Below, piece by piece: positions 1-64,000 of a stretch of 64,000 nucleotides of DNA (the stretch's first letter is position 1; every line of letters begins with the position of its first letter). A model generated the notes under the pieces. The model saw only the letters and a program-made list of their open reading frames with translations. It was not told where the DNA came from and did no database searches. Source of the stretch: Amycolatopsis endophytica (GTDB lineage Bacteria; Actinomycetota; Actinomycetes; Mycobacteriales; Pseudonocardiaceae); NCBI RefSeq assembly GCF_013410405.1, contig NZ_JACCFK010000001.1:2480001-2544000 (forward strand). Reading direction: 5' to 3'. Made by a program: the position numbers and the translations under genes.

Positions 1-1124
1 TAGATCGTCGGCATACACTTGTTGCAGTGCACGCACAACGAGCGTGCACCGTCGCGCAACCGTCGTGGCAGGTCGGGTTCCCGCAACAGCGCCCGCGCCA
101 TCGCGACGAACGCGAAACCCTCCGCCATCGCCTGATCCATCGTCTCCCGCCGCGTGATGCCACCCAGCAGGATCAGCGGCAGGTCCACCGCCGCCCGGAA
201 CTGCCGGGCCCGGTCGAGCAGGTATGCCTCCTGGAACGGGTAGCTCTTCAGAAACGCCGCGCCCGCCGCGCGAATCCCGAGGCGCACCGGCTGCGGGAAC
301 GCGGCGGCGAACTCCCGCAGCGGCGCGTCGCCGGTGAACAGGTACATCGGGTTCAACAATGAACTCCCGGCGGTCAGCTCCAGCGCGTCGACGGTCCCGT
401 CGGCCTCCAGCCACCGTGTGACCTGCACGCTTTCGTCGAGCCAGAACCCGCCCGGAACACCGTCGTCCATGTTGAGCTTCGCCGTCACGGCGATCCGGTC
501 GCCCACCGCGTCCCGGACCGCCCGCGCGATGTCCAGAGCCAGCCGGGCGCGGTTCTCCAGCGACCCGCCGTAGGAATCCTTGCGCCGGTTCAGCTTCGGG
601 CTCAGGAACGAACTGACCAGGTAATTGTGTCCGAAGTGGATCTCCACTGCGTCGAACCCGGACTCGATCGCCAGTCGCGCGGCCGTGGCGTGTGCCCGCA
701 CGAGGCGGTCCAGATCGTCCACAGTGGCCGCTCGCGTCATCCGCATCCCGAGCGGGTTGGGAAACCGTCCCGGCGCCAGCGCGGGCATCCGGTTGGACGC
801 CGCGTTCGCGACCGGCCCCGCGTGCCCGATCTGCGCGCTCACCGCGGCACCTTCGGCGTGCACGGCGTCGGTCAGGCGGCGCAGCCCGGGCACCGCCTCG
901 TCCCGCATCCAGATCTGGTGCCGGTCGGTGCGGCCCTCCGGGGACACCGCGCAGTACGCCACCGTCGTCATCCCCACGCCACCACGGGCGGGCCGCCGGT
1001 GGAACTCGATGAGCCGGTCGGTGACCAGCGCGTGCGGGGTGGCGCCCTCGAACGTCGCGGCCTTGATGATCCGGTTGCGCAGCTGGACCGGGCCCAGTCG
1101 CGCGGGCGCGAAGACGTCGGTCAT
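1..1124 (-). CDS. Old Yellow Enzyme-family NADH:flavin oxidoreductase (partial, 3' end beyond window)
   Basis: The gene starts at the ATG at 1124 and runs off the left edge after about 374 codons. The start MTDVFAPARLGPVQLRN is the usual beginning of FMN-dependent Old Yellow Enzyme TIM barrels. The FMN and active-site block FGHNYLVSSFLSPKLNRR is followed by DSYGGSLENRARL. A CVHCNKC cluster just before the cut resembles the cysteines that hold a 4Fe-4S centre in 2,4-dienoyl-CoA-reductase-like members, but it is not visible whether an NAD(P)-binding domain follows. The ATG overlaps the TGA of the upstream TetR gene (ATGA, 1121-1124), so the two are probably translated together and the regulator probably controls this enzyme. 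The substrate cannot be told from sequence. Confidence 0.88.
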   Translation of the reverse strand, partial: MTDVFAPARLGPVQLRNRIIKAATFEGATPHALVTDRLIEFHRRPARGGVGMTTVAYCAVSPEGRTDRHQIWMRDEAVPGLRRLTDAVHAEGAAVSAQIGHAGPVANAASNRMPALAPGRFPNPLGMRMTRAATVDDLDRLVRAHATAARLAIESGFDAVEIHFGHNYLVSSFLSPKLNRRKDSYGGSLENRARLALDIARAVRDAVGDRIAVTAKLNMDDGVPGGFWLDESVQVTRWLEADGTVDALELTAGSSLLNPMYLFTGDAPLREFAAAFPQPVRLGIRAAGAAFLKSYPFQEAYLLDRARQFRAAVDLPLILLGGITRRETMDQAMAEGFAFVAMARALLREPDLPRRLRDGARSLCVHCNKCMPTI

Positions 1125-1717
1125 GAGCCCGCCAATCCCGCGGCGACGAACGCGCGCACCGTCTCGACAGGCACCTCGCCCGGCGTGCCCTCGGCGAAGA
1201 ACTGCAGCACCAGCCCGAACGCGAGCAGCCAGCGGTGCGCGGCGCCGGACTTCGACAGTTCCGGCCGCGCGTCCCGCAGCAGCTCGATCCACGGCCCCAG
1301 CCCGAACCACCGCGAAGTCCACGCCGGTTCCCGACGTGCCAGTACGAACCGCGCCAGCAGCCGTAACCGCAACTGCCCGACCGGGTCCGCCGCCAGCTCC
1401 GCGAGCGGGGTCACCACCACGTCGACCAGCTCGGGCACGGTCGGCACCCAGCCACCGCGCCGCCGCTGCGTGACCTCGTCCAGCCGCCGCTGCCATACCG
1501 GCGCGAGCCGGGCCTCCAGCAGCGCCGCGATCAACGCGTCCTTCGAACCGAAGTGGTAATGCACGGCCGCCGGGTTCATGCCTGCCGCGCTGTTGATCGC
1601 GCGCACGGAGACCGCGTCGTAGCCGTTTTCCAGGAGCAGCCGCTCGGCGACGGTCAGCAGTCGCTCGCGGGTGGTGGCATCGGTGCTCGGCACCCCTCCA
1701 GCAGACCACATTCCCAT
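1121..1717 (-). CDS. TetR-family transcriptional regulator
   Basis: A 198-residue one-domain repressor type. The N-terminal helix-turn-helix (about residues 15-60) reads TTRERLLTVAERLLLENGYD, then VRAINSAAGMNPAAVHYHFG, a standard TetR recognition helix. The C-terminal ligand domain contains LRLLARFVLARREPAW and is not assignable to a ligand. The start is uncertain: ATG at 1717 is preferred, ATG at 1711 is possible, and a GTG at 1732 lies inside the probable operator and is unlikely. No good ribosome site is seen, so the mRNA may be leaderless. The gene overlaps the downstream flavin oxidoreductase by four bases and is divergent from a methyltransferase gene, so it probably regulates both directions. 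Confidence 0.9.
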   Translation of the reverse strand: MGMWSAGGVPSTDATTRERLLTVAERLLLENGYDAVSVRAINSAAGMNPAAVHYHFGSKDALIAALLEARLAPVWQRRLDEVTQRRRGGWVPTVPELVDVVVTPLAELAADPVGQLRLRLLARFVLARREPAWTSRWFGLGPWIELLRDARPELSKSGAAHRWLLAFGLVLQFFAEGTPGEVPVETVRAFVAAGLAGS

Positions 1718-1724
1718 CACCGAA

Positions 1725-1739
1725 TCAATCACTGATTGA
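1725..1739. promoter_or_regulatory. Probable TetR operator palindrome
   Basis: The perfect inverted repeat TCAATCA-C-TGATTGA (7-bp arms, one central base) lies in the divergent gap between the TetR gene and the methyltransferase gene. The position and symmetry fit a TetR dimer site that would repress both promoters. No experiment is implied. Confidence 0.6.
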
Positions 1740-1755
1740 AAGGCATGATGGGCGC

Positions 1756-2571
1756 ATGGCAGACGCGTTGAGCCGGTGGGCCGGGCAGCTGGCGGCCTGG
1801 GCGATCCCGGACCACATCCTCGAAGCCGCTCCCGAATCGCCCTGGGTGCTCCCGCAGCGCGTGTTCACCCGCCGTGTCGACCGGCAGCTCACCGCACCCG
1901 CGACACCGACGCACGAGTCCGTGCTGAGCGGGTTGCCGGGCTCGGTGCTGGACGTCGGCGCGGGCGCCGGCGCCGCGAGCCTGCCGTGTGCGCAGGTGAT
2001 CAGCCGGGTGACGGCGGTCGACACGAGCACCGGGCTGCTGGATGAGTTCTCCCGGCGTGCCCGGTCGCTGGGCCTGCCACACCGCGTCGTCGAGGGCCGA
2101 TGGCCGGACGTCGACGTCGAACCGGCCGACGTTGTGGTCTGCGCCCACGTCCTCTACAACGCTCCCGATCTGGAGCGGTTCGTGACCGCGCTGACCGCGC
2201 ACGCCCGGCGGCGGGTCGTCGTCGAGGTCGCCGAGGCGCACCCGCTGACCACGCTCAACCCGTTGTGGCGCCACTTCCACGGCATCGAGCGCCCGACCGG
2301 GCCGACGGCCGACGACGCCGCCGCCGCGTTGCGTGAGCTGGGCCTCGACCCCGAGGTGGTGCGCTGGCGCAAGGAAGCGAAGCCCGAGTACGCGCATTTC
2401 GACGAGCTGGTCGATGTCACCCGGCGCAGGCTGTGCCTTCCTCCGGAACGGGCCGACGACGTCGCCGACGCGCTCCGCGGACTGGGCGTGGACGAGGGGA
2501 CACCACCCGATCTGGGGTCATCGGGTCGCGAAGTGGTCACGCTGAGCTGGAGCGTTAGCCGAAGCGAGTGA
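1756..2571 (+). CDS. Class I SAM-dependent methyltransferase
   Basis: A 271-residue protein with a Rossmann methyltransferase core. Motif I is VLDVGAGAGAASL at residues 64-76, the acidic ribose-binding end of strand beta2 follows in VTAVDTSTG, and a motif-IV-like stretch ADVVVCAHVLYN comes next. The region before motif I (WVLPQRVFTRRVDRQL) and the HPLTTLNPLW segment recall Rsm22/small-ribosomal-subunit methyltransferase-like proteins, but the usual cysteine cluster of that family is absent, so the substrate is open. The ATG at 1756 follows the divergent operator by 16 bases. The gene faces away from the TetR-oxidoreductase pair and may share its operator. Confidence 0.82.
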   Translation: MADALSRWAGQLAAWAIPDHILEAAPESPWVLPQRVFTRRVDRQLTAPATPTHESVLSGLPGSVLDVGAGAGAASLPCAQVISRVTAVDTSTGLLDEFSRRARSLGLPHRVVEGRWPDVDVEPADVVVCAHVLYNAPDLERFVTALTAHARRRVVVEVAEAHPLTTLNPLWRHFHGIERPTGPTADDAAAALRELGLDPEVVRWRKEAKPEYAHFDELVDVTRRRLCLPPERADDVADALRGLGVDEGTPPDLGSSGREVVTLSWSVSRSE

Positions 2572-2614
2572 CATGGGCGCGCGAAATCGGACTCCGCCGC
2601 GCACAATCACTCAT

Positions 2615-2962
2615 ATGACTCACGCGCAGGGGGACGAGCCGGTCACCGGCACCCCACCCCAGCAGCCCGTGACCGAGCCGACCGCCCCGACCCGGCCGGT
2701 CAAGATCAACCGCACCCGGGTCAGTGGCACCTGGATCGCGGTCATCGTCGCGCTGATCGTCCTGATCTTCCTGCTCATCTTCATCCTGCAGAACCTGGAG
2801 TCGACGACGATCCACTTCCTCGGGATGGAAGGCAGCATGCCGCTCGCCGTGACCATGCTGTTCTCCGCCATCGGCGGCGCGCTCCTGGTGGCGCTGGTCG
2901 GCGGCGCGCGCATCGTCCAGCTGCGCAAGGCGACCCGGAAGGCGAACAAGGCGTTGCGCTGA
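2615..2962 (+). CDS. LapA-domain (DUF1049) small membrane protein
   Basis: A 115-residue protein with a hydrophilic, proline-rich N-terminus (about 35 residues), a first membrane helix (about 38-58, WIAVIVALIVLIFLLIFILQ), a short loop with NLESTTIHFLG, and a second membrane helix (about 75-97). The QN-x-E...V/I-x-F-L pattern between two helices is the signature of LapA/YciS-like proteins; in Gram-negatives this family is tied to lipopolysaccharide assembly, but its role in actinobacteria is unknown. The ATG at 2615 is chosen because the upstream extension in frame has no conserved content. The basic tail RKATRKANKALR suggests a cytoplasmic C-terminus. Confidence 0.8.
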   Translation: MTHAQGDEPVTGTPPQQPVTEPTAPTRPVKINRTRVSGTWIAVIVALIVLIFLLIFILQNLESTTIHFLGMEGSMPLAVTMLFSAIGGALLVALVGGARIVQLRKATRKANKALR

Positions 2963-2991
2963 CCCGGCCGTACCATTCCCCCGGGAACGGG

Positions 2992-3771
2992 GTGATGTGG
3001 TTGACCAGCGAGAACCTGCCGGATTCGCCGGACGGCGGCGACGAGAACCTGCTGCGCCGCGCCGGGCGGCTCGCCGGGTGGGCGGCGCGCACCGGCTTCA
3101 CGATCGGGCGCAGGCTCCCGCTGCCCGGCATCGAACTGGCTGGTGAGGGCCTCCGGCAGGTCGAACGGCAGGTTCTGACCGGGCTGCGCCGGCGCCTCGA
3201 CGAGGTCGACGACCCCTACGTCGTCGCGCTCAGCGCCGCGGGCGCCGAGCACACCCCCAACGGTGACGGTGGGCTGGTCCCGGCGCGTGAGCCGTTGCGC
3301 GCGGCGATGAAGGAACTGCTCGACCGGTCCGTCGGGTTCGGCCGCGACCAGGCCCGCGAGTACCTCTACGCGACCGTGCTGCGGCAGCTCACCCCGGACG
3401 AGGCCCGCATCGTGGCCATCCTCGCCACCGGCACCGCCTATCCTGTGATCGACGTCATGGAGCGGGCTTTCCGGGGTAGCCGGACCGTCCTGCGTAATGC
3501 GTCGACGGTCGGCAAGGCGGCCGGCGTGACCCTGGCCGACGAGGTGCCCGGCTACCTGACCCGCCTGGCCGGGTTGGGGCTGGTCGAGCTGGACGGGGAG
3601 ACCCCCGAGCTGGAATCGCAGTACGAGATCCTGGCGACCGAGGACCTGGTCTCCACGGCCGTGAAATCGGCTCGCCGCGCACGGCTGGTCCGGCGGACGG
3701 TCCGGCTGTCGCGATTCGGCGTGCGCTTCTGGGCCGCTTGCGATCCCGGCGAGTGGACTCGCATCCTGTGA
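2992..3771 (+). CDS. Abi-alpha (DUF4393)-like protein
   Basis: A 259-residue soluble protein. The second half shows the pattern I associate with the Abi-alpha/DUF4393 family: LRQLTPDEARIVAIL (about residues 124-138), a later LTRLAGLGLVELD, a YEILAT strand, and a C-terminal RLSRFGVRFWAACDP. Members occur both in abortive-infection loci and as stand-alone actinobacterial genes; no toxin partner or phage gene is adjacent here, so a defence role is only a possibility. The start is GTG 2992 or ATG 2995, with a weak ACGGGG ribosome site. The gene lies 29 bases after the LapA-like gene, probably in one transcript, and ends before the ect promoter region. Confidence 0.6.
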   Translation: MMWLTSENLPDSPDGGDENLLRRAGRLAGWAARTGFTIGRRLPLPGIELAGEGLRQVERQVLTGLRRRLDEVDDPYVVALSAAGAEHTPNGDGGLVPAREPLRAAMKELLDRSVGFGRDQAREYLYATVLRQLTPDEARIVAILATGTAYPVIDVMERAFRGSRTVLRNASTVGKAAGVTLADEVPGYLTRLAGLGLVELDGETPELESQYEILATEDLVSTAVKSARRARLVRRTVRLSRFGVRFWAACDPGEWTRIL

Positions 3772-3816
3772 GGGCTGCCACTACCGTGTAACGCACAGCG
3801 CCCGAAGCGCGCTGTT

Positions 3817-3895
3817 ACGTGATAGGACCCGTCATGGCGGGCCCATACCACACGTGGGCTCGTGAACGCCAGGGATCTGTTGCCATTATCACGTG
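3817..3895 (+). promoter_or_regulatory. ectA upstream region with three ACGTG motifs
   Basis: Three ACGTG cores lie at 3817-3821, 3852-3856 and 3891-3895. The outer two form an inverted pair, ACGTGATA (3817-3824) and TATCACGT (3887-3894). The second and third are part of full CACGTG palindromes. They lie 85-165 bases upstream of ectA, where osmotic control would be expected, but I cannot name the binding protein or assign a reliable -10/-35. Confidence 0.4.
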
Positions 3896-3979
3896 TGTTT
3901 CCGGGTTGTTGCAGGTAGTTAGCCTGTACGCGAAGCGCTGCGCTGAACGACCTAATCATCTCTGTTAGGTTGTTTTGAC

Positions 3980-4480
3980 ATGTCCGGAAAGCACTTGATC
4001 GAAAATCCGACCAAGGCCGACGGGGCGTCGCTTTGGCGAATCGCTCGCGATTCGCAGAAGCTCGATCTCAACTCGCCTTATGCCTATCTGTTGTGGTGCC
4101 GCGATTTCGCCGACACCTCGGTGGTGGCGCGGGTGGACGGCAATGCGGTCGGTTTCGTGATCGCCTACCGCCGTCCGTCGGCGCCGGACACCGCGCTCGT
4201 CTGGCAGGTCGCCGTCGACGCGTCGCAACGAGGGCAAGGGCTGGCCGGTGCCCTGCTCGACAACCTGTTCACGCGGCTGGTGGCCGGTGGCGTGCGCCAC
4301 CTGGAGACCACCATCACGCCCGACAACAAAGCGTCGATCCGCCTGTTCACCTCCTTTGCGGAGCGGTGGCGGGCACAGCTGGAGAGCACCGAGCTGTTCG
4401 GCTCCGCGGACTTCCCGGACGACGGCACGCAGCACGAGCGGGAAGATCTTTACCGAATCGGCCCGCTGCATCCGAGATAA
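3980..4480 (+). CDS. ectA: L-2,4-diaminobutyrate N-gamma-acetyltransferase EctA
   Basis: A 166-residue GNAT acetyltransferase that makes N-gamma-acetyl-diaminobutyrate, the second step of ectoine synthesis. The acetyl-CoA loop is visible as QRGQGLAGALLDNL (about residues 77-90), and the family motif for the substrate side appears in LDLNSPYAYLLWCRDF near residues 30-45. The length matches the family. The ATG at 3980 begins MSGKHLIENPT. It is the first gene of ectABCD; 69 bases separate it from ectB, so the operon is continuous. No ectR or dedicated aspartokinase gene is seen next to it, unlike some proteobacterial clusters. Confidence 0.95.
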   Translation: MSGKHLIENPTKADGASLWRIARDSQKLDLNSPYAYLLWCRDFADTSVVARVDGNAVGFVIAYRRPSAPDTALVWQVAVDASQRGQGLAGALLDNLFTRLVAGGVRHLETTITPDNKASIRLFTSFAERWRAQLESTELFGSADFPDDGTQHEREDLYRIGPLHPR

Positions 4481-4549
4481 CGCCGGAATTGGGCGAGGAC
4501 GCCCGTGCGAATAGCTGTCGGCAAGCACAAGTGAGGGGAAAAACCCAAA

Positions 4550-5803
4550 GTGAGCATCTTCGAAAAGCTCGAATCCGAAGTGCGCAGCTACAGCCGGGGA
4601 TGGCCGGTCGTGTTCGACCGCGCGCAGGGCAGCCACCTCTACGGCGAGGACGGACGCCCGTACCTCGACTTCTTCGCCGGCGCCGGAGCGCTGAACTACG
4701 GGCACAACAACCCCGTTCTGAAGAAGGCGCTGATCGACTACATCGAGCGCGACGGCGTCACGCACGCGCTCGACATGTTCACCGTCGCCAAGCGTGACCT
4801 GCTGGAGACCCTCGACGCGAAGATCCTCCAGCCGCGTGAGCTGGAGTACAAGGTCATCTTCCCCGGTCCCGGCGGCGCCAACGCCGTCGAAGCGGCCCTG
4901 AAACTGGCCCGCAAGGTCACCGGCCGCGAGTCGGTCATCAACTTCACCAACGCCTTCCACGGCATGACCATCGGCGCGCTGTCGGTCACCGGTAACTCGA
5001 TGAAGCGCCACGGCGCCGGTATCCCGCTGGTCCACGCCACGCCGATGCCCTACGACCAGTACTTCGACGGCGTGTACCCGGACTTCCTGTACTTCGAGCG
5101 GCTGCTCGAGGACTCCGGAAGTGGCCTCAACGAGCCCGCCGCGGTCATCGTCGAGACCGTGCAGGGCGAGGGCGGCATCAACGCGGCCGGTCTCGAATGG
5201 CTGCGCGGCCTGTCCGACCTGTGCAAGCGGCACAACATCCTGCTGATCGTCGACGACGTCCAGATGGGCTGCGGCCGCACCGGCCCGTTCTTCAGCTTCG
5301 AGGAAGCCGGTATCAAGCCGGACATGGTGTGCCTGTCCAAGTCGCTGTCCGGCTACGGCATCCCGATGGCGCTCACGCTCATCCGCCCCGACCTGGACGT
5401 GTGGGAGCCGGGCGAGCACAACGGCACCTTCCGCGGCATCAGCCCCGCGTTCGTCACCGCCGCCGAGGCGATGCGCACGTTCTGGAGCGATGACGAGCTG
5501 GAGAAGTCGGTCCGTGCGAAGGGCGAGCGCATCGGCGCCGCGCTGCAGGGCCTGGCCGACGCCTACCCGGACGCGCAGCTGACCGCCAAGGGCCGCGGCC
5601 TGGCCCGTGGTTTGGAGTTCCAGAGCGGGGAACTCGCCGGCAAGGTCTGCGCGGCCGCGTTCGAACGCGGTCTGCTCATGGAGACCTCCGGGCCGGACAG
5701 CGAGGTGATGAAGCTGCTGCCGCCGCTGACGCTCAGCGACGCCGAGGTCGGCGAGGGGCTGGAGATCATCGACGCCTCCGTGAAGGCCGTGCTCGGAAAG
5801 TAG
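4550..5803 (+). CDS. ectB: L-2,4-diaminobutyrate transaminase EctB
   Basis: A 417-residue class III PLP-dependent aminotransferase that converts aspartate semialdehyde to diaminobutyrate with glutamate as donor, the first committed ectoine step. Visible landmarks are [16 protein letters not shown] (cofactor phosphate side), the [11 protein letters not shown] motif with its aspartate contacting the pyridine ring, and the Schiff-base lysine in [10 protein letters not shown] near residue 264. The gene starts with GTG at 4550, preceded by GAGGGG at a normal distance. It is the second gene of ectABCD, 22 bases before ectC. Confidence 0.96.
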
Positions 5804-5825
5804 AAGAACGAGAAGGGGAGAAGTT

Positions 5826-6233
5826 TTGATCGTCCGCACCCTCGACGAGATCACCGACACCGAATCCGACATCAAGACGCCGAACTGGCGCTCGAAGCGG
5901 ATCATCCTGGCCAAGGAAGGTGTCGGGTTCTCGGTCCACGAGACCACGCTGTACGCGGGGACCGTCAACGACTTCTGGTACGCCAACCACATCGAGGCGG
6001 TCTTCGTCTTCGAGGGCGAAGGCGAGATCGAGAACAAGGCGACCGGTGAGGTCCACCAGCTCAAGCCCGGTTCGCTGTACCTGCTGAACGACCACGACAA
6101 GCACCAGGTCCGCCCGAAGACAGACATGCGGACGGTATGTGTGTTCAACCCGCCCGTCACCGGCCGGGAGGTGCACGACGAAAACGGCGTGTACCCCCTC
6201 GTGGTCGAGGACGACGCGGAGAAGACTGCCTGA
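5826..6233 (+). CDS. ectC: L-ectoine synthase EctC
   Basis: A 135-residue cupin that cyclises N-gamma-acetyl-diaminobutyrate to ectoine. The start MIVRTLDEI and the cupin strands [20 protein letters not shown] and [18 protein letters not shown] are family hallmarks; the glutamate of HIEAV and the histidine of DKHQVR fall at the known iron-ligand positions. The start codon is TTG at 5826, supported by AAGGGGAG seven bases upstream. The weak start codon may tune the amount of this abundant-substrate enzyme relative to EctB. The gene ends about 58 bases before ectD. Confidence 0.96.
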
Positions 6234-6291
6234 CCCACCACGAACGAGGCCCCTACCGAAAGGCAAAACGCATACAAGGAGGCGAACCGTT

Positions 6292-7194
6292 TTGACGATC
6301 ATGGAAACCGGTGTCGAGGACAGTTACCCGACCAGGGTCACTGCGAACACCGAACCCTTCGACCGTCCGGATCCCACCGTCTGGGGCGGTGAGAACGACG
6401 GTCCCGGCGACGCGGCCACACTGGCGTCGCACGACGCGAAGGGTTACCACATCGTCGAGGGCCTGCTGTCGCCCGCGGAAGTGCAGGGCTACTGGCAGGA
6501 GCTCGTCCGGCTGTCCAGCGACGAAGAGCTGAAGGCCGACGAGCGGGTCATCACCGAGAAGGCGACCGGGAGCGTCCGGTCGATCTTCGAGGTGCACAAG
6601 ATCAGCGAGCTGATCGCCGAACTCGTGCGCGACCCCCGCGTCCTCGACCGTGCCCGGCAGATCCTCGGTTCCGAGGTGTACGTCCACCAGAGCCGGGTGA
6701 ACTACATGCCGGGGTTCAAGGGCACCGGATTCTACTGGCACTCCGACTTCGAGACCTGGCACGCCGAGGACGGCATGCCCAAGCCTCGGGCGGTGAGCTG
6801 CTCGATCGCGCTGACCGACAACTACCCCTTCAACGGCGGCCTGATGGTCATGCCGGGTTCGCAGCGGACTTTCGTGCCCTGCGTCGGTGAGACCCCGGAC
6901 GACTACTACAAGTCGTCGCTGAAGGAGCAGGAGATCGGGGTCCCCAGCGAGAACGACATCACCAAGCTCGCCGCGGAGTACGGGATCGACCAGTTCACCG
7001 GGCCGGCAGGCTCGGCACTGTGGTTCGACTCCAACATCATGCACGGGTCCGGCAACAACATCACGCCGTACCCGCGATCGAACATCTTCCTGGTGTTCAA
7101 CAGCGTGGACAACGCGCTCGTCGAGCCGTTCGCCGCGGCGAAGCCCCGTCCGACCTTCATCGGCAGCCGGGACTTCACGCCTGTGACGCGGTAG
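6292..7194 (+). CDS. ectD: Ectoine 5-hydroxylase EctD
   Basis: A 300-residue Fe(II)/2-oxoglutarate dioxygenase that hydroxylates ectoine to 5-hydroxyectoine. The diagnostic stretch YWHSDFETWHAEDGMP carries the first two iron ligands (His and Asp of HSD), and the distal histidine is in SNIMHGSGNN; NGGLMVMPGSQ is also typical. The start is decided by AAGGAGG at 6276-6282, nine bases before TTG 6292; the in-frame ATG at 6301 would be 18 bases away. The enzyme makes the cluster produce hydroxyectoine as well as ectoine. It is the last gene of the operon, followed by a 160-base gap with a large hairpin. Confidence 0.96.
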   Translation: MTIMETGVEDSYPTRVTANTEPFDRPDPTVWGGENDGPGDAATLASHDAKGYHIVEGLLSPAEVQGYWQELVRLSSDEELKADERVITEKATGSVRSIFEVHKISELIAELVRDPRVLDRARQILGSEVYVHQSRVNYMPGFKGTGFYWHSDFETWHAEDGMPKPRAVSCSIALTDNYPFNGGLMVMPGSQRTFVPCVGETPDDYYKSSLKEQEIGVPSENDITKLAAEYGIDQFTGPAGSALWFDSNIMHGSGNNITPYPRSNIFLVFNSVDNALVEPFAAAKPRPTFIGSRDFTPVTR

Positions 7195-7355
7195 ACACCG
7201 GGAGAAGTGCGGGTCGGGTGTAGCCGGTTCATCGCGCTTTGTTACAGTGCCGCCACCGCGAACGGCGGCAGCATGGGTCTTCCTTGCTCGGGGTGAATCC
7301 CGTGTGACGTCGGTAGCGAAGACGTGGCGCACCCGGCCCCGTCACTTTGTTTCAC

Positions 7356-7408
7356 CGAGTGCGGCCCCGCACCATCAGATCGGGACTGATGGTGCGGGGC
7401 CGTACTCG
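7356..7408 (+). terminator. Long hairpin between ectD and the AfsR-like gene
   Basis: Two 23-base arms (7356-7378 and 7386-7408) are complementary except at one position, with a 7-base ATCGGGA loop. There is no T-run, which is common for actinobacterial terminators. Because it ends 30 bases before the next start codon, it may terminate the ect transcript, attenuate the regulator, or both. Confidence 0.7.
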
Positions 7409-7438
7409 TTCCATGGCGCGGCGCTCGGGGAGGGGCGT

Positions 7439-10222
7439 GTGCTCGAGGAACCACGCATCCAGCTGCTGGGACCGGTACAGCTGTTCGCCGGTGACCGGAC
7501 GGCGCCGATCGGCGGGCCCGGCGTCCGCGGGCTGCTCGCGCTGCTGGCGCTGAGCCCGAACCGGATCATCGCTCTCGACGAGCTGATCGACGTGCTGTGG
7601 AACCACGACCCGCCGCCGACGGCGCGGACGATCGTGCACGGCAACGTCTCGCAGCTGCGCCGGATCCTGCGGTCGTTCGACCCGGCGCGGATCAGGATCG
7701 ACACCGCGGCGCCCGGCTACCGGCTGGTGGTCGACCCGGCGCGGGTGGATGCCCACCACGCCCGCGCGTTGTTCGAGCGGGCCAGGACGGCGCCACCCGC
7801 CGAGCGCGCCGATCTGCTGGCGCGCGCGTGTTCGCTGTGGCAGGGGCCGGAACTGGGTGGCGTGCCGGAGACGGTGCGGGCGCCCGAGCTCGCCGACCTG
7901 CGGATCGCGGTGCACGGCGCGCGGGTCGACGCCGACCTCGCGCTCGGCAGGCACGCCGATCTCATCGCCGAGCTGACCCGGATCGTGCACGAAGATCCCC
8001 GGCGTGAACGCACGACTGGTCAGTTGATGCGCGCCCTCTACTACTCCGGACGGCGCGCCGACGCCCTGGAGGTGTACCGGTCCGCGGCGCGGTTCGCGTC
8101 GGATCGGCTCGGTCTCGATCCCGGCCCGGAGCTGCGGGCGCTGCACGAACGCGTGCTCAACGACGACCTCGCGCCGGCCGCGGTGCCGGTCGACGTGACC
8201 AGGGTGGTTCCGCGGCAGCTGCCGCCCGCGGTGCCGTCGTTGTCCGGGCGATCGGCGGATCTGGCGTGGCTGGAGAGCCTCGGCGCGGGCGCTGCGGGCG
8301 CGGGCACGGATGCGGGCGCGGGTGCCGCGCGCGTGGCCGCGGGTGCCGCTGTCGCGGTGATCACCGGGCCGCCGGGGATCGGCAAGAGCGCGCTCGCCGT
8401 GTCGTGGGCGCACGGGGCTGTCGAGCGGTTCCCGGACGGGGCGCTGTTCGCCACGTTGCGCGGGTTCGACTCGCCCGTGCCGGTGGCGGAGGTGCTGGCG
8501 CAGTTCCTGCTCGGGCTCGGGGTGGCGCCCGCCGACCTGCCGGAGTCCGAACGGGAACGGCTCGCGCTGTACCGGTCGCTGATCGGCGGGCGCCGGATAC
8601 TGGTCGTGCTGGACGACGCCCGGTCGGCCGAGCAGGTGCGGCCGTTGCTGCCGCCCGGGCCGGGGTCGGTGACCGTGGTGACGAGCCGGGCGCGGCTGGA
8701 TGGGCTGGCGGTTTCACACGGGGCACGGGTCCGGCGGCTGGAGCCGCTGGCCCGGCCGGACTCGGTGCGGTTGATCGCGGACGTGGCGGGTCGTGGCGCG
8801 GCCGAACACCACGAGCAGCTGGCGCGGTTGTGCGGAGATCTGCCGCTCGCGCTGCGGATCGCCGGGGCGCGGCTCGCGGCGGGTCCGGCGTGGACGGTGA
8901 CGGAGTTCGTGGCCGAGCTGGAGGGGGAGCGGACGCGGCTCGCGGCGCTGGACGTGGACGACGCCGGGGTGCGAGCGGCGCTGGACGTGTCGTACCGCGG
9001 GCTGCCGTCCGACGTGGCTTCGATGTTCCGGGTGCTGGGGGCCTTTCCCGGGCCCACGGTTGGTCCGTTCGTGGCGGCGGCGTTGTGCGGGGTGCCCGTG
9101 GCGGAGGCGCGGCGGCGGCTGCGCGTGCTGGCGGCGCACAACCTGCTGGCCGAAAGCGGCCCGGAGGTGTTCACGCGGCACGATCTGGTGCGGCTGTACC
9201 AGCGTGAGCTGGCTGGCGGGCTCCCGGTGCCGGGCAGGGCGATGACGTACTACCAGGCGGCGGCCGACCAGGCGCGACGCCGTTTGCTGCGGATCGTCGA
9301 CCCGGTGGACTTCTCGGGCGCGCCGGTCGAGTTGCCGCCGCCGGGCGGGTTCGACGAGGCACTGGCGTGGTTCGCGGCTGAGTGGCTGAACCTCTTGGCC
9401 GTGGTGGAGGCCGCGCACGAGTCGGGCCACTGGGACGACGTGTGGCGGCTCGCGCGGGTGGCCCACACGTACCGGGTGGTGCGTCCACTGTGGGACGAGT
9501 GGCGGCGGTTGGTGTCGCTGGGCATGGCGGCGGCGGAGGCATCGGGTGATCCCGAGGCGCGGTTCTGGATGCTGATCTCGCGCTGTGCCATGTCGTTGAC
9601 GTTCGACTTGGGAGGGGAGAGCCTGGCGGACGCGTCGGCCGCGGTGGCGGTCGCCGCGGACTCCCGCCGGGAGGTGATCGCGAAGATCCACCTGGGTTGT
9701 GCGCTGGACTGCTGCGGCAGGCACGAGGAGGCGATCTCGTGCCTGGTCGAGGCGGTGGAGGCGGCGTCGATGACCGGTGAGGACGAACTGCGGGGCCAGG
9801 CGCTGGCGAACTGCGCCGAAGCGTTGAAGGCGGCGGGGCGCTACGCCGAGGCGATCTCGCACCAGCTGGAGTCGTTGAAGATCGACAAGCGTCTCGGCGA
9901 CGAGAGCTATGTCGTCGTGTCACTGAACAACCTCGCCGAGTCGTACTTCAGCCTCGGCGACGACGCGACGGCCGCCGACTACGCCTCGGAAGCGGTGGAG
10001 CTGGCCTCGCGGCGCGGTTTCCTGCTGCAGGAGGCCGTCGGACGCGCCTCGCTGGGCCGGATCATGCGCCGCCGCGGCGACGACGAGGGAGCGCGCCTGC
10101 AACTCGGCCTGGCGGTCGATCTGCACCGGCGGGTCAGCCCCCGGCCGGCGCCGGAGGTGGTGGCGGAGCTGGCCGCGCTCGGGGTGGAGTCGCCGGACGA
10201 ACCCGGGTCGCCGGGCGCTTAG
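7439..10222 (+). CDS. AfsR/SARP-type regulator with NB-ARC and TPR domains
   Basis: About 927 residues. Order: an OmpR-like winged helix (about 1-95, beginning EEPRIQLLGPVQLFAGD), a bacterial transcriptional activation domain (about 100-245, ending LGLDPGPELRALHERVL), an NB-ARC ATPase with Walker A GPPGIGKSAL near residue 309 and Walker B LVVLDDA, then a TPR region toward the end (repeats such as ALANCAEALKAAGRYAEAI and SLNNLAESYFSLGD). Such proteins activate secondary-metabolite or stress genes and may be kinase-controlled. The GTG at 7439 is chosen because the family's first strand starts directly after it; the open frame extends upstream through the hairpin without conserved content. No biosynthetic cluster is adjacent, so the target is unknown. 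Confidence 0.9.
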   Translation: MLEEPRIQLLGPVQLFAGDRTAPIGGPGVRGLLALLALSPNRIIALDELIDVLWNHDPPPTARTIVHGNVSQLRRILRSFDPARIRIDTAAPGYRLVVDPARVDAHHARALFERARTAPPAERADLLARACSLWQGPELGGVPETVRAPELADLRIAVHGARVDADLALGRHADLIAELTRIVHEDPRRERTTGQLMRALYYSGRRADALEVYRSAARFASDRLGLDPGPELRALHERVLNDDLAPAAVPVDVTRVVPRQLPPAVPSLSGRSADLAWLESLGAGAAGAGTDAGAGAARVAAGAAVAVITGPPGIGKSALAVSWAHGAVERFPDGALFATLRGFDSPVPVAEVLAQFLLGLGVAPADLPESERERLALYRSLIGGRRILVVLDDARSAEQVRPLLPPGPGSVTVVTSRARLDGLAVSHGARVRRLEPLARPDSVRLIADVAGRGAAEHHEQLARLCGDLPLALRIAGARLAAGPAWTVTEFVAELEGERTRLAALDVDDAGVRAALDVSYRGLPSDVASMFRVLGAFPGPTVGPFVAAALCGVPVAEARRRLRVLAAHNLLAESGPEVFTRHDLVRLYQRELAGGLPVPGRAMTYYQAAADQARRRLLRIVDPVDFSGAPVELPPPGGFDEALAWFAAEWLNLLAVVEAAHESGHWDDVWRLARVAHTYRVVRPLWDEWRRLVSLGMAAAEASGDPEARFWMLISRCAMSLTFDLGGESLADASAAVAVAADSRREVIAKIHLGCALDCCGRHEEAISCLVEAVEAASMTGEDELRGQALANCAEALKAAGRYAEAISHQLESLKIDKRLGDESYVVVSLNNLAESYFSLGDDATAADYASEAVELASRRGFLLQEAVGRASLGRIMRRRGDDEGARLQLGLAVDLHRRVSPRPAPEVVAELAALGVESPDEPGSPGA

Positions 10223-10365
10223 CGGATCCTTAGCGGTGGATCTTGTGCGCGGCGTAGGGTGCCGCTTGGCCGTCTGGCGCAGTGGGGGAGCGTCAGACGG
10301 CCGTCCCAGGTTGCGCTGCCCGGCCGATGGACAGCTCCACGCGTTGCGCTCCCACGTCCGATCTC

Positions 10366-10650
10366 CGCACAGCGATGAACGGTCCGTTCATCGCTGTGCG
10401 AGGTCGCCTCTTGCTCCGGTGGTGAGTGGTCCGTTCATCGCCGGTTGAAAGGTCCGTTCATCGCCGTGCCGGGGGCGCCTCTTGCTCCGGCGATGAATGG
10501 CCCGTTCATCGAGCGCTGAGTGGTCCGTTCATCGCGCGCTGAGTGGTCCGTTCGTCGCCGGTGTGCCACTCCACTCCTCGGTGGTGAGTGGTCCGTTCGT
10601 CGCGCCCTGAGTGGTCCCTTCATCGCCGGTTGAAAGGTCCGTTCAACCAA
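10366..10650. repeat. Array of degenerate palindromes with a 23-bp period
   Basis: Nine copies of a TCCGTTC-like core start at 10383, 10430, 10453, 10501, 10524, 10547, 10592, 10615 and 10638, so the spacing is 23 bp or about twice that (45-48). The first copy is a perfect palindrome with 17-bp arms (10366-10382 and 10384-10400) around one T. Typical units read TGAGTGGTCCGTTCATCGC. A second motif, CGCCTCTTGCTCCGG, occurs in two of the long intervals. The array lies between two convergent genes, which fits a REP-like bidirectional terminator or nucleoid-protein site. The rest of 10223-10823 shows no gene. Confidence 0.75.
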
Positions 10651-10823
10651 GCCATTCCGTGCCCCGCTCCAGTGGCACCTCAGCGAGATGTCCGTTCGTG
10701 CCGACCGGCCAGTCACACCAGCTGACCGGTCGGCCCGTCACACCAGCCAGCCGACCAGCCCGTCACCCCAGCCCGTCACACCAGCCGACGTGGCCACTTC
10801 GACAGACGGCGTGCACGAGTCCA

Positions 10824-11705
10824 TCACTGGTCGAACAGGCTGACCTCGGGCGTGATCTCCAGCAGTTCGTGCACCGGGCGACCGCGGCGGCCGTCGATCG
10901 TCGTGGTGCGGACGACGCGCAGGCGGGCCGTCACGGGGCGGTCCAGGTTCTCCTTGATCTGGTCCAGCAGATCCGGCGCGACGGCCCCCTGGATCGTTCC
11001 CCCGGACTCGCGTTCCAGGTAGAAGATCCGGCGTCGGGTGCGCACACCGTCGAGGCGCCCGGTGACCGTCTCGTAGCCGATCTCCTCGCGGGACTCGCGC
11101 AGGCTGCTGTGCAGCACCTTCGCCTGGTCGGTCGTCATGCTGCGCGTCAGGTCCTCGCCGGCCGTCGGGGTCAGCGCCAGACCGATGCCGGTGTTCTTCA
11201 CGACCGCGCTGACGATGTCGCTCACCGCGTTGCGCACCGTGTCCCGCTGCAGCAGCACGGCGTCCAGCGCGCCGTCGTCGGAGCCGTTCGCGGGCAGGAA
11301 ATCGCACAATTCTTTCACCGCGCGCTCGGACAGCGTCTCGATCCCGTCGTGGATCAGGGCGTCGTCCGGCGCGGGCTCGGGGAAACCGAAGAAGATCGTG
11401 TTGCCGGCCTGCCCGCGCTGGATCAACGGCGCCTTGTCGCGATCCGCCTGCTGCACGTAGGTGATCTCGCCCTGCGGGTTGCGGATGATGTGCCCGACCT
11501 TCGCGGTCGCGTCCTGCAGCGCGCGGCTGATGTCGGAGAACGTGTACGCGTCCAGGTTCGTCGGCCCCATCACCGACACCCGCAGCAACGGCGACCTCGC
11601 CGTGCGCTCGAACTTCCAGTGCGCGGCCATCGCCGACGCCCGCGCCAGGTCGTCCAGCCACGTGCCACCCGGGATCTCGTCGGCGATCCGCCGGAAGTCC
11701 ATCAT
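10824..11705 (-). CDS. Unknown protein, second gene of a DUF6932-linked pair
   Basis: 293 residues from the ATG at 11705, which overlaps the TGA of the upstream gene by one base (TGATG), so translation is coupled. The N-terminal half starts MMDFRRIADEIPGGTW and has a predicted mixed alpha/beta part. The C-terminal quarter shows a beta-rich module: GRLDGVRTRRRIFYLE, then GTIQGAVAPDLLDQIKENLD, then RLRVVRTTTIDGRRGRPVHE, which looks like a small strand-rich binding fold. No signal peptide or membrane helix is present. I do not recognise a named family with certainty. The strict coupling to a nucleotidyltransferase-like partner suggests a two-component functional unit, possibly toxin-antitoxin-like; that is inference. 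Confidence 0.7.
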   Translation of the reverse strand: MMDFRRIADEIPGGTWLDDLARASAMAAHWKFERTARSPLLRVSVMGPTNLDAYTFSDISRALQDATAKVGHIIRNPQGEITYVQQADRDKAPLIQRGQAGNTIFFGFPEPAPDDALIHDGIETLSERAVKELCDFLPANGSDDGALDAVLLQRDTVRNAVSDIVSAVVKNTGIGLALTPTAGEDLTRSMTTDQAKVLHSSLRESREEIGYETVTGRLDGVRTRRRIFYLERESGGTIQGAVAPDLLDQIKENLDRPVTARLRVVRTTTIDGRRGRPVHELLEITPEVSLFDQ

Positions 11706-12184
11706 CACCACACCACCTCGGGGAAGCCGCGACGGCCCCCGTACGACCAGGTGTCGGCCCACGTCTCCTCGTCGCCGGGGAAACACAGGAACCCGTCCAG
11801 CAGACCACCGACCGGTTGTACCTGATCGAGGTACATCGCAGGCTGCCCGACGATGACCCCGCGCAGGGTCAGCAACCCGTACAGCGAGTCACGCACCCGG
11901 CCCGTCATGCGCTTGAGCCCGCCCCAGTCGTCGGGAAGGAGCACGACGTCGAGGCCGCCGGGAATGTCCGGGGTGCGGGTGATGAACTGCCCGCCGACCC
12001 AGGCGCGGCCGCTCGGGATGGTCCGGGCGACCGCGCCGAGATAGCTGTTCAGAGCGCTGAACAGGATCTCGCGGGCGTTCTGGTGCGGCGCGTCGAAGAC
12101 GAGACGTTCGTAGATGTCGGCCACGTCCGCCGGAAGCCGCCCGGGCGGAAGGACCCCGTCCGGGGTCCAGTGAGGCAGCGGCAT
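11705..12184 (-). CDS. DUF6932-like protein (nucleotidyltransferase-like fold suspected)
   Basis: 159 residues starting MPLPHWTPDGVLPPGRL. The opening, and the central VGGQFITRTPDIPGGLDVVL, resemble DUF6932 proteins, in which a G-x-F-x-T/S ... D-x-D-hydrophobic arrangement recalls minimal nucleotidyltransferases; here only one clear aspartate (GGLDVVL) is present, so catalysis is doubtful. The gene is coupled to the downstream unknown gene through a TGATG overlap and lies 31 bases after the SGNH hydrolase gene on the same strand, so the three may be one transcript. Family assignment is from remembered pattern and should be treated as moderate. Confidence 0.6.
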   Translation of the reverse strand: MPLPHWTPDGVLPPGRLPADVADIYERLVFDAPHQNAREILFSALNSYLGAVARTIPSGRAWVGGQFITRTPDIPGGLDVVLLPDDWGGLKRMTGRVRDSLYGLLTLRGVIVGQPAMYLDQVQPVGGLLDGFLCFPGDEETWADTWSYGGRRGFPEVVW

Positions 12185-12215
12185 GCCGGAAAACGTACCA
12201 ATGGAGCAGCGTGAC

Positions 12216-13046
12216 TCAGCTCGCCGGGGCGCGGTGCTCCGACCTCGCGCCCGCCCGGTCGTCCACCACCGGAGCGGGGGCCGCGACGAACGGCGTGAGC
12301 TGCGGCCGCTTCGGCGACAGACCGTCCCCCATGGACTCGCCCCGCAGGTGACGGCGGATCCACGGCAGCAGGTGCGTCCTGGTCCACGCCAGGTCCGACC
12401 GGCGCATCGCGATCCAGTCGGCGCGGGAGTCGGTGAGCGGCCACGGCTCGCGCCAGTCGTCGGCCGTCGGCACGCCCAGCACCTCGGCCGCGCGCAACGC
12501 GATCCGCCGGTGCCCCTCCGCCGTGAAGTGCAGCCTGTCGTCGCTCCACGCGCGTGGGTCGTGCAGCGGGTCCATCGCCCACAGGTCGACGATCTTCGCG
12601 CCGTGCCGGGCCGCGCTGGTCCACAGGTGCGCGTTGTAGATGCCGATCTTGCCGCGCAGCACGCTCATCACCGGCAGGTGCTTGGTGTCCGGTCCGTTGA
12701 ACACGAGCACGTCGATGCCCGCCGCCCGCAGCTTGCCGATCACCTCGTCGAGCTGCGCCGCGATGTCGTCGACGTCGGAACCGGGCACGATCACGTCGTT
12801 GCCGCCCGCGCACAGGGTCACCAGGTCCGGCTTGATCTCGAGGGCGATCGGGACCTGCTCCTCGATGATCTCCGCGAGCATCTTGCCGCGCAGCGCGAGG
12901 TTGGCGTACTGGAAGCCAGGCCCGCCCTCGGCCAGGATCTCGGCGAGCCGGTCGGCCCACCCGCGGAAAGTCCCGTCCGGGTTCTCGTCGTTCAGACCTT
13001 CGGTGAAGCTGTCACCGAGAGCGACATAGCTGTCGTAACCCCGCAC
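12216..13046 (-). CDS. SGNH/GDSL-family hydrolase, cytoplasmic
   Basis: 276 residues. The four SGNH blocks are visible: nucleophile serine in ALGDSFTEG (residues 9-17), block II glycine in NLALRGK, block III GGND, and the catalytic pair in DDRLHFTAEGH (Asp-x-x-His). There is no signal peptide, so the enzyme acts inside the cell; substrates in this family range from acyl esters to acetylated sugars. The start GTG 13046 (MRGYDSYVALGDS) has AAGGGGAC upstream at a normal distance; an in-frame GTG at 13070 is less well supported. It is followed by the DUF6932-like gene after 31 bases on the same strand. Confidence 0.9.
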   Translation of the reverse strand: MRGYDSYVALGDSFTEGLNDENPDGTFRGWADRLAEILAEGGPGFQYANLALRGKMLAEIIEEQVPIALEIKPDLVTLCAGGNDVIVPGSDVDDIAAQLDEVIGKLRAAGIDVLVFNGPDTKHLPVMSVLRGKIGIYNAHLWTSAARHGAKIVDLWAMDPLHDPRAWSDDRLHFTAEGHRRIALRAAEVLGVPTADDWREPWPLTDSRADWIAMRRSDLAWTRTHLLPWIRRHLRGESMGDGLSPKRPQLTPFVAAPAPVVDDRAGARSEHRAPAS

Positions 13047-13274
13047 GCTGCCGTCCCCTTTCGCCAGCACCTGCTGATTTAGTTCGCCCCTCTAACAACT
13101 CAGCAGGATGCACCCGTAATCCCGACTTGCGCCACCGCCGCTTCAGCGGAAGGTCACAGTCTCTTACGTTGTCGGCCTTCTGAGCTTCTCCATTACCGCC
13201 CTTCCCCCGGTTCCCTGTGGCGAAGATCTCGATGGTAGCTGCCGGTTACGACAGTTTTGGGGCAGGCTGTAGGG

Positions 13275-13928
13275 GTGACCGAACAAGCTGTTCCCGAGCG
13301 GGAGTCCCTGGGCAGCATCCTGGGTGGTCGCAAGGGGGCCATCGACGCGAGCCTGCCGCCGCTGGCCTTCGTGGTCGGCTGGCTGGCCGCGGGCTCGTCG
13401 ATCGCGTGGGGGTCGGTGGCGGCGATCGCCGTCGCCCTGGTCGTCGGGGTCGTCCGGCTGGTGCGCGGGGACAAGGCGCGGGCCGTCGTGGTCAGCCTCG
13501 CGGCGGTGATCGTGGCCGCGCTGATCGCGCTGCACACCGGGCGGGCCCAGGACTTCTTCCTCATCCAGGTGCTGTCGAACGTCGCGAGCGCGTTGCTGTG
13601 GGTGACGAGCGTGGTCGTGCGATGGCCGCTTCTGGGTGTCGTGGTCGGGGTGCTGCTCGGGCAGAAGACCCGCTGGCGCAGGGACCCCGAGCTGATGCGC
13701 GCCTACTCGCGGGCCAGCCTGGTCTGGTCGCTCCAGTACGTGCTGCGCGTGGTCGTCTACCTGCCGCTGTGGTGGGCGGGTGAACTCGTGGCGCTGGGCG
13801 TGGCGCGCACGGTGATGACGTGGCCGTTGCAGGCCGTGACGATCGCGGTCAGCGGCTGGGTGCTGTACCGGACGTTGCCGAAGGAGCACCCGGGCCTGCG
13901 CGTGGTGCAGGACTCCGGCCGCAAGTAG
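13275..13928 (+). CDS. DUF3159 integral membrane protein
   Basis: 217 residues starting VTEQAVPERESLGSILGGRKG. Five or six hydrophobic segments follow, for example PPLAFVVGWLAAGSSIAWG and AVVVSLAAVIVAALIALHTG. The GRKGAIDASLPPLAF stretch and the later LRVVVYLPLWWAGE are typical of the actinobacterial DUF3159 family, which has no known function. GTG at 13275 has almost no ribosome site, so it may be leaderless. The gene stands alone, divergent from the SGNH hydrolase gene and convergent with the amino-sugar kinase, and is followed by a G+C hairpin. Confidence 0.82.
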   Translation: MTEQAVPERESLGSILGGRKGAIDASLPPLAFVVGWLAAGSSIAWGSVAAIAVALVVGVVRLVRGDKARAVVVSLAAVIVAALIALHTGRAQDFFLIQVLSNVASALLWVTSVVVRWPLLGVVVGVLLGQKTRWRRDPELMRAYSRASLVWSLQYVLRVVVYLPLWWAGELVALGVARTVMTWPLQAVTIAVSGWVLYRTLPKEHPGLRVVQDSGRK

Positions 13929-13930
13929 GA

Positions 13931-13958
13931 GCCCCCGGCGAGGGGGAGGTCCGGGGGC
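13931..13958 (+). terminator. Hairpin after the DUF3159 gene
   Basis: Arms GCCCCCGG (13931-13938) and CCGGGGGC (13951-13958) are perfect complements around a 12-base loop, directly after the stop codon. There is no T-run. It could act in both directions, since the next gene is convergent. Confidence 0.6.
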
Positions 13959-14038
13959 CGGGCCCAACATACGCCCGCACGCCCGGTTCACACTCGTGCC
14001 GCGGGCACGAAGAACGTCCGGGTTTTTGGTTCCGCCGG

Positions 14039-14956
14039 TCAGCCCGCCCGGCGGGCCGTGGCTTCGCCGAAGGCTTCGACCGCGGCGAGCCAGGCGGCGC
14101 CGTAGACGCCGTCGGAGCTGGTGCGGACGTCGAGTCCGGTCAGTTTCGCGCGCACCCGCTCGCCGATCCGGGTGTCCGGGCCGAGCACGCTGCCGACCAG
14201 CACGACCGGCGTTTCCTCGTCCGGCTCACGGGTCGCCAGTGCCGTGCGGACCAGCAGATCCGCGCCGCGTTCGACGATGTCCGTCGCGACCGGGTCCGTC
14301 ACCGCGACCAGCGGTGCGAAGCGGGCCAGGCGGATCGGCGCCTCGGCGTTGGCGACCGTGATCAGCCGCCGCCACGCGTAGCGGCGGTCGGTGCCGTCGA
14401 TACCGGCTTCGGCGAGCACAGCGGTGGCCAGCGGGCCGAGTTCCCCGTCGTGGCCGAGCGCGGCCAGCGTCGCGCGCACCGCCTCCCTGCCGAGCCAGAA
14501 CCCCGAGCCCTCGTCGCCGAGCAGCCAGCCGTAACCGCCCTGCGTCGCCACCATGCGCCGCTTGCGGATCCGCCCCGCGATCGAGCCGGTGCCCGCGATC
14601 AGGACCGTCCCGTCCGGTGCGTCGGTCGCGGAGGCGAAGGCGACCTCCGCGTCGGTCAGGATCACGACCCGGTCCAGGCCGAGGTCCCGCCAGCCGCGCT
14701 CGAACAACGCCGCGAACGCCGGATCGGTGAGCTTCGACGTGCCCGCCATCCCGACGACGCAAGCGCTTGCCCGCTCCGGGAACGGGACAGCCGCGCGGAT
14801 GGCCGCCGCCAGGTTCGCGACCGCTTCCTCCGGTGGGTGCGAGTTCGGGTTCGCGCCGCCGGCCCGGCCGGTGCCCAGGACGGCGCCGTCCACGCCGACG
14901 GCCAGCGCGCGCGTGGACGTGCCGCCCGCGTCGACGCCGAGGACGAACGCCGTCAT
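14039..14956 (-). CDS. BadF/BadG-type ATPase, probable N-acetylglucosamine kinase
   Basis: 305 residues of the ASKHA sugar-kinase fold. The phosphate-1 motif is VLGVDAGGTSTRALAV at the N-terminus, phosphate-2 is LIAGTGSIAG, and GYGWLLGDEGSGFWLG is the block typical of eukaryote-type N-acetylglucosamine kinases. It should phosphorylate GlcNAc or a related amino sugar at the expense of ATP. The ATG overlaps the TGA of the SIS-domain gene (ATGA, 14953-14956), so both are made together. The pair lies opposite dasR around a dre operator, which supports the amino-sugar role. Confidence 0.85.
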   Translation of the reverse strand: MTAFVLGVDAGGTSTRALAVGVDGAVLGTGRAGGANPNSHPPEEAVANLAAAIRAAVPFPERASACVVGMAGTSKLTDPAFAALFERGWRDLGLDRVVILTDAEVAFASATDAPDGTVLIAGTGSIAGRIRKRRMVATQGGYGWLLGDEGSGFWLGREAVRATLAALGHDGELGPLATAVLAEAGIDGTDRRYAWRRLITVANAEAPIRLARFAPLVAVTDPVATDIVERGADLLVRTALATREPDEETPVVLVGSVLGPDTRIGERVRAKLTGLDVRTSSDGVYGAAWLAAVEAFGEATARRAG

Positions 14957-15981
14957 CGCGTCCTGGTCACCTTGTTCAGGCCGCGCGGCCGGTCCGGGTC
15001 GAAGCCACGGGCCAGCGCCAGTCCCAACGCGATCCGCTGCACCGGCAGCACCTCCAGCACGGGGGCGAGTTCCTCGGCAACGGACGGTACCGGGACGCGG
15101 ACGGCGGCCGGGACATCCCCGGCGGACGAGCCCAGCGCCAGCACGTCGGCACCGCGTTCGGCGACCGCGCTCAGCACGTCCCGCAACGCCGCACCGCCCT
15201 TGCCCGCGCCGGTGATCGCGAGTACGCCGGTCTCCTCGTCGACCGCGGCCACCGGACCGTGCAGCAGGTCCGCGCCGCTGTACGCGCGCGCGGCGAGGTA
15301 GCTGGTCTCGGCGAGCTTGAGCGCCGATTCGAGCGCGGTCGCGTAGGAGTAGCCGCGGCCGGTCGTGATGATCCGGTCGACGAAGCGGTACCGGTCGACC
15401 GCGCGCTGCACGTCGGTGTCGAGGGCCTGCTGGGCCAGTGGACCGATCTCGGCGGCCGCCGAGGAGCCACCGCCGCGGACGGCGTCGACCAGCAGGTACA
15501 GCGCGAGCAGCGTCGCCGAGTAGGTCTTCGTCGCGGCCACCGCGGTCTCGGTGCCCGCGCCGATGTCGACGGACAGTTCCGCGGCGCCAGCCAGCGGCGA
15601 CGCGGGCGTGTTGGTCACCGCGACCGTGCGCGCGCCCTGCTTGCGCGCGGTCTCGGTGAACTCGAACAGGTCAGGGGAGCCGCCGCTCTGGCTGACCGAC
15701 ACCAGCAGCACGTCCCGCAGGTCGGGGCGGGCGCCGTAGAGGGTGACCGTGGACGGCGAGACGAGCCCCGCGGGCAGCCCGAGCAGCACCTCGATGAGGT
15801 ACTTCGCGTACAGCGCCGCGTGATCGCTGGAGCCGCGCGCGGCGAGGAGGGCGAACCTCGGTGGTCGCCGGGCGATCGCGGCGGCCACCTCGGCGATCTC
15901 CGCGCGGCGGGCCACCAGTCCGCCGAGGACGGCGGGCTGCTCGGCGATTTCGGCGGCCATGTGCTGTCCGGGGTTGCTCAT
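14953..15981 (-). CDS. SIS-domain sugar isomerase/deaminase-like protein (GlmS/AgaS type)
   Basis: 342 residues with two SIS domains. The first contains LLAARGSSDHAALYAKYL and the sugar-phosphate serines SVSQSGGSPD; ATKTYSATLLALYLL follows. The second has TTGRGYSYATALESALKL and LHGPVAAVDEETG. The layout matches the isomerase half of glucosamine-6-phosphate synthase without the glutaminase domain, as in NagB2/AgaS-like deaminases. It would act on amino-sugar 6-phosphates made by the coupled kinase. The start codon is 18 bases from the dre site, so DasR should block its promoter. The exact reaction cannot be decided from sequence. Confidence 0.88.
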   Translation of the reverse strand: MSNPGQHMAAEIAEQPAVLGGLVARRAEIAEVAAAIARRPPRFALLAARGSSDHAALYAKYLIEVLLGLPAGLVSPSTVTLYGARPDLRDVLLVSVSQSGGSPDLFEFTETARKQGARTVAVTNTPASPLAGAAELSVDIGAGTETAVAATKTYSATLLALYLLVDAVRGGGSSAAAEIGPLAQQALDTDVQRAVDRYRFVDRIITTGRGYSYATALESALKLAETSYLAARAYSGADLLHGPVAAVDEETGVLAITGAGKGGAALRDVLSAVAERGADVLALGSSAGDVPAAVRVPVPSVAEELAPVLEVLPVQRIALGLALARGFDPDRPRGLNKVTRTR

Positions 15982-15996
15982 CCCTGATTCCCTTCG

Positions 15997-16010
15997 AAGG
16001 TCTAGACCAA
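15997..16010. promoter_or_regulatory. dre operator (DasR-responsive element)
   Basis: The perfect palindrome GGTCTAGACC at 15999-16008, flanked by AA on both sides, matches the core of the known Streptomyces dre consensus ACTGGTCTAGACCACT. It lies between the divergent SIS gene and dasR, so DasR probably represses both its own gene and the amino-sugar pair. Confidence 0.85.
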
Positions 16011-16088
16011 TGCTACCCCGGGCGCGTCCACATCCGGAAAGGGTAGTTTCATCCTGCGCCAGGGGCGCGGTTCGAGGAGGAGTCGGTC

Positions 16089-16817
16089 ATGTTGGAGTCA
16101 GCCACGCGCGGTCAGCGCGAACCGAAGTACTGGGCGTTGAAGCAGCACCTGCTCGACCTGCTCGAGACGATGCCGCCGGGGTCGCCGATTCCCACCGAAC
16201 GCGCGCTGGCCACCGAGTTCGCGGTCTCCCGCACCACCGTGCGGCAGGCGCTCGCGGACCTGACCGCCGAGGGCCGGCTGCACCGGGTGCAGGGCAAGGG
16301 CACGTTCGCGGCCGAGCCGAAGCTGGCGCAGCGGCTGCAGCTGTCGTCCTACACGGAGGACATGCGGGCGAAGGGGCGCGAGCCGTCGTCCCGGTTGCTG
16401 GAGGTCGAGGAGCTGACGGCGGAGCCAGAGCTGGCCAAGTTGCTCGGCGTCCGCAACGGCGCGAAGGTGCTGCGGATGCGCCGTCTCCGGCTCGCCGACG
16501 GGGAACCGATGGCGCTGGAGACCACGCACCTGCCGCTGGGCCGGTTCCGCGGCCTGCGCAAGCACGTGTCCGCCGGGGGCTCCCTGTACGCGGTGTTGCG
16601 GGAGCACTACGGAGTGGAAATGGACAGTGCCGAGGAGACGATCGAAACGGCGCTCGCGGGACCGCAGGAGGCGGATCTGCTCGGAGCCGACGTCGGCACT
16701 CCGATGTTGTTGCTGTCCCGGCATTCGTTCGCCGCCGACGGCAAACCGGTCGAATTCGTGCGGTCCATCTACCGCGGCGACCGGTACAAGTTCGTGACGA
16801 CGCTCTCGCGTCCGTAG
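16089..16817 (+). CDS. dasR: GntR/HutC-family regulator DasR
   Basis: 242 residues. The winged helix (about 15-80) includes [20 protein letters not shown] and [20 protein letters not shown]; the UTRA effector domain (about 95-235) includes [19 protein letters not shown] and ends in [19 protein letters not shown]. These are hallmark DasR/NagR segments. In Streptomyces DasR represses GlcNAc uptake and chitin genes and is released by glucosamine-6-phosphate. The ATG at 16089 has AGGAGG upstream. The perfect dre palindrome 80 bases upstream and the divergent amino-sugar genes support the assignment and self-control. Confidence 0.92.
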
Positions 16818-16826
16818 CTCCCCAAG

Positions 16827-16846
16827 ATCCCTTGATGTCAAGGGAT
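16827..16846 (+). terminator. Hairpin after dasR
   Basis: Perfect 9-base arms ATCCCTTGA (16827-16835) and TCAAGGGAT (16838-16846) with a 2-base centre follow the dasR stop by 9 bases. There is no T-run, and the tight loop also allows it to be a protein-binding palindrome. Confidence 0.5.
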
Positions 16847-16984
16847 TGTGAACCCTGATTTGTCCAATGTGGACGATGTAGAGTGGCCTGCGTCACCTTC
16901 CGGCAACGCTGGGAGCATCTCAATCGACAAACACGTTGGACACGATGGGGTCACATCGAGAGGGAGAGCGAACACACCGCGATC

Positions 16985-17929
16985 ATGAGCGAGGCGAAGG
17001 AAGAGAGCAGCGAGAAGAAGGCTGGGTTGTCTCCGGCGCAGGTGCTGGCGTCGGCGCTGGCGGCCGTGACGGCTGCCTTCCTGGGCTCCACGCTGGGTGT
17101 GGCGGGAACGGTCATCGGTGCCGGGGTCGCGAGCATCGTGACGACGGTGGGCGGTGAGTTGTACCTGCGGTCGTTGCGGCGCACGCGCGCGGCGGCGCGC
17201 AAGACGGCCGAGTTGCTGGCCGTGTCGGAGAACCGGCAGCAGACGCGGATCATCCCGCCGACAGCCGCGCCGCGCTCGACGCACCCGCTCATCAGGTATC
17301 AGCAGAACGGGGCGCCGCAGCGCAGACCGGCGACGCAGCTGACGGACGTGCAACGGCCGGACGTGCAACGGACGCGGATCGTGCACCCGGTTTCGGCGCC
17401 GCTGTCCGGCACCACGCGCCGCATTCCGATGGCCGGGCAGGGCGGCTCCGGGAGTGGTGAGAAGACGGTCTTCATCCCGAAACCGCAGGATGCCGGGCCG
17501 GAGACGCTGGCGGTGGGCGGTGATCTGGAGGAACCGCCGTCCGACGGGAAGAAGCCCTGGTGGAAGAACCGGTGGACCCTGATCGGGGCCACGAGTGTCG
17601 TCGCGTTCGTGGTGGGGATGCTGGCGATCACCGGCTTCGAGGCGGCGACCGGGAGCACCGTGTCCGGCGGGGACGGCACCACACTGGGCCGGGTGGTCGG
17701 CGGATCGGGCAAAAGCGTGGAGACGACGTCGACCCAGGTGACGACCGTGACGGAAAGCTCATCCGCCGACGACGAACAGGCCCCCGCGACCACCAGTGCG
17801 ACGCCGACGGAGTCGTCGAGCACGGAGGAAACCGAGTCCCCCGTGACGACGACCGCCCCGAGCACGAGCGTGCCCGAAGAGCCTTCGGGCGCTTCGGAGA
17901 CGGTCACCACGGCGCCGAGCAGCCCCTGA
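16985..17929 (+). CDS. Unknown membrane protein with Ser/Thr-rich tail
   Basis: 314 residues. An acidic/basic start (MSEAKEESSEKKAGLSPAQ) leads into a glycine-rich hydrophobic stretch (about 19-55, with LGVAGTVIGAGVASIVTTVG) that may form a helical hairpin, a polar linker, one membrane helix (about 195-217, TLIGATSVVAFVVGMLAITG) after a lysine/tryptophan anchor, then about 85 residues of Ser/Thr/Glu-rich sequence. The topology suggests a cytoplasmic linker and a disordered extracellular tail. I do not recognise a named family. ATG 16985 is the first plausible start; a purine-rich GAGAGGGAGAG lies rather far upstream. A strong terminator follows. Confidence 0.7.
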   Translation: MSEAKEESSEKKAGLSPAQVLASALAAVTAAFLGSTLGVAGTVIGAGVASIVTTVGGELYLRSLRRTRAAARKTAELLAVSENRQQTRIIPPTAAPRSTHPLIRYQQNGAPQRRPATQLTDVQRPDVQRTRIVHPVSAPLSGTTRRIPMAGQGGSGSGEKTVFIPKPQDAGPETLAVGGDLEEPPSDGKKPWWKNRWTLIGATSVVAFVVGMLAITGFEAATGSTVSGGDGTTLGRVVGGSGKSVETTSTQVTTVTESSSADDEQAPATTSATPTESSSTEETESPVTTTAPSTSVPEEPSGASETVTTAPSSP

Positions 17930-17986
17930 GCCGAGTGCGTGGACCGGCGCTGTGGGTAGTGGGCGCCGGTGGGATTGGGCCGTGGG

Positions 17987-18030
17987 AACGGGTCCTTCGC
18001 GGTTTCGGTCGCGAAGGACCCGTTTTTGTT
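17987..18030 (+). terminator. Strong intrinsic terminator
   Basis: Perfect 15-base arms (17987-18001 and 18010-18024), containing GGGTCCTTCGCG, close an 8-base loop and are followed by TTTTGTTTG. This is the clearest canonical terminator in the window. It ends the unknown membrane-protein transcript and may also protect the convergent thiE. Confidence 0.9.
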
Positions 18031-18157
18031 TGTGAGTCCCGACTTCGCCCCTGGCCCCGACTTCGGCCAGCGAGCCCCCTCACAGGGCGTGGGCGGGCGC
18101 GCTTCGCGAGCGAGCGGGACCGGGCGCGGTGGGAGGTGGAGTGCTTGGCGATCTTGT

Positions 18158-18201
18158 CGATGAACGGTCCGTTCATCGCTCGGTGAGCGTCCCATTCAAC
18201 C
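18158..18201. repeat. Second, small copy of the 23-bp-period palindrome family
   Basis: CGATGAACGG (18158-18167), T, CCGTTCATCG (18169-18178) is the same palindrome as the first unit of the array near 10.37 kb. A diverged second copy (core TCCCATTC at 18190, then AACCGG) follows 22 bases later. Like the main array it lies between convergent genes. Confidence 0.7.
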
Positions 18202-18214
18202 GGCAACGGAACCG

Positions 18215-18250
18215 GGCCGGGCGCCGACTCAGACGAGTCGGCGCCCGGCC
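18215..18250 (-). terminator. Hairpin directly after thiE
   Basis: Perfect 16-base arms (18215-18230 and 18235-18250) with a 4-base loop sit immediately after the thiE stop codon. The arms include GGGCGCCGACTC. There is no T-run on the minus strand. Confidence 0.75.
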
Positions 18251-18251
18251 G

Positions 18252-18908
18252 TCACCCCAGTTGGGTCCGCAACCCCCGCGCAGCTGCCTCCGGATCGGCT
18301 GCTTCCGTGATCGCCCGCACCACGACCACCCGTGAAGCCCCGGCCGCCAGCACCTCCGGCAACCGCTCGCCGTCGATGCCTCCGATGGCGAACCACGGCC
18401 GCGCGACGCCGGACTCCGCGGTCGCGCGCACCAGTTCCAACCCCGGCGCCGGGCGGCCCGGTTTCGTGGGCGTCGGCCAGCAGGGGCCGGTGCAGAAGTA
18501 GTCCACGCCCGCCTCGACCGACGCCGCGCGGGCCTGGTCCACGTCGTGCGTCGAGCGGCCGATCACCGGCTCCTCGCCGACGATGCGGCGTGCGACCGGC
18601 ACCGGCAGATCGTCCTGGCCCAGATGCAGCACATCCGCCTCGACCGCGAGCGCGATGTCCGCCCGGTCGTTCACCGCCAGCAGGGCCCCGTGCCGGGCGC
18701 ACGCCTCGGCCAGGATTTCCAGCGCCGCGAGTTCCTGACGGGCCTCCAGCGGGGCCCCCTCGCGCTTGTCCCGCAGCTGAACGATGTCCACCCCGCCCGC
18801 GAGCGCGGCATCGGCGAACTCGGCCAGGTCCGGCCGGTCCCCGGTACACAGGTAGAGCCGTGCCACGTCGAGGCGCTTCCTGATCTCGTCACCACTGAGC
18901 CCTGGCAT
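18252..18908 (-). CDS. thiE: Thiamine-phosphate synthase ThiE
   Basis: 218 residues of the TIM-barrel thiamine-phosphate synthase, which joins HMP pyrophosphate to thiazole phosphate. Visible pieces: [19 protein letters not shown] (pyrophosphate-binding arginine and lysine), [32 protein letters not shown], and [16 protein letters not shown] with the phosphate loop GGI near the end. ATG 18908 is preferred to an in-frame GTG at 18929. The gene is divergent from thiO and lies outside the riboswitch that controls thiO, so it may have a separate, uncontrolled promoter. Confidence 0.95.
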
Positions 18909-18947
18909 GGCCCCGACCCTATCTCGCACGTTAGGGTGGAGGTGTCC

Positions 18948-19037
18948 GCACGGGAGCCCGAGCCACGGGCTGAGAGGGAGCTGCCAGCGCTCCGACCGTG
19001 GAACCTGATCCGGATCATGCCGGCGCAGGGAGCGTGA
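18948..19037 (+). ncRNA. TPP riboswitch (THI element) upstream of thiO
   Basis: The conserved pieces are in order: GGGCTGAGAGGGA (from 18967), ACCGTGGAACCTGATC (from 18995), CGGATCATGCCGGCGCAGGGAG (19011-19032, listed by position). The closing stem CACG (18949-18952) pairs with CGTG (19033-19036). The 3' end contains the GGGAG that serves as the thiO ribosome site, so ligand binding probably blocks translation. Confidence 0.95.
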
Positions 19038-19042
19038 TCTTC

Positions 19043-20148
19043 ATGAGCAACCATCATGTGGCGGTCGTCGGCGGCGGGGTCATCGGCCTGTCCGTGGCCT
19101 GGCGCGCCGCGGCAGCCGGGCACCGGGTGACGGTCGTCGACCCCGCGCCCGGCCGCGGCGCGTCCTGGGTGGCCGGCGGCATGCTGGCCCCACTCGCCGA
19201 AGCCTGGCCCGGCGAAGAAGCAGCCCTCGCCCTCGGGGAGGAGTCCCTCAACCGCTGGCCGGAGTTCGCGCAAGCGCTTGCGGCGGACGGTGGCAACCCC
19301 GGTCTGTCGCAGGCGGGCACTGTCGTCGTGGCCCTGGACCGCGCCGACGCGGACCAGCTCGACATCCAGGCCGCGTACCTGCGCTCGGTCGGCCGCGAGG
19401 TCGAGCAGGTCACCGGCAGGTCCCTCCGCTCCCTCGAACCCGGTCTGGGCGCGGTCCGCGGCGGTCTGCTCGTGCCCGGCGACCTGGCCGTCGACAACCG
19501 CAAGCTCCTGCGCTCCCTCGAAACCGCCGCACTACGTCACGGTGCGGAGTTCACCGGCGACCGGGCGGTCGCCGTCCAACCCGGCTGCGTGCGCACGGCG
19601 CACTGCGAAGTCCGGTGCGACGCCGTCGTGGTCGCCGCGGGCGCCCGCAGCGCGGAACTGCACCCCGTGCTCGCGCGCGGTGTCCGTCCGCTCAAGGGCG
19701 AGATCCTCCGTCTGCGGGCGAGGCGCACGAGCCTGCCACCTCCCACGCGCACGGTTCGCGCTGTCGTCGAGGGGCGACCGGTGTACCTCGTGCCGCGCGA
19801 GGACGGCGAACTCGTCCTCGGCGCGACCCAGTACGAGGCGGGCTTCGACGAGACCGTCAGTGCCAAGGGCGTGCGGGAACTCATCGAGGCCGCCGAACGG
19901 ATCTTCCCGAGCGTCGGCGAGTACGAGCTCACGGAAACGGCGGCGGGACTGCGTTCGGCGAGCGCGGACACGCTCCCGTTCATCGGTGACCTGGGTGACG
20001 GCGTCCTCGCCGCGACCGGGCACCACCGCAACGGTCTGCTCATGGCGCCGGTCACCGCCGACGCCGTGCTGGCCTGGCTGGCCGGGGAAAAACCGCCCGA
20101 GGAGGCGCTCGCGGCGGACCCGGCCCGCCTGGAAACCGGAGGAGTCTG

Positions 20149-20149
<1 letters not shown>
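19043..20149 (+). CDS. thiO: Glycine oxidase ThiO
   Basis: 368 residues of the DAO/GOX flavoprotein fold that oxidises glycine to the iminoglycine used for the thiazole ring. The FAD-binding start is VAVVGGGVIGLSVAWRAA, the GASWVAGGMLAPLAEAW segment is characteristic, and the C-terminal ADTLPFIGDLGDGVLAATGHHRNG binds FAD. ATG 19043 is chosen because GGGAG at 19028-19032, part of the riboswitch, is correctly spaced. The TGA overlaps the ATG of thiS by one base. The order thiO-thiS-thiG equals that of M. tuberculosis Rv0415-Rv0417. Confidence 0.95.
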
Positions 20150-21115
<966 letters not shown>

Positions 21116-21200
21116 ACCGCGCGACTTCACCACGGTTTACCGGACCGAACACGTATCGTTTAGCGCACCGCGAGCGTCGGCGAGGTGAAGGAGCCCGAGA

Positions 21201-21632
21201 GTGGTTGAGTCATCCGAGGATGTCGCCGGGCGGCTGTTCCTGGCCGTCGGCAGGCTGTCCCGGTCGCTGCGGCAGGCGGGCACGCCCGGTCCGGGCCACG
21301 GCTCCATCTCCGCGCTGTCGACGCTGCTCGCCCTGGGGCCGATGCGCCTGGGCGATCTGGCGGCGAAGGAGGGCGTGGCGGCGGCGACGATGTCGCGGAT
21401 CGTGGCCTCGCTGGTCGACGCGGGCTGGGCCAGCCGCGAACCGGATCCGATCGACCGCCGCGCGTGGTTGGCCACCGCCACCCCCGAGGGTGAGCGCATG
21501 CTGCTCGACCTGCGGTCCACGCGGGTGCACGAGCTGCAGAAGCGCATCGACCGGCTTCCGCCCGAGCACCAGGCCGCGCTCGGGCAGTCGCTCCCGGCGC
21601 TGGAGGCCCTGCTGGCGGGCGACGAGAGCTGA
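21201..21632 (+). CDS. MarR-family transcriptional regulator
   Basis: 143 residues, one winged-helix domain. LSTLLALGPMRLGDLAAKEG and VAAATMSRIVASLVDAGWAS form the helix-turn-helix, and REPDPIDRRAWLATATPEGE is the wing with the conserved D-R-R pattern. The GTG at 21201 has AAGGAG at normal spacing. It sits between the thiOSG unit and the convergent thiD, inside the thiamine locus; no evidence links it to thiamine. The effector is unknown. The upstream 85 bases hold its promoter. Confidence 0.9.
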   Translation: MVESSEDVAGRLFLAVGRLSRSLRQAGTPGPGHGSISALSTLLALGPMRLGDLAAKEGVAAATMSRIVASLVDAGWASREPDPIDRRAWLATATPEGERMLLDLRSTRVHELQKRIDRLPPEHQAALGQSLPALEALLAGDES

Positions 21633-21662
21633 ACTCGCGCACGGGAGCGTGGGACTCGCGGG

Positions 21663-22496
21663 TCAGCGGTGCTCGGGAGCCAGGCGCCAGAAGGCGGAGA
21701 CCGGGCCGACCTTCGCGCCCATCGGGTAGGAGTTCGCGACCGCGTTGCTCACGAACCATTTCCCGAACCGCGCGGCTTCCGGCATCGCCATACCGCGTGC
21801 CAGTCCCGCGGTCAGCGCGGACGCCATCGCGTCGCCGGCGCCGTGCGTGTGCGGGGTGGAGAACCGCGGCCCGGGCAGCTCGACGAACGTGCGGCCGTCG
21901 TAGAGCAGGTCGACGCACTCCGGGTCGCTCGTCAGGTGACCGCTCTTGACCAGCACGTACTTCGGGCCCAGCTCCTTCAGCGCGACGGCCGCGTCGTGCA
22001 TGCCCGCGCGATCGGTCACCGAGAGCCCGGTCAGCAGCCGCACCTCGTCGAGGTTCGGGGTGATCACCGCGGCCCGCGGCAGCAGCAGGTCACGCAGGGC
22101 GGCCAGCCCCGCCTCGTCGAACAGCGGGTGACCGTGCATCGAAGCCGCCACCGGGTCGACCACGAACGGCACCTTCGTGTCCCGCCCGATCTCCGCCCGG
22201 TCACACGCGGCGGCGACCGCCTCGATGATCTCCGCGGAGGCGAGCATCCCGGTTTTCGCGGCCTGCACACCCATGTCCGCGGCGACGGCCTCGATCTGCC
22301 CGGCCACGATCCGCGGCGGGATGTCGGACCGGTCGTGCACACCGAGCGTGTTCTGCACGGTGACCGCGGTGACCGCGACCAGACCGTGCACACCGCAGGT
22401 CAGGAACGTGCGCAGGTCCGCTTGCAGCCCCGCCGCGCCACCGGAGTCGGATCCGGCGATGGTCAGGGCGGCAGGCGGACTCGCGTTCTGGCTCAT
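21663..22496 (-). CDS. thiD: HMP/HMP-phosphate kinase ThiD, copy 1
   Basis: 277 residues of the ribokinase fold. Typical blocks are ALTIAGSDSGGAAGLQADLR, VTAVTVQNTLGVHD, KTGMLASAEIIEAVA, PFVVDPVAASMHGHPLFDE and VITPNLDEVRLLTG. The catalytic loop reads HTHGAGDAMASAL; many ThiD proteins have GTGC here, so a cysteine is replaced by aspartate. It phosphorylates hydroxymethylpyrimidine (phosphate). It follows a very similar gene (22522-23337) by 25 bases, so the two are a tandem duplication transcribed with thiC. Confidence 0.9.
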   Translation of the reverse strand: MSQNASPPAALTIAGSDSGGAAGLQADLRTFLTCGVHGLVAVTAVTVQNTLGVHDRSDIPPRIVAGQIEAVAADMGVQAAKTGMLASAEIIEAVAAACDRAEIGRDTKVPFVVDPVAASMHGHPLFDEAGLAALRDLLLPRAAVITPNLDEVRLLTGLSVTDRAGMHDAAVALKELGPKYVLVKSGHLTSDPECVDLLYDGRTFVELPGPRFSTPHTHGAGDAMASALTAGLARGMAMPEAARFGKWFVSNAVANSYPMGAKVGPVSAFWRLAPEHR

Positions 22497-22521
22497 GACC
22501 CCAGTGTCGCAAACCGCCCGG

Positions 22522-23336
22522 CTACCCGAGCCGCCAGAACGGGGACACCGGCCCGACGCCCTTGCCCAGCGGGTACGCCTCCGCCACGCAGCGTTCGATG
22601 AACCGCTTGCCCTCGTCGACGGCGTCCGGCACGCCCAGTCCCTTGGCCAGCGACGCGGTGATCGCCGAGGCGAGCGTGTCACCGCCGCCGTGGGTGTGCT
22701 CGGTGTCCATCCGCCGTCCGGTCAGCTCGATGTGCTGGATGCCGTCGGAGAGCAGGTCGACGCACTCCGGATCGTCGTAGAGGTGCCCGCCCTTGACGAG
22801 CGCCCACATCGGACCCAGGTCCAGCAAGGCCCGCGCGGCGTCCCGCTGGCTGTCCCTGCCGGTGACCTCGACGCCGGTGAGCAGCCGGACCTCGTCGAGG
22901 TTCGGCGTCACCAGCGTCGCGCGCGGGAACAGCTCGGTGCGGATCGCTTCCAGCGCCTCCTCGCGCAGCAACGCGTCACCGGTCATCGACGCCGCCACCG
23001 GGTCGACCACGAACGGCACGTCGGCGTCCCGTCCGATGTGGACCTCATCGAGCGCACTGGCCACCGCGGTGATGATCTCCGCGGTGGCCAGCATTCCCGT
23101 CTTGGCGGCGTCGACGCCCATATCGTCCGCCACCGCCTTGATCTGGGCCGACACGACGTCCGGCGGGATCTCGGTGAACCCCTGCACGCCCAGCGAGTTC
23201 TGCACCGTCACCGCGGTGACCGCGGTCATGCCGTGCACCCCGCAGGCGAAGAACGTGCGCAGATCGGCCTGGATCCCCGCGCCACCGCCGGAATCGCTTC
23301 CGGCGATGGTCAGCGCGGTCTTCGGGGTCACGCTCA

Positions 23337-23337
<1 letters not shown>
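22522..23337 (-). CDS. thiD: HMP/HMP-phosphate kinase ThiD, copy 2
   Basis: 271 residues, clearly a paralogue of the next downstream gene, with ALTIAGSDSGGGAGIQADLR, VTAVTVQNSLGVQG, KTGMLATAEIITAV, PFVVDPVAASMTGDAL, VTPNLDEVRLLTGVEV and HTHGGGDTLASAI. As in the other copy, aspartate replaces the usual catalytic-loop cysteine. Its ATG overlaps the thiC TAA by one base (TAATG), so it is translationally coupled to thiC and controlled by the same TPP riboswitch. The two copies could have split HMP and HMP-phosphate kinase roles, but this is not shown by sequence. Confidence 0.9.
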
Positions 23338-25094
<1,757 letters not shown>

Positions 25095-25209
25095 GTTCGG
25101 TTGTCCTGCCGACCATGCCACGCCGCGCGGCAGACCTCAAGGGCGCGACCGTGAAACCGCTCACCCGGGCCGGCGTTTCACACCGGTGTGAGGGCTTAGG
25201 TTGACGATC

Positions 25210-26382
25210 ATGCGAACCTCCGCCGCGCTGATCGCGCTGGGTGCCTGCCTGTTCGTGGTCGTCACGGCCGAGACGCTCGTGATCGGGTTGCTGCCCGCGT
25301 TGTCGGCGGACCTCGCGGTGCCGGTGCCGTCGGCCGGGTTGCTGGTGGCGGGGTACGCGCTGACGGTGACCGTCGGCGGGCCGCTCGTCACGGCGGCGAC
25401 CCTGCGGGTGCCGCGCAAGGCCGCGCTGCTCGGGCTGGTCGTGGTGTTCGCGGCGGGCAACGTGCTGGCCGCGACGGCTCACGGTTTCGGGGTGCTGCTC
25501 GCCGCACGGGTGATCACGGCGCTCACGCACAGCACGTTCTTCGCGATCGCGCTCGTGCTGGCCGCGTCGATGGTCCACCCGTCGAGGCGCGGATGGGCCA
25601 TCGCGTTCGTCTCGACCGGCCTGAACCTGGCGACCGTCCTCGGCGCACCACTGGGCACTCTCGTCGGGCAGGCGTATGGATGGCGGATGTCGTTCTGGCT
25701 GCTGGCGGCGGTGGCGTTGCTCGCGATGGCCGCGGTGGCGCTGCTGGTGCCCGACGCCCGGACCGCGGCCCCGCGGCTGGGGCCGGAGCTGCGGGCGCTG
25801 GTGACCCGGCCGGTGCTGGTGCTGCTGGGGGTGACGCTGGTGACCGAGACCGGGTTCTTCGTGGCGTACACGTACCTGTCACCGATCCTCGGGCGGATCT
25901 TCCCGCCGGGCGGGGTGGTCGTGCTGCTGATGGTGTTCGGGGCCGGGGCGCTGTGCGGGAACCTGGTCGGCGGGCGGCTGGCGGACCGGTGGCCGTGGGC
26001 GTCGCTGCGGGCGCTGATCCTGGTGCTGGCGGTGGCCATGACGGTGTTCGCCGCCGTCGCCTCGCTGCGGGTGGGAGCGGTCGTCGGCGTGTTCGGGCTG
26101 GGGGCGGTGGCCTACGCGCTGGTGCCCGGACTGCAGACGCGGGTGGTGGTCGCGGCGGCCGGGGCGCCGACGCTGGCGGTCGCGGTCTACACGTCGATCT
26201 TCAACCTGGGCATCAGCGCGGGCGCGTGGCTCGGCGGACGGGCGCTGTCGGCCGGTGCCGGGCTGGGCGCGTTGCCGGTGCTGGGGGCGGCCGGAGTGCT
26301 CGGGGGACTGGCGGTGTCGGCACTCCACCGCCGCGACGGACGTGCCGGGGACCATGTGGCTGCCGCGGAAGACCGCGGTTGA
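25210..26382 (+). CDS. MFS transporter, DHA1 drug/sugar efflux type
   Basis: 390 residues with 12 predicted membrane helices. Helix 1 is LIALGACLFVVVTAETLVIG, and the family loop after helix 2 and the helix-4/5 pattern (VLLAARVITALTHSTFFAIA, then LNLATVLGAPLGTLVGQAYG) match the AraJ/chloramphenicol-efflux branch of DHA1. It most likely exports a small hydrophobic drug or a sugar. Start ATG 25210 is preferred over TTG 25201; no clear ribosome site. It is divergent from the thiC riboswitch, with its own short upstream region, and no regulator is adjacent. Confidence 0.85.
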   Translation: MRTSAALIALGACLFVVVTAETLVIGLLPALSADLAVPVPSAGLLVAGYALTVTVGGPLVTAATLRVPRKAALLGLVVVFAAGNVLAATAHGFGVLLAARVITALTHSTFFAIALVLAASMVHPSRRGWAIAFVSTGLNLATVLGAPLGTLVGQAYGWRMSFWLLAAVALLAMAAVALLVPDARTAAPRLGPELRALVTRPVLVLLGVTLVTETGFFVAYTYLSPILGRIFPPGGVVVLLMVFGAGALCGNLVGGRLADRWPWASLRALILVLAVAMTVFAAVASLRVGAVVGVFGLGAVAYALVPGLQTRVVVAAAGAPTLAVAVYTSIFNLGISAGAWLGGRALSAGAGLGALPVLGAAGVLGGLAVSALHRRDGRAGDHVAAAEDRG

Positions 26383-26475
26383 CCACGGAAAACGCCCTCC
26401 TGAGCTGCTGTTCCCATGACGGATGCCGCTCTTCTGGGGAAGCCGAGCGAGGAGGTGGGGCAGGTGAGCAGTGCC

Positions 26476-27038
26476 ATGGTCGGTTACGGCTGGGAATGGG
26501 AAGCCCTGCTGCGTACCTGGCAGCAGCTCGACGTGCCGGAAGGGTGGCGTGCGGAGATCACCGAGGGGGGAGTGACGATGACGCCGCCGCCCGGCAACGG
26601 GCACAACAAGATCGCTAACCGGATCGACCGTGCTCTGCACCGCACGGTTCCGGATGACTGGGCCGTCCTGCAGGAACTCGGTATCGCCATCCGCGGGCTG
26701 AGCAGGCTCTAGAGCCGGACCTCGTCGTAGTGCGGGAGCAGGAGCTGTCGAACCGACCGGACAACGAGCCCGTTCCGGCCGAGACCGCCGAGCTGGTGGT
26801 GGAGATCGTCTCGAAGGGCAACGCCCGCACCGACCGGGTCGAGAAGCTGTGGGCCTACGCCCAGGCGCCGGTCCCGCTGTACCTCCTGATCGACCGCTAC
26901 GCCGACCCGAAGCCGTCGCTCACCCTGTTCTCCGATCCGGTCGACGGGCACTACCGCCGGTCCGAGCAGGTCGCCTTCGGGGAGACCATCCACCTGCCCG
27001 AACCGTTCGACCTGAAACTCGGCACCGCTGCCTTCTAA
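26476..27038 (+). pseudogene. Uma2-family endonuclease-like gene, frameshifted
   Basis: The first half begins MVGYGWEWEALLRTWQQLD and contains EGWRAEITEGGVTMTPPP, as in Uma2/DUF820 PD-(D/E)XK-like proteins. It stops at TAG 26710-26712. The second half continues in another frame (EPDLVVVREQELSNR, then AELVVEIVSKGNARTDRVEK). One missing base between 26710 and 26713 (CTCTA-GAG, where CTC TAN GAG is expected) explains both, so this is a one-base deletion. It may be a real pseudogene or a sequence error. The intact protein would be about 190 residues. The last codon overlaps the convergent protease stop. Confidence 0.8.
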
Positions 27039-27961
27039 CCCGCCAGCTCGCTCGGCGTCGCGAACACGTCGACCATCGCGCCGTTGCGCAGCACCGTGAT
27101 CGCCAGCCTCGTGCCGATCACCTCGCCGAACAGTTGTCTCTGGATGTCCTGCGCGTCGGCGATGCGTTCGCGGCCCACGGTCAGCACCAGGTCTCCCGGC
27201 CGCAGGCCCGCGTGGTCGGCCGGTCCGCCGCGCACCACCTCGACGATCCGCAGCCCGGCGCGCTGCCCGGTGTGCTCGGCGACGTCGTCCGGCAACGGCG
27301 CGGGCACTCCGACCACCCCGAGGTAGGCCCGCCGCACCCGCCCCTCCACCAGGAGCGTGTCGATGATCCGGCGGGTCGTCTCGTTCACCGGCACCGCCAG
27401 TCCCAGCCCGAAACCCGCGACCGCCGTGTTCACCCCCACGACCCGGCCCGTCGAATCCGCGAGTGCGCCGCCCGAGTTGCCCGGGTTCAGGGCCGCGTCG
27501 GTCTGGATCACGTTCTCGATCACCCGCCCGGCGCTGCGGGTGCGCACCGGCAGGGACCGGCCCAGAGCACTGACCACCCCGGCGGTCACCGAGCCCGCGA
27601 GCCCGAGCGGGCTGCCGATCGCCACCACGAGTTGCCCGACGACGAGTTTGTCCGCGTCACCCAGCCGGGCCGCGGCGGGTGCGTCCGAAGCGCGCAGCAC
27701 AGCCAGATCGGACAGCGGATCCGCGCCGACCACCGTGAACCGCGCTTCGGTGCCGTCCGCATACGTCGCCACCCCGTGCGAGCCGCCGCCGACGACGTGC
27801 GCGTTCGTCACCAGGTGGCCGTCCTCCGCGAACACCACCGCCGAACCGCTGCCCCGGGGCATCCGCACGCTCGCCACGTGCGGGGTCACCTCGGCGGCCA
27901 CCGAACTCACCGAACGCGAGTACGCGTCGAGGGCCTCCGTGTCGTCCACCACGACCACCAC
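27035..27961 (-). CDS. S1C (HtrA/DegP-like) serine protease with PDZ domain
   Basis: 308 residues. The trypsin-like domain shows the triad: His55 in VTNAHVVGGG, Asp85 in PLSDLAVLR, and Ser163 in LNPGNSGGALAD. A PDZ domain follows (about 205-300, AYLGVVGVPA ... GLRPGDLVLTVGRERIAD). HtrA proteins degrade or refold damaged proteins, usually outside the cytoplasm, but this start region (VVVVVDDTEALDAYSRS-type, from GTG 27961) has no membrane helix or signal peptide, so it may be cytoplasmic or the start may be further upstream out of frame. It shares a CTAA stop overlap with the Uma2 remnant. Confidence 0.88.
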   Translation of the reverse strand: MVVVVDDTEALDAYSRSVSSVAAEVTPHVASVRMPRGSGSAVVFAEDGHLVTNAHVVGGGSHGVATYADGTEARFTVVGADPLSDLAVLRASDAPAAARLGDADKLVVGQLVVAIGSPLGLAGSVTAGVVSALGRSLPVRTRSAGRVIENVIQTDAALNPGNSGGALADSTGRVVGVNTAVAGFGLGLAVPVNETTRRIIDTLLVEGRVRRAYLGVVGVPAPLPDDVAEHTGQRAGLRIVEVVRGGPADHAGLRPGDLVLTVGRERIADAQDIQRQLFGEVIGTRLAITVLRNGAMVDVFATPSELAG

Positions 27962-28030
27962 CCGTCACATCCGTGACCAGTGTGCGCTCGCGGGCACGCG
28001 GAAGCCGCTCCGTTCACCGAGGGCGAAAGC

Positions 28031-28585
28031 TCACTCCGAGCCGGGCAGCCAGGACAGCCCCGGCACACCCCACTTGTTGCGCTTGAGCATGCGCTTCGCC
28101 TCGCGCGCGTGACGGCCGACGAGCCGGTCGAGGTAGATGTAGCCGTTCAGGTGATCCGTCTCGTGCTGCAGGCACCGCGCGAAGTAGCCGGTGCCCTCGA
28201 CCTCGACGGGGTTGCCGTCCAGATCGGACCCGGTGACCTTCGCCCACGACGCCCGCCCGGTCGGGTACGACTCGCCGGGCGCGGACAGGCAGCCCTCCCA
28301 GTCGTCGTCCGGATCCGGCATGGTTTCCGGGATCTCGGACGTCACCAGCTCCGGGTTGACGATCAGCCCCTTGTGCCGCTCGCCCTGGTCGTCCGGGCAG
28401 TCGTAGACGAAGACCCGCAGGTCGATCCCGATCTGGTTGGCCGCGAGCCCCACCCCTTCGGCCGCGTACATCGTCTCGAACATGTCGTCGGTGAGCGTGC
28501 GCAGCTCGTCGTCGAACTTCTCCACCTCGCGGGTGGGGTTGTGCAGCACGGGGTCGCCGGCGATCCGGATGGGGTGGATGGTCAC
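28031..28585 (-). CDS. def: Peptide deformylase
   Basis: 184 residues. The three metal and active-site motifs are all present: [19 protein letters not shown] (cysteine ligand) and [11 protein letters not shown] (two histidine ligands and the catalytic glutamate). It removes the formyl group from nascent proteins. GTG 28585 ([15 protein letters not shown]) is the natural family start; 18 further upstream codons are open but not conserved. The order def, DUF3263, LytR_C matches M. tuberculosis Rv0429c-Rv0431. Confidence 0.95.
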
Positions 28586-28713
28586 AATCGGCGATCGTAC
28601 CCAGCACACGACCCGTGACGCGCCGGGCCATGATCCCACAACCGCACCCTCGACCCGTGGTTGAATGGCGCCCGCGGGATCACAACCGTGTGGTTTGCGA
28701 TTTGAGGAGTCAG

Positions 28714-29028
28714 ATGGACGCCGCGTCGATGGCCGAGGGCGACCGGCCGTCGCCCGAGCCCGCCGGCGACGGGGGTGGGCTCACGCCCCGCGAACTCAAG
28801 GTGCTGGCGTTCGAACGCCAGTGGTGGCGCTACGCGGGGGCCAAGGAGCAGGCCGTCCGCGAGGAGTTCGGCCTCTCGCCCACCCGGTACTACCAGCTGC
28901 TCAACCAGCTCCTCGACAAAGAGGAAGCGATGCGCGCCGACCCGATGCTGGTCAAGCGGCTGCGCAAGATGCGCACCGCGCGGCAGCGCAAACGGGTCGC
29001 CCGGCGACTGGGGATCGAAGCGCTATGA
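28714..29028 (+). CDS. DUF3263 protein
   Basis: 104 residues. The conserved core [20 protein letters not shown], then [20 protein letters not shown], defines the actinobacterial DUF3263 family, which resembles a helix-turn-helix region; the function is unknown. The tail is very basic ([19 protein letters not shown]), fitting nucleic-acid binding. ATG 28714 follows GAGGAG. The TGA overlaps the next ATG (ATGA, 29025-29028), as expected for a coupled pair. Confidence 0.9.
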
Positions 29029-29696
29029 ACTTCTTGCAGGGTCTGTCCCGCCCGCTGCGCCTGGCCGGCGTGGTGCTGATCGGGGTCGCTCTCGTGGCGG
29101 TCGTCATCGGCGGCATCACCATGCTGGACGGCAACGGCGACAACGGCCAGACCGCGGCGCCGAGCCCGACGACGACCGGTGGGACGTCCGAGCCGACCGA
29201 GACCACCAGCCCGGCCGAGCCGACGCCGACGAGCCCCGCCGAGCCGACCGGCACCGGGACCGCGCCGGGCCAGGAGCCCACCGGCACCGCCACCGCGGGC
29301 GCGCCGGGCGGCACGGCGACCCAGCCGGGCGGCACCGCGGGCGGGCCCGGGCAGGGGCAGGACGGCGGCGTGCCCGCCGACGCGGCCGCGGCCCAGTGGG
29401 TGCCGGTGCGCGTCTACAACAACAGCACCATCCACGGCCTCGCCGCCCGCGCCGCCGACGAGCTCAAGGCGAACGGCTGGAACGTCGTCGAGGTCGGCAA
29501 CTACCCGAGCGGCATCATCCCGACGACCACGGCCTACTACACGCCGGGCACCGACGAGGAGACCGCCGCGCGAGCGCTCGCGACGGCGTTCGGCATGAAG
29601 GTGGAGCCGCGGTTCCAGGGCATCGAGGACGCCAGCCCCGGCGTCATCGTCATCGTCACCAACGACTACCAGGGCTCCCAGGTCAAGGGTTCCTGA
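29025..29696 (+). CDS. Membrane-anchored LytR_C-domain protein
   Basis: 223 residues: a short cytoplasmic start, one membrane helix (about 11-32, LAGVVLIGVALVAVVIGGI), a Pro/Thr/Gly-rich extracellular linker (about 40-120) and a C-terminal LytR_C domain (about 125-220, VPVRVYNNSTIHGLAARAAD to GVIVIVTNDYQ). LytR_C domains occur at the end of cell-wall LCP proteins and as stand-alone proteins. It is equivalent in place to Rv0431. It is coupled to the DUF3263 gene by an ATGA overlap. Confidence 0.9.
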   Translation: MNFLQGLSRPLRLAGVVLIGVALVAVVIGGITMLDGNGDNGQTAAPSPTTTGGTSEPTETTSPAEPTPTSPAEPTGTGTAPGQEPTGTATAGAPGGTATQPGGTAGGPGQGQDGGVPADAAAAQWVPVRVYNNSTIHGLAARAADELKANGWNVVEVGNYPSGIIPTTTAYYTPGTDEETAARALATAFGMKVEPRFQGIEDASPGVIVIVTNDYQGSQVKGS

Positions 29697-29714
29697 CCCC
29701 CGGTGGCCGGGGTC
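29695..29714. terminator. Hairpin between convergent genes
   Basis: GACCCCCGG (29695-29703) and CCGGGGTC (29707-29714) pair with one bulged C, directly after the LytR_C stop and before the end of the convergent AAA gene. It could terminate both transcripts; there is no T-run. Confidence 0.5.
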
Positions 29715-29715
29715 C

Positions 29716-31923
29716 TCAGGTGCGGGTTTTCGCGTAGTTCTCCAGTGCCGCGAGCTGTGCCGGGTCCAGTGACGGGCGGACCGTGGTCCTGGCCGTCTCC
29801 AGGTGCGCCGCCGTGACCTCGCTGGCCTCCAGTGATTCGCGCATCGCGGTCAGCGCCGCTTCGCGGATCAGTGCGGCGCAGTCCGCGGCCGAGTAGCCGC
29901 CCAGGCCCGCCGCGACCTCGTCGAGGTCCACATCGGACGCCAGCGGCGTGTGCCTGGCCGTGGCGCGCAGGATGTCGGCCCTGGCTTCGGCGTCCGGCGG
30001 TGGCACGTACACCAGCCGCTCCAGCCGTCCGGGCCGCAGCAGGGCCGGGTCGACCAGCTCGGGACGGTTGGTCGCGCCGAGCACGACCACGTCCCGCATC
30101 GGCTCGACGCCGTCCAGTTCGGTCAGCAACGCGGCGACCACCCGGTCGGACACGCCGGAGTCGCCGGACTGACCCCGGCGCGGCGCGAGCGCGTCGATCT
30201 CGTCGAGGAACACCAGCGACGGCGCGGCGTCGGCGGCCTTGCGGAACAGTTCCCGCACCGCCCGCTCCGACTCGCCGACCCACTTGTCCAGCAGTTCGGC
30301 GCCCTTGACGGCGAACACGTTCAGGGCGCCGGTGCCCGCGAGCGCCCGCACCAGGAACGTCTTGCCACCGCCGGGCGGGCCGTAGAGCAGGACCCCGCGC
30401 GGCGGTGCGACGCCCAGCCGCGCGAACGAGTCCGGGTAGCGCAGCGGCCACAGGACGGCCTCGGTCAGCGACTGCTTGACCTCGGCCATGTCGCCGACGT
30501 CTGCCAGCGACAACCCGCCGGTCGCGAGGCTGTCCGAAGTGGACATCGAGATCGGGCGGACGGACTGGAGCGCGTCGAGCAGGTCCTGCTGCGCGATGCG
30601 TGGTTCGTCGACCTCACGCTGGCGCAGCGCGGCCCGCACAGCGGCGTCACGGCGCAGGGCCAGCAGGTCCGCCGCGACGAAACCTGGTGTGCGATCCGCG
30701 ATCCCGCCCAGGTCCACAGTGGATTCCAGTGGCACGTCCCGCAGCAGCACGCGCAGCAGTTCGGTGCGCACGCGGGCGTCCGGCTGCGGGATCGCCAGCT
30801 CGCGGTCGAGCAGGTCGGCGGCCCGCAGCCGTGGGTCGCACGCCTCCGGCCGGGCCGTGGTGGCGACGACCGCGAGGTCCGGCCGGGTGAGCGCGCCGCG
30901 CAGTTCGTCCAGCACCACGGTGGCGACGGGCGGCGGCTGGGTGGCGGGCAGCAGCGTGTCGATGTCGGTGATCAGCAGCACCGCGGGCCCGCCGGAGTCC
31001 GCCTGGTCGATCGCTTCACGCAGACGGGTGGCGATCGTGTTCGGGTCCAGCACCGCGATCGACGGCGCGGCCAGCGTGACCAGGCGGAGGTTCTCGGCCG
31101 CGGCGACCGAGCGCACCAGCGTCGTCTTGCCGACGCCTTCGGCGCCGGACAGCAGCACGCCGAGCCGGGCGGAGGTGCCCAGCCGGGCGAGCAGGTCCGG
31201 GCGCTTGAACGTGAGATCCACCCATTCGGCGAGCGTGCGGGCCTGGTCGTGCGCGCCGCACAGGTCGCTCACCGGCGGCGCGGGCTCTTCGGGTTCCGAG
31301 ACGACCTCGGGCTCGACGCGCGGCGGTGCCGCGGCCACGGCGGGCGCACCGGTGCTCGCGCCCTCCCGCCAGCTGACCACAGTGGACGGTCCGATGACGA
31401 CCGGTCCGCCGGGCTCGGTCGAGGTGACCGTGAGCAGCTCGGTGGTCCAGCCGGCGCCGATCGCGCGGGACAGCTGACCACGCACGGTGGTGGCGTCGGA
31501 ACCGGGCGCGGGGGCGAGGTCCTGCGGGAGCAGCGACACGGCGTCACCGACCGTCAGGACCTTGCCGGTCAGCGCGAGCCGCAGCGTGTTCGGCGACAGC
31601 GACGCACTGGCCAGCCTCGATCCGGCGACGGTGACCGAGCGGGCCTGCGTGACGTCCGCGGGCGCGACGACGACCTCCGAGCCCTCGGTGACGCCGAGGT
31701 TGGACAGTGTCACGTCATCCGCGTGGATCACCCCGGGCGTGCCGCCCGCGTCCCCTGGCGCGGCGAGCGCGGCGCTGACCCTGGCGCCGGTCAGGTGCAC
31801 GGCGTCCCACGCGCGCAGGCCGAGCGCGTCGAGCACCTCCGGGTGCAGGCGGACGATGCCGCGCCGCGTGTCGAGGGCCGACGGGGTGTGCCGGATGGTC
31901 AGCGTGATCTGGGGTGCGCTCAC
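29716..31923 (-). CDS. Cdc48/p97-like double-AAA ATPase
   Basis: 735 residues. An N-terminal double-psi-barrel-like region (to about 190) precedes two AAA domains. The first has Walker A GAEGVGKTTLV near residue 260 and a Walker B-like LLITDID near 315, lacking the usual catalytic glutamate. The second has GPPGGGKTFLV near 511, FLDEIDALAPRRG near 571, and GATNRPELVDPALLRPGRLE (sensor and arginine fingers). It should unfold proteins as a hexamer, powered mainly by the second ring. It corresponds in place to Rv0435c. GTG 31923 starts four bases after the stop of a TetR gene on the same strand. Confidence 0.92.
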   Translation of the reverse strand: MSAPQITLTIRHTPSALDTRRGIVRLHPEVLDALGLRAWDAVHLTGARVSAALAAPGDAGGTPGVIHADDVTLSNLGVTEGSEVVVAPADVTQARSVTVAGSRLASASLSPNTLRLALTGKVLTVGDAVSLLPQDLAPAPGSDATTVRGQLSRAIGAGWTTELLTVTSTEPGGPVVIGPSTVVSWREGASTGAPAVAAAPPRVEPEVVSEPEEPAPPVSDLCGAHDQARTLAEWVDLTFKRPDLLARLGTSARLGVLLSGAEGVGKTTLVRSVAAAENLRLVTLAAPSIAVLDPNTIATRLREAIDQADSGGPAVLLITDIDTLLPATQPPPVATVVLDELRGALTRPDLAVVATTARPEACDPRLRAADLLDRELAIPQPDARVRTELLRVLLRDVPLESTVDLGGIADRTPGFVAADLLALRRDAAVRAALRQREVDEPRIAQQDLLDALQSVRPISMSTSDSLATGGLSLADVGDMAEVKQSLTEAVLWPLRYPDSFARLGVAPPRGVLLYGPPGGGKTFLVRALAGTGALNVFAVKGAELLDKWVGESERAVRELFRKAADAAPSLVFLDEIDALAPRRGQSGDSGVSDRVVAALLTELDGVEPMRDVVVLGATNRPELVDPALLRPGRLERLVYVPPPDAEARADILRATARHTPLASDVDLDEVAAGLGGYSAADCAALIREAALTAMRESLEASEVTAAHLETARTTVRPSLDPAQLAALENYAKTRT

Positions 31924-31927
31924 GCCT

Positions 31928-32515
31928 TCACTCTAGGGAAACCACGGCCGGGATGGCGGCGAAGGCGCGCTCGACCAGGACCGGCAGCCGCTCGCGGTCG
32001 CCGGACGGGCTCCACTCGGCGAGCGCGACGTGCCACGCGCCGACCGCGATCTCGACCAGCAGGCGCCGTTCGAGCGTGGGTTCGCCGGGCAGCAGGCGGA
32101 CCATCTCCTCCTGGATCCCGGTGCAGTAGCGCAGCGAGTACCCCTGCAGCGCGGGGTGCGTCTCGACCAGCCGGACGGCGGGCAGGAACTGCCGGTACCA
32201 GTAGTCGTCCATCCGGTCGATCGCGGTGAGCAGCGCGTCCTTCAGCCCGTCCAGCCGGGGCGACGGGCGCTCGGCCACCACCTCGAGGACGGTGTCCCAC
32301 AGCTGTTTGACCGCCGTCGTCGCGACGTCCTCTTTGGACGCGAAGTTGCGGAAGAAGGTCCGCTTGGAGACCTCGACCGCCTCGACCAGCTCGTCGAGCG
32401 TGGTCGAGTCGAAGCCGCGCTCGGTGAACATGGCGACCGCGGTCTCGGCCAGCGCCTGGCGGGTGCGCAGCTTCTTGCGTTCGCGCAGGGGCAGCGGCTC
32501 CTCGGTGGTCGTCAT
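31928..32515 (-). CDS. TetR-family regulator
   Basis: 195 residues from ATG 32515 (MTTTEEPLPLRERKKLRTRQ). The helix-turn-helix reads FTERGFDSTTLDELVEAVEV and SKRTFFRNFASKED, typical of the MftR/TetR type. The C-terminal domain contains LPAVRLVETHPALQGYS. It is divergent from a quinone-oxidoreductase-like gene and shares a repeat-rich promoter with it. It precedes the AAA ATPase gene by four bases on the same strand, so that gene may be read from the same message. The ligand is unknown. Confidence 0.9.
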   Translation of the reverse strand: MTTTEEPLPLRERKKLRTRQALAETAVAMFTERGFDSTTLDELVEAVEVSKRTFFRNFASKEDVATTAVKQLWDTVLEVVAERPSPRLDGLKDALLTAIDRMDDYWYRQFLPAVRLVETHPALQGYSLRYCTGIQEEMVRLLPGEPTLERRLLVEIAVGAWHVALAEWSPSGDRERLPVLVERAFAAIPAVVSLE

Positions 32516-32532
32516 CGCGGCCAGTGTAGCGG

Positions 32533-32566
32533 GTGCCACTTGAAGGCAAGTGCCACTCAGTGGCAC
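32533..32566. promoter_or_regulatory. TetR operator region
   Basis: GTGCCACT occurs at 32533-32540 and again at 32550-32557, 17 bases later; the second copy forms a perfect palindrome with AGTGGCAC at 32559-32566 around one base. An ACTTG/CAAGT inverted pair lies between. The cluster sits between the TetR gene and the oxidoreductase gene, the expected place for a dimer-of-dimers operator. Confidence 0.65.
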
Positions 32567-32600
32567 GATGGCGGAACAAGATCACGACGGAGGAGAGAAC

Positions 32601-33536
32601 ATGCGTGCGCTGGTCGTCGACCGTTCCGCGGAGTCCCGCTTGGCGCTGGCGGAGGTGCCCGATCCCGAGCCCGCGCCCTACGAGGCGCTGGTCCGGGTCG
32701 AGGCGATCTCGCTCAACTACGGAGAGACGTTCATGGTGAGCACGGGCCAGCTGCCCGACGGGACCGTGCCGGGCTGGGACGCGACCGGCGTGGTGGTGCG
32801 GGCCGCCGCCGATGGATCCGGCCCGGCCGTCGGCACGCGCGTGGTCACGCTCGGCATGACCGGCGCGTGGGCGGAGCTGCGGGCGGTGCCGACCGCGACG
32901 ATCGGCACTGTGCCGGAGGGGGCGGACGGCGGTGCGATCAGCACGATCCCGGTCGCCGCGCTGACCGCGCTGCACGTCCTGCGGCGGTTCGGGCAGACGC
33001 TGGGGCGGCGGATCATGATCACCGGGGCGTCCGGTGGCGTCGGCCGCTTCGCCGTGCAGCTCGCGGTACGGGCCGGTGCCGAGGTCGTGGCCGTCAGCGC
33101 GGACCCGGCGCAGGTGGCGGTGCTCGAAGCGCTCGGCGCGCACGAGGTGGTCAAGCACCCGGCCGAGGTGAGCCGTCCCGTGCACGGGGTGCTGGACAAC
33201 GTGGAGGGCGAGCAGATGGTCGCCGCGTTCGGGGCGCTGGCCGCGGGCGGATCGCTGGTCAGCGTCGGGCACTCCGCGAACCAGGACGTGGTGTTCCCGG
33301 TCGGCTCCTTCATCCCGGTCGACGGGCGCCACGACCGGTCGATCAGCACGTTCTTCCTGCTGGCCGACCCACACGCCGACGTGAGCGCCGACCTCACCTG
33401 GCTGGCGGGCGAAGTGGCCGCCGGCCGCCTCGACCCGGGCATCACGTGGCGCGGCGACTGGACCCGCCACCACGAGGCGACGGCAACACTGCTGGGCCGC
33501 CGCCTGCGCGGCAAGGCGGTGCTGGAAGTCAGCTGA
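32601..33536 (+). CDS. Zinc-independent quinone oxidoreductase-like MDR protein
   Basis: 311 residues of the medium-chain dehydrogenase/reductase fold. The N-terminal catalytic domain starts MRALVVDRSAESRLALAEVP, the NADPH site is MITGASGGVGRFAVQLAVRAG, and HPAEVSRPVHGVLDNVEGEQ follows. The structural zinc cysteines are absent, which fits the quinone-reductase branch. It would reduce a quinone or enone. ATG 32601 has GGAGGAGAG upstream. It is divergent from its probable TetR repressor and convergent with a nitroreductase gene, sharing the palindrome TCAGCTGA as a common stop. Confidence 0.88.
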   Translation: MRALVVDRSAESRLALAEVPDPEPAPYEALVRVEAISLNYGETFMVSTGQLPDGTVPGWDATGVVVRAAADGSGPAVGTRVVTLGMTGAWAELRAVPTATIGTVPEGADGGAISTIPVAALTALHVLRRFGQTLGRRIMITGASGGVGRFAVQLAVRAGAEVVAVSADPAQVAVLEALGAHEVVKHPAEVSRPVHGVLDNVEGEQMVAAFGALAAGGSLVSVGHSANQDVVFPVGSFIPVDGRHDRSISTFFLLADPHADVSADLTWLAGEVAAGRLDPGITWRGDWTRHHEATATLLGRRLRGKAVLEVS

Positions 33537-34146
33537 CGCGCTCACCCCACCGGTCGAGGTAGGTGATGTCCTCGACCGGTGGCCGCGCGGCCGGGCGGAA
33601 GTCCCGCTGGGTGGTGTAGGCGACCGGCAGCAGGGCGACCTGGGTGGAGTCCGCCGGGATGCCGACCACCCGCGCGACCTCCTCCTCGTGCCCGAACAGG
33701 TGGTAGCCGGTGATCGTGCTGCCCAGGCCGCGGGCGCGCAGCGCGAGCTGGAAGCTCCAGATCGCCGGGTAGATCGAGCCGTAGAACCCGGTCATCTCGG
33801 CGTTGCCACCCCCCGGACGCCCGGCCAGGCAGGCCAGCACGAGCGCGGGGACGCGGTGGATGTTGTCCAGCAGGAACTTCGCCGACTCCAGCGAGCGTGG
33901 CGCGACGAGGTGCCCGTACTCGCGCTGGGCGGCCTCGCCGACCTTGCGGATCGGCTCGGCGATTCGGGCCTTCAGCTCGGGGTCGCGGACCACGAGCCAG
34001 CGGATGGCGCCCAGCCGGTTGCCTGCGATCGGCGCTTGCATCGCGATCCGCAGGCACTCGGTGATCACCTCCGGCTCGACCGGCCGGTCCAGGTCCAGCT
34101 TGCGCCGCACCGAGCGGGTGGTGGTCAGCAACGTGTTCGCGTCCAT
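33529..34146 (-). CDS. Nitroreductase-family oxidoreductase
   Basis: 205 residues. The start TTTRSVRRKLDLDRPVEPEV and QAPIAGNRLGAIRWLVVRDP are the usual FMN-contact blocks of nitroreductases; STITGYHLFGHEEEVARVVG and VALLPVAYTT are later landmarks. It would reduce nitro groups or quinones with NAD(P)H. It is divergent from a TetR gene across a perfect palindromic operator. Its stop overlaps that of the convergent quinone oxidoreductase in the shared TCAGCTGA; both proteins end in Val-Ser. Confidence 0.88.
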   Translation of the reverse strand: MDANTLLTTTRSVRRKLDLDRPVEPEVITECLRIAMQAPIAGNRLGAIRWLVVRDPELKARIAEPIRKVGEAAQREYGHLVAPRSLESAKFLLDNIHRVPALVLACLAGRPGGGNAEMTGFYGSIYPAIWSFQLALRARGLGSTITGYHLFGHEEEVARVVGIPADSTQVALLPVAYTTQRDFRPAARPPVEDITYLDRWGERVS

Positions 34147-34163
34147 TCGCGTCCTCTCCGAGA

Positions 34164-34191
34164 CTTACGCTGTAAGTACTTACACTGTAAG
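34164..34191. promoter_or_regulatory. TetR operator with overlapping repeats
   Basis: The perfect palindrome TGTAAGTACTTACA (34171-34184) is flanked so that CTTACGCTGTAAG (34164-34176) and CTTACACTGTAAG (34179-34191) form near-direct copies 15 bases apart. The site lies between the divergent nitroreductase and TetR genes, two bases before the TetR GTG. Confidence 0.75.
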
Positions 34192-34193
34192 GC

Positions 34194-34805
34194 GTGGCTC
34201 TGACGCGAGAAAGAGTGCTCGACACGGCACTGCGGCTGGTCGGGGAGAACGGCCTGAACGGCCTGTCGATGCGCAAGCTCGCGGCCGAACTGGGCGTGGA
34301 GGCGATGTCGCTCTACAACCACGTCGCGAACAAGCAGGACCTGCTGGACGGCGTCGCGGCGCGGGTCTTCGAGCAGGTCGCGCTACCGGATCCGCGGCTG
34401 CCGTGGGACGAGCGGCTGCGCGCGCTCGGGCTGAGCGCGTTCGAGACGCTCAACCGGCACCCCGCCGTGGTTCGCGCGCTGACCGCCGAGCGGGCCAACC
34501 CGCTGTCCGAGGGTTCGGTCCGGCTGATGGACGCCATCCTCGGCGCGCTGCTGGACGCCGGGCTCGACGAGTACCACGCGGCCCGCGGCTACCGGTCGCT
34601 GATCGGCATGGTGTTCGGTGCGGTGCTCGTCGGCGCGGGAGGGCTGGCGCCGGAACGGGACGAGCCCGCCGTCGGCTGGTTCCGCCGCACGGTCAGCCCG
34701 CGGCGGCACCCGAACCTGCACCGGGTCCTGCCCGCACTGGCCGGGATCGACTGTGTCCAGGACTTCCGCTACCAGCTCGACCTGTTCATCAGGGGCCTGT
34801 CTTAG
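34194..34805 (+). CDS. TetR-family regulator (TetR_C-type)
   Basis: 203 residues. The helix-turn-helix is MALTRERVLDTALRLVGENG and LSMRKLAAELGVEAMSLYNH, as in true tetracycline-repressor-like proteins, with a C-terminal TetR_C-like domain (ALGLSAFETLNRHPAVVRAL). GTG 34194 is only two bases after the operator, so the mRNA is probably leaderless. It should repress itself and the divergent nitroreductase. It overlaps pssA by four bases (TTAG), where the two stop codons share sequence. Confidence 0.9.
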   Translation: MALTRERVLDTALRLVGENGLNGLSMRKLAAELGVEAMSLYNHVANKQDLLDGVAARVFEQVALPDPRLPWDERLRALGLSAFETLNRHPAVVRALTAERANPLSEGSVRLMDAILGALLDAGLDEYHAARGYRSLIGMVFGAVLVGAGGLAPERDEPAVGWFRRTVSPRRHPNLHRVLPALAGIDCVQDFRYQLDLFIRGLS

Positions 34806-35755
34806 CGGTTGCGCTGCCGGAGCCCGAGCCGCCGCCAGCTGCGCCGCCGGGAGCGGTCCTGGCTGTCCGACGGGTAGGTGCGCACGCCGCGCACCACGTG
34901 CCCCGAGGTCCGGCGCACGGCCAGCCGCTGGTTGCCCGCGACCCGCGGGAACCTCGGCCGCCGCAGGCGCAGGCGGCTCGTGCTGCGCCGGATCGCCCGG
35001 CGCTCGCGCAGCGGCACACCCCACGCCTCGGGGTGGTTGGCCAGCCAGTGGTAGCGCCGCACGGCGTAGGGGATGTGCACCAGGTAGACCAGCAGCGCGA
35101 CGGCCAGCGCGACCAGCGGGTACTGGATGATCGCGGCCGCCGCGAGGCCGACGCCCACCAGCAGCGGCGCGGCGGCCTTCGCCGGGACCCGGACCGTTTT
35201 CAGCGACAGCGTCGGGATCCGGCTGATCAGCAGCAGCGCGACGGCCACCGTCCACAGCCAGACGACGACGTCGGAGGACCACCAGCCCTCGCCGAACTCC
35301 AGTGTCAGGATCAGCGGCAACAGGGCGCAGAGACCACCCGCCGGAGCGGGCACACCGACGAAGAACTCCTTCGCGTACGGCGGCTGCTCGACGTCCAGCA
35401 ACGTGTTGAACCGGGCCAGCCGCAGCACGATGCAGACCGCGAAGGTCAACGAGGCGATCCAGCCGAAGCCGGACGTGTCGCCGAGCCAGATGTAGAGCAC
35501 CAGCGCGGGTGAGACACCGAAGGAGATGGCGTCGGACAGCGAGTCCAGTTCGGCGCCCATCTTCGACGTCGCGTCGAGCAGGCGCGCGATCCGGCCGTCC
35601 AGGCTGTCCAGCACGGCGGCGACGCCGATCGCGCCGATCGCCAGCACGAACTGGCGGTTGAGCGCGAACTGCGCGGCCGACAGCCCCGCGCACAGCGCCA
35701 GTACCGTGATCGCGTTCGGCAGCAGCCGCACCGACGGTGTCATCACGCGGACCAT
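34802..35755 (-). CDS. pssA: CDP-diacylglycerol-serine O-phosphatidyltransferase PssA
   Basis: 317 residues. The CDP-alcohol phosphotransferase signature D-G-x2-A-R-x8-G-x3-D-x3-D is visible in DSLDGRIARLLD followed by GAELDSLSDAISFG. Eight or so hydrophobic helices surround it. It makes phosphatidylserine in the membrane, the substrate for Psd. A highly basic 80-residue tail (RRSTSRLRLRRPRFPR) is longer than in many homologues. ATG 35755 follows the psd stop by two bases, so psd and pssA are one operon, as in Rv0437c-Rv0436c. Confidence 0.93.
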   Translation of the reverse strand: MVRVMTPSVRLLPNAITVLALCAGLSAAQFALNRQFVLAIGAIGVAAVLDSLDGRIARLLDATSKMGAELDSLSDAISFGVSPALVLYIWLGDTSGFGWIASLTFAVCIVLRLARFNTLLDVEQPPYAKEFFVGVPAPAGGLCALLPLILTLEFGEGWWSSDVVVWLWTVAVALLLISRIPTLSLKTVRVPAKAAAPLLVGVGLAAAAIIQYPLVALAVALLVYLVHIPYAVRRYHWLANHPEAWGVPLRERRAIRRSTSRLRLRRPRFPRVAGNQRLAVRRTSGHVVRGVRTYPSDSQDRSRRRSWRRLGLRQRNR

Positions 35756-35757
35756 TG

Positions 35758-36477
35758 TCAGGCTCCCCGCTCCGGCAGCGCAGCCAGCGGTGTTTCGCCG
35801 CCGATCGTCCGCTGACCCGTGCGGACCAGCACCTCGCTGCCCGGGGGCAGATAGATGTCGACGCGCGAGCCGAAGCGGATCAGGCCGTAGGTGTCGCCGG
35901 CCGCGACCTTCTCGCCGTCGGCGACCTGGCACAGGATCCGCCGCGCGACCAGGCCGGCGATCTGCACGACCACCAGCTCGTGCCCGGACTCGGTGCGCAG
36001 CAGCACCGAGTTGCGCTCGTTGTCGTCGCTGGCCTTGTCCAGGTCGGCGGAGAGGAACTTGCCGGGCCGGTAGGCGACCCGTTCGACGACCCCGCTCGCG
36101 GGCACGCGCTGGACGTGCACGTCGAAGACCGACAGGAACACGCTGACCCGCATCCGCGGCTCGGCGGGCAGGCCCAGCTCGGGCGGCGGCGCGGCCTCCT
36201 CGATGAGCGACACGAGCCCGTCGGCGGCGGCGAGCACCAGGCCCGCCCGTTCCGGCGGCACCCGCTTCGGCTCGCGGAAGAACGCCGCGGTGGCCAGCGT
36301 CGCCAGCGCGCCGACGGCGCCCAGCGGCTTCCAGACCCGCCGCAGCAGCAGCGTGGCCGCCACCCCGGCGGCGACGAACGGCCGCCCCGCGGGGTGCATC
36401 GGCGGCAGTGTGTCGCGGGCCAGGTTCAGGGCATGGGTGATCGGATTGCTCGCCTCGTCCGGCGCAGTGCTGCTCAT
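35758..36477 (-). CDS. psd: Phosphatidylserine decarboxylase Psd
   Basis: 239 residues. The enzyme makes phosphatidylethanolamine and matures by self-cleavage; the RFGSRVDIYLP motif near the C-terminus provides the Gly-Ser cleavage site and the serine that becomes the pyruvoyl group. The VHVQRVPASGVVERVAYRPG stretch holds the catalytic histidine, and LRTESGHELVVVQIAG is typical. ATG 36477 (MSSTAPDEASNPITH) is the family start; the long upstream extension is not conserved. It is the first gene of psd-pssA, with a 205-base divergent gap upstream. Confidence 0.93.
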   Translation of the reverse strand: MSSTAPDEASNPITHALNLARDTLPPMHPAGRPFVAAGVAATLLLRRVWKPLGAVGALATLATAAFFREPKRVPPERAGLVLAAADGLVSLIEEAAPPPELGLPAEPRMRVSVFLSVFDVHVQRVPASGVVERVAYRPGKFLSADLDKASDDNERNSVLLRTESGHELVVVQIAGLVARRILCQVADGEKVAAGDTYGLIRFGSRVDIYLPPGSEVLVRTGQRTIGGETPLAALPERGA

Positions 36478-36682
36478 CGAATCGGAGTCCCGGGTCTTTC
36501 GTGTCCAGAGTGTGACCGGTCCGTGATGCCAGGCCAGGCGTGGCGAATCACCGATCCGGGTAACCACGCTACCGCCAGGTCCGCGCGGGCCGTTCCGCGT
36601 CCCGTCGAAACCGCCACCTGCCGCTCGCGCAGTGCCGCGAAGGCGGCCGCGGACCGTAGTGACAGCAGAAAGGACAACGGTC

Positions 36683-36904
36683 ATGCCGGCCCCGGAGCGC
36701 ATCCGTGAAGAGCGCCTTTCCGAGCTGTTCCAGGCATGGCGCGACGACGTGAACAGTGTCCCGTTACCCCGTCTGGTGTCGCCCGAAACCGCGGTGGCCC
36801 TGGTGCGGTGCACGAAAGCGGCCGGTGCTTCGCGCCGGGCCGCTGAACCCCCCGACGGCCCAGCGGCCCGGCGCGGGCGGGTGACGCAAGGGGATGAATT
36901 TTAG
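36683..36904 (+). CDS. Small unknown protein
   Basis: 73 residues from ATG 36683, with AGAAAGGA upstream at normal spacing. The first half (IREERLSELFQAWRDDVNSV) looks like an amphipathic helix; PLPRLVSPETAVALVR follows, and the rest is basic and low in complexity. Codon use is like that of the neighbours. I do not recognise a family; the ribosome site and the independent start in a divergent gap are the only support. It could be a small regulatory protein or non-coding. Confidence 0.45.
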   Translation: MPAPERIREERLSELFQAWRDDVNSVPLPRLVSPETAVALVRCTKAAGASRRAAEPPDGPAARRGRVTQGDEF

Positions 36905-36953
36905 CTTCCGCAAGCGAATTTGTAACCAGCCGTAGGGCAACTGTTACAAGAAG

Positions 36954-38186
36954 TCACGCTGAAGCACCATCGGGAAGCAGCAGCACGTCGACCTCGCTGC
37001 CTTCGGGCGCCTCGACGACATCCTCCGGGAGTTCGATCAGGCAGTTGGCGTGCGCGAACGCGTTGAGCAGGTGGGAGCCCGGTCCGCCGCGCGGGCCCAC
37101 CCGGCCGGTCACCTCACCGTCCGCGTGGGAGTAGAACCCGCGCCGGAACTGGCGACGTCCCGCTGGCGAATCCAGGCTCTCGGTCAGCCGGGCCCGCACC
37201 CGCTGCCGGTCGACGTCGCGGTGGCCGAGCGCGGTCAGGATCGCGGGGCGCAGGAACACCTCGAACGACACCAGCACGCTCACCGGGTTGCCGGGCAGGG
37301 TCACCACAGGCACCCCGTTCCAGCGCCCGTTGCCCTGCGGTCCGCCGGGCTGCATCGCGACCTTGACGAACTCGACGCCCGCCCCGGTCAGCGCGTCCTT
37401 CACCACCTCGTAGGCGCCCGCGCTGACCCCGCCGGAGGTCACCACCAGATCGGTGTCCGCCAGCCGCGGCTCGATGACCGCGCGGAACTCCTCGACGTCG
37501 TCGACCACGCTGCGCACGATGTCCACGCGGCAGCCGAGCCCGCGCAGGCCCGCGGCGAGCATGATGCTGTTCGACTCGTAGATCTGGCCGTGGCGCAGCT
37601 CGCCCGGCGGCGTCACCAGCTCCGAACCGGTCGACACGACCAGCACCCGGGGCGGCGCGTGCACGGTCAGCCGGTCCAGCCCGACCGCGGCGGCCAGCCC
37701 GAGCTGCGCGGGCCCGAGCACCGTGCCCGCCCGCAGCGCGACCGTGCCCGCTGCGACGTCCTCACCGGTGCGGCGCAGGTGGGTGCCCACCGCGGCGGGC
37801 TCACGGATCGACACCTTCTCGGTGCCGCCGTCGGTGTCCTCGACCTTCACCACCGCGTCCGCGCCCGACGGCATCGGCGCGCCGGTCATGATGCGGTGCA
37901 CGGTGCCCGGCAGCAGCGGCGGCACGTCGGTGCGCCCGGCCGGGATGTCCCCGGCGACCGGCAGCTCGACCGGCGTCGCCGCGGTCGCGGAGGCGACATC
38001 GACGGCGCGCACGGCGTAGCCGTCCATCGCCGAGTTGTCGAACGGCGGCAGCGAGACGCCGGCGGGGACGTCCTCGGCCAGTACCAGCCCGGCGCACCCG
38101 GCCAGCGGGAGCGTGGTGTGCGGGGCGGCGCCGAGCAGCTCGGTGACGGCGGCGCGGTAGGTGTCCACGGAAATCACGCGGACCAT
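36954..38186 (-). CDS. moeA: Molybdopterin molybdotransferase MoeA
   Basis: 410 residues. Domain blocks are PPFDNSAMDGYAV, VHRIMTGAPMPSGADAVVKV, the MoCF-like VVSTGSELVTPPGE and VVTSGGVSAGAYEVVKDAL, and LPGNPVSVLVSFEVFLRPAI. MoeA inserts molybdenum into adenylylated molybdopterin. It stands in the same relation to psd as moeA2 (Rv0438c) does in M. tuberculosis. ATG 38186 is divergent from the AIM24 gene by 59 bases. A molybdenum hydroxylase subunit gene lies 4.7 kb away. Confidence 0.95.
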   Translation of the reverse strand: MVRVISVDTYRAAVTELLGAAPHTTLPLAGCAGLVLAEDVPAGVSLPPFDNSAMDGYAVRAVDVASATAATPVELPVAGDIPAGRTDVPPLLPGTVHRIMTGAPMPSGADAVVKVEDTDGGTEKVSIREPAAVGTHLRRTGEDVAAGTVALRAGTVLGPAQLGLAAAVGLDRLTVHAPPRVLVVSTGSELVTPPGELRHGQIYESNSIMLAAGLRGLGCRVDIVRSVVDDVEEFRAVIEPRLADTDLVVTSGGVSAGAYEVVKDALTGAGVEFVKVAMQPGGPQGNGRWNGVPVVTLPGNPVSVLVSFEVFLRPAILTALGHRDVDRQRVRARLTESLDSPAGRRQFRRGFYSHADGEVTGRVGPRGGPGSHLLNAFAHANCLIELPEDVVEAPEGSEVDVLLLPDGASA

Positions 38187-38245
38187 CCTCCCCCGCGCTG
38201 GCGTCCGTGCAACACTTCCCCCGCTTGTCGATCTGGAGGGGAAGC

Positions 38246-38833
38246 ATGCAGGTCCGCACCCGGCACACGCCCGCGTTCGGCGTCGCCCGAGTGATCCTGG
38301 GTCCCGGCGAGGCGGTGCAGGCCAGGGGCGAGTCGATGTTCGCCAGCAGTTTCGGGCTCACCGAGGTGACGAACGGCAGGAAGTCGCCATCCGTGTTCAC
38401 CGCGCCGGCCGATGGCGGCTGGCTCGACCTCGCGCCCTCCGGGGCCGGTGACGTCTACCCGCTGGAGTTCGACGGCCGCACCGGCTGGTGCGTCGCACGG
38501 GACGCGGTGCTCGCGCGACCGGCGTCGGTCCGGTCCGACGCGTGGCCGGGCCTGCAGGCGATGTTCGGCACCGAGCACGGGTTCCTCGACCATTACGCCG
38601 GAACCGGACCACTGGTGCTGGCCTGCGCCGGTCCGGTGGACCAGTTCCAGCTGGCCGCGGGCGAGCTGGTTTCCGTGCGCCCCGGCCATCTGCTGGCCTA
38701 CCCGGACAAGGTGCAGTGCCGTCTGCGGGCGTTGGACCCTTCGGGGCAGCAGTCGATCCGGACGGGCGAAGGACTGATGCTCGACTTCGCCGGACCGGGA
38801 TCGCTTTTGGTGCAGACCCGTAAATCTCGCTGA
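38246..38833 (+). CDS. AIM24-family protein
   Basis: 195 residues starting [20 protein letters not shown]. The fold is a beta-rich AIM24 (TIGR00266-like) barrel; [19 protein letters not shown] and [20 protein letters not shown] are recognisable family segments. Its biochemical role in bacteria is unknown. The ATG has GGAGGGG eight bases upstream. It begins a rightward run AIM24, cold-shock protein, Ser/Thr kinase, groEL. Confidence 0.88.
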
Positions 38834-38928
38834 ACCTTATTGATCCGGCGCGTTTCTCCGGTACCGTTACCTCCACTTCGGGGGCCGGGCGGGCACGGCT
38901 CCCGGTGGTTTTTCGCAAGGAGGAAACC

Positions 38929-39135
38929 GTGGCTGTTGGCACGGTCAAGTGGTTCAATTCCGAAAAGGGCTACGGCTTCATCGCGTCCCCCGAGGGACCC
39001 GATGTGTTCGTGCATTACTCGGCCATCCAGTCGGATGGATTCCGGACACTGGACGAGGGGGATCAGGTCGAGTTCCAGATCGAGTCCGGTCGCGACGGCC
39101 GGACACAGGCGGCGGACGTCCGCAAGGTGTCCTAG
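38929..39135 (+). CDS. Cold-shock protein CspA-type
   Basis: 68 residues, beginning [23 protein letters not shown]1 (KGYGFI) and RNP2 (VFVHYSAI) are both intact, so it should bind single-stranded RNA or DNA and act as an RNA chaperone. The start is GTG 38929, with AAGGAGG at a normal distance. It ends 23 bases before the kinase gene and may be cotranscribed with it. The hydrophilic C-terminus is normal for the family. Confidence 0.96.
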
Positions 39136-39158
39136 CGGCCGGCAGTAGGCTGCCCCGT

Positions 39159-40685
39159 GTGACAGGCGATGTGTCGGGGGACCTCACCGGTCGCCGGCTG
39201 GGCAACTACCGCATCGACGGTGTGCTCGGCAAGGGTGGCATGAGCGTCATGTACAAGGCCACCGACGTGCGGCTCGGTCGCAAGGTGGCCCTGAAGGTGA
39301 TCGGCGAGCACCTGGGTGCCGACGCCGAGTTCCGCGAACGTTTCGTGGACGAGGCGCGCAACACCTCCGCCGTGGACCACGCGAACGTCGTACCGCTGTA
39401 CGACTTCGGTGAACTCGACGGGATGCTCTACATCGCCATGCGCCTGGTCGACGGTGCCGATCTGGCGAGCCTCATCGCGGGCGGGCCGATCGCGCCCGAC
39501 CGCGCGCTCAGGCTGCTCGACCAGGTCGCCGACGCACTGGACTGCCTGCACGAACGCGGGCTCGTCCACCTGGACGTCAAACCGGCCAACGTGCTGGTCA
39601 CCAGCCGGGAGTCGGCGCGCGAGCACGTCTACGTGGCCGACTTCGGGCTGACCCGGCGCGGTGCCACGGGACATCGCACCCGCGGTGGCGACTTCCTCGG
39701 GTCGCCGACCTACGCCGCGCCCGAACACCTGCGCGGGGAACCGCTGGACGGGCGCACCGACCAGTACGCGCTGGCGTGCGTGCTGTACGCGTGCCTCACC
39801 GGCCAGCCCCCGTTCAGCGGCGACGTGCCGACGGTCATCAAGGGACATCTGGCCGTCGAACCACCCGCCGTCTCCGGCGTCGTCGGGCTGCCCGCCGGCG
39901 TCGACGAGGTCGTGCGCAAGGGGATGGCCAAGAACCCGCCGGACCGCTACGACAACTGCGTCGAGCTGATCACCGCGGCGCGCAAGGCGCTCGGCCCGGC
40001 CGCCGCTTCGACCACACCGCCGGGCCCGCCCCAGGCCGAGGCCCAACGGGAGGCCGGAATGCAGCCGTACCCACCGCAGGGCCAGCCGGGGCAGTCAGGT
40101 CAGGGTCAGCCCGGCCGGGCCGGTCAGCCCGCCCGGGGCGGACCGGGCCAGGGCGGTCTCCCCGGTCAGCCGGGACAGGGCGGCCAAGCCGGGCCGCACG
40201 GCCCCGGTCAGCCGGGTCCGCAGAACCAGCCCGGCCCGCAGGGCGGCCAGGGCCCGCTTCCTCCGGGACAACCGGGCCAGCCGCACCCAGGTGGCCCCTA
40301 CGGCAACCCGGGGATGCAGAGTCACCCCGGCATGCCGATGCCACCCCGGTTCGCGCCGAACACCCCGCCCCAGAACTGGGCCGCGCAGCAGCAGCAGCAG
40401 GGCTGGCAGCAGTACCAGCAGTCGGGCTACCCGCCCCAGCAGCCCTACGGCTACGCCCCGCCGAAGCGGAGCGGCGGCCTCAAGTGGCTGTGGGCGGGCA
40501 TCGCGGGTCTGGTCGTGGTGGCGGCCGTCGTCGTCACGCTCGTACTGGTGAACCGGGACAGCGGCACCTCGCCCGCGCCGACCACCGCGCCCAACATTCC
40601 CGTCGGCCCGTCCGGCGGATCGACCGCGCAGTCCACCGGCGGCGGCCCGCCCCCGGCGACGATCTCCATCCGGCCGAGCTCCTGA
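39159..40685 (+). CDS. Membrane-anchored Ser/Thr protein kinase (Pkn type)
   Basis: 508 residues. The kinase domain (about 14-285) shows GKGGMSVMYKA, VALKV (Lys46), VHLDVKPANVLV (137-147) with leucine in place of the arginine of HRD, DFG at 161-163, and GSPTYAAPEHL. A Pro/Gln/Gly-rich linker (about 290-435) with GQPGQ repeats leads to a membrane helix (about 445-468, LWAGIAGLVVVAAVVVTLVL) and a short Thr/Pro-rich outer tail. This is the actinobacterial Pkn layout but without PASTA repeats. Start GTG 39159. It precedes groEL with the two CIRCE sites in between. Confidence 0.93.
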   Translation: MTGDVSGDLTGRRLGNYRIDGVLGKGGMSVMYKATDVRLGRKVALKVIGEHLGADAEFRERFVDEARNTSAVDHANVVPLYDFGELDGMLYIAMRLVDGADLASLIAGGPIAPDRALRLLDQVADALDCLHERGLVHLDVKPANVLVTSRESAREHVYVADFGLTRRGATGHRTRGGDFLGSPTYAAPEHLRGEPLDGRTDQYALACVLYACLTGQPPFSGDVPTVIKGHLAVEPPAVSGVVGLPAGVDEVVRKGMAKNPPDRYDNCVELITAARKALGPAAASTTPPGPPQAEAQREAGMQPYPPQGQPGQSGQGQPGRAGQPARGGPGQGGLPGQPGQGGQAGPHGPGQPGPQNQPGPQGGQGPLPPGQPGQPHPGGPYGNPGMQSHPGMPMPPRFAPNTPPQNWAAQQQQQGWQQYQQSGYPPQQPYGYAPPKRSGGLKWLWAGIAGLVVVAAVVVTLVLVNRDSGTSPAPTTAPNIPVGPSGGSTAQSTGGGPPPATISIRPSS

Positions 40686-40694
40686 CGTGCTGTT

Positions 40695-40721
40695 CTTGCA
40701 CTCGCATCCGGAGAGTGCTAA
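40695..40721 (+). promoter_or_regulatory. CIRCE element 1 (HrcA operator)
   Basis: CTTGCACTC (40695-40703), nine bases, then GAGTGCTAA (40713-40721). The right arm is a perfect match to the consensus TTAGCACTC-N9-GAGTGCTAA; the left arm differs in two positions. It is about 180 bases upstream of groEL. Confidence 0.9.
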
Positions 40722-40728
40722 ACAGGCG

Positions 40729-40755
40729 TTGGCACTCGGCAGTGTCGAGTGCCAG
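40729..40755 (+). promoter_or_regulatory. CIRCE element 2 (HrcA operator)
   Basis: TTGGCACTC (40729-40737), nine bases, then GAGTGCCAG (40747-40755). It matches the CIRCE layout and lies eight bases after element 1, so the groEL promoter is probably under double HrcA repression. Confidence 0.88.
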
Positions 40756-40857
40756 AAGCACATGGTCGGGACGGTGAGGCCGGTTCGGGGCTCCGAACAG
40801 GTCGTCCGTCGCGGGCACCGAGCCTGGCCGAGCTAAGTGTCCTGCTGCCAGTCCTGA

Positions 40858-42531
<1,674 letters not shown>

Positions 42532-42549
42532 TCTCCTGAGTCCAGGCGG

Positions 42550-42586
42550 AAGCCCGGGTGCGCCTCGCGCGCATCCGGGCTTTTTG
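42550..42586 (+). terminator. Intrinsic terminator after groEL
   Basis: Arms 42550-42563 and 42569-42582 (AAGCCCGGGTGCGC and GCGCATCCGGGCTT, one G-T pair) enclose a short loop and are followed by TTTTTG. This is canonical and close to the groEL stop. Confidence 0.9.
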
Positions 42587-42590
42587 CTGT

Positions 42591-42791
42591 TCAGTCCCGA
42601 GGCATGACGGCCCAGCAGATCGCGTAGATCAGGATCGGCGCGCCGAACCCGAGCAGCGTCGCGGCGGCGAGGACGATGCGGATGATCGCGGCGTCGACGC
42701 CGAGCAGCTGGGCCCAGCCGCCGCAGACACCGGCGATCCACTTGTCGGTCGTGCTGCGGCGGAGTTTCCCAGTGGTCACGTTGTTCGTCAT
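42591..42791 (-). CDS. PspC-domain membrane protein
   Basis: 66 residues. KLRRSTTDKWIAGVCGGWAQ is the PspC signature, followed by the helix IIRIVLAAATLLGFGAPILI. In other bacteria PspC senses or supports envelope stress; this single-domain form is common in actinobacteria. ATG 42791 is preferred to an upstream in-frame start. It is convergent with groEL, right after the terminator, and divergent from the molybdenum hydroxylase gene. Confidence 0.92.
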   Translation of the reverse strand: MTNNVTTGKLRRSTTDKWIAGVCGGWAQLLGVDAAIIRIVLAAATLLGFGAPILIYAICWAVMPRD

Positions 42792-42895
42792 GCCCCCATC
42801 CTGGGTCGCGCGGGCGTCGCGCACATCGGGGACCAACCCCGAGTGGACCCGGAAAACCTGGTTCGGGGACCTCGGGTGTGTATAGGGTCGATCAC

Positions 42896-45250
42896 ATGGC
42901 GGGATCTTTGCTCGGTACCGAGGTCCGGCGGGTCGAGGACCCGGATCTGGTACGTGGTCGTGGAACCTTCGTCGACAACCTGAAGTTCGAGGGCGTCTGC
43001 TACGTCGCTTTTGTACGTTCGCCGTTCGCGCACGCGCTGATCAACGGCATCGACACCACGGAGGCCGCCGCGGCGCCCGGGGTGCTCGCGGTCTACACCG
43101 CCGCGGATCTGGACCTGGCCGAACTGCCGGTCTTCATGGACCTCAACCCGCACGCGAAGCGGTACGCGCTGGCTTCCGACCGCGTCCGGTTCGCCGGGGA
43201 ACCGGTGGCTGCCATCGTCGCCGAGAGCGCGACGGCAGCGGCGGACGCGCTCGAACTCGTCGACGTGGACTACGAACCGCTGCCTGCCGCGGTGGACGTG
43301 GAGCAGGCGCTGGAGCCCGGTGCGCCGGTGCAGTTCCCGGACATCGGCTCGAACATCGCGGCGGGTCAACGGGACGAGGCCGGTGCCGAGGTGCTCGACG
43401 GTGCCGACGTGGTGGTCCGGGCCAGGATCGAGAACCAGCGGCTGGCGGTCGCGCCGATGGAGGGCAACGCGATCGTGGCCCTGCCCGGTGATGACGAGTT
43501 CGACCTGACGGTTTACGTGTCGACCCAGATGCCGCACGGTTTCCGGGCGGCCGCGGCCAAGCTGTTCGGCTACGACCGCGACCGGATCCGGGTGGTGGCG
43601 CCCCACGTCGGAGGTGCGTTCGGCGGCAAGGTCGGGGTCATCGCCGAGCACGCGGTCGTGATCGAGGCGGCCCGCCGGTTCGGGCGTCCGGCGAAGTGGA
43701 CGGAGACCCGATCGGAGAACCTGCAGGCGTCGCCGCAGGGGCGCGCGCAGGTGCAGTACGCCGAACTCGGGGTGCGCCGGGACGGAACGATCGTCGGCCT
43801 GCGGTGCCGGGTGATCGGCGACGCGGGTGCCTACGCCGGTTTCGGTGGTGGGCTCGCGCTCGGGCCGACACGCACGATGGCGCAGGGCGTGTACCGCATC
43901 CCGGAGATCAGCTACGCCGCGATCGCCGCGCTCACCAACACCGCGCCGGTCGGGGCGTTCCGCGGCGCGGGGCGCCCGGAGGCGACGGCGATGCTGGAGC
44001 GGCTGATGGATCTGGCCGCGGCCGAGCTGGAGATGGACCCGGCGGAGATCCGGCGGCGCAACTTCCTGCGCCCGGAGGAGTTCCCGTACACGACGTTCAG
44101 CGGTGCGAGCTACGACAGTGGCGACTACGACGTGCCGTTGCGCAAAGCCCTGGAGGTGGCCGGTTACGACGAGCTGCGTGCCGAGCAGAAGCGGCGGATC
44201 TCGGCGGGCGAGCCGCGGTTGCTGGGCATCGGCGTGAGCGCGTACGTCGAGATCACCGGCGGTGGCAGCGGCGAGTTCGCTTCCGTGGAGGTCCGGGCGG
44301 ACGGGACGGCGGCCATCAAGGTCGGCACGTCCGGGCACGGGCAGGGGCACGCGACATCGTTCGCGATGCTCGTGTCCGACGCGCTGGGGATTCCGCTGGA
44401 GTCGGTCGAGTTCGTGCAGTCCGATACGGCCGCGGTGCCGCGCGGCGCCGGAACGGGTGGGTCGCGTTCGCTGCAGGTGGGCGGAAGCGCGGTGCGTGAG
44501 GCGGCGGGCCTGGTACTGGAGCGCGCGCGGGAGCTGGCCGCCTCGCGTCTGGAGGCGGGCGTGGACGACATCGTTCTGGCGGATGGCCGTCTCGGCGTGG
44601 CGGGCGTCCCGCAGGCGACGATCGGCTGGGCCGAACTGGCCGAGGCGGCTTCGGCGGAGGGGCGCCCGCTGGCGGAGACGACGGACTTCAAGCCGGACGG
44701 GGCGACGTTCCCGTTCGGGGCGCACGTGTCGGTGGTCGAAGTGGATGTCGAGACGGGTTTCGTGAAACCGTTGCGGCACATCGCCGTGGACGACTGCGGG
44801 CGCGTGCTGAACCCGATGATCGTGCGCGGGCAGCAGCACGGCGGGGCGGTGCAGGGGATCGCCCAGGCGCTGTGGGAGCAGGTGTCCTACGACGAGGACG
44901 GCAACCCCGTGACAGCCACGTTCGCCGACTACCACCTGCCCTCGGCGGCCGACGTGCCGGCGCTGGAGGTGTCGAACACGGAGACGCTGACGGACCGGAA
45001 CCCGCTGGGCGCCAAGGGAATCGGCGAGTCGGCGACGGTCGGCTCGACCCCGGCGGTGCAGAACGCGGTGGTCGACGCCCTGGCGCACCTCGGTGTGCGG
45101 CACATCGACATGCCGGCCACACCGCAACGCGTGTGGCGCGCGGCGCGGGGCCTGGCGCCGGACCAGTGGCGCGAACCGCCCGCGGTGTTCGACACGTTGC
45201 CGGTGCGTGAATCGGGAGCGTCGGCCGACGCCGACGAGGCTGTCGCCTAG
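42896..45250 (+). CDS. Molybdenum hydroxylase large subunit (xanthine dehydrogenase/aldehyde oxidase family)
   Basis: 784 residues. The molybdopterin-binding subunit starts with GTEVRRVEDPDLVRGRGTFV and has HVGGAFGGK, VGAFRGAGRPEA (AFRGAGR-type active site, unlike form I CO dehydrogenase AYXCSFR) and the catalytic glutamate in AKGIGESATVGSTPA. It would hydroxylate aldehydes or heterocycles. The FAD and 2Fe-2S subunits, which normally sit beside it, are absent here, so it is an orphan large subunit needing partners elsewhere. ATG 42896. It shares a CTAG stop overlap with menC. Confidence 0.9.
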   Translation: MAGSLLGTEVRRVEDPDLVRGRGTFVDNLKFEGVCYVAFVRSPFAHALINGIDTTEAAAAPGVLAVYTAADLDLAELPVFMDLNPHAKRYALASDRVRFAGEPVAAIVAESATAAADALELVDVDYEPLPAAVDVEQALEPGAPVQFPDIGSNIAAGQRDEAGAEVLDGADVVVRARIENQRLAVAPMEGNAIVALPGDDEFDLTVYVSTQMPHGFRAAAAKLFGYDRDRIRVVAPHVGGAFGGKVGVIAEHAVVIEAARRFGRPAKWTETRSENLQASPQGRAQVQYAELGVRRDGTIVGLRCRVIGDAGAYAGFGGGLALGPTRTMAQGVYRIPEISYAAIAALTNTAPVGAFRGAGRPEATAMLERLMDLAAAELEMDPAEIRRRNFLRPEEFPYTTFSGASYDSGDYDVPLRKALEVAGYDELRAEQKRRISAGEPRLLGIGVSAYVEITGGGSGEFASVEVRADGTAAIKVGTSGHGQGHATSFAMLVSDALGIPLESVEFVQSDTAAVPRGAGTGGSRSLQVGGSAVREAAGLVLERARELAASRLEAGVDDIVLADGRLGVAGVPQATIGWAELAEAASAEGRPLAETTDFKPDGATFPFGAHVSVVEVDVETGFVKPLRHIAVDDCGRVLNPMIVRGQQHGGAVQGIAQALWEQVSYDEDGNPVTATFADYHLPSAADVPALEVSNTETLTDRNPLGAKGIGESATVGSTPAVQNAVVDALAHLGVRHIDMPATPQRVWRAARGLAPDQWREPPAVFDTLPVRESGASADADEAVA

Positions 45251-46197
45251 CTGTTCACCAGCTGGGAGACGCGGTCGAGGCGACGTCGCCACTGTTCTGC
45301 GGTGGCGTCGTCCGCCTCGTTTTCGTGCGCCCGGTCCGGCTCCGGAGGGGTGGTCAGAACGGGCAGATAACCGTCCACAGGGGACAGTGCCGCGCTGGTG
45401 GTGTCACTCGTCAGCAGGGACATCGTGCCCAGCCCGCACGCGAAGTCGAGTTCGGGAAGGGCCCCGGCGAGCGCGAGCCCGGCCGCGAGCCCGACGCTGG
45501 TCTCGACGGCCGAGGAGACGACACACGGAAGCCCGCACGCTTCGGCGACCTGCAGTGCCCGCCGGACTCCGCCGAGGGGAGCGACCTTGATGACGGCGAC
45601 ATCGGCGGCGTTCGCGACGGCCACCCGGAGCGGATCCTCGGCCCGCCGGATGGACTCGTCCGCCGCGATGCGCACGTCGGTTTTCCTGCGTACGGCAGCG
45701 AGTTCGTCGATGGACGGACAGGGCTGCTCGACGTATTCGAGGCCCCCGGCGGCCTTGTCGAGCTCCCGGACGGCCTTCACGGCGGTGTCGACGTCCCAGG
45801 CGGCATTGGCGTCCACGCGGATGGCCCCGTTGCTGCCCAGAGCATCCCGCACCGCCGCGACGCGATCACAATCGTCCGAAAGGGACGTACGTGGATCCGC
45901 GACCTTCACCTTGGCCGTACGGCACCCGGACTCGGCGGCCAACTGGTACGCCTTCTCGGCCTCGACGACAGGCACAGTGGTGTTGACCTCGACCCGGCGC
46001 CGCACCGGCGCCGGCCACCCCTCGCGAGACGCCTCCAACGCGGCCCGCAGCCATGGCACGCTCTCCTGATCGCCATAGTCGGCGAAGGGACAGAACTCGC
46101 CCCAGCCCGCGGGGCCGCGCACAAGAACCCCTTCGCGCACGGTGACCCCCCGGAACCTGTTGCGGAGGGGGATCGCGTACACCAGAGGCTCACTCAC
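45247..46197 (-). CDS. menC: o-Succinylbenzoate synthase MenC
   Basis: 316 residues of the enolase superfamily. The start is YAIPLRNRFRGVTVREGVLV; the barrel has CRTAKVKVAD (Lys-x-Lys catalytic lysine), RVDANAAWDVDTAV (metal Asp), YVEQPC (metal Glu), RIAADESIRR (metal Asp/Glu) and VIKVAPLGG (second lysine). It dehydrates SHCHC to succinylbenzoate for menaquinone. GTG 46197 is chosen over a longer upstream frame. No other men gene is adjacent. Its stop overlaps that of the convergent hydroxylase gene (CTAG). Confidence 0.92.
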   Translation of the reverse strand: MSEPLVYAIPLRNRFRGVTVREGVLVRGPAGWGEFCPFADYGDQESVPWLRAALEASREGWPAPVRRRVEVNTTVPVVEAEKAYQLAAESGCRTAKVKVADPRTSLSDDCDRVAAVRDALGSNGAIRVDANAAWDVDTAVKAVRELDKAAGGLEYVEQPCPSIDELAAVRRKTDVRIAADESIRRAEDPLRVAVANAADVAVIKVAPLGGVRRALQVAEACGLPCVVSSAVETSVGLAAGLALAGALPELDFACGLGTMSLLTSDTTSAALSPVDGYLPVLTTPPEPDRAHENEADDATAEQWRRRLDRVSQLVNS

Positions 46198-46663
46198 GCC
46201 CCCATCGTCGCACGGCTGCCGGGCCGGGCTGCTCAGTGCTGTTCTGGTCGCCCAGTAACCGGGGCCGTGGATGTCACGCTGTTCCGGAGCTGCTGGCGCC
46301 ACTTCGCGGTGGTGCTGCTGGGACGCTCAACCCCGCCCAGCTCTCGCTGCTTCCACCTGACACCGCCGCTCGGCCCAGCGCCGCACTCGTCTCTGGCGGC
46401 TCCACGAATGTCACTCCGCCCAACGCGGCGAGCGGACCCGATTGCCCCCGGACCGACCGACCTCAGCCCACCCCTGCTCACTCCACCCCGCCATGCCGCT
46501 CACCCCAGCCACCCTGCCGCTCATGCCAGCTGTCCAGTCGGGCAGGGCCGGCTTGGAGCCGACCCTGCCCGACGTCGAAGCTGCTTCCCACCCGCAGGCA
46601 GCTAATGGACTGGATGGTTAATTAGCGGTTAGCATGCGAAGTGCGGACACGTGGAGGTAAGTG
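46198..46663. other. Intergenic gap between menC and an alcohol dehydrogenase gene
   Basis: No convincing gene was seen on either strand. The region holds a C-rich, weakly repetitive stretch (CCGCTCA-type units near 46497-46531), the hairpin at 46538-46572, and an inverted pair GCTAAT (46601-46606) and ATTAGC (46621-46626) that may be an operator for the alcohol dehydrogenase gene. Confidence 0.5.
46538..46572. terminator. Hairpin in the menC-alcohol dehydrogenase gap
   Basis: Arms 46538-46553 (TCGGGCAGGGCCGGCT) and 46557-46572 pair over 16 bases with one C-A mismatch and a 3-base loop. There is no T-run, and it lies upstream of both flanking genes, so a terminator is only one option; a protein site or an RNA element is also possible. 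Confidence 0.5.
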
Positions 46664-47629
46664 ATGAAGGCCGTTGTGCTGGCCGAGCCAGAAGTGCTGC
46701 GGCTCGTCAACCTGCCGGAACCCGAGGTCGGGCCCCGCGACGTGCTCGTGCGCATGCGGGGGTTGGGGCTGTGCGGGTCGGACCTGGGCGTTTATCGCGG
46801 CGCGCGCGAGGTGCCGGAGCGGCCGTGGCTGATGGGGCACGAAGGGGTCGGCGAGATCGTGGCTGTCGGCGCGGACGTTGCGGACCGGGCCGTGGGGCAG
46901 CAGGTCGCCATCGAGCCGAACTACTGTTGCGGCCGGTGCGCGGCTTGCGCCAGCGGTTTCACTTCCGCTTGCACTGCTCGGGTGATCGTCGGCATGAACC
47001 ATCCGGGTCTGCTGGCCGAGTACGTGGCCGTTCCGGCGGAGTTCACCTGGCCGGCGGCGGAAACGGTCGCCCTCGAGGATCTCGTCTGCACCGAGGCACT
47101 GACCGTCGCCCGTTCGGCCATCCGCCGGTCAGATGTCGGCCCTGGTCAGCGCGTGCTGGTGGTCGGCGCTGGATCGCAGGGGCTCCTGCTGTGCCTCGCG
47201 TTGCGCGCGCTCGGCGCGACGGTCGCCGTTCAGGAGCCGCACGAGGGACGCGCGGACCTGGCCCATTCGTTCGGTGCCGAGACCGACGCCGAGGGCGAGT
47301 TCGATCTGGTCTTCGAGACCTCCGGTGTTCCGCAGGCACTTCGCGCCGGGCTGGCACGACTGCGCCGCGGCGGCACAGCCCTGCTCGTCGGGATCGACTC
47401 GCGTCCCCTCGAACTGACCAGCGCCGACCTCGTCTACCACCAGCACACGCTGAAGGGATCGCTGATCTACGACCACCCGGTCGACTTCGAGACGACCGTC
47501 GACCTGCTCAACCGTGACGACGTCCGCCCGGGAAAGGTGCTGCAGGCCCGCTTCCCGCTCGAGGAGTCGGCCGAGGCGTTCGCGTCGGTCCGGTCGGTTG
47601 CGGGCAAGTCCTGGATCAGCTTCGACTGA
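46664..47629 (+). CDS. Zinc-containing alcohol dehydrogenase (MDR family)
   Basis: 321 residues. The catalytic zinc site is GLGLCGSDLGVY and LMGHEGVGEIV; the structural zinc loop YCCGRCAACASGFTSAC has its cysteines. The nucleotide site is VLVVGAGSQGLLLCLALRAL, which has a V-x-G-x-G-x-x-G pattern. It is of the polyol/threonine-dehydrogenase-like type; the substrate is unknown. ATG 46664 is preferred because GGAGG lies six bases upstream (GTG 46661 would be too close). It is convergent with the IclR gene by six bases. Confidence 0.92.
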   Translation: MKAVVLAEPEVLRLVNLPEPEVGPRDVLVRMRGLGLCGSDLGVYRGAREVPERPWLMGHEGVGEIVAVGADVADRAVGQQVAIEPNYCCGRCAACASGFTSACTARVIVGMNHPGLLAEYVAVPAEFTWPAAETVALEDLVCTEALTVARSAIRRSDVGPGQRVLVVGAGSQGLLLCLALRALGATVAVQEPHEGRADLAHSFGAETDAEGEFDLVFETSGVPQALRAGLARLRRGGTALLVGIDSRPLELTSADLVYHQHTLKGSLIYDHPVDFETTVDLLNRDDVRPGKVLQARFPLEESAEAFASVRSVAGKSWISFD

Positions 47630-47635
47630 GGCACC

Positions 47636-48403
47636 TCACTCCGGAAGCTTCGCCAGGTCCGCCTCGATCGACCAGGCTGCGCGCAACAGCTCGGGCACGT
47701 AGTTCCGCTCCACCACGCCGTGACCGAGCCGGTCCGGGTGCACCGTCGCGTTGACCGCCGCGATCACCCGCCCGCGGCGGTGCCGCACGGGTGCCGCGAC
47801 CGCTCGCAGGCCCCCGCCGAGGTCGTGCTCCGCCATCGACCACCCGCGTTCCCGGACCTGCTCGATCTCGATGAGCAAGCCGGGAACGTCCTGGACCGAG
47901 TCCAGCCATCGGGCGAGGTCCTCCTCGGGCAGGCCCGCGAGCAGCACCCTGCCACCCGACGTCGGGTGAGCCGGTTGGCGTGTGCCGACGGTCAGCGTGG
48001 GCGGACCATGCCGGTGCCCGGGCACGACGGCGAGATGGACCACGTCACCCGCGTCGAGCACGGTCAGCGATGCCGTCTCGGCCAGCCTGTGTGCGAGATC
48101 GTGCAGGTGCGGGTGCGCGATCTCGGGCAGCGCGAGCCCCGACAGGTACCCGTACCCCAGATCCAGCGTCCGTGGCGTGAGCCGGAACGCCTGGCCGTCG
48201 TAACGCACGTAACCCAGGTCGGTGAGGGTGAGTAGCAGCCGTCTCGCGGTGGCCCGGTCCAGACCGGTCCGCTTGGCCGCGGCACTCGCCGTCAACGCGG
48301 GACTGTCCGCCCCGAAACACCCGAGGATCGCGAACGCGCGACCGACGGCCTGCACGAAATGCGGGCCGTGGCCAGGTCCTTCGTCGGCTGCCGCGTTCGT
48401 CAT
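47636..48403 (-). CDS. IclR-family transcriptional regulator
   Basis: 255 residues. The winged helix FVQAVGRAFAILGCFGADSP, then LTASAAAKRTGLDRATARRL, is followed by the IclR effector domain (about 85-255) with LRAVAAPVRHRRGRVIAAVN. The start MTNAAADEGPGHGPH is at ATG 48403. The PcaR/PobR-like length suggests control of aromatic or carbon catabolism. It faces the alcohol dehydrogenase gene and is divergent from the PfpI-like gene across 116 bases, so either could be its target. The ligand is unknown. Confidence 0.9.
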   Translation of the reverse strand: MTNAAADEGPGHGPHFVQAVGRAFAILGCFGADSPALTASAAAKRTGLDRATARRLLLTLTDLGYVRYDGQAFRLTPRTLDLGYGYLSGLALPEIAHPHLHDLAHRLAETASLTVLDAGDVVHLAVVPGHRHGPPTLTVGTRQPAHPTSGGRVLLAGLPEEDLARWLDSVQDVPGLLIEIEQVRERGWSMAEHDLGGGLRAVAAPVRHRRGRVIAAVNATVHPDRLGHGVVERNYVPELLRAAWSIEADLAKLPE

Positions 48404-48519
48404 CGAACCCTCCGACTGCCACCCGATCGGCTCGCCCCCATCGTACGTCCGGATGTTTCGCTCCCGTCGTAGCGCGGGTAGTTCACGGACTGAATCCCCT
48501 GAACGGAAGGAGGGCAATC

Positions 48520-49092
48520 GTGGCGAACACACTCTCCGGTAAGCGAGTGGCCTTCGTCGTGGCACCCGAGGGCACCGAGCAGGTCGAGCTGACCGAGCCC
48601 TGGAAGGCGGTCCAGGACGCGGGCGGCCAGCCGGAGCTGGTGTCCACTTCGCCGGGCAGCATCCAGGCGTTCAACCACCTCGACAAGGCTGACACCTTCC
48701 CGGTCGACAAGGTCGTCACCGACGTCTCGCCGGACGACTTCGACGCGCTCGTCCTGCCGGGCGGCGTGGCGAACCCCGACTTCCTGCGCACCGATCCGGA
48801 CGCGGTCCGCTTCGTGCGCGGGTTCTTCTCCCAGCAGAAGCCCGTCGCGGCGATCTGCCACGCGCCGTGGACCCTCATCGAGGCCGACGTGGTGCGCGGC
48901 CGCCGGATGACCTCCTGGCCGAGCCTGCAGACCGATCTGCGCAACGCCGGTGCCGAGTGGGTGGACGAGGAGGTCGTGACCGACTCCGGCTTCGTCACCA
49001 GCCGCAAGCCCGACGACCTGCCCGCCTTCTGCGGCAAGCTCGTCGAGGAGATCGCGGAGGGCAAGCACCGCGCCCAGGCGAAGAGCGTCTGA
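48520..49092 (+). CDS. PfpI/DJ-1-type protein (class I glutamine amidotransferase-like)
   Basis: 190 residues. LVLPGGVANPDFLRTD and VAAICHAPWTLIEADVVRGR, with the nucleophile cysteine and following histidine, identify the PfpI group of the DJ-1 superfamily (putative intracellular protease, deglycase or chaperone). The N-terminal KRVAFVVAPEGTEQVEL holds the glutamate that partners the cysteine. ATG/GTG ambiguity is minor: GTG 48520 has GGAAGGAGG upstream. It is divergent from the IclR gene. Confidence 0.9.
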   Translation: MANTLSGKRVAFVVAPEGTEQVELTEPWKAVQDAGGQPELVSTSPGSIQAFNHLDKADTFPVDKVVTDVSPDDFDALVLPGGVANPDFLRTDPDAVRFVRGFFSQQKPVAAICHAPWTLIEADVVRGRRMTSWPSLQTDLRNAGAEWVDEEVVTDSGFVTSRKPDDLPAFCGKLVEEIAEGKHRAQAKSV

Positions 49093-49104
49093 CCCGGCCG
49101 CCGT

Positions 49105-49128
49105 CCGGGCTGTCAGCGCTCAGCCCGG
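49105..49128 (+). terminator. Hairpin after the PfpI-like gene
   Basis: CCGGGCTG (49105-49112) and CAGCCCGG (49121-49128) pair perfectly around an 8-base loop, just after the stop codon. There is no T-run. Confidence 0.6.
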
Positions 49129-49167
49129 TCCGGCGCGGACCCATTCTCAGGACGCCCGGTCGACTTG

Positions 49168-50019
49168 TCAGGACGGCAGGTCGATCGGGCGGCCCTCGAC
49201 CCCCAGCCGGGTCGCGAGCGAGATGGCGTCTCCGGGCGCCTTCACCTTGATGTCGTTGTCGAAGTACACGTACGCGTCGCTCGTCTTCTTGCCGCGCCGC
49301 CGCCATCGGCGGATCTTGTCGGCCCACTCGTCCAGGGCCTTCCCGGTGTACCCGCTCGCGTAGAGTTCCTCGTCACCGTGTAGCCGGACGTAGACGAAGT
49401 CCGCGGTCACCTCCTCGAAGCTGGGCCAGGTTCCGGCCGAATCAGCCGCAACCAGGGCGATGTTGTTGTCCTGCAACAGCTTCCGGCACTCGTCCGAATG
49501 AAAGCTCGGATGTCGCGGTTCGAGCGCGTAACGGAGCCGCCGGTTCTTCCCGGTGTCCGTATGGGCCTCTCCCTTCAGTTTGTCGTCGTGCTTCCCGGCC
49601 AGCACCGCTGCCGCGTGGGTATCGCGGGGCAGGGTCCGGAAAAACCTGTCGAACCGGTCGGGCTCGAATGCGAAGTTCGCGGGCAGCTGCCACAGGATCG
49701 GCCCGAGCTTGTGGCCCAGCGCGAGCACTCCCGAGGCGAAGAAGTTGGCCAGGGGGGTTTCCGTGTCCCGCAGACGCTTCATGTGGGTGATGAAGCGGCC
49801 GCCCTTCACGGCGAACACGAAGTCGTCCGGCGTCTGCTCCACCCAGGCGCGGTACCGCTCCGGGCGCTGGAGTGAGTAGAACGAACCGTTGATCTCCGCG
49901 GAGTTCACCTGCCGCGAGAGGTACTCCAGCTCGCGGCGCTGCACCAGGCCCTTCGGGTAGAACGTGCCCCGCCACGGCGGGTACCGCCAGCCCGAAGTGC
50001 CGACCCGGATCTCGGCGAT
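49168..50019 (-). CDS. DUF72 protein with unusual start
   Basis: 283 residues if started at ATC 50019. The N-terminus AEIRVGTSGWRYPPWRGTFY is the conserved beginning of DUF72 (TIM-barrel-like, unknown function), and VNSAEINGSFYSLQRPERY, RYALEPRHPSFHSDE and YVRLHGDEELYASGYTG follow. The good ribosome site AAGGAGG is five bases before ATC 50019, but there is no ATG/GTG/TTG there. The first standard start (GTG 49944) would remove the conserved 25 residues. An ATC start, or a mutated ATG, is therefore likely. It follows a DUF4253 gene by 22 bases. Confidence 0.75.
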   Translation of the reverse strand: MAEIRVGTSGWRYPPWRGTFYPKGLVQRRELEYLSRQVNSAEINGSFYSLQRPERYRAWVEQTPDDFVFAVKGGRFITHMKRLRDTETPLANFFASGVLALGHKLGPILWQLPANFAFEPDRFDRFFRTLPRDTHAAAVLAGKHDDKLKGEAHTDTGKNRRLRYALEPRHPSFHSDECRKLLQDNNIALVAADSAGTWPSFEEVTADFVYVRLHGDEELYASGYTGKALDEWADKIRRWRRRGKKTSDAYVYFDNDIKVKAPGDAISLATRLGVEGRPIDLPS

Positions 50020-50041
50020 GGTGACCTCCTTCTTCCGTTGG

Positions 50042-50818
50042 TCAGTCCCAGGAGAACCTCCAATGGCGCCGGTGCTCCAGTCCCGCGGCGTACTCCCGGA
50101 GCGTGCCCGGCTGGCCGGAGAAGCTCCGCAGGCTGAACGCTCGGTGCTCGGCGGCGAGGATGAGCGACCGGCCCTGGTTGCGTGGTGGCGCCGCCACCGA
50201 GAACTCCAGCTCGTCGAATCCGAGCACGATGAGCGTGGCCCCGAAGCGCTCTTCCCAGCTGCGCAGCACCGCGGACAGCGCCGCCACCTGGTCGGTCGAC
50301 TTGATCATCCCGGTCCAGCCGAGCGTCGCGGGGATGTCGGCGGGCCGGTCGACGGGCACCAGTGCCAGCCGGTAGGGCCCACGCCGGGCGAGGATCGAGC
50401 CGGTGTTGCCCGCCTCGGCGAACGGATCCACCCGCAGCGAGGATTTCTTGGCCAGTCCGGGAAAGTTCGCACCGTACGGTCGCAGGCAACCCGTCCCGTT
50501 CGGACAACAGAACGGATCCCACCACCGTGCCAGCGTTTCGCCCACGTCGACATCGTCGACGCGGTGCACGGCCGGTGCGAGCCGGCCCCGGTCGACCAGC
50601 CAGTCCTCGCCGTTGGCGTCGAACCGCGGGTCGTGCGGGATCAGGACGGGCCACAGACCCGAGCGTTCGAACTCGGCGACACAGGCCCGGTAGAGGCCGG
50701 AATCGGTCAGTGCGCCCGCCGAGACCCACATCGGCCCGACCCACCGGCCGGACGGCAGGTCGATGCCCGGGAGGGGCTCGGTGAAGAGGCTTTCTTCGGG
50801 TGTGGCTGCGGTGGTCAC
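50042..50818 (-). CDS. DUF4253 protein
   Basis: 258 residues from GTG 50818 (MTTAATPEESLFTEPLPGID). The second half, with IPATLGWTGMIKSTDQVAAL, WEERFGATLIVLGFDELEFS and the tail RRHWRFSWD, has the pattern of DUF4253, a family often found beside SMI1/KNR4-like immunity genes. No toxin gene is visible here. The function is unknown. The open frame continues upstream for about 90 codons without conserved content. It precedes the DUF72 gene on the same strand. Confidence 0.7.
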   Translation of the reverse strand: MTTAATPEESLFTEPLPGIDLPSGRWVGPMWVSAGALTDSGLYRACVAEFERSGLWPVLIPHDPRFDANGEDWLVDRGRLAPAVHRVDDVDVGETLARWWDPFCCPNGTGCLRPYGANFPGLAKKSSLRVDPFAEAGNTGSILARRGPYRLALVPVDRPADIPATLGWTGMIKSTDQVAALSAVLRSWEERFGATLIVLGFDELEFSVAAPPRNQGRSLILAAEHRAFSLRSFSGQPGTLREYAAGLEHRRHWRFSWD

Positions 50819-50955
50819 GGGACCTCCTCGGGATGGATGGCGTCGATGAGGTCGAACAGTAGTTCGAGGGTACGACAGTTTCGGGTCCCGAGGATCAGTT
50901 TTCGCCGCTTCACTCGAATGGTCGAACGGGTGTTCGAGATCCGTGGTAGCTTCGG

Positions 50956-51411
50956 TCATGGGCGGGTCGTATCCCGCTCCTGAGCTGGGGTTTTCCGGTC
51001 CGTCGATGCACGCAGGTGCGTGCCGAGGGCCAGTAGCCAGACCCCGGTCAGCGCCACCGCGAGCGGCAGCAACACGTACAGGTGCCGCCACGTGATCCCC
51101 ATCGAGATCGAAGCCAGGAGACAGAGAACCAATGACACCGGCACCAGACGCGGGAAGCGGTACGCGGCCACGACCGGCGCGGCGGACAACACCAGGCCGC
51201 CGAGGCCTGTCAGCGCCTTCGCTTCACCGCCGGAGAGCCACAGGACCAGCCACACCGTGCTCGGCACCGCGGCCAGCACGAAACCCGTCCACGCCCACGC
51301 CCGCGACACGCGACGCAGGCCCGCCGGGCTCGCGTCCCGCGAACGCCGCACCACCGCCGCAGCCGCCACGAGGAGCGCCACGACGACGAAGACCACTCCT
51401 GCCGCCACCAC
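50956..51411 (-). CDS. Small integral membrane protein, unknown
   Basis: 151 residues from GTG 51411. Four or five hydrophobic helices are visible: AAGVVFVVVALLVAAAAVV, WTGFVLAAVPSTVWLVLWL, LGGLVLSAAPVVAAYRFP and YVLLPLAVALTGVWLLALG. Loops are short and the tail is charged (RASTDRKTPAQERDTTRP). The start is uncertain: the frame is open upstream through the end of the helicase gene but without a better candidate. I do not recognise a family. It follows the XPB helicase gene on the same strand after 65 bases. Confidence 0.6.
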   Translation of the reverse strand: MVAAGVVFVVVALLVAAAAVVRRSRDASPAGLRRVSRAWAWTGFVLAAVPSTVWLVLWLSGGEAKALTGLGGLVLSAAPVVAAYRFPRLVPVSLVLCLLASISMGITWRHLYVLLPLAVALTGVWLLALGTHLRASTDRKTPAQERDTTRP

Positions 51412-51476
51412 GGGACAGGGGTTCCACCATCCGTCCCGCTCTATGCCTGGCCGCGGGAATCGTTGCCCGCGCGGCG

Positions 51477-53114
51477 TTACAGGTAGGCGTCCGCGTCGTG
51501 GATCGTGTACGCGTAGCCCTGCTCGGCGAGGAACCGTTGCCGGTGGGCGGCGTACTCGGTGTCGAGCGTGTCGCGCGAGACGACCGAGTAGAAGTGCGCC
51601 TGCCTGCCGTCGGCCTTGGGGCGCAGGAGCCTGCCGAGCCGCTGCGCCTCCTCCTGCCGGGATCCGAAGGTTCCCGAGACCTGGATGGCGACGGTGGCCT
51701 CCGGCAGGTCGATCGAGAAGTTCGCGACCTTGGACACGACGAGTTTGTCGATCTCGCCGCGCCGGAACGCGTCGAACAGCGCCTCGCGTTCCTTGTTCCG
51801 GGTGGATCCCTGGATCACCGGCGCGTCCAGCTCGGCTCCCAGTTCCTCGAGCTGGTCGAGGTAGGCGCCGATGACGAGCGTCTGGTCGCCGGCGTGCTTG
51901 TCCAGAATGGACCGCACGACCGGGATTTTCGTCCTGGCGGTCGCCGCCAACTTGTACTTGTCCTCGGCTTCGGCCGTGGCGTAGAGCAGGCGCTCGTTGT
52001 CGGTGAGGGTCACCCGCACCTCGATGCACTCGGCGGGCGCGATCCATCCCTGCGCCTCGATGTCCCGCCAGGGCGCGTCGTAGCGCTTGGGGCCGATGAG
52101 CGAGAAGACGTCGCCCTCCCTGCCGTCCTCGCGTACCAGCGTCGCCGTGAGCCCGAGGCGCCGACGGGACTGGAGGTCGGCGGTCATCCGGAACACCGGC
52201 GCCGGCAGCAGGTGCACCTCGTCGTAGACGACCAGGCCCCAGTCCCGCGAGTCGAACAGTTCCAGGTGCTTGTACTCGCCCTTCGACTTGCGGGTGATCA
52301 CCTGGTACGTCGCGATGGTGACCGGGCGGATCTCCTTCTTCTCGCCGGAGTACTCGCCGATCTCGTCCTCGGTCAGCGAGGTACGGGCCACCAGTTCGCG
52401 CTTCCACTGCCGCCCGGCCACCGTGTTGGTGACCAGGATGAGTGTCGTCGCCTGCGCGCGCGCCATCGCGGCGGCGCCGACGAGGGTCTTGCCCGCGCCG
52501 CAGGGCAGCACGACCACGCCGGAGCCGCCCGCCCAGAACGCCTCCGCGGCCTGCCGCTGGTAGTCCCGCAGGCCCCAGCCGGTTTCGGCGAGGTGCATCG
52601 GATGCGCTTCGCCGTCGACGTAGCCGGCCAGGTCTTCGGCGGGCCACCCGACCTTGAGCAGCGCCTGCTTGAGCCGTCCCCGCTCCGAGGGGTGCACCGC
52701 GACGGTGTCGTCGTCGATGCGTGTGCCCAGCATCGGGCTGATCTTCTTGTGGCGCAGCACCTCTTCCAGCACGGCGCGGTCGGTCGTGGTCATCACGAGA
52801 CCGTGTGCGGGATTGTTGGCGATCTGCAGCCGGCCGAAGCGGGCCATCGTGTCGATGATGTCGATCAGCAGGGGCTGCGGCACCGGGAACCGCGAGTACG
52901 TGGTCAGTGCGTCGACCACCTGCTCGGCGTCATGGCCCGCCGCACGGGCGTTCCACAACGCGAGAGGGGTGACCCGGTAGGTGTGCACGTGCTCGGGGGC
53001 CCGTTCCAGCTCGGCGAACGGGGCGATCGCGATCCGGGCGTCGTCGGCCATGGCGTGGTCGACTTCGAGCAGCACGGTCTTGTCGGATTGGACGATCAAC
53101 GGGCCATCGGTCAC
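51477..53114 (-). CDS. XPB/Rad25-family DNA helicase
   Basis: 545 residues. An N-terminal damage-recognition-like region (to about 180) is followed by the superfamily 2 helicase core: VVVLPCGAGKTLVG (Walker A), VVYDEVHLLPAP (DEVH), LGLTATLVREDGREGDV (the RED motif of XPB) and QRLGRLLRPKADGRQAHF (motif VI). It unwinds DNA 3'-to-5' and is the actinobacterial XPB; a role in repair is assumed. GTG 53114 starts eight bases after the FAD monooxygenase stop, with AAAGGA upstream, so both are probably one transcript. Confidence 0.95.
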   Translation of the reverse strand: MTDGPLIVQSDKTVLLEVDHAMADDARIAIAPFAELERAPEHVHTYRVTPLALWNARAAGHDAEQVVDALTTYSRFPVPQPLLIDIIDTMARFGRLQIANNPAHGLVMTTTDRAVLEEVLRHKKISPMLGTRIDDDTVAVHPSERGRLKQALLKVGWPAEDLAGYVDGEAHPMHLAETGWGLRDYQRQAAEAFWAGGSGVVVLPCGAGKTLVGAAAMARAQATTLILVTNTVAGRQWKRELVARTSLTEDEIGEYSGEKKEIRPVTIATYQVITRKSKGEYKHLELFDSRDWGLVVYDEVHLLPAPVFRMTADLQSRRRLGLTATLVREDGREGDVFSLIGPKRYDAPWRDIEAQGWIAPAECIEVRVTLTDNERLLYATAEAEDKYKLAATARTKIPVVRSILDKHAGDQTLVIGAYLDQLEELGAELDAPVIQGSTRNKEREALFDAFRRGEIDKLVVSKVANFSIDLPEATVAIQVSGTFGSRQEEAQRLGRLLRPKADGRQAHFYSVVSRDTLDTEYAAHRQRFLAEQGYAYTIHDADAYL

Positions 53115-53122
53115 GTATTCCT

Positions 53123-54586
53123 TTATACGGCGTTGCTGAGGTCCTGGCCGTTCTGGTCGTTCGCGGCGCCGAACCAACGGGCCAGAGCCGCGTCCAGAGG
53201 TCCGCCGCCGGGTGACCAGCACCGGTACCCGTCCGGACGGATGAGCAGTGCCGGGTCGGTGAGCTGATTGTCCGGTTTGGCCCGGACGCGGTCGACGCGG
53301 TCGGCCCAGCCCGGCGGCAGTGGGTGATCGCCGGTGAGGTCGAGCAGGAGGCCCCGGCCGGTGCGCAACAGGGCGGACAGGCGAGTGGTGCCATGGTCGG
53401 TGACGAGGTCGGCATCAGGCACGCGGTCCGCGGTGTCCAAACCGGACATCATCCCGGCCAGGTGCCGGTTGGCGTCGGGCAGGCGCAGGAGGTCGATGAA
53501 GATGTCGCGCAGCGCGGCGACGTCTTCGGACGGGTGCGGCGTCGCGAGCACGCGCTGGGCCGAGGTGTGGTGCAGCACCCGAGCAGCCGCGGGGTGCCGT
53601 TCCTGCTGGTAGGTGTCCAGCAGGTTGTCCGGGGCCCAGCCGTGCAGGGTGGCCGCCAGCTTCCAGCCCAGGTTGACGGCGTCCTGCACGCCGAGGTTCA
53701 GGCCCTGGCCGCCCAGCGGGGGGTGGATGTGCGCCGCGTCGCCGGCGAACAGGACCCGGCCGTGCCGGTACTGCTCGAGCTGTCGTGTCGCATCGCTCCA
53801 GCGGGACGCGGTGAGGACCTGCGCCAGCCGGACGTCCTCGCCGTAGACCGCGGTCAGGGCTTCGACGATCTCGCTCTCCGGCACCGGGCCGGAGGCCGTG
53901 GCCTGGGTCTCCCCGGCGAACGTGAACCGATAGCGGTCACCACCGACGGGCACGAACATCGACCAGTAGCCGTTGGCTGTCCGCGTCAGATCGCTGATGT
54001 GCCCGGACCGCTCGGGCACGAGCGGGGACACCGAGGCGAGCCTGATTTCGGCGAGCACGGCCTGGTAGGTGCCGGGCCGGCCGGGGAAGGGGAGACGAAG
54101 CAGTTTGCGGACGGTGCTGTGCCCACCGTCGCAGGCGACGAGATAGCGCGCGCGGAGGGTGCGGTCGGCCACCGTGACGGTCACGCCGTCGGCGTCCTGT
54201 TCGACGGCAGTGACCGGGTGGCCTCGCCGGAGTTCGGCGCCACGGGTGAGGGCGGCCTGCTCCAGCACCTCCTCGACGAGGTCCTGGCGGATGGAGAGCG
54301 GAAAGGGGTGACGGGTCGGCCAGACCGAGTAGTCCAGCGGTACGGGCAGCGTCGCGAAGTGGCCGCCGACCGGTTCACGCTCGTGAGCCCGTGCTCGCAT
54401 GGCGTCGAACAGGCCGCGCAGTTCGAGCAGTTCCGCGGTGCGGGGCTGGATCGTGCCGCCCTTGGTCTGCTCGATGCGCTCGGTCAGGGGCTCGATCACG
54501 ACGGTCGAGGCCCCGGCCAGCGCGAGTTCGCAGGCGAGGGCCAGCCCGGTCGGGCCGGCTCCCGCGATGATCACGTCGGCGTCCAC
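53123..54586 (-). CDS. FAD-dependent aromatic monooxygenase (PheA/TfdB type)
   Basis: 487 residues. The FAD-binding start is ADVIIAGAGPTGLALACELA; the second motif DGGHSTVRKLL and the third GDAAHIHPPLGGQGLNLGVQ complete the group A flavin monooxygenase pattern. The C-terminal thioredoxin-like part (from about 370) is shorter than in phenol hydroxylases. Related proteins hydroxylate aromatic compounds or polyketide antibiotics, including rifampicin; the substrate is not decided. GTG 54586 has AGGAGG upstream. It is divergent from a TetR gene across a repeat-rich promoter. Confidence 0.9.
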   Translation of the reverse strand: MDADVIIAGAGPTGLALACELALAGASTVVIEPLTERIEQTKGGTIQPRTAELLELRGLFDAMRARAHEREPVGGHFATLPVPLDYSVWPTRHPFPLSIRQDLVEEVLEQAALTRGAELRRGHPVTAVEQDADGVTVTVADRTLRARYLVACDGGHSTVRKLLRLPFPGRPGTYQAVLAEIRLASVSPLVPERSGHISDLTRTANGYWSMFVPVGGDRYRFTFAGETQATASGPVPESEIVEALTAVYGEDVRLAQVLTASRWSDATRQLEQYRHGRVLFAGDAAHIHPPLGGQGLNLGVQDAVNLGWKLAATLHGWAPDNLLDTYQQERHPAAARVLHHTSAQRVLATPHPSEDVAALRDIFIDLLRLPDANRHLAGMMSGLDTADRVPDADLVTDHGTTRLSALLRTGRGLLLDLTGDHPLPPGWADRVDRVRAKPDNQLTDPALLIRPDGYRCWSPGGGPLDAALARWFGAANDQNGQDLSNAV

Positions 54587-54610
54587 AAGTCCTCCTCGGT
54601 GCAAAAGTAG

Positions 54611-54635
54611 ACTGAGTGCAGAGTAGCACTGAGTG
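54611..54635. promoter_or_regulatory. TetR operator region
   Basis: ACTGAGTG is repeated at 54611-54618 and 54628-54635, 17 bases apart. The inner part ACTGAGTGC and GCACTGAGT also form an inverted repeat with one mismatch. It lies between the divergent monooxygenase and TetR genes. Confidence 0.6.
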
Positions 54636-54659
54636 AAAGGAGATTGGTAGTCTGGACTG

Positions 54660-55298
54660 GTGAACGAAGCAGGCGGCCTCCGTGAGCGGAAGAAGCAGCG
54701 CACGCGCGAAGCCATCTCGAACGCGGCGATCGAGCTGTTCTTCGAGCACGGGTTCGACCAGGTGTCGATCGCGCAGATCGCCGACGCGGCGGAAGTGTCG
54801 CGTCGCACGCTCTTCGCGTACTTCCCGACGAAGGAAGCGCTGGTCGTGCACCGGTTCGCCGATCACGAGACGGAAAGCGCGCGGGTGGTTCGCGGCCGGC
54901 CGGACGGTCAGGCACCGTTGGACGCGCTCCGCGACCGTTTTTTCGACGGGCTCGACCGGAGGGATCCGATCACGGGTCTCAACGACCAACCCGAGGTTCT
55001 CGCGCTGTACCGGATGATCTACGCCACGTCGAGCCTGCTCGCCCGGATGCTGGAGTTCAACCACATCGCTTCGGCGGCCTTGGCCGAAGCTCTCGTCGAG
55101 ACCGCCGCGGTCGGGGACGTCGAGGCGCGGATGGCCGCGGCGGCCATCGTCGCGGTGCTCTCGGAGCTGGCGCAGGAGAACCACCGGGCCGTCTCGGCGG
55201 GAAAGCCTGCCGACCAAGTCTTTCCGCAGGCGAAGACGGCTGCGGAGGAGGCTTTCGCGTTGCTGGCCGGCGGGTTCGGCGGAGTCGGCGCGAAGTAG
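54660..55298 (+). CDS. TetR-family regulator
   Basis: 212 residues. The helix-turn-helix is REAISNAAIELFFEHGFDQV and IAQIADAAEVSRRTLFAYFP. The ligand domain contains LYRMIYATSSLLARMLEFNH. It should repress itself and the divergent FAD monooxygenase, a common detoxification pair. GTG 54660 is preceded by weak GATTGG; a leaderless message is possible. About 235 bases without a gene separate it from the next kinase gene. Confidence 0.9.
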   Translation: MNEAGGLRERKKQRTREAISNAAIELFFEHGFDQVSIAQIADAAEVSRRTLFAYFPTKEALVVHRFADHETESARVVRGRPDGQAPLDALRDRFFDGLDRRDPITGLNDQPEVLALYRMIYATSSLLARMLEFNHIASAALAEALVETAAVGDVEARMAAAAIVAVLSELAQENHRAVSAGKPADQVFPQAKTAAEEAFALLAGGFGGVGAK

Positions 55299-55533
55299 GG
55301 CGTGGCCTGGCACACACGGCGGAACGCCACGGTCGGTACACGACGTCTCGCCCAGCGAAAGATTTCGCGTCGTGGGTGGAGCGGGCGGTCCGCGGCCAAT
55401 ACGATCGCCGACGGACTGCATCACGAGCAGCGCGGGCGGGGCCTGTGTGTCCGGGGTCGCTACCCTCTCGGGGGTTGGCGACTCTGCCGGTGCCGATCCG
55501 AGACCGGCAAAGACGGCTAGAGAAGGAAGTCAG

Positions 55534-58062
55534 GTGGCCCGGCGGTACAAGCGTCCCGAAAGCGATGAGGCGCTGGACCGGCGACCGGACACCCGGGCAG
55601 GCAGCCGGTGGCGGCTGCGGAACTGGCGACTGCGCACCAAACTGATCGCCGTCCTGCTCATCCCGATGCTGACCGTCCTCGCGCTCATCAGCCTGCACGT
55701 GCGCGCCGATCTGGAGCATGCCGGCCAACTCGTCGAACTGGCCGCGCACAGCCGGGTCGACGCGGGTGTCAACGCGGTGGTCAGCGAGCTGCAGCGTGAG
55801 CGGGACCTGACCGTTCGCTATGTGGCCGGGGAACGGCGGACCGGACTGGACGAGGTCCGCGACCAGCGCAGTCGCGTGGACCAAGCGGCCGGGGCGTTCG
55901 CGCAGAACCTTGCCGAACAGCAGTCCATGTTGTCCCCGGCCAGTGCCGCGGAACTGAAAGAGGCGCAGTCACGGCTCGACGCGCTGCCCGGGCTGCGTTA
56001 TTCGGGTGAGTTCTCGAACTCGTCGGCGGATTCGGTCCTGACTTCGTACAGCGATCTGATCTCCGGCATCCTCGACCTGTCCGACCAGGCCGTGGCGGAG
56101 ATCGCCGACGCCGAAGTCGCGCGCCTCCGGTTGGCGGGCAACGCGCTGGCCCGGGTGAAGGACCAGATGTCGGTCAAGCGCGCGGTTCTCGGGCAGGCGT
56201 TCGCGGAGGGGGAGGTCTCCGACGACCGGTTGCGGGCGCTGCTCGGCGCGGACGCCCAGCTGGTCGCCGCGCAGAACGACTACCGCAAGTTCGCCACCCC
56301 GGCCGAGCAGCGTTCCTACGAGCAGACGGTCGCCGGTCCCGACGTGCAAACCGCGAACACGCTGTTCGAGCTCGCGATCACCAGGACCGAGAACGGGCAG
56401 CGGTTGTCCGGTCTCGACTCGGGCCAATGGGACCAGGCGATCAGCGGCACCGTCGACCTCGCCTACCAGTTCCAGCAATCGCTGCAGGTGCAGACGCAAC
56501 AACGGTGTGACGCGCTGGCCACCGACGCCCGCCGCTCCGCCATCGTCAACGCCGCGGCCGTGTTCGGTGCGCTGCTGCTGTGCGCGGTGCTCGCCGTGGT
56601 CATCGGCCGCTCGCTGCTGCGGCCGCTGCGGATCTTGCGCAACAACGCGTTCGACGTCGCCGAGCACCGCCTGCCCGCGGCGGTCGACGAGATCCTCGCC
56701 GATCCGCACCCCGACTTCATGGCCGTGCACCGCGGTGTCGCACCCGTCCCGGTGTTCACCCGCGAGGAGGTCGGTCAGGTGGCCCGCGCGTTCGACGCGG
56801 TGCACGGCCAAGCGGTCCGGCTGGCGGGTGAACAGGCGTTGCTGCGGGAGAACATCAACGCGATGTTCGTCAACCTTTCCAAGCGCAGTCAGGATCTTGT
56901 GGAACGCCAGCTCGGTGTGCTGGACCGGATGGAGGCGGACGAGCAGGACCCGGACACCCTCGGCGGCCTGTTCGAACTGGACCACCTCGCCACGCGGATG
57001 CGCCGCAACAGCGAAAACCTCCTTGTTCTGACCGGACACGACTTCGGTGACGCGCAGACCGAACCGGTGGCCGCCGAGGAGATCATCGGCGCCGCGCTGT
57101 CCGAGGTCGAGCACTACCAGCGCATCGAACTGACCGCGATGCCCGAGATCGCCGTGCGCGGTGAGGCGTGCAACGACCTCGTGCACGTCATCTCCGAGCT
57201 GCTGGAGAACGCGACCCTCTACTCGCCGTCGGAGAAGACGGTCACGGTGATCAGCTCGCTCGCCGCGGACGGCGCCTGGCACGTGCACATCACCGATCAG
57301 GGCGCGGGTATGCCGCAGCCGGAGATCGACCGCGCCAACAAGCGGTTGGCGAACCCGCCGGAGGTGGATGTCGAGGTTTCGCGGCGGATGGGGCTCTTCG
57401 TGGTCGCCACGCTCGCGAACCGGCACGACATCCAGGTTCGGTTGCGGTCCGCGGACGGAGGCGGCCTGGTCGCGACCGTCGTCGTGCCCAGCGGGTTGGT
57501 GATCGAACACGTCGCGCCGGTGCCGGAACCGCTGCCCGCGCCGGAGCCGCCACCGGCGCCGGTTCCGTTGCCGTCGCTGGCGCCGATCCCCCTGCCGGAA
57601 CCGGAGGAGGAACCGGAGTCCGAGCTGGACGACACGGTGTCGATTCCGGTGGTGCGTGACGAGCCGCGCCGCGCGCCGTCACAGCCGGACGAGGTGGACT
57701 GGCCGACCTCCGACAAGGATGCCTTCCCGCCGGAGGAAGAGGAGCCGACCGAGCGGATGCCGGCGTATCAGAAGGTGCTGTCGCAGTGGTTCACGACGGG
57801 CGAGCACTGGCCGGTCAGCCGCCGCGTTCCGGCCGAGCCTGCCCAGGCGCCGGAGTGGCCTGCCGAACCGGAGTGGCCGTCGGCCGACGATGACGAGGTG
57901 GTCGACGGGCGCCGGTCGCACCTTCCGCACCAGGTGCGGCGCCGGGCGAAGGTGTTCGACCCGCCTACGCTCTCGCTCGATCCCGACGAGGTGCGTCATC
58001 GGATGTCGCGGTTGCAGAACGGATTCGCCCGAGCCCGCGACGTGCGGGGGACGGAGAACTGA
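55534..58062 (+). CDS. Nitrate/nitrite-sensor (NIT-domain) histidine kinase, CvnA-like
   Basis: 842 residues: a basic start, membrane helix 1 (about 38-60, LIAVLLIPMLTVLALISLHV), an extracellular NIT sensor domain (about 60-330), membrane helix 2 (about 334-357), HAMP-like region, dimer helix with the phospho-histidine candidate in FELDHLATRMRRN near 478, and HATPase_c (ELLENATLYSP, DQGAGMP, RRMGLFVVATLAN). A proline-rich linker precedes conserved C-terminal motifs MPAYQKVLSQWF and MSRLQNGFARAR. GTG 55534 has AGAAGGAAG upstream. The usual cvnB-cvnC-cvnD partners do not follow, so it is a stand-alone copy. Its end overlaps gluD antisense by 98 bases. Confidence 0.92.
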   Translation: MARRYKRPESDEALDRRPDTRAGSRWRLRNWRLRTKLIAVLLIPMLTVLALISLHVRADLEHAGQLVELAAHSRVDAGVNAVVSELQRERDLTVRYVAGERRTGLDEVRDQRSRVDQAAGAFAQNLAEQQSMLSPASAAELKEAQSRLDALPGLRYSGEFSNSSADSVLTSYSDLISGILDLSDQAVAEIADAEVARLRLAGNALARVKDQMSVKRAVLGQAFAEGEVSDDRLRALLGADAQLVAAQNDYRKFATPAEQRSYEQTVAGPDVQTANTLFELAITRTENGQRLSGLDSGQWDQAISGTVDLAYQFQQSLQVQTQQRCDALATDARRSAIVNAAAVFGALLLCAVLAVVIGRSLLRPLRILRNNAFDVAEHRLPAAVDEILADPHPDFMAVHRGVAPVPVFTREEVGQVARAFDAVHGQAVRLAGEQALLRENINAMFVNLSKRSQDLVERQLGVLDRMEADEQDPDTLGGLFELDHLATRMRRNSENLLVLTGHDFGDAQTEPVAAEEIIGAALSEVEHYQRIELTAMPEIAVRGEACNDLVHVISELLENATLYSPSEKTVTVISSLAADGAWHVHITDQGAGMPQPEIDRANKRLANPPEVDVEVSRRMGLFVVATLANRHDIQVRLRSADGGGLVATVVVPSGLVIEHVAPVPEPLPAPEPPPAPVPLPSLAPIPLPEPEEEPESELDDTVSIPVVRDEPRRAPSQPDEVDWPTSDKDAFPPEEEEPTERMPAYQKVLSQWFTTGEHWPVSRRVPAEPAQAPEWPAEPEWPSADDDEVVDGRRSHLPHQVRRRAKVFDPPTLSLDPDEVRHRMSRLQNGFARARDVRGTEN

Positions 58063-58870
58063 CCGGTTCGAACCGTCCGGCTTGCCGCTGGCGTGCGTCG
58101 ATGGCGCGGGCGAGGCGGGACAGCGCGTAGTTGATCGCGAAGTAGAGCAGTGCGATCACCAGGTAGGTCTGGATCAGGAGACGGTTGTACCCGGCGAGAA
58201 CCTTGCCGCTCTGCAGCAGTTCGGCGTAGCTGACGACGATCCCGAGCGAGGTGTCTTTGACGACGCCGGCGGTCTGGCTGATGAGTGCCGGGACGACGCG
58301 GCGGATGGCCTGCGGAAAGATCACGTACCGCATGGACTGGGCGGGCCGCATGCCGAGCGCGGCGGCGGCTTCGCCCTGGCCCGCTTCGAGTGAACGGAAG
58401 CCGCTGCGGAAGATCTCGGCGAACTGCGCCGAGCGGGAGACCGCGATCGGCAGGACGAGTTTCCACAGCAGGGGAAGGTCGAGGCCGTAGCGGGGGAGCG
58501 CGAACATCGCGAAGTAGATCAGCAGGAGCAGCGGGATGATCCGCACGACCTCGACGTACGCCCGGGACGGCGCGCGGCACACGAACAGCCGCGAGATCCG
58601 CCCGAACGCCGCCAGCAACCCGACTGCCATCGCGAGCACGACAGCGAGCACCGCGGCGAGTGCCGTGCCACCGAGGCCGCCGAGCAGGTACCGCCACATC
58701 GGCCAGGACCCGTACGGCGCCCAGCGTTCCGCGGTGAGTTCCCCGTTGATCGCGAACTGCCGCACGGCCAGCGCGACCAGCACCAGACCGACCACGATCG
58801 CGACGACGGTCGCGATGCGGGTCCGGCGCCGGGCACGTGGACCGGGGACGTCGAAGAGTACGGAGGTCAT
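57965..58870 (-). CDS. Amino-acid ABC transporter permease (GluD-like)
   Basis: 301 residues with five or six membrane helices. The permease loop EAAAALGMRPAQSMRYVIFP QAIRR (EAA motif, split here) shows the HisM/GluD family. It would form the membrane channel with the GluC-like protein. The C-terminus has a basic Ser/Arg tail (SSPSPARRGLGRIRSATATS) that is antisense to the kinase C-terminus, a 98-base overlap. It is the last gene of gluB-gluC-gluD; no ATPase gene follows. Confidence 0.88.
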   Translation of the reverse strand: MTSVLFDVPGPRARRRTRIATVVAIVVGLVLVALAVRQFAINGELTAERWAPYGSWPMWRYLLGGLGGTALAAVLAVVLAMAVGLLAAFGRISRLFVCRAPSRAYVEVVRIIPLLLLIYFAMFALPRYGLDLPLLWKLVLPIAVSRSAQFAEIFRSGFRSLEAGQGEAAAALGMRPAQSMRYVIFPQAIRRVVPALISQTAGVVKDTSLGIVVSYAELLQSGKVLAGYNRLLIQTYLVIALLYFAINYALSRLARAIDARQRQAGRFEPVSSPSPARRGLGRIRSATATSDDAPRRDRARA

Positions 58871-59032
58871 GGCGAGCCTGCCTGGTTCAGCACGATGGGG
58901 CCGTTCGTGGCGCGGTCGAAGCGGTAGTCATGATGGGGCCGATGACGGGAGAAGTCGCTCCGGACGCGCGAGTGTGCCAACCGTCCGACCGCCATCGCCC
59001 GCCGTGCGGGCGCCGGGCGCCGTCCCGGCCGC

Positions 59033-59677
59033 TCATCGGGGCAGCACCAGCTTCCGATCCACCAGCCCGGCCACCCCGGAAATGATCAGCGCCAACGCGG
59101 CGTAACAAACCCCGGCACCGACGTACAGCGGCAGCGGCTCGGCCAGGGCGAGGTTGACCCTGTTCGTCGCCTCGGTCAGTTCGATCACGCCGACCGCCGC
59201 GGCGAGCGCCGTGTTCATCAGCAGCTGGATGGTGACGTTCCCGAGCGGCTGGACGATCGTGCGCAGCGCTTGCGGCAGGATCACGCAGCGCAGCGTCTGG
59301 CCGAACCCGAGCCCCAGCGCGCGCGCCGCCTCGGCCTGGCCCGTTCCGATTCCGTTGATTCCGGACCGCAGCGTTTCCGCATAATACGAAGCCATGTACA
59401 AAGCGGTGGCGACCACCGCCGTCGGGAACAGGGCGAACTGGATTCCGACCACCGGCAAAGCGAAGACGAACAGCACCAGCCAGACCGCGAGCGGAATGTT
59501 CTGGAACAACTCGACATAACCCGTGCCGAACGCGCGTAACGGGCGAACAGGACAAATCCGGAAGGCCGTGATCACCACGGCCACGACGATCGCGCCGAGT
59601 GCGCTGAACACGGTCAGCAGAACCGTGTTCAGCGCACCTTCGGCGAACTCACCGACGAAGTCGGTCCACCCGGTCAC
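59033..59677 (-). CDS. Amino-acid ABC transporter permease (GluC-like)
   Basis: 214 residues. The EAA loop is QAEAARALGLGFGQTLRCVI followed by LPQALRTIV, and the helices fit the HisQ/GluC group. It pairs with the second permease. GTG 59677 overlaps the binding-protein stop codon (GTGA), so the two are coupled. A 162-base gap without a gene separates it from the next permease. Confidence 0.9.
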   Translation of the reverse strand: MTGWTDFVGEFAEGALNTVLLTVFSALGAIVVAVVITAFRICPVRPLRAFGTGYVELFQNIPLAVWLVLFVFALPVVGIQFALFPTAVVATALYMASYYAETLRSGINGIGTGQAEAARALGLGFGQTLRCVILPQALRTIVQPLGNVTIQLLMNTALAAAVGVIELTEATNRVNLALAEPLPLYVGAGVCYAALALIISGVAGLVDRKLVLPR

Positions 59678-60600
59678 GAGCCGGGAACGGAACCCGTCGC
59701 GGGCGGCGCGGGCGCGTCACCGGGGATGACCGTCCCGAGCGTCTGCTTGTACGCCTCCTGCCAGAGCCCCGCGGCCTGGATCTTCTTGAGCCAGTCGTTG
59801 ATGAACTGCTTGAACGTCTCGTCGCCGTGGCGAATGCCGACGCCGTACGGGTCCTGCCCGAACGTACCGCTGTTGACCTGCACCTTGTCGTTGGTCACGG
59901 CGTTGCCGGCGAGCTGCGTCAGGTCGTTCACGTACGCGTCCGCGCGCCCCTGCTCCAGCGCGGCCATGCACTCCGAGTTCGAGCTCAGGGTGATGATCTG
60001 CTCGGGTTCGTACTGCGGCAGCAACGCGGCGCCGGTCGAGTTGGTCACCGCGAGAACCTTCTTGCCCTTCAGGTCCTGCGGTTTGGTCACGGCGGAATCG
60101 CCCTTGCGTGCCATGATCGCGGGCCCGGACACGAAGTACGGCCCGGCGAAGGACACCTTCTCGGCGCGGGTCGGGGTGATTGAATAGGTGTGCAGGACCA
60201 CGTCGACGGTGCTGTTCTGCAGCAGCGCCTCCCGGATCTGCGACGTCGAGTTCACGATCTTCGTGTTCGGCCTGCCCAGGATGTACTTCGCGAGCAGGCG
60301 GCCGAGGATGGCGTCGAAACCCTCGGTCTGGCCGGTGGTCGGGTTCTGCTGGGAGAGCAGCGGCGTGTCCAGCTGACTGCCGATGAGGATCTGCCCGCGC
60401 TGCTTGATCGCCTGTGCGGTCGGGCTGGTCGCGAGGTCCGCCTCCGACGCGACGGGCGCGCGGTCGAGGAGGCTCTGCTCCTGCCCCGTGCCGCTGTCGG
60501 TCGGCACCGCTCCTTCTCCCGAGGAGCAGGCTGTCACCGTGCCCAGTGCCACTGCTGTGAGCAGGGCAGCGAGGCGTCGTCGCCGAACTGATGCCGTCAT
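59674..60600 (-). CDS. Glutamate-type solute-binding lipoprotein (GluB-like)
   Basis: 308 residues. The signal peptide RRRLAALLTAVALGTVTACSS ends in a lipobox (TVTAC), so it is a lipoprotein. The type 3 binding-protein fold shows IKQRGQILIGSQLDTPLLSQ, VDVVLHTYSITPTRAEKVSF and VSGPAIMARKG. It should bind glutamate or a related amino acid and pass it to the GluCD permeases. ATG 60600 has AGGAGGGA upstream. It is the first gene of gluBCD; the gene for the ATPase GluA is not in the window. Confidence 0.92.
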   Translation of the reverse strand: MTASVRRRRLAALLTAVALGTVTACSSGEGAVPTDSGTGQEQSLLDRAPVASEADLATSPTAQAIKQRGQILIGSQLDTPLLSQQNPTTGQTEGFDAILGRLLAKYILGRPNTKIVNSTSQIREALLQNSTVDVVLHTYSITPTRAEKVSFAGPYFVSGPAIMARKGDSAVTKPQDLKGKKVLAVTNSTGAALLPQYEPEQIITLSSNSECMAALEQGRADAYVNDLTQLAGNAVTNDKVQVNSGTFGQDPYGVGIRHGDETFKQFINDWLKKIQAAGLWQEAYKQTLGTVIPGDAPAPPATGSVPGS

Positions 60601-61091
60601 GGTGTGCGGGGTCCCTCCTGGCCGTATGAGCCTTGTTGTCCCTATCTACTCTCGGTAACGCAAGGGGTACCCGAACGGGTGGGAGTAGATCACGGGTTAC
60701 GGCGCAGGATTGTGCAGGTCCAACGGCTGAGTCAAGTCACGGTTAGGTGTTCCCGGCCGCTGTGGGACATTCACCGCCCACGTGTCACAGAACCGCCGTC
60801 TCTTCCGGATAGTGAGATAGGTAACACTGATCAACCCCCGGTGCGATTCACGCAGCGTGATGCGTCTTCGCCTTCTCGTTGGGACAGTTGGTGAGAATTC
60901 GTCACCCGGGGGACCGGCAAAGTTCGTGGTGAGCGGCCTCTGCCCGGCTTCCTTTTCGTCCCGGCAGCCGATAGCCTCTACCCCCGATCGGGTGGCCCCG
61001 TGTTAACCATTCACGTCCTGGTTCTCATGGCGTGGGACCCGAGAGCGGAAACGCGGAAACTGGACAGCACGAACCGGGAAGGAAGTCCTCG
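60601..61091. other. Divergent promoter region between gluB and the second kinase
   Basis: About 490 bases without a supported gene. It must hold the promoters of both gluBCD and the second kinase. I could not assign a trustworthy -10/-35 or operator, and saw no riboswitch or repeat. Confidence 0.6.
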
Positions 61092-64000
61092 GTGCCCCAG
61101 CCCACGAGCGGGGAGCGCGGTCGCAAGGCAGTGTCCCCGGCGGAGTCGCCTGTCGCGCAGAGTAACGACGTCGGCGTGCAGGACAACGCGATCGGAGCAT
61201 CGACCGGTGGTGGCTCCGGGCGTCGCGTGCGCGGCCTGGCGAACTGGCGCGTCACCGCGAAGATCGCGGCGGTGGTCGCCGTACCGACCGCTGCCGCGCT
61301 GTCGCTGGCCGGCCTGCGCGTCTACGACAGCTTCGCGACGATGACCGTCTACCAGCACGCCGAACAACGCATCGAACTCAGCCAGAAGGTGGCTTCCGAG
61401 GTCGATGCGCTGCAACGCGAGCGGGACGCGATGTCGGCCTGGATCGCCTCCGGGCGCCCCGCCGACCGGACCGAGCTCGACAACGCCATCAGTACCGCCG
61501 AGACCGCCGCCGACACCGTCCGCGGCGCGGTCGGGGATGTCGCCGCGATCAGCGACGAAGCCACCTCCGCCCGCTACCAGCAGGGCCTCGCGCGGCTCGA
61601 CGGTCTCAGCCAGCTGCGGTCCTCGGCGGGTGCCGCCGAGTTCCCGAGCCTCGCCGCGCAGGCGGGCTACACCGGGGTCATCGACGCGCTCCAGCTGATC
61701 GCCGACGAGTTCGACGCCGACGTCACCGACCAGGGCCTGCAGGACCGCCACGAAACGCTCGGCTTCCTCGCCGACGCCAAGGAGTACTCCGCGCAGCAGA
61801 ACTCCTACCTCCGCAGCGCGGCCATCCGCGGCAAGTTCGACCCGGCCGAGTTGAAGAACCTGACGACCGCGCAGTCGAACCTGGTCGCCGCGATCGACCG
61901 GTTCAACGCCGTCGCCACGCCCGAGGCCCAGCTGGACTACTCGACGACCCTGTCCGGGCCGGAGGTCTCCCAGCGGTTCACCCTGCAGCAGCTCGCGTTG
62001 CTGCGTGCCCAAGCGAACCCGCCGCTCGCGCTGGCCATCGACCCCGGCGCCGTCGCGCAGTCCTCTTCGGACACCCTCGACCTGATCAGCCAGGTCCAGG
62101 ACAGGCTGCTGGACGGCGCCTCGTCCTACACCGACGGCCTGATCAGCGCGCAGCAGCAGAGCCTGCTGATCACGATCGCGATCATTCTCGCCGGACTGCT
62201 GCTCGTCCTCGTGCTGATGTACGTCGTGGCCCGTTCGCTGATCGGGCCACTGCGCACGCTGCGCACCACCGCGCTGCAGGTCGCCGAGGTGCACCTGCCG
62301 GACGCGGTGGAACGGATCATGAACGAGGCGAACCCGACCGAGGCCGCCGCGAAGGCGATCGCGCCGGTGCCGGTGCGCACCACGGAGGAGATCGGGCAGG
62401 TCGCCCGCTCGTTCGACGTCGTGCATGGGCAGGCGGTCCGGCTGGCGGCCGAGCAGGCGCTGCTCCGCGAGAACGTCAACGGCATCTTCGTCAACCTCTC
62501 GCGCCGCTCCCAGCGTCTGGTGGAGCGCCAGCTCGCGGTGATCGACCTGCTGGAGGCCGACGAGCAAGACCCCGATCACCTCGCGAGCCTGTTCGAGCTG
62601 GACCACCTGGCGACCCGGCTGCGCCGCAACGGCGAGAGCCTGCTGGTGCTGTCCGGCGCGGGGCTGAGCAAGTCCGTGCCCAAGCCGGTGTCCGCGGCCG
62701 ACGTCATCGGCGCCTCGGTGTCGGAGATCGAGCAGTACGCGCGGGTCGACGTCGGCACGATCCCCGAGGTCGCGGTGCGCGGGCCGTCCGTGCACGATCT
62801 CGTTCACCTGCTCGCCGAGCTGCTGGACAACGCCACCTACTTCTCGGAGCCGGAGACGAAGGTCAGTGTGCGCGCGGTGGTGACCCGCAAGAAGGCGCTC
62901 GCCATCCAGATCACCGACCGCGGTGTCGGGATGTCGCCCGAGCAGGTCACCGAGGCCAACAAGCGCCTCGCCGATCCGCCGGACCTGGACGTGTCGGTGA
63001 CGCGGCGGATGGGTCTGTACGTGGTCGCGCGACTGGCCCAGCGGCAGGGCATCGAGGTGCGCCTGCGGGAGAACGAGGACATCGACGGCGGTGTCATCGC
63101 CCGCGTCGTCGTCCCGCCGGACCTGCTGGGCCCGGTTGCGAAGGAGCCGGCGCCGCGCCCGGCCGAGACCTCGTCGCCGAGCCTGCCGCCGGTCCCGGCC
63201 CAGCGCACGCCGGCCAACCTGGCCCGCCGCGAGCCCGCCGAGCAGCCGCTGCCCCAGGAGCAGACGCAGACCGGCGTCCTGCGGCCGCTCGACCAGCCGA
63301 TCAGCCTCGACGACCTGGTCGCGGGCTCGTCCGACGCGGCGTTCCTCAGCCGGGGCAAGCCGCGGGCCGACCAGCCGCGCCCGGACCAGGCGCAGGAGCG
63401 GCCCCGCGTGGATCAGCCACCCGCCGAGCAGCCGCGGGCGAACGGCTTCCCGTCACGGCGCGGGGAGGAACAGGACCGGTTCGGGCAGCTGGCACTGCCC
63501 AAGCGGGAGCCGCAGTACATCCCGGTGACCGAGCAGCCAGCCGAGGAGCCGCTGCCGCCGAACGAGAGCATGTTCGACGACGACGTGCCCACGAAGCGCC
63601 TGCCCATCTACCAGTCGGTTGTGTCGCGGTGGTTCAGTGAGGAGGGGGACGAACCGGACGTGGTCATCGGCAAGCTCGACGAGGAACCGGCACCGGCGGC
63701 CGAGGAAGTTGTTCCGGCCGAGGACAAAACCGGGGATCTTTGGCACAGTGTTTCCGACGACGGCTGGCGCGCGGCGCAGTCACTGCTCGAGTCGCGGGAG
63801 GAGGAGATCACTCCGGCCGGTCTGCCGAAGCGGGTGCCCAACGCCCATCTCGTCCCGGGGTCGATCTCGTCGGGCGAGCCCGACGCCTTCACCGACACGA
63901 CCGCCGGCAGGCCGGGGCGGGTCGCGATGGCCCGCTCCGCGGACACGGCACGCGAACGCATGGCGAGTTTCCAGCGCGGCTACACCAGTGGCCGTCACGC
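61092..64000 (+). CDS. Nitrate/nitrite-sensor (NIT-domain) histidine kinase, CvnA-like (partial, 3' end beyond window)
   Basis: About 970 codons are visible; the stop is beyond the right edge. Order: basic start, membrane helix 1 (about 55-80), NIT domain (to about 350), membrane helix 2 (about 357-380, LLITIAIILAGLLLVLVLMY), H-box FELDHLATRLRRN near 502, N-box ELLDNATYFSEP near 575, then DRGVGMSPEQV and RRMGLYVVARLAQ. A long disordered tail carries LPIYQSVVSRWF, LPKRVPNAHLVPGS and MASFQRGYTSGRHA, which recur in the first kinase in weaker form. GTG 61092 has GGGAAGGAAG upstream. If it is a conservon, cvnB-D should follow just outside the window. Confidence 0.92.
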   Translation, partial: MPQPTSGERGRKAVSPAESPVAQSNDVGVQDNAIGASTGGGSGRRVRGLANWRVTAKIAAVVAVPTAAALSLAGLRVYDSFATMTVYQHAEQRIELSQKVASEVDALQRERDAMSAWIASGRPADRTELDNAISTAETAADTVRGAVGDVAAISDEATSARYQQGLARLDGLSQLRSSAGAAEFPSLAAQAGYTGVIDALQLIADEFDADVTDQGLQDRHETLGFLADAKEYSAQQNSYLRSAAIRGKFDPAELKNLTTAQSNLVAAIDRFNAVATPEAQLDYSTTLSGPEVSQRFTLQQLALLRAQANPPLALAIDPGAVAQSSSDTLDLISQVQDRLLDGASSYTDGLISAQQQSLLITIAIILAGLLLVLVLMYVVARSLIGPLRTLRTTALQVAEVHLPDAVERIMNEANPTEAAAKAIAPVPVRTTEEIGQVARSFDVVHGQAVRLAAEQALLRENVNGIFVNLSRRSQRLVERQLAVIDLLEADEQDPDHLASLFELDHLATRLRRNGESLLVLSGAGLSKSVPKPVSAADVIGASVSEIEQYARVDVGTIPEVAVRGPSVHDLVHLLAELLDNATYFSEPETKVSVRAVVTRKKALAIQITDRGVGMSPEQVTEANKRLADPPDLDVSVTRRMGLYVVARLAQRQGIEVRLRENEDIDGGVIARVVVPPDLLGPVAKEPAPRPAETSSPSLPPVPAQRTPANLARREPAEQPLPQEQTQTGVLRPLDQPISLDDLVAGSSDAAFLSRGKPRADQPRPDQAQERPRVDQPPAEQPRANGFPSRRGEEQDRFGQLALPKREPQYIPVTEQPAEEPLPPNESMFDDDVPTKRLPIYQSVVSRWFSEEGDEPDVVIGKLDEEPAPAAEEVVPAEDKTGDLWHSVSDDGWRAAQSLLESREEEITPAGLPKRVPNAHLVPGSISSGEPDAFTDTTAGRPGRVAMARSADTARERMASFQRGYTSGRH

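Follow-up and report, generated by a model that had tools for sequence, protein, structure and literature searches.

The window, that is, the whole stretch of 64,000 nucleotides analyzed here, belongs to a genome of 7.2 Mb (G000) in the family Pseudonocardiaceae. It carries an array of nine palindromic cores in the gap between two genes (Table 1) that a sequence-only reading of the window had described as convergent, and our own gene caller confirmed this orientation. That reading had also claimed nine cores at spacings of 47, 23, 48, 23, 23, 45, 23 and 23 bases, the first with perfect 17-nt arms. The observed core starts match these spacings, and the first copy does have perfect arms around a single central base. 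The strict 23-bp period, in contrast, holds for five of the eight intervals only, the other three being 45-48 bp, about twice 23. With at most two mismatches allowed, TGARNGGYCCGTTCRTCG matched 13 times when both strands of the window were searched; these matches fall at 10 places, 3 of which are read on both strands. Since 100 dinucleotide shuffles gave an expectation of 0.20 matches (sd 0.49, largest 2), the array is not a product of chance.

A second, related element lies further along the window, also between convergent genes, as had been proposed; its step, however, is 23 bp and not the 22 first reported, with cores starting at 18161 and 18184. Its second copy is degenerate, with three mismatches to TGAACGGNCCGTTCA, and the pair is weaker than the main array. 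Two other kinds of feature were observed. Positions 10701-10788, between the main array and the minus-strand gene, hold a separate short tandem repeat with steps of about 25 bp (CCAGCC/GTCACACCAGC), and two TPP riboswitches (Rfam RF00059) occupy 18940-19048 and 24975-25101.

Table 1. The two repeat elements of the window and the features around them (window positions).
Feature	Positions	Strand	Remarks
Flanking gene	7439-10222	+	SARP/AfsR-like regulator (BTAD, TPR)
Hairpin	10268-10302	+	13-nt arms, 92% complementary; outside the array; starts 46 bp past the stop of the + gene
Array	10366-10654	.	Nine cores; ends with the last 24-nt copy
Site 1	10366-10400	.	Palindrome, perfect 17-nt arms and one-base centre
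Core 1	10376-10390		Within site 1; exact match to TGAAYGGNCCRTTCA
Core 2	10423-10437	.	TGAGTGGTCCGTTCA
Core 3	10446-10460	.	TGAAAGGTCCGTTCA
Core 4	10494-10508	.	TGAATGGCCCGTTCA; matches TGAAYGGNCCRTTCA exactly
Core 5	10517-10531	.	TGAGTGGTCCGTTCA
Core 6	10540-10554	.	TGAGTGGTCCGTTCG
Core 7	10585-10599	.	TGAGTGGTCCGTTCG
Core 8	10608-10622	.	TGAGTGGTCCCTTCA
Core 9	10631-10645	.	TGAAAGGTCCGTTCA
Flanking gene	10824-11711	-	No Pfam match; conserved in 19/19 genomes of the genus
Hairpin	17988-18027	+	With T-run, after the + gene ending at 17929; read by eye
Second element, exact core	18158-18178	.	Core 18161-18175 with 10-nt arms
Second element, degenerate copy	18184-18198	.	23 bp further on
Hairpin	18215-18250	-	16-nt arms, just past the stop of the - gene 18252-18908

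The core of these sites is a 15-bp dyad, TGAAYGGNCCRTTCA, exact copies of which are present in 14 of the 19 genomes of the genus (Amycolatopsis). Eight genomes are rich in it (11 exact cores in G000, 36 in G002, 22 in G003, 43 in G005, 28 in G010, 16 in G013, 19 in G016 and 45 in G017), and the remaining ones hold two exact cores (one genome), one (five genomes) or none (five genomes). The reversed core, used as a control, matched once per strand, in a single one of the 19 genomes. The largest arrays comprise up to 19 sites when at most two mismatches are allowed. Across the family, a pair of exact cores 29-59 bp apart was found in 12 of 390 genomes, namely the eight rich ones, three of the 25 of a second genus (g48) and one of a third, and the control gave no such pair. 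Two near relatives of the carriers, G001 and G012 (89-96% protein identity over three probes), have one exact core each and no pair at 29-59 bp. Thus, as judged by sequence comparison, the family is real and patchily spread: satellite-like arrays built on a conserved DNA dyad that, as the sequence-only reading had it, lie outside coding sequence.

A 19-letter version of the core matched 22 stretches among genome contigs. Six of these come from Amycolatopsis and contain several cores apiece; the other 16 have one exact core each. A 41-letter two-site pattern had no match in the genome contigs, neither of two patterns matched the viral contigs, and one array of the many, used as a query, had no match in plasmids or phages. 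No substitute palindrome array was found in 300 kb of the array-free G006 or in 100 kb of G016, where the search returned five chance-like clusters of unlike palindromes with no repeated core. In other genera, we observed a 30-bp tandem repeat present four times with a TGAAYGGNCCRTTCA-type core, exact in two copies and with one mismatch in two (L091:1471-1575, G031), and a lone 35-bp perfect palindrome around the family core, equal in length to the first site of the window (L099:1491-1525, G025).

Sorted by neighbouring genes, the 40 clusters of the first genus that contain one or more exact cores fell into 19 groups; later locus groups were built from neighbour lengths and Pfam names. Ten of the 19 groups, among them a lone core overlapping a called gene, were found in at least two species. 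The scanned neighbours have no common function and include a TetR regulator with a sigma factor, a lyase with a WYL regulator, SARP, DUF3145, an amidase, an MFS transporter and a Rieske oxygenase, among others.

Within arrays, the cores are more alike than the spacers between them (mean identity 0.87 versus 0.63), and the core was better kept in 22 of 22 arrays. Between orthologous loci, the core was again the more conserved part (0.86 versus 0.66) in all 50 directed comparisons, for which the cores had been taken from a single species. Because the sites were found by core match and aligners anchor on conserved words, both figures are somewhat too high. The spacers are related to each other within arrays (identity 0.39-0.77), which agrees with the earlier statement that these are not CRISPR arrays, and no cas domain was detected among 50 scanned proteins, mostly products of flanking genes. 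In array L041, the spacers matched best at lags of five and ten units (0.79 and 0.78, against 0.43-0.51 at most other lags), indicating that blocks of five units have been duplicated. The expansion that the sequence-only reading had supposed thus appears here as tandem duplication. Moreover, resemblance to the core was highest at a distance of 23 bp on both sides of strong sites, scoring 7.24 of 14 versus 4.66 after shuffling; the average sequence there is a weaker dyad, approximately CGASTGG-N-CCASTCG, with its near half-site better kept.

Similar arrays of the TGAAYGGNCCRTTCA core were found in three genomes of the second genus (G117, G126 and G128), with steps of 23, 31-33, 41-42, 50-52 and 72-74 bp and often with a different flank, GGT-core-ACC. 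One of them (L218:6670-7470, G128) has 16 sites followed by a long C-run and separates ftsW from murG, murC, ftsQ and ftsZ; about 360 bp are left between this array and murG, and they could hold a promoter.

We considered whether the arrays act as RNA, that is, as REP-like hairpins terminating the transcripts of two convergent genes. Several observations point this way: some arrays nearly fill the interval between the two stop codons, the genus has nine convergent loci among 20 distinct ones (an enrichment against one of two baselines, given below), and predicted RNA folding is stronger for the arrays (mean z -3.3 and -3.4) than for control gaps (-2.05). Stronger folding, however, is expected of any set of palindromes, and changes in one arm are not balanced by changes in the other. 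Single changes at the variable arm pair were common (74 T-G and 59 C-A), while the compensated double change occurred 17 times versus about 28 under independence, and was therefore rarer than expected (Fisher p 0.003). In these alignments, this pattern is the opposite of that of a conserved stem. Covariation was seen in the second genus at position 8, which lies outside the core (0.53 paired versus 0.38 expected), and not at the core positions. In this respect, the element does not behave as an intrinsic terminator: its stem is not kept by compensating changes at the arm pair of the first genus or at the core positions of the second.

The gene context also argues against termination. The genes at both elements of the window are already followed by hairpins outside the arrays (Table 1), and the arms of the one behind the plus-strand gene of the main array are identical in the G017 ortholog, which has no core at all; the second element is itself flanked by a hairpin on each side. 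In addition, 13 of the 25 distinct loci of both genera lie in tandem gaps, and an array of 16 sites stands between ftsW and murG, although the gap left before murG could hold a promoter. The bidirectional terminator was therefore not borne out, and we regard it as quite improbable; of the two functions that the sequence-only reading had offered, termination or protein binding, the second proved the better half.

Membership in the REP family was not borne out either. REP sequences are defined by a GTAG or CGTC tetranucleotide tag at one end of the palindrome (PMC3733652), and their copy number is usually above 100 per genome (PMC2817692). Of the 267 cores in our set, at most 7 have GTAG/CTAC and at most 18 have CGTC/GACG at a distance of up to 8 nt, and the eight rich genomes hold 11-45 copies each, a count that covers exact cores only. 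The arrays resemble REP/BIME and CGTC repeats as short intergenic palindromes, some of them clustered, but differ from REP/BIME in having no GTAG or CGTC tag, few copies and arms without compensation.

Next to core conservation, the spacing of the sites carries a signal. Among sites with at most one mismatch, adjacent spacings cluster at 23, 31-32, 45-54, 72-76, 82-86 and 92-97 bp, with few at 42 and 62-63 bp. Over 25 locus groups, spacings between 26 and 130 bp gave a mean cosine of 0.375 at a period of 10.5 bp, with 19 groups positive (Wilcoxon p 0.011, t-test p 0.007); L189 was kept as its own group in this test, though its DUF3145 neighbour suggests the L040 locus. Other periods gave negative (9.75 and 11.25 bp) or weakly positive values (9.25, 12.0 and 12.25 bp). 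Pooling the distinct spacings gave R 0.386 (n=131) at a nominal p of 3e-9, to be read with the fact that spacings are not independent. R was 0.324 in the first genus (n=92) and 0.534 in the second (n=39), with a phase near zero in both. Leaving out spacings of 45-51 bp raises R to 0.51, an exclusion chosen after the data were seen. The 23-bp step exceeds two turns by 2 bp and is out of phase, as are the window locus and the two loci with 46/50-bp units. These spacings suggest that strong sites tend toward the same face of the helix, with a phasing that is partial.

The sequence-only reading had expected copies to concentrate between convergent genes. Grouping loci by hand, and leaving out single-core places and G008, we counted nine convergent, nine tandem and two divergent loci in the genus (10, 9 and 2 if G008, with two exact cores in a convergent gap, is counted) and 10, 13 and 2 with the second genus included. 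Convergent gaps were enriched in the genus against non-array gaps of the array-bearing clade (p 0.003), but not against G006 plus G016 (p 0.10), and the same two baselines gave p 0.007 and 0.21 for both genera. The expectation thus holds for 9 of 20 loci and against one baseline, with as many loci in tandem gaps. Divergent gaps were depleted (p 0.007 and 0.06 in the genus, 0.001 and 0.02 in both genera), and the steadier signal is avoidance of divergent promoters.

This avoidance bears on another possibility, that the cores are operators or decoy sites titrating an ordinary transcription factor. In size and symmetry the core is like an operator, and several flanking genes are regulators; yet divergent gaps hold only 2 of the 20 distinct genus loci, and only one isolated exact core is shared between two species (L033 and L073), in each of which it overlaps a called gene at a similar place. 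We find this explanation very unlikely.

What do the arrays do, then? Our model suggests that they are read as DNA: by comparison of the sequences, the satellite-like dyad arrays are most likely bound by a putative dimeric protein, and we consider this reading probable. A dimer would recognize TGAAYGGNCCRTTCA in double-stranded form, one subunit per TGAAYGG half-site. Neighbouring dimers would be in contact at a distance of 23 bp, the position of the weaker secondary sites beside the strong ones, and strong sites farther apart, mostly at about whole helical turns, would let the dimers share one face and build a larger nucleoprotein complex. The arrays themselves would lengthen and shorten through tandem duplication of single units or whole blocks, for the most part in gaps that lack divergent promoters. 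The reader protein, its dimeric state and its cooperativity are what we infer, and to our knowledge, no protein is known to bind these arrays. In favor of a protein reader are the better conservation of cores than of spacers, the variable arm pair without compensation, the secondary sites at 23 bp and the 10.5-bp signal in the spacings; in addition, the same core occurs in the second genus with other flanks and other steps. Against it stand the somewhat inflated conservation figures, the only partial phasing, the stronger RNA folding, the covariation at position 8 in the second genus and the lack of an extra ParB in carriers: ParB_N matched one protein in 11 of 11 carriers, and one in nine and two in one of 10 non-carriers.

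A further point against a protein reader is that, in other species, unrelated repeats occupy two of the gaps, which is what a neutral reading would predict. Under this alternative, the arrays are neutral or selfish satellites: repeats can expand in promoter-free gaps, and the core either persists through homogenisation or is itself the sequence favoring duplication, with no reader. At the window locus, the stop-to-stop gap is 601 bp in G000 versus 33-34 bp in G012 and G001. The G017 ortholog (L204:2949-3787) has 839 bp without a core, filled by a different GC-rich satellite in which a 52-nt stretch is present 15 times at steps of 10-118, with blocks 186-206 bp apart. The TetR-sigma gap holds palindrome arrays in G002, G005, G010, G013 and G017 and measures 1037 bp in G017, 820 in G005 and 38 in G000; in G003 (L200:3208-3842), it contains a two-copy repeat with copies about 164 bp apart. 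Such gaps thus tolerate repeats of several kinds, as the unrelated repeats and the variation in gap length indicate, and this favors the neutral reading, as do flanking genes without a theme, the block duplication and the fact that G001 and G012 do without arrays. Homogenisation, however, should keep the spacers too, yet the cores were the better kept part in every array; one core also recurs in another genus with other flanks, and helical spacing would not be expected. On balance, we consider neutral satellites unlikely, though less so than the terminator.

As to the function of a protein-bound array, the closest layout is that of sopC, the parS of the F plasmid, described as twelve 43-bp direct repeats, each around a 16-bp inverted repeat bound by a SopB dimer (PMC6238139). 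Here, tandem repeats of 46-95 or 23 bp surround a 15-bp dyad; in contrast to sopC, the arrays are chromosomal and occupy many loci, their sequence is unrelated as far as seen, and the carriers have no extra ParB_N. By this analogy, the putative complex might organize or anchor the chromosome in the manner of sopC, which is a guess that we hold tentatively. It is similarly doubtful, though conceivable, that the arrays constitute a clade-restricted organizer, with dimers on phased dyads at up to about a dozen loci serving as a scattered centromere or anchor, absent in close relatives and recurring in another genus.

Constant-size tandem repeats of 52 and 20-21 nt, intergenic and with short conserved signals, have been described in Bacillus by Subirana and Messeguer (PMC8161180), who, in the passages considered here, report them as restricted to species and partly conserved in place and suggest polymerising proteins or small RNAs. 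A short signal common to the repeats of a genome is a shared trait (here the 15-bp core), and a 51-54 bp class occurs here too. The present arrays differ in showing several length classes in one genome, one core, two genera and an actinomycete host of 70% GC, and those passages describe no dyad core, 23-bp secondary sites or helical spacing for the Bacillus satellites. For A. mediterranei, the same authors give 23 satellites (PMC6749651). Among the matches listed, which comprised titles and the beginnings of abstracts, no such arrays were described for Amycolatopsis or Pseudonocardiaceae, and four spellings of the core were not found in a full-text literature search, whose scope was papers outside subscription.

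Bacterial intergenic tandem repeats with short conserved signals had thus already been reported, without a known reader. Here, they come with one core common to two genera, a helix period in the spacing, and array-bearing and array-free relatives side by side, so that the old question of whether intergenic arrays bind a protein is made testable. Alpha satellite combines tandem monomers, a short protein box (the CENP-B box), a diverged remainder and higher-order blocks; the arrays described here, in contrast, are bacterial and about 1 kb or less. Overall, the sequence-only reading of the window was partly supported.

Finally, we recorded where the arrays lie on the chromosome. The 16-bp parS consensus had no exact match in eight carriers, and origins were therefore placed by dnaA. 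In G000, G003, G013 and G017, 14 of the 15 distinct loci whose arrays have at least two exact cores are on the upstream side of dnaA (p 0.001), at distances of 0.2-2.9 Mb. Both arrays of G016 lie on the opposite side of dnaA, as do two lone exact cores of G003, and with the G016 arrays the count becomes 14 of 17 (p 0.013). In the second genus, the two arrays of G117 lie one on each side of parB.
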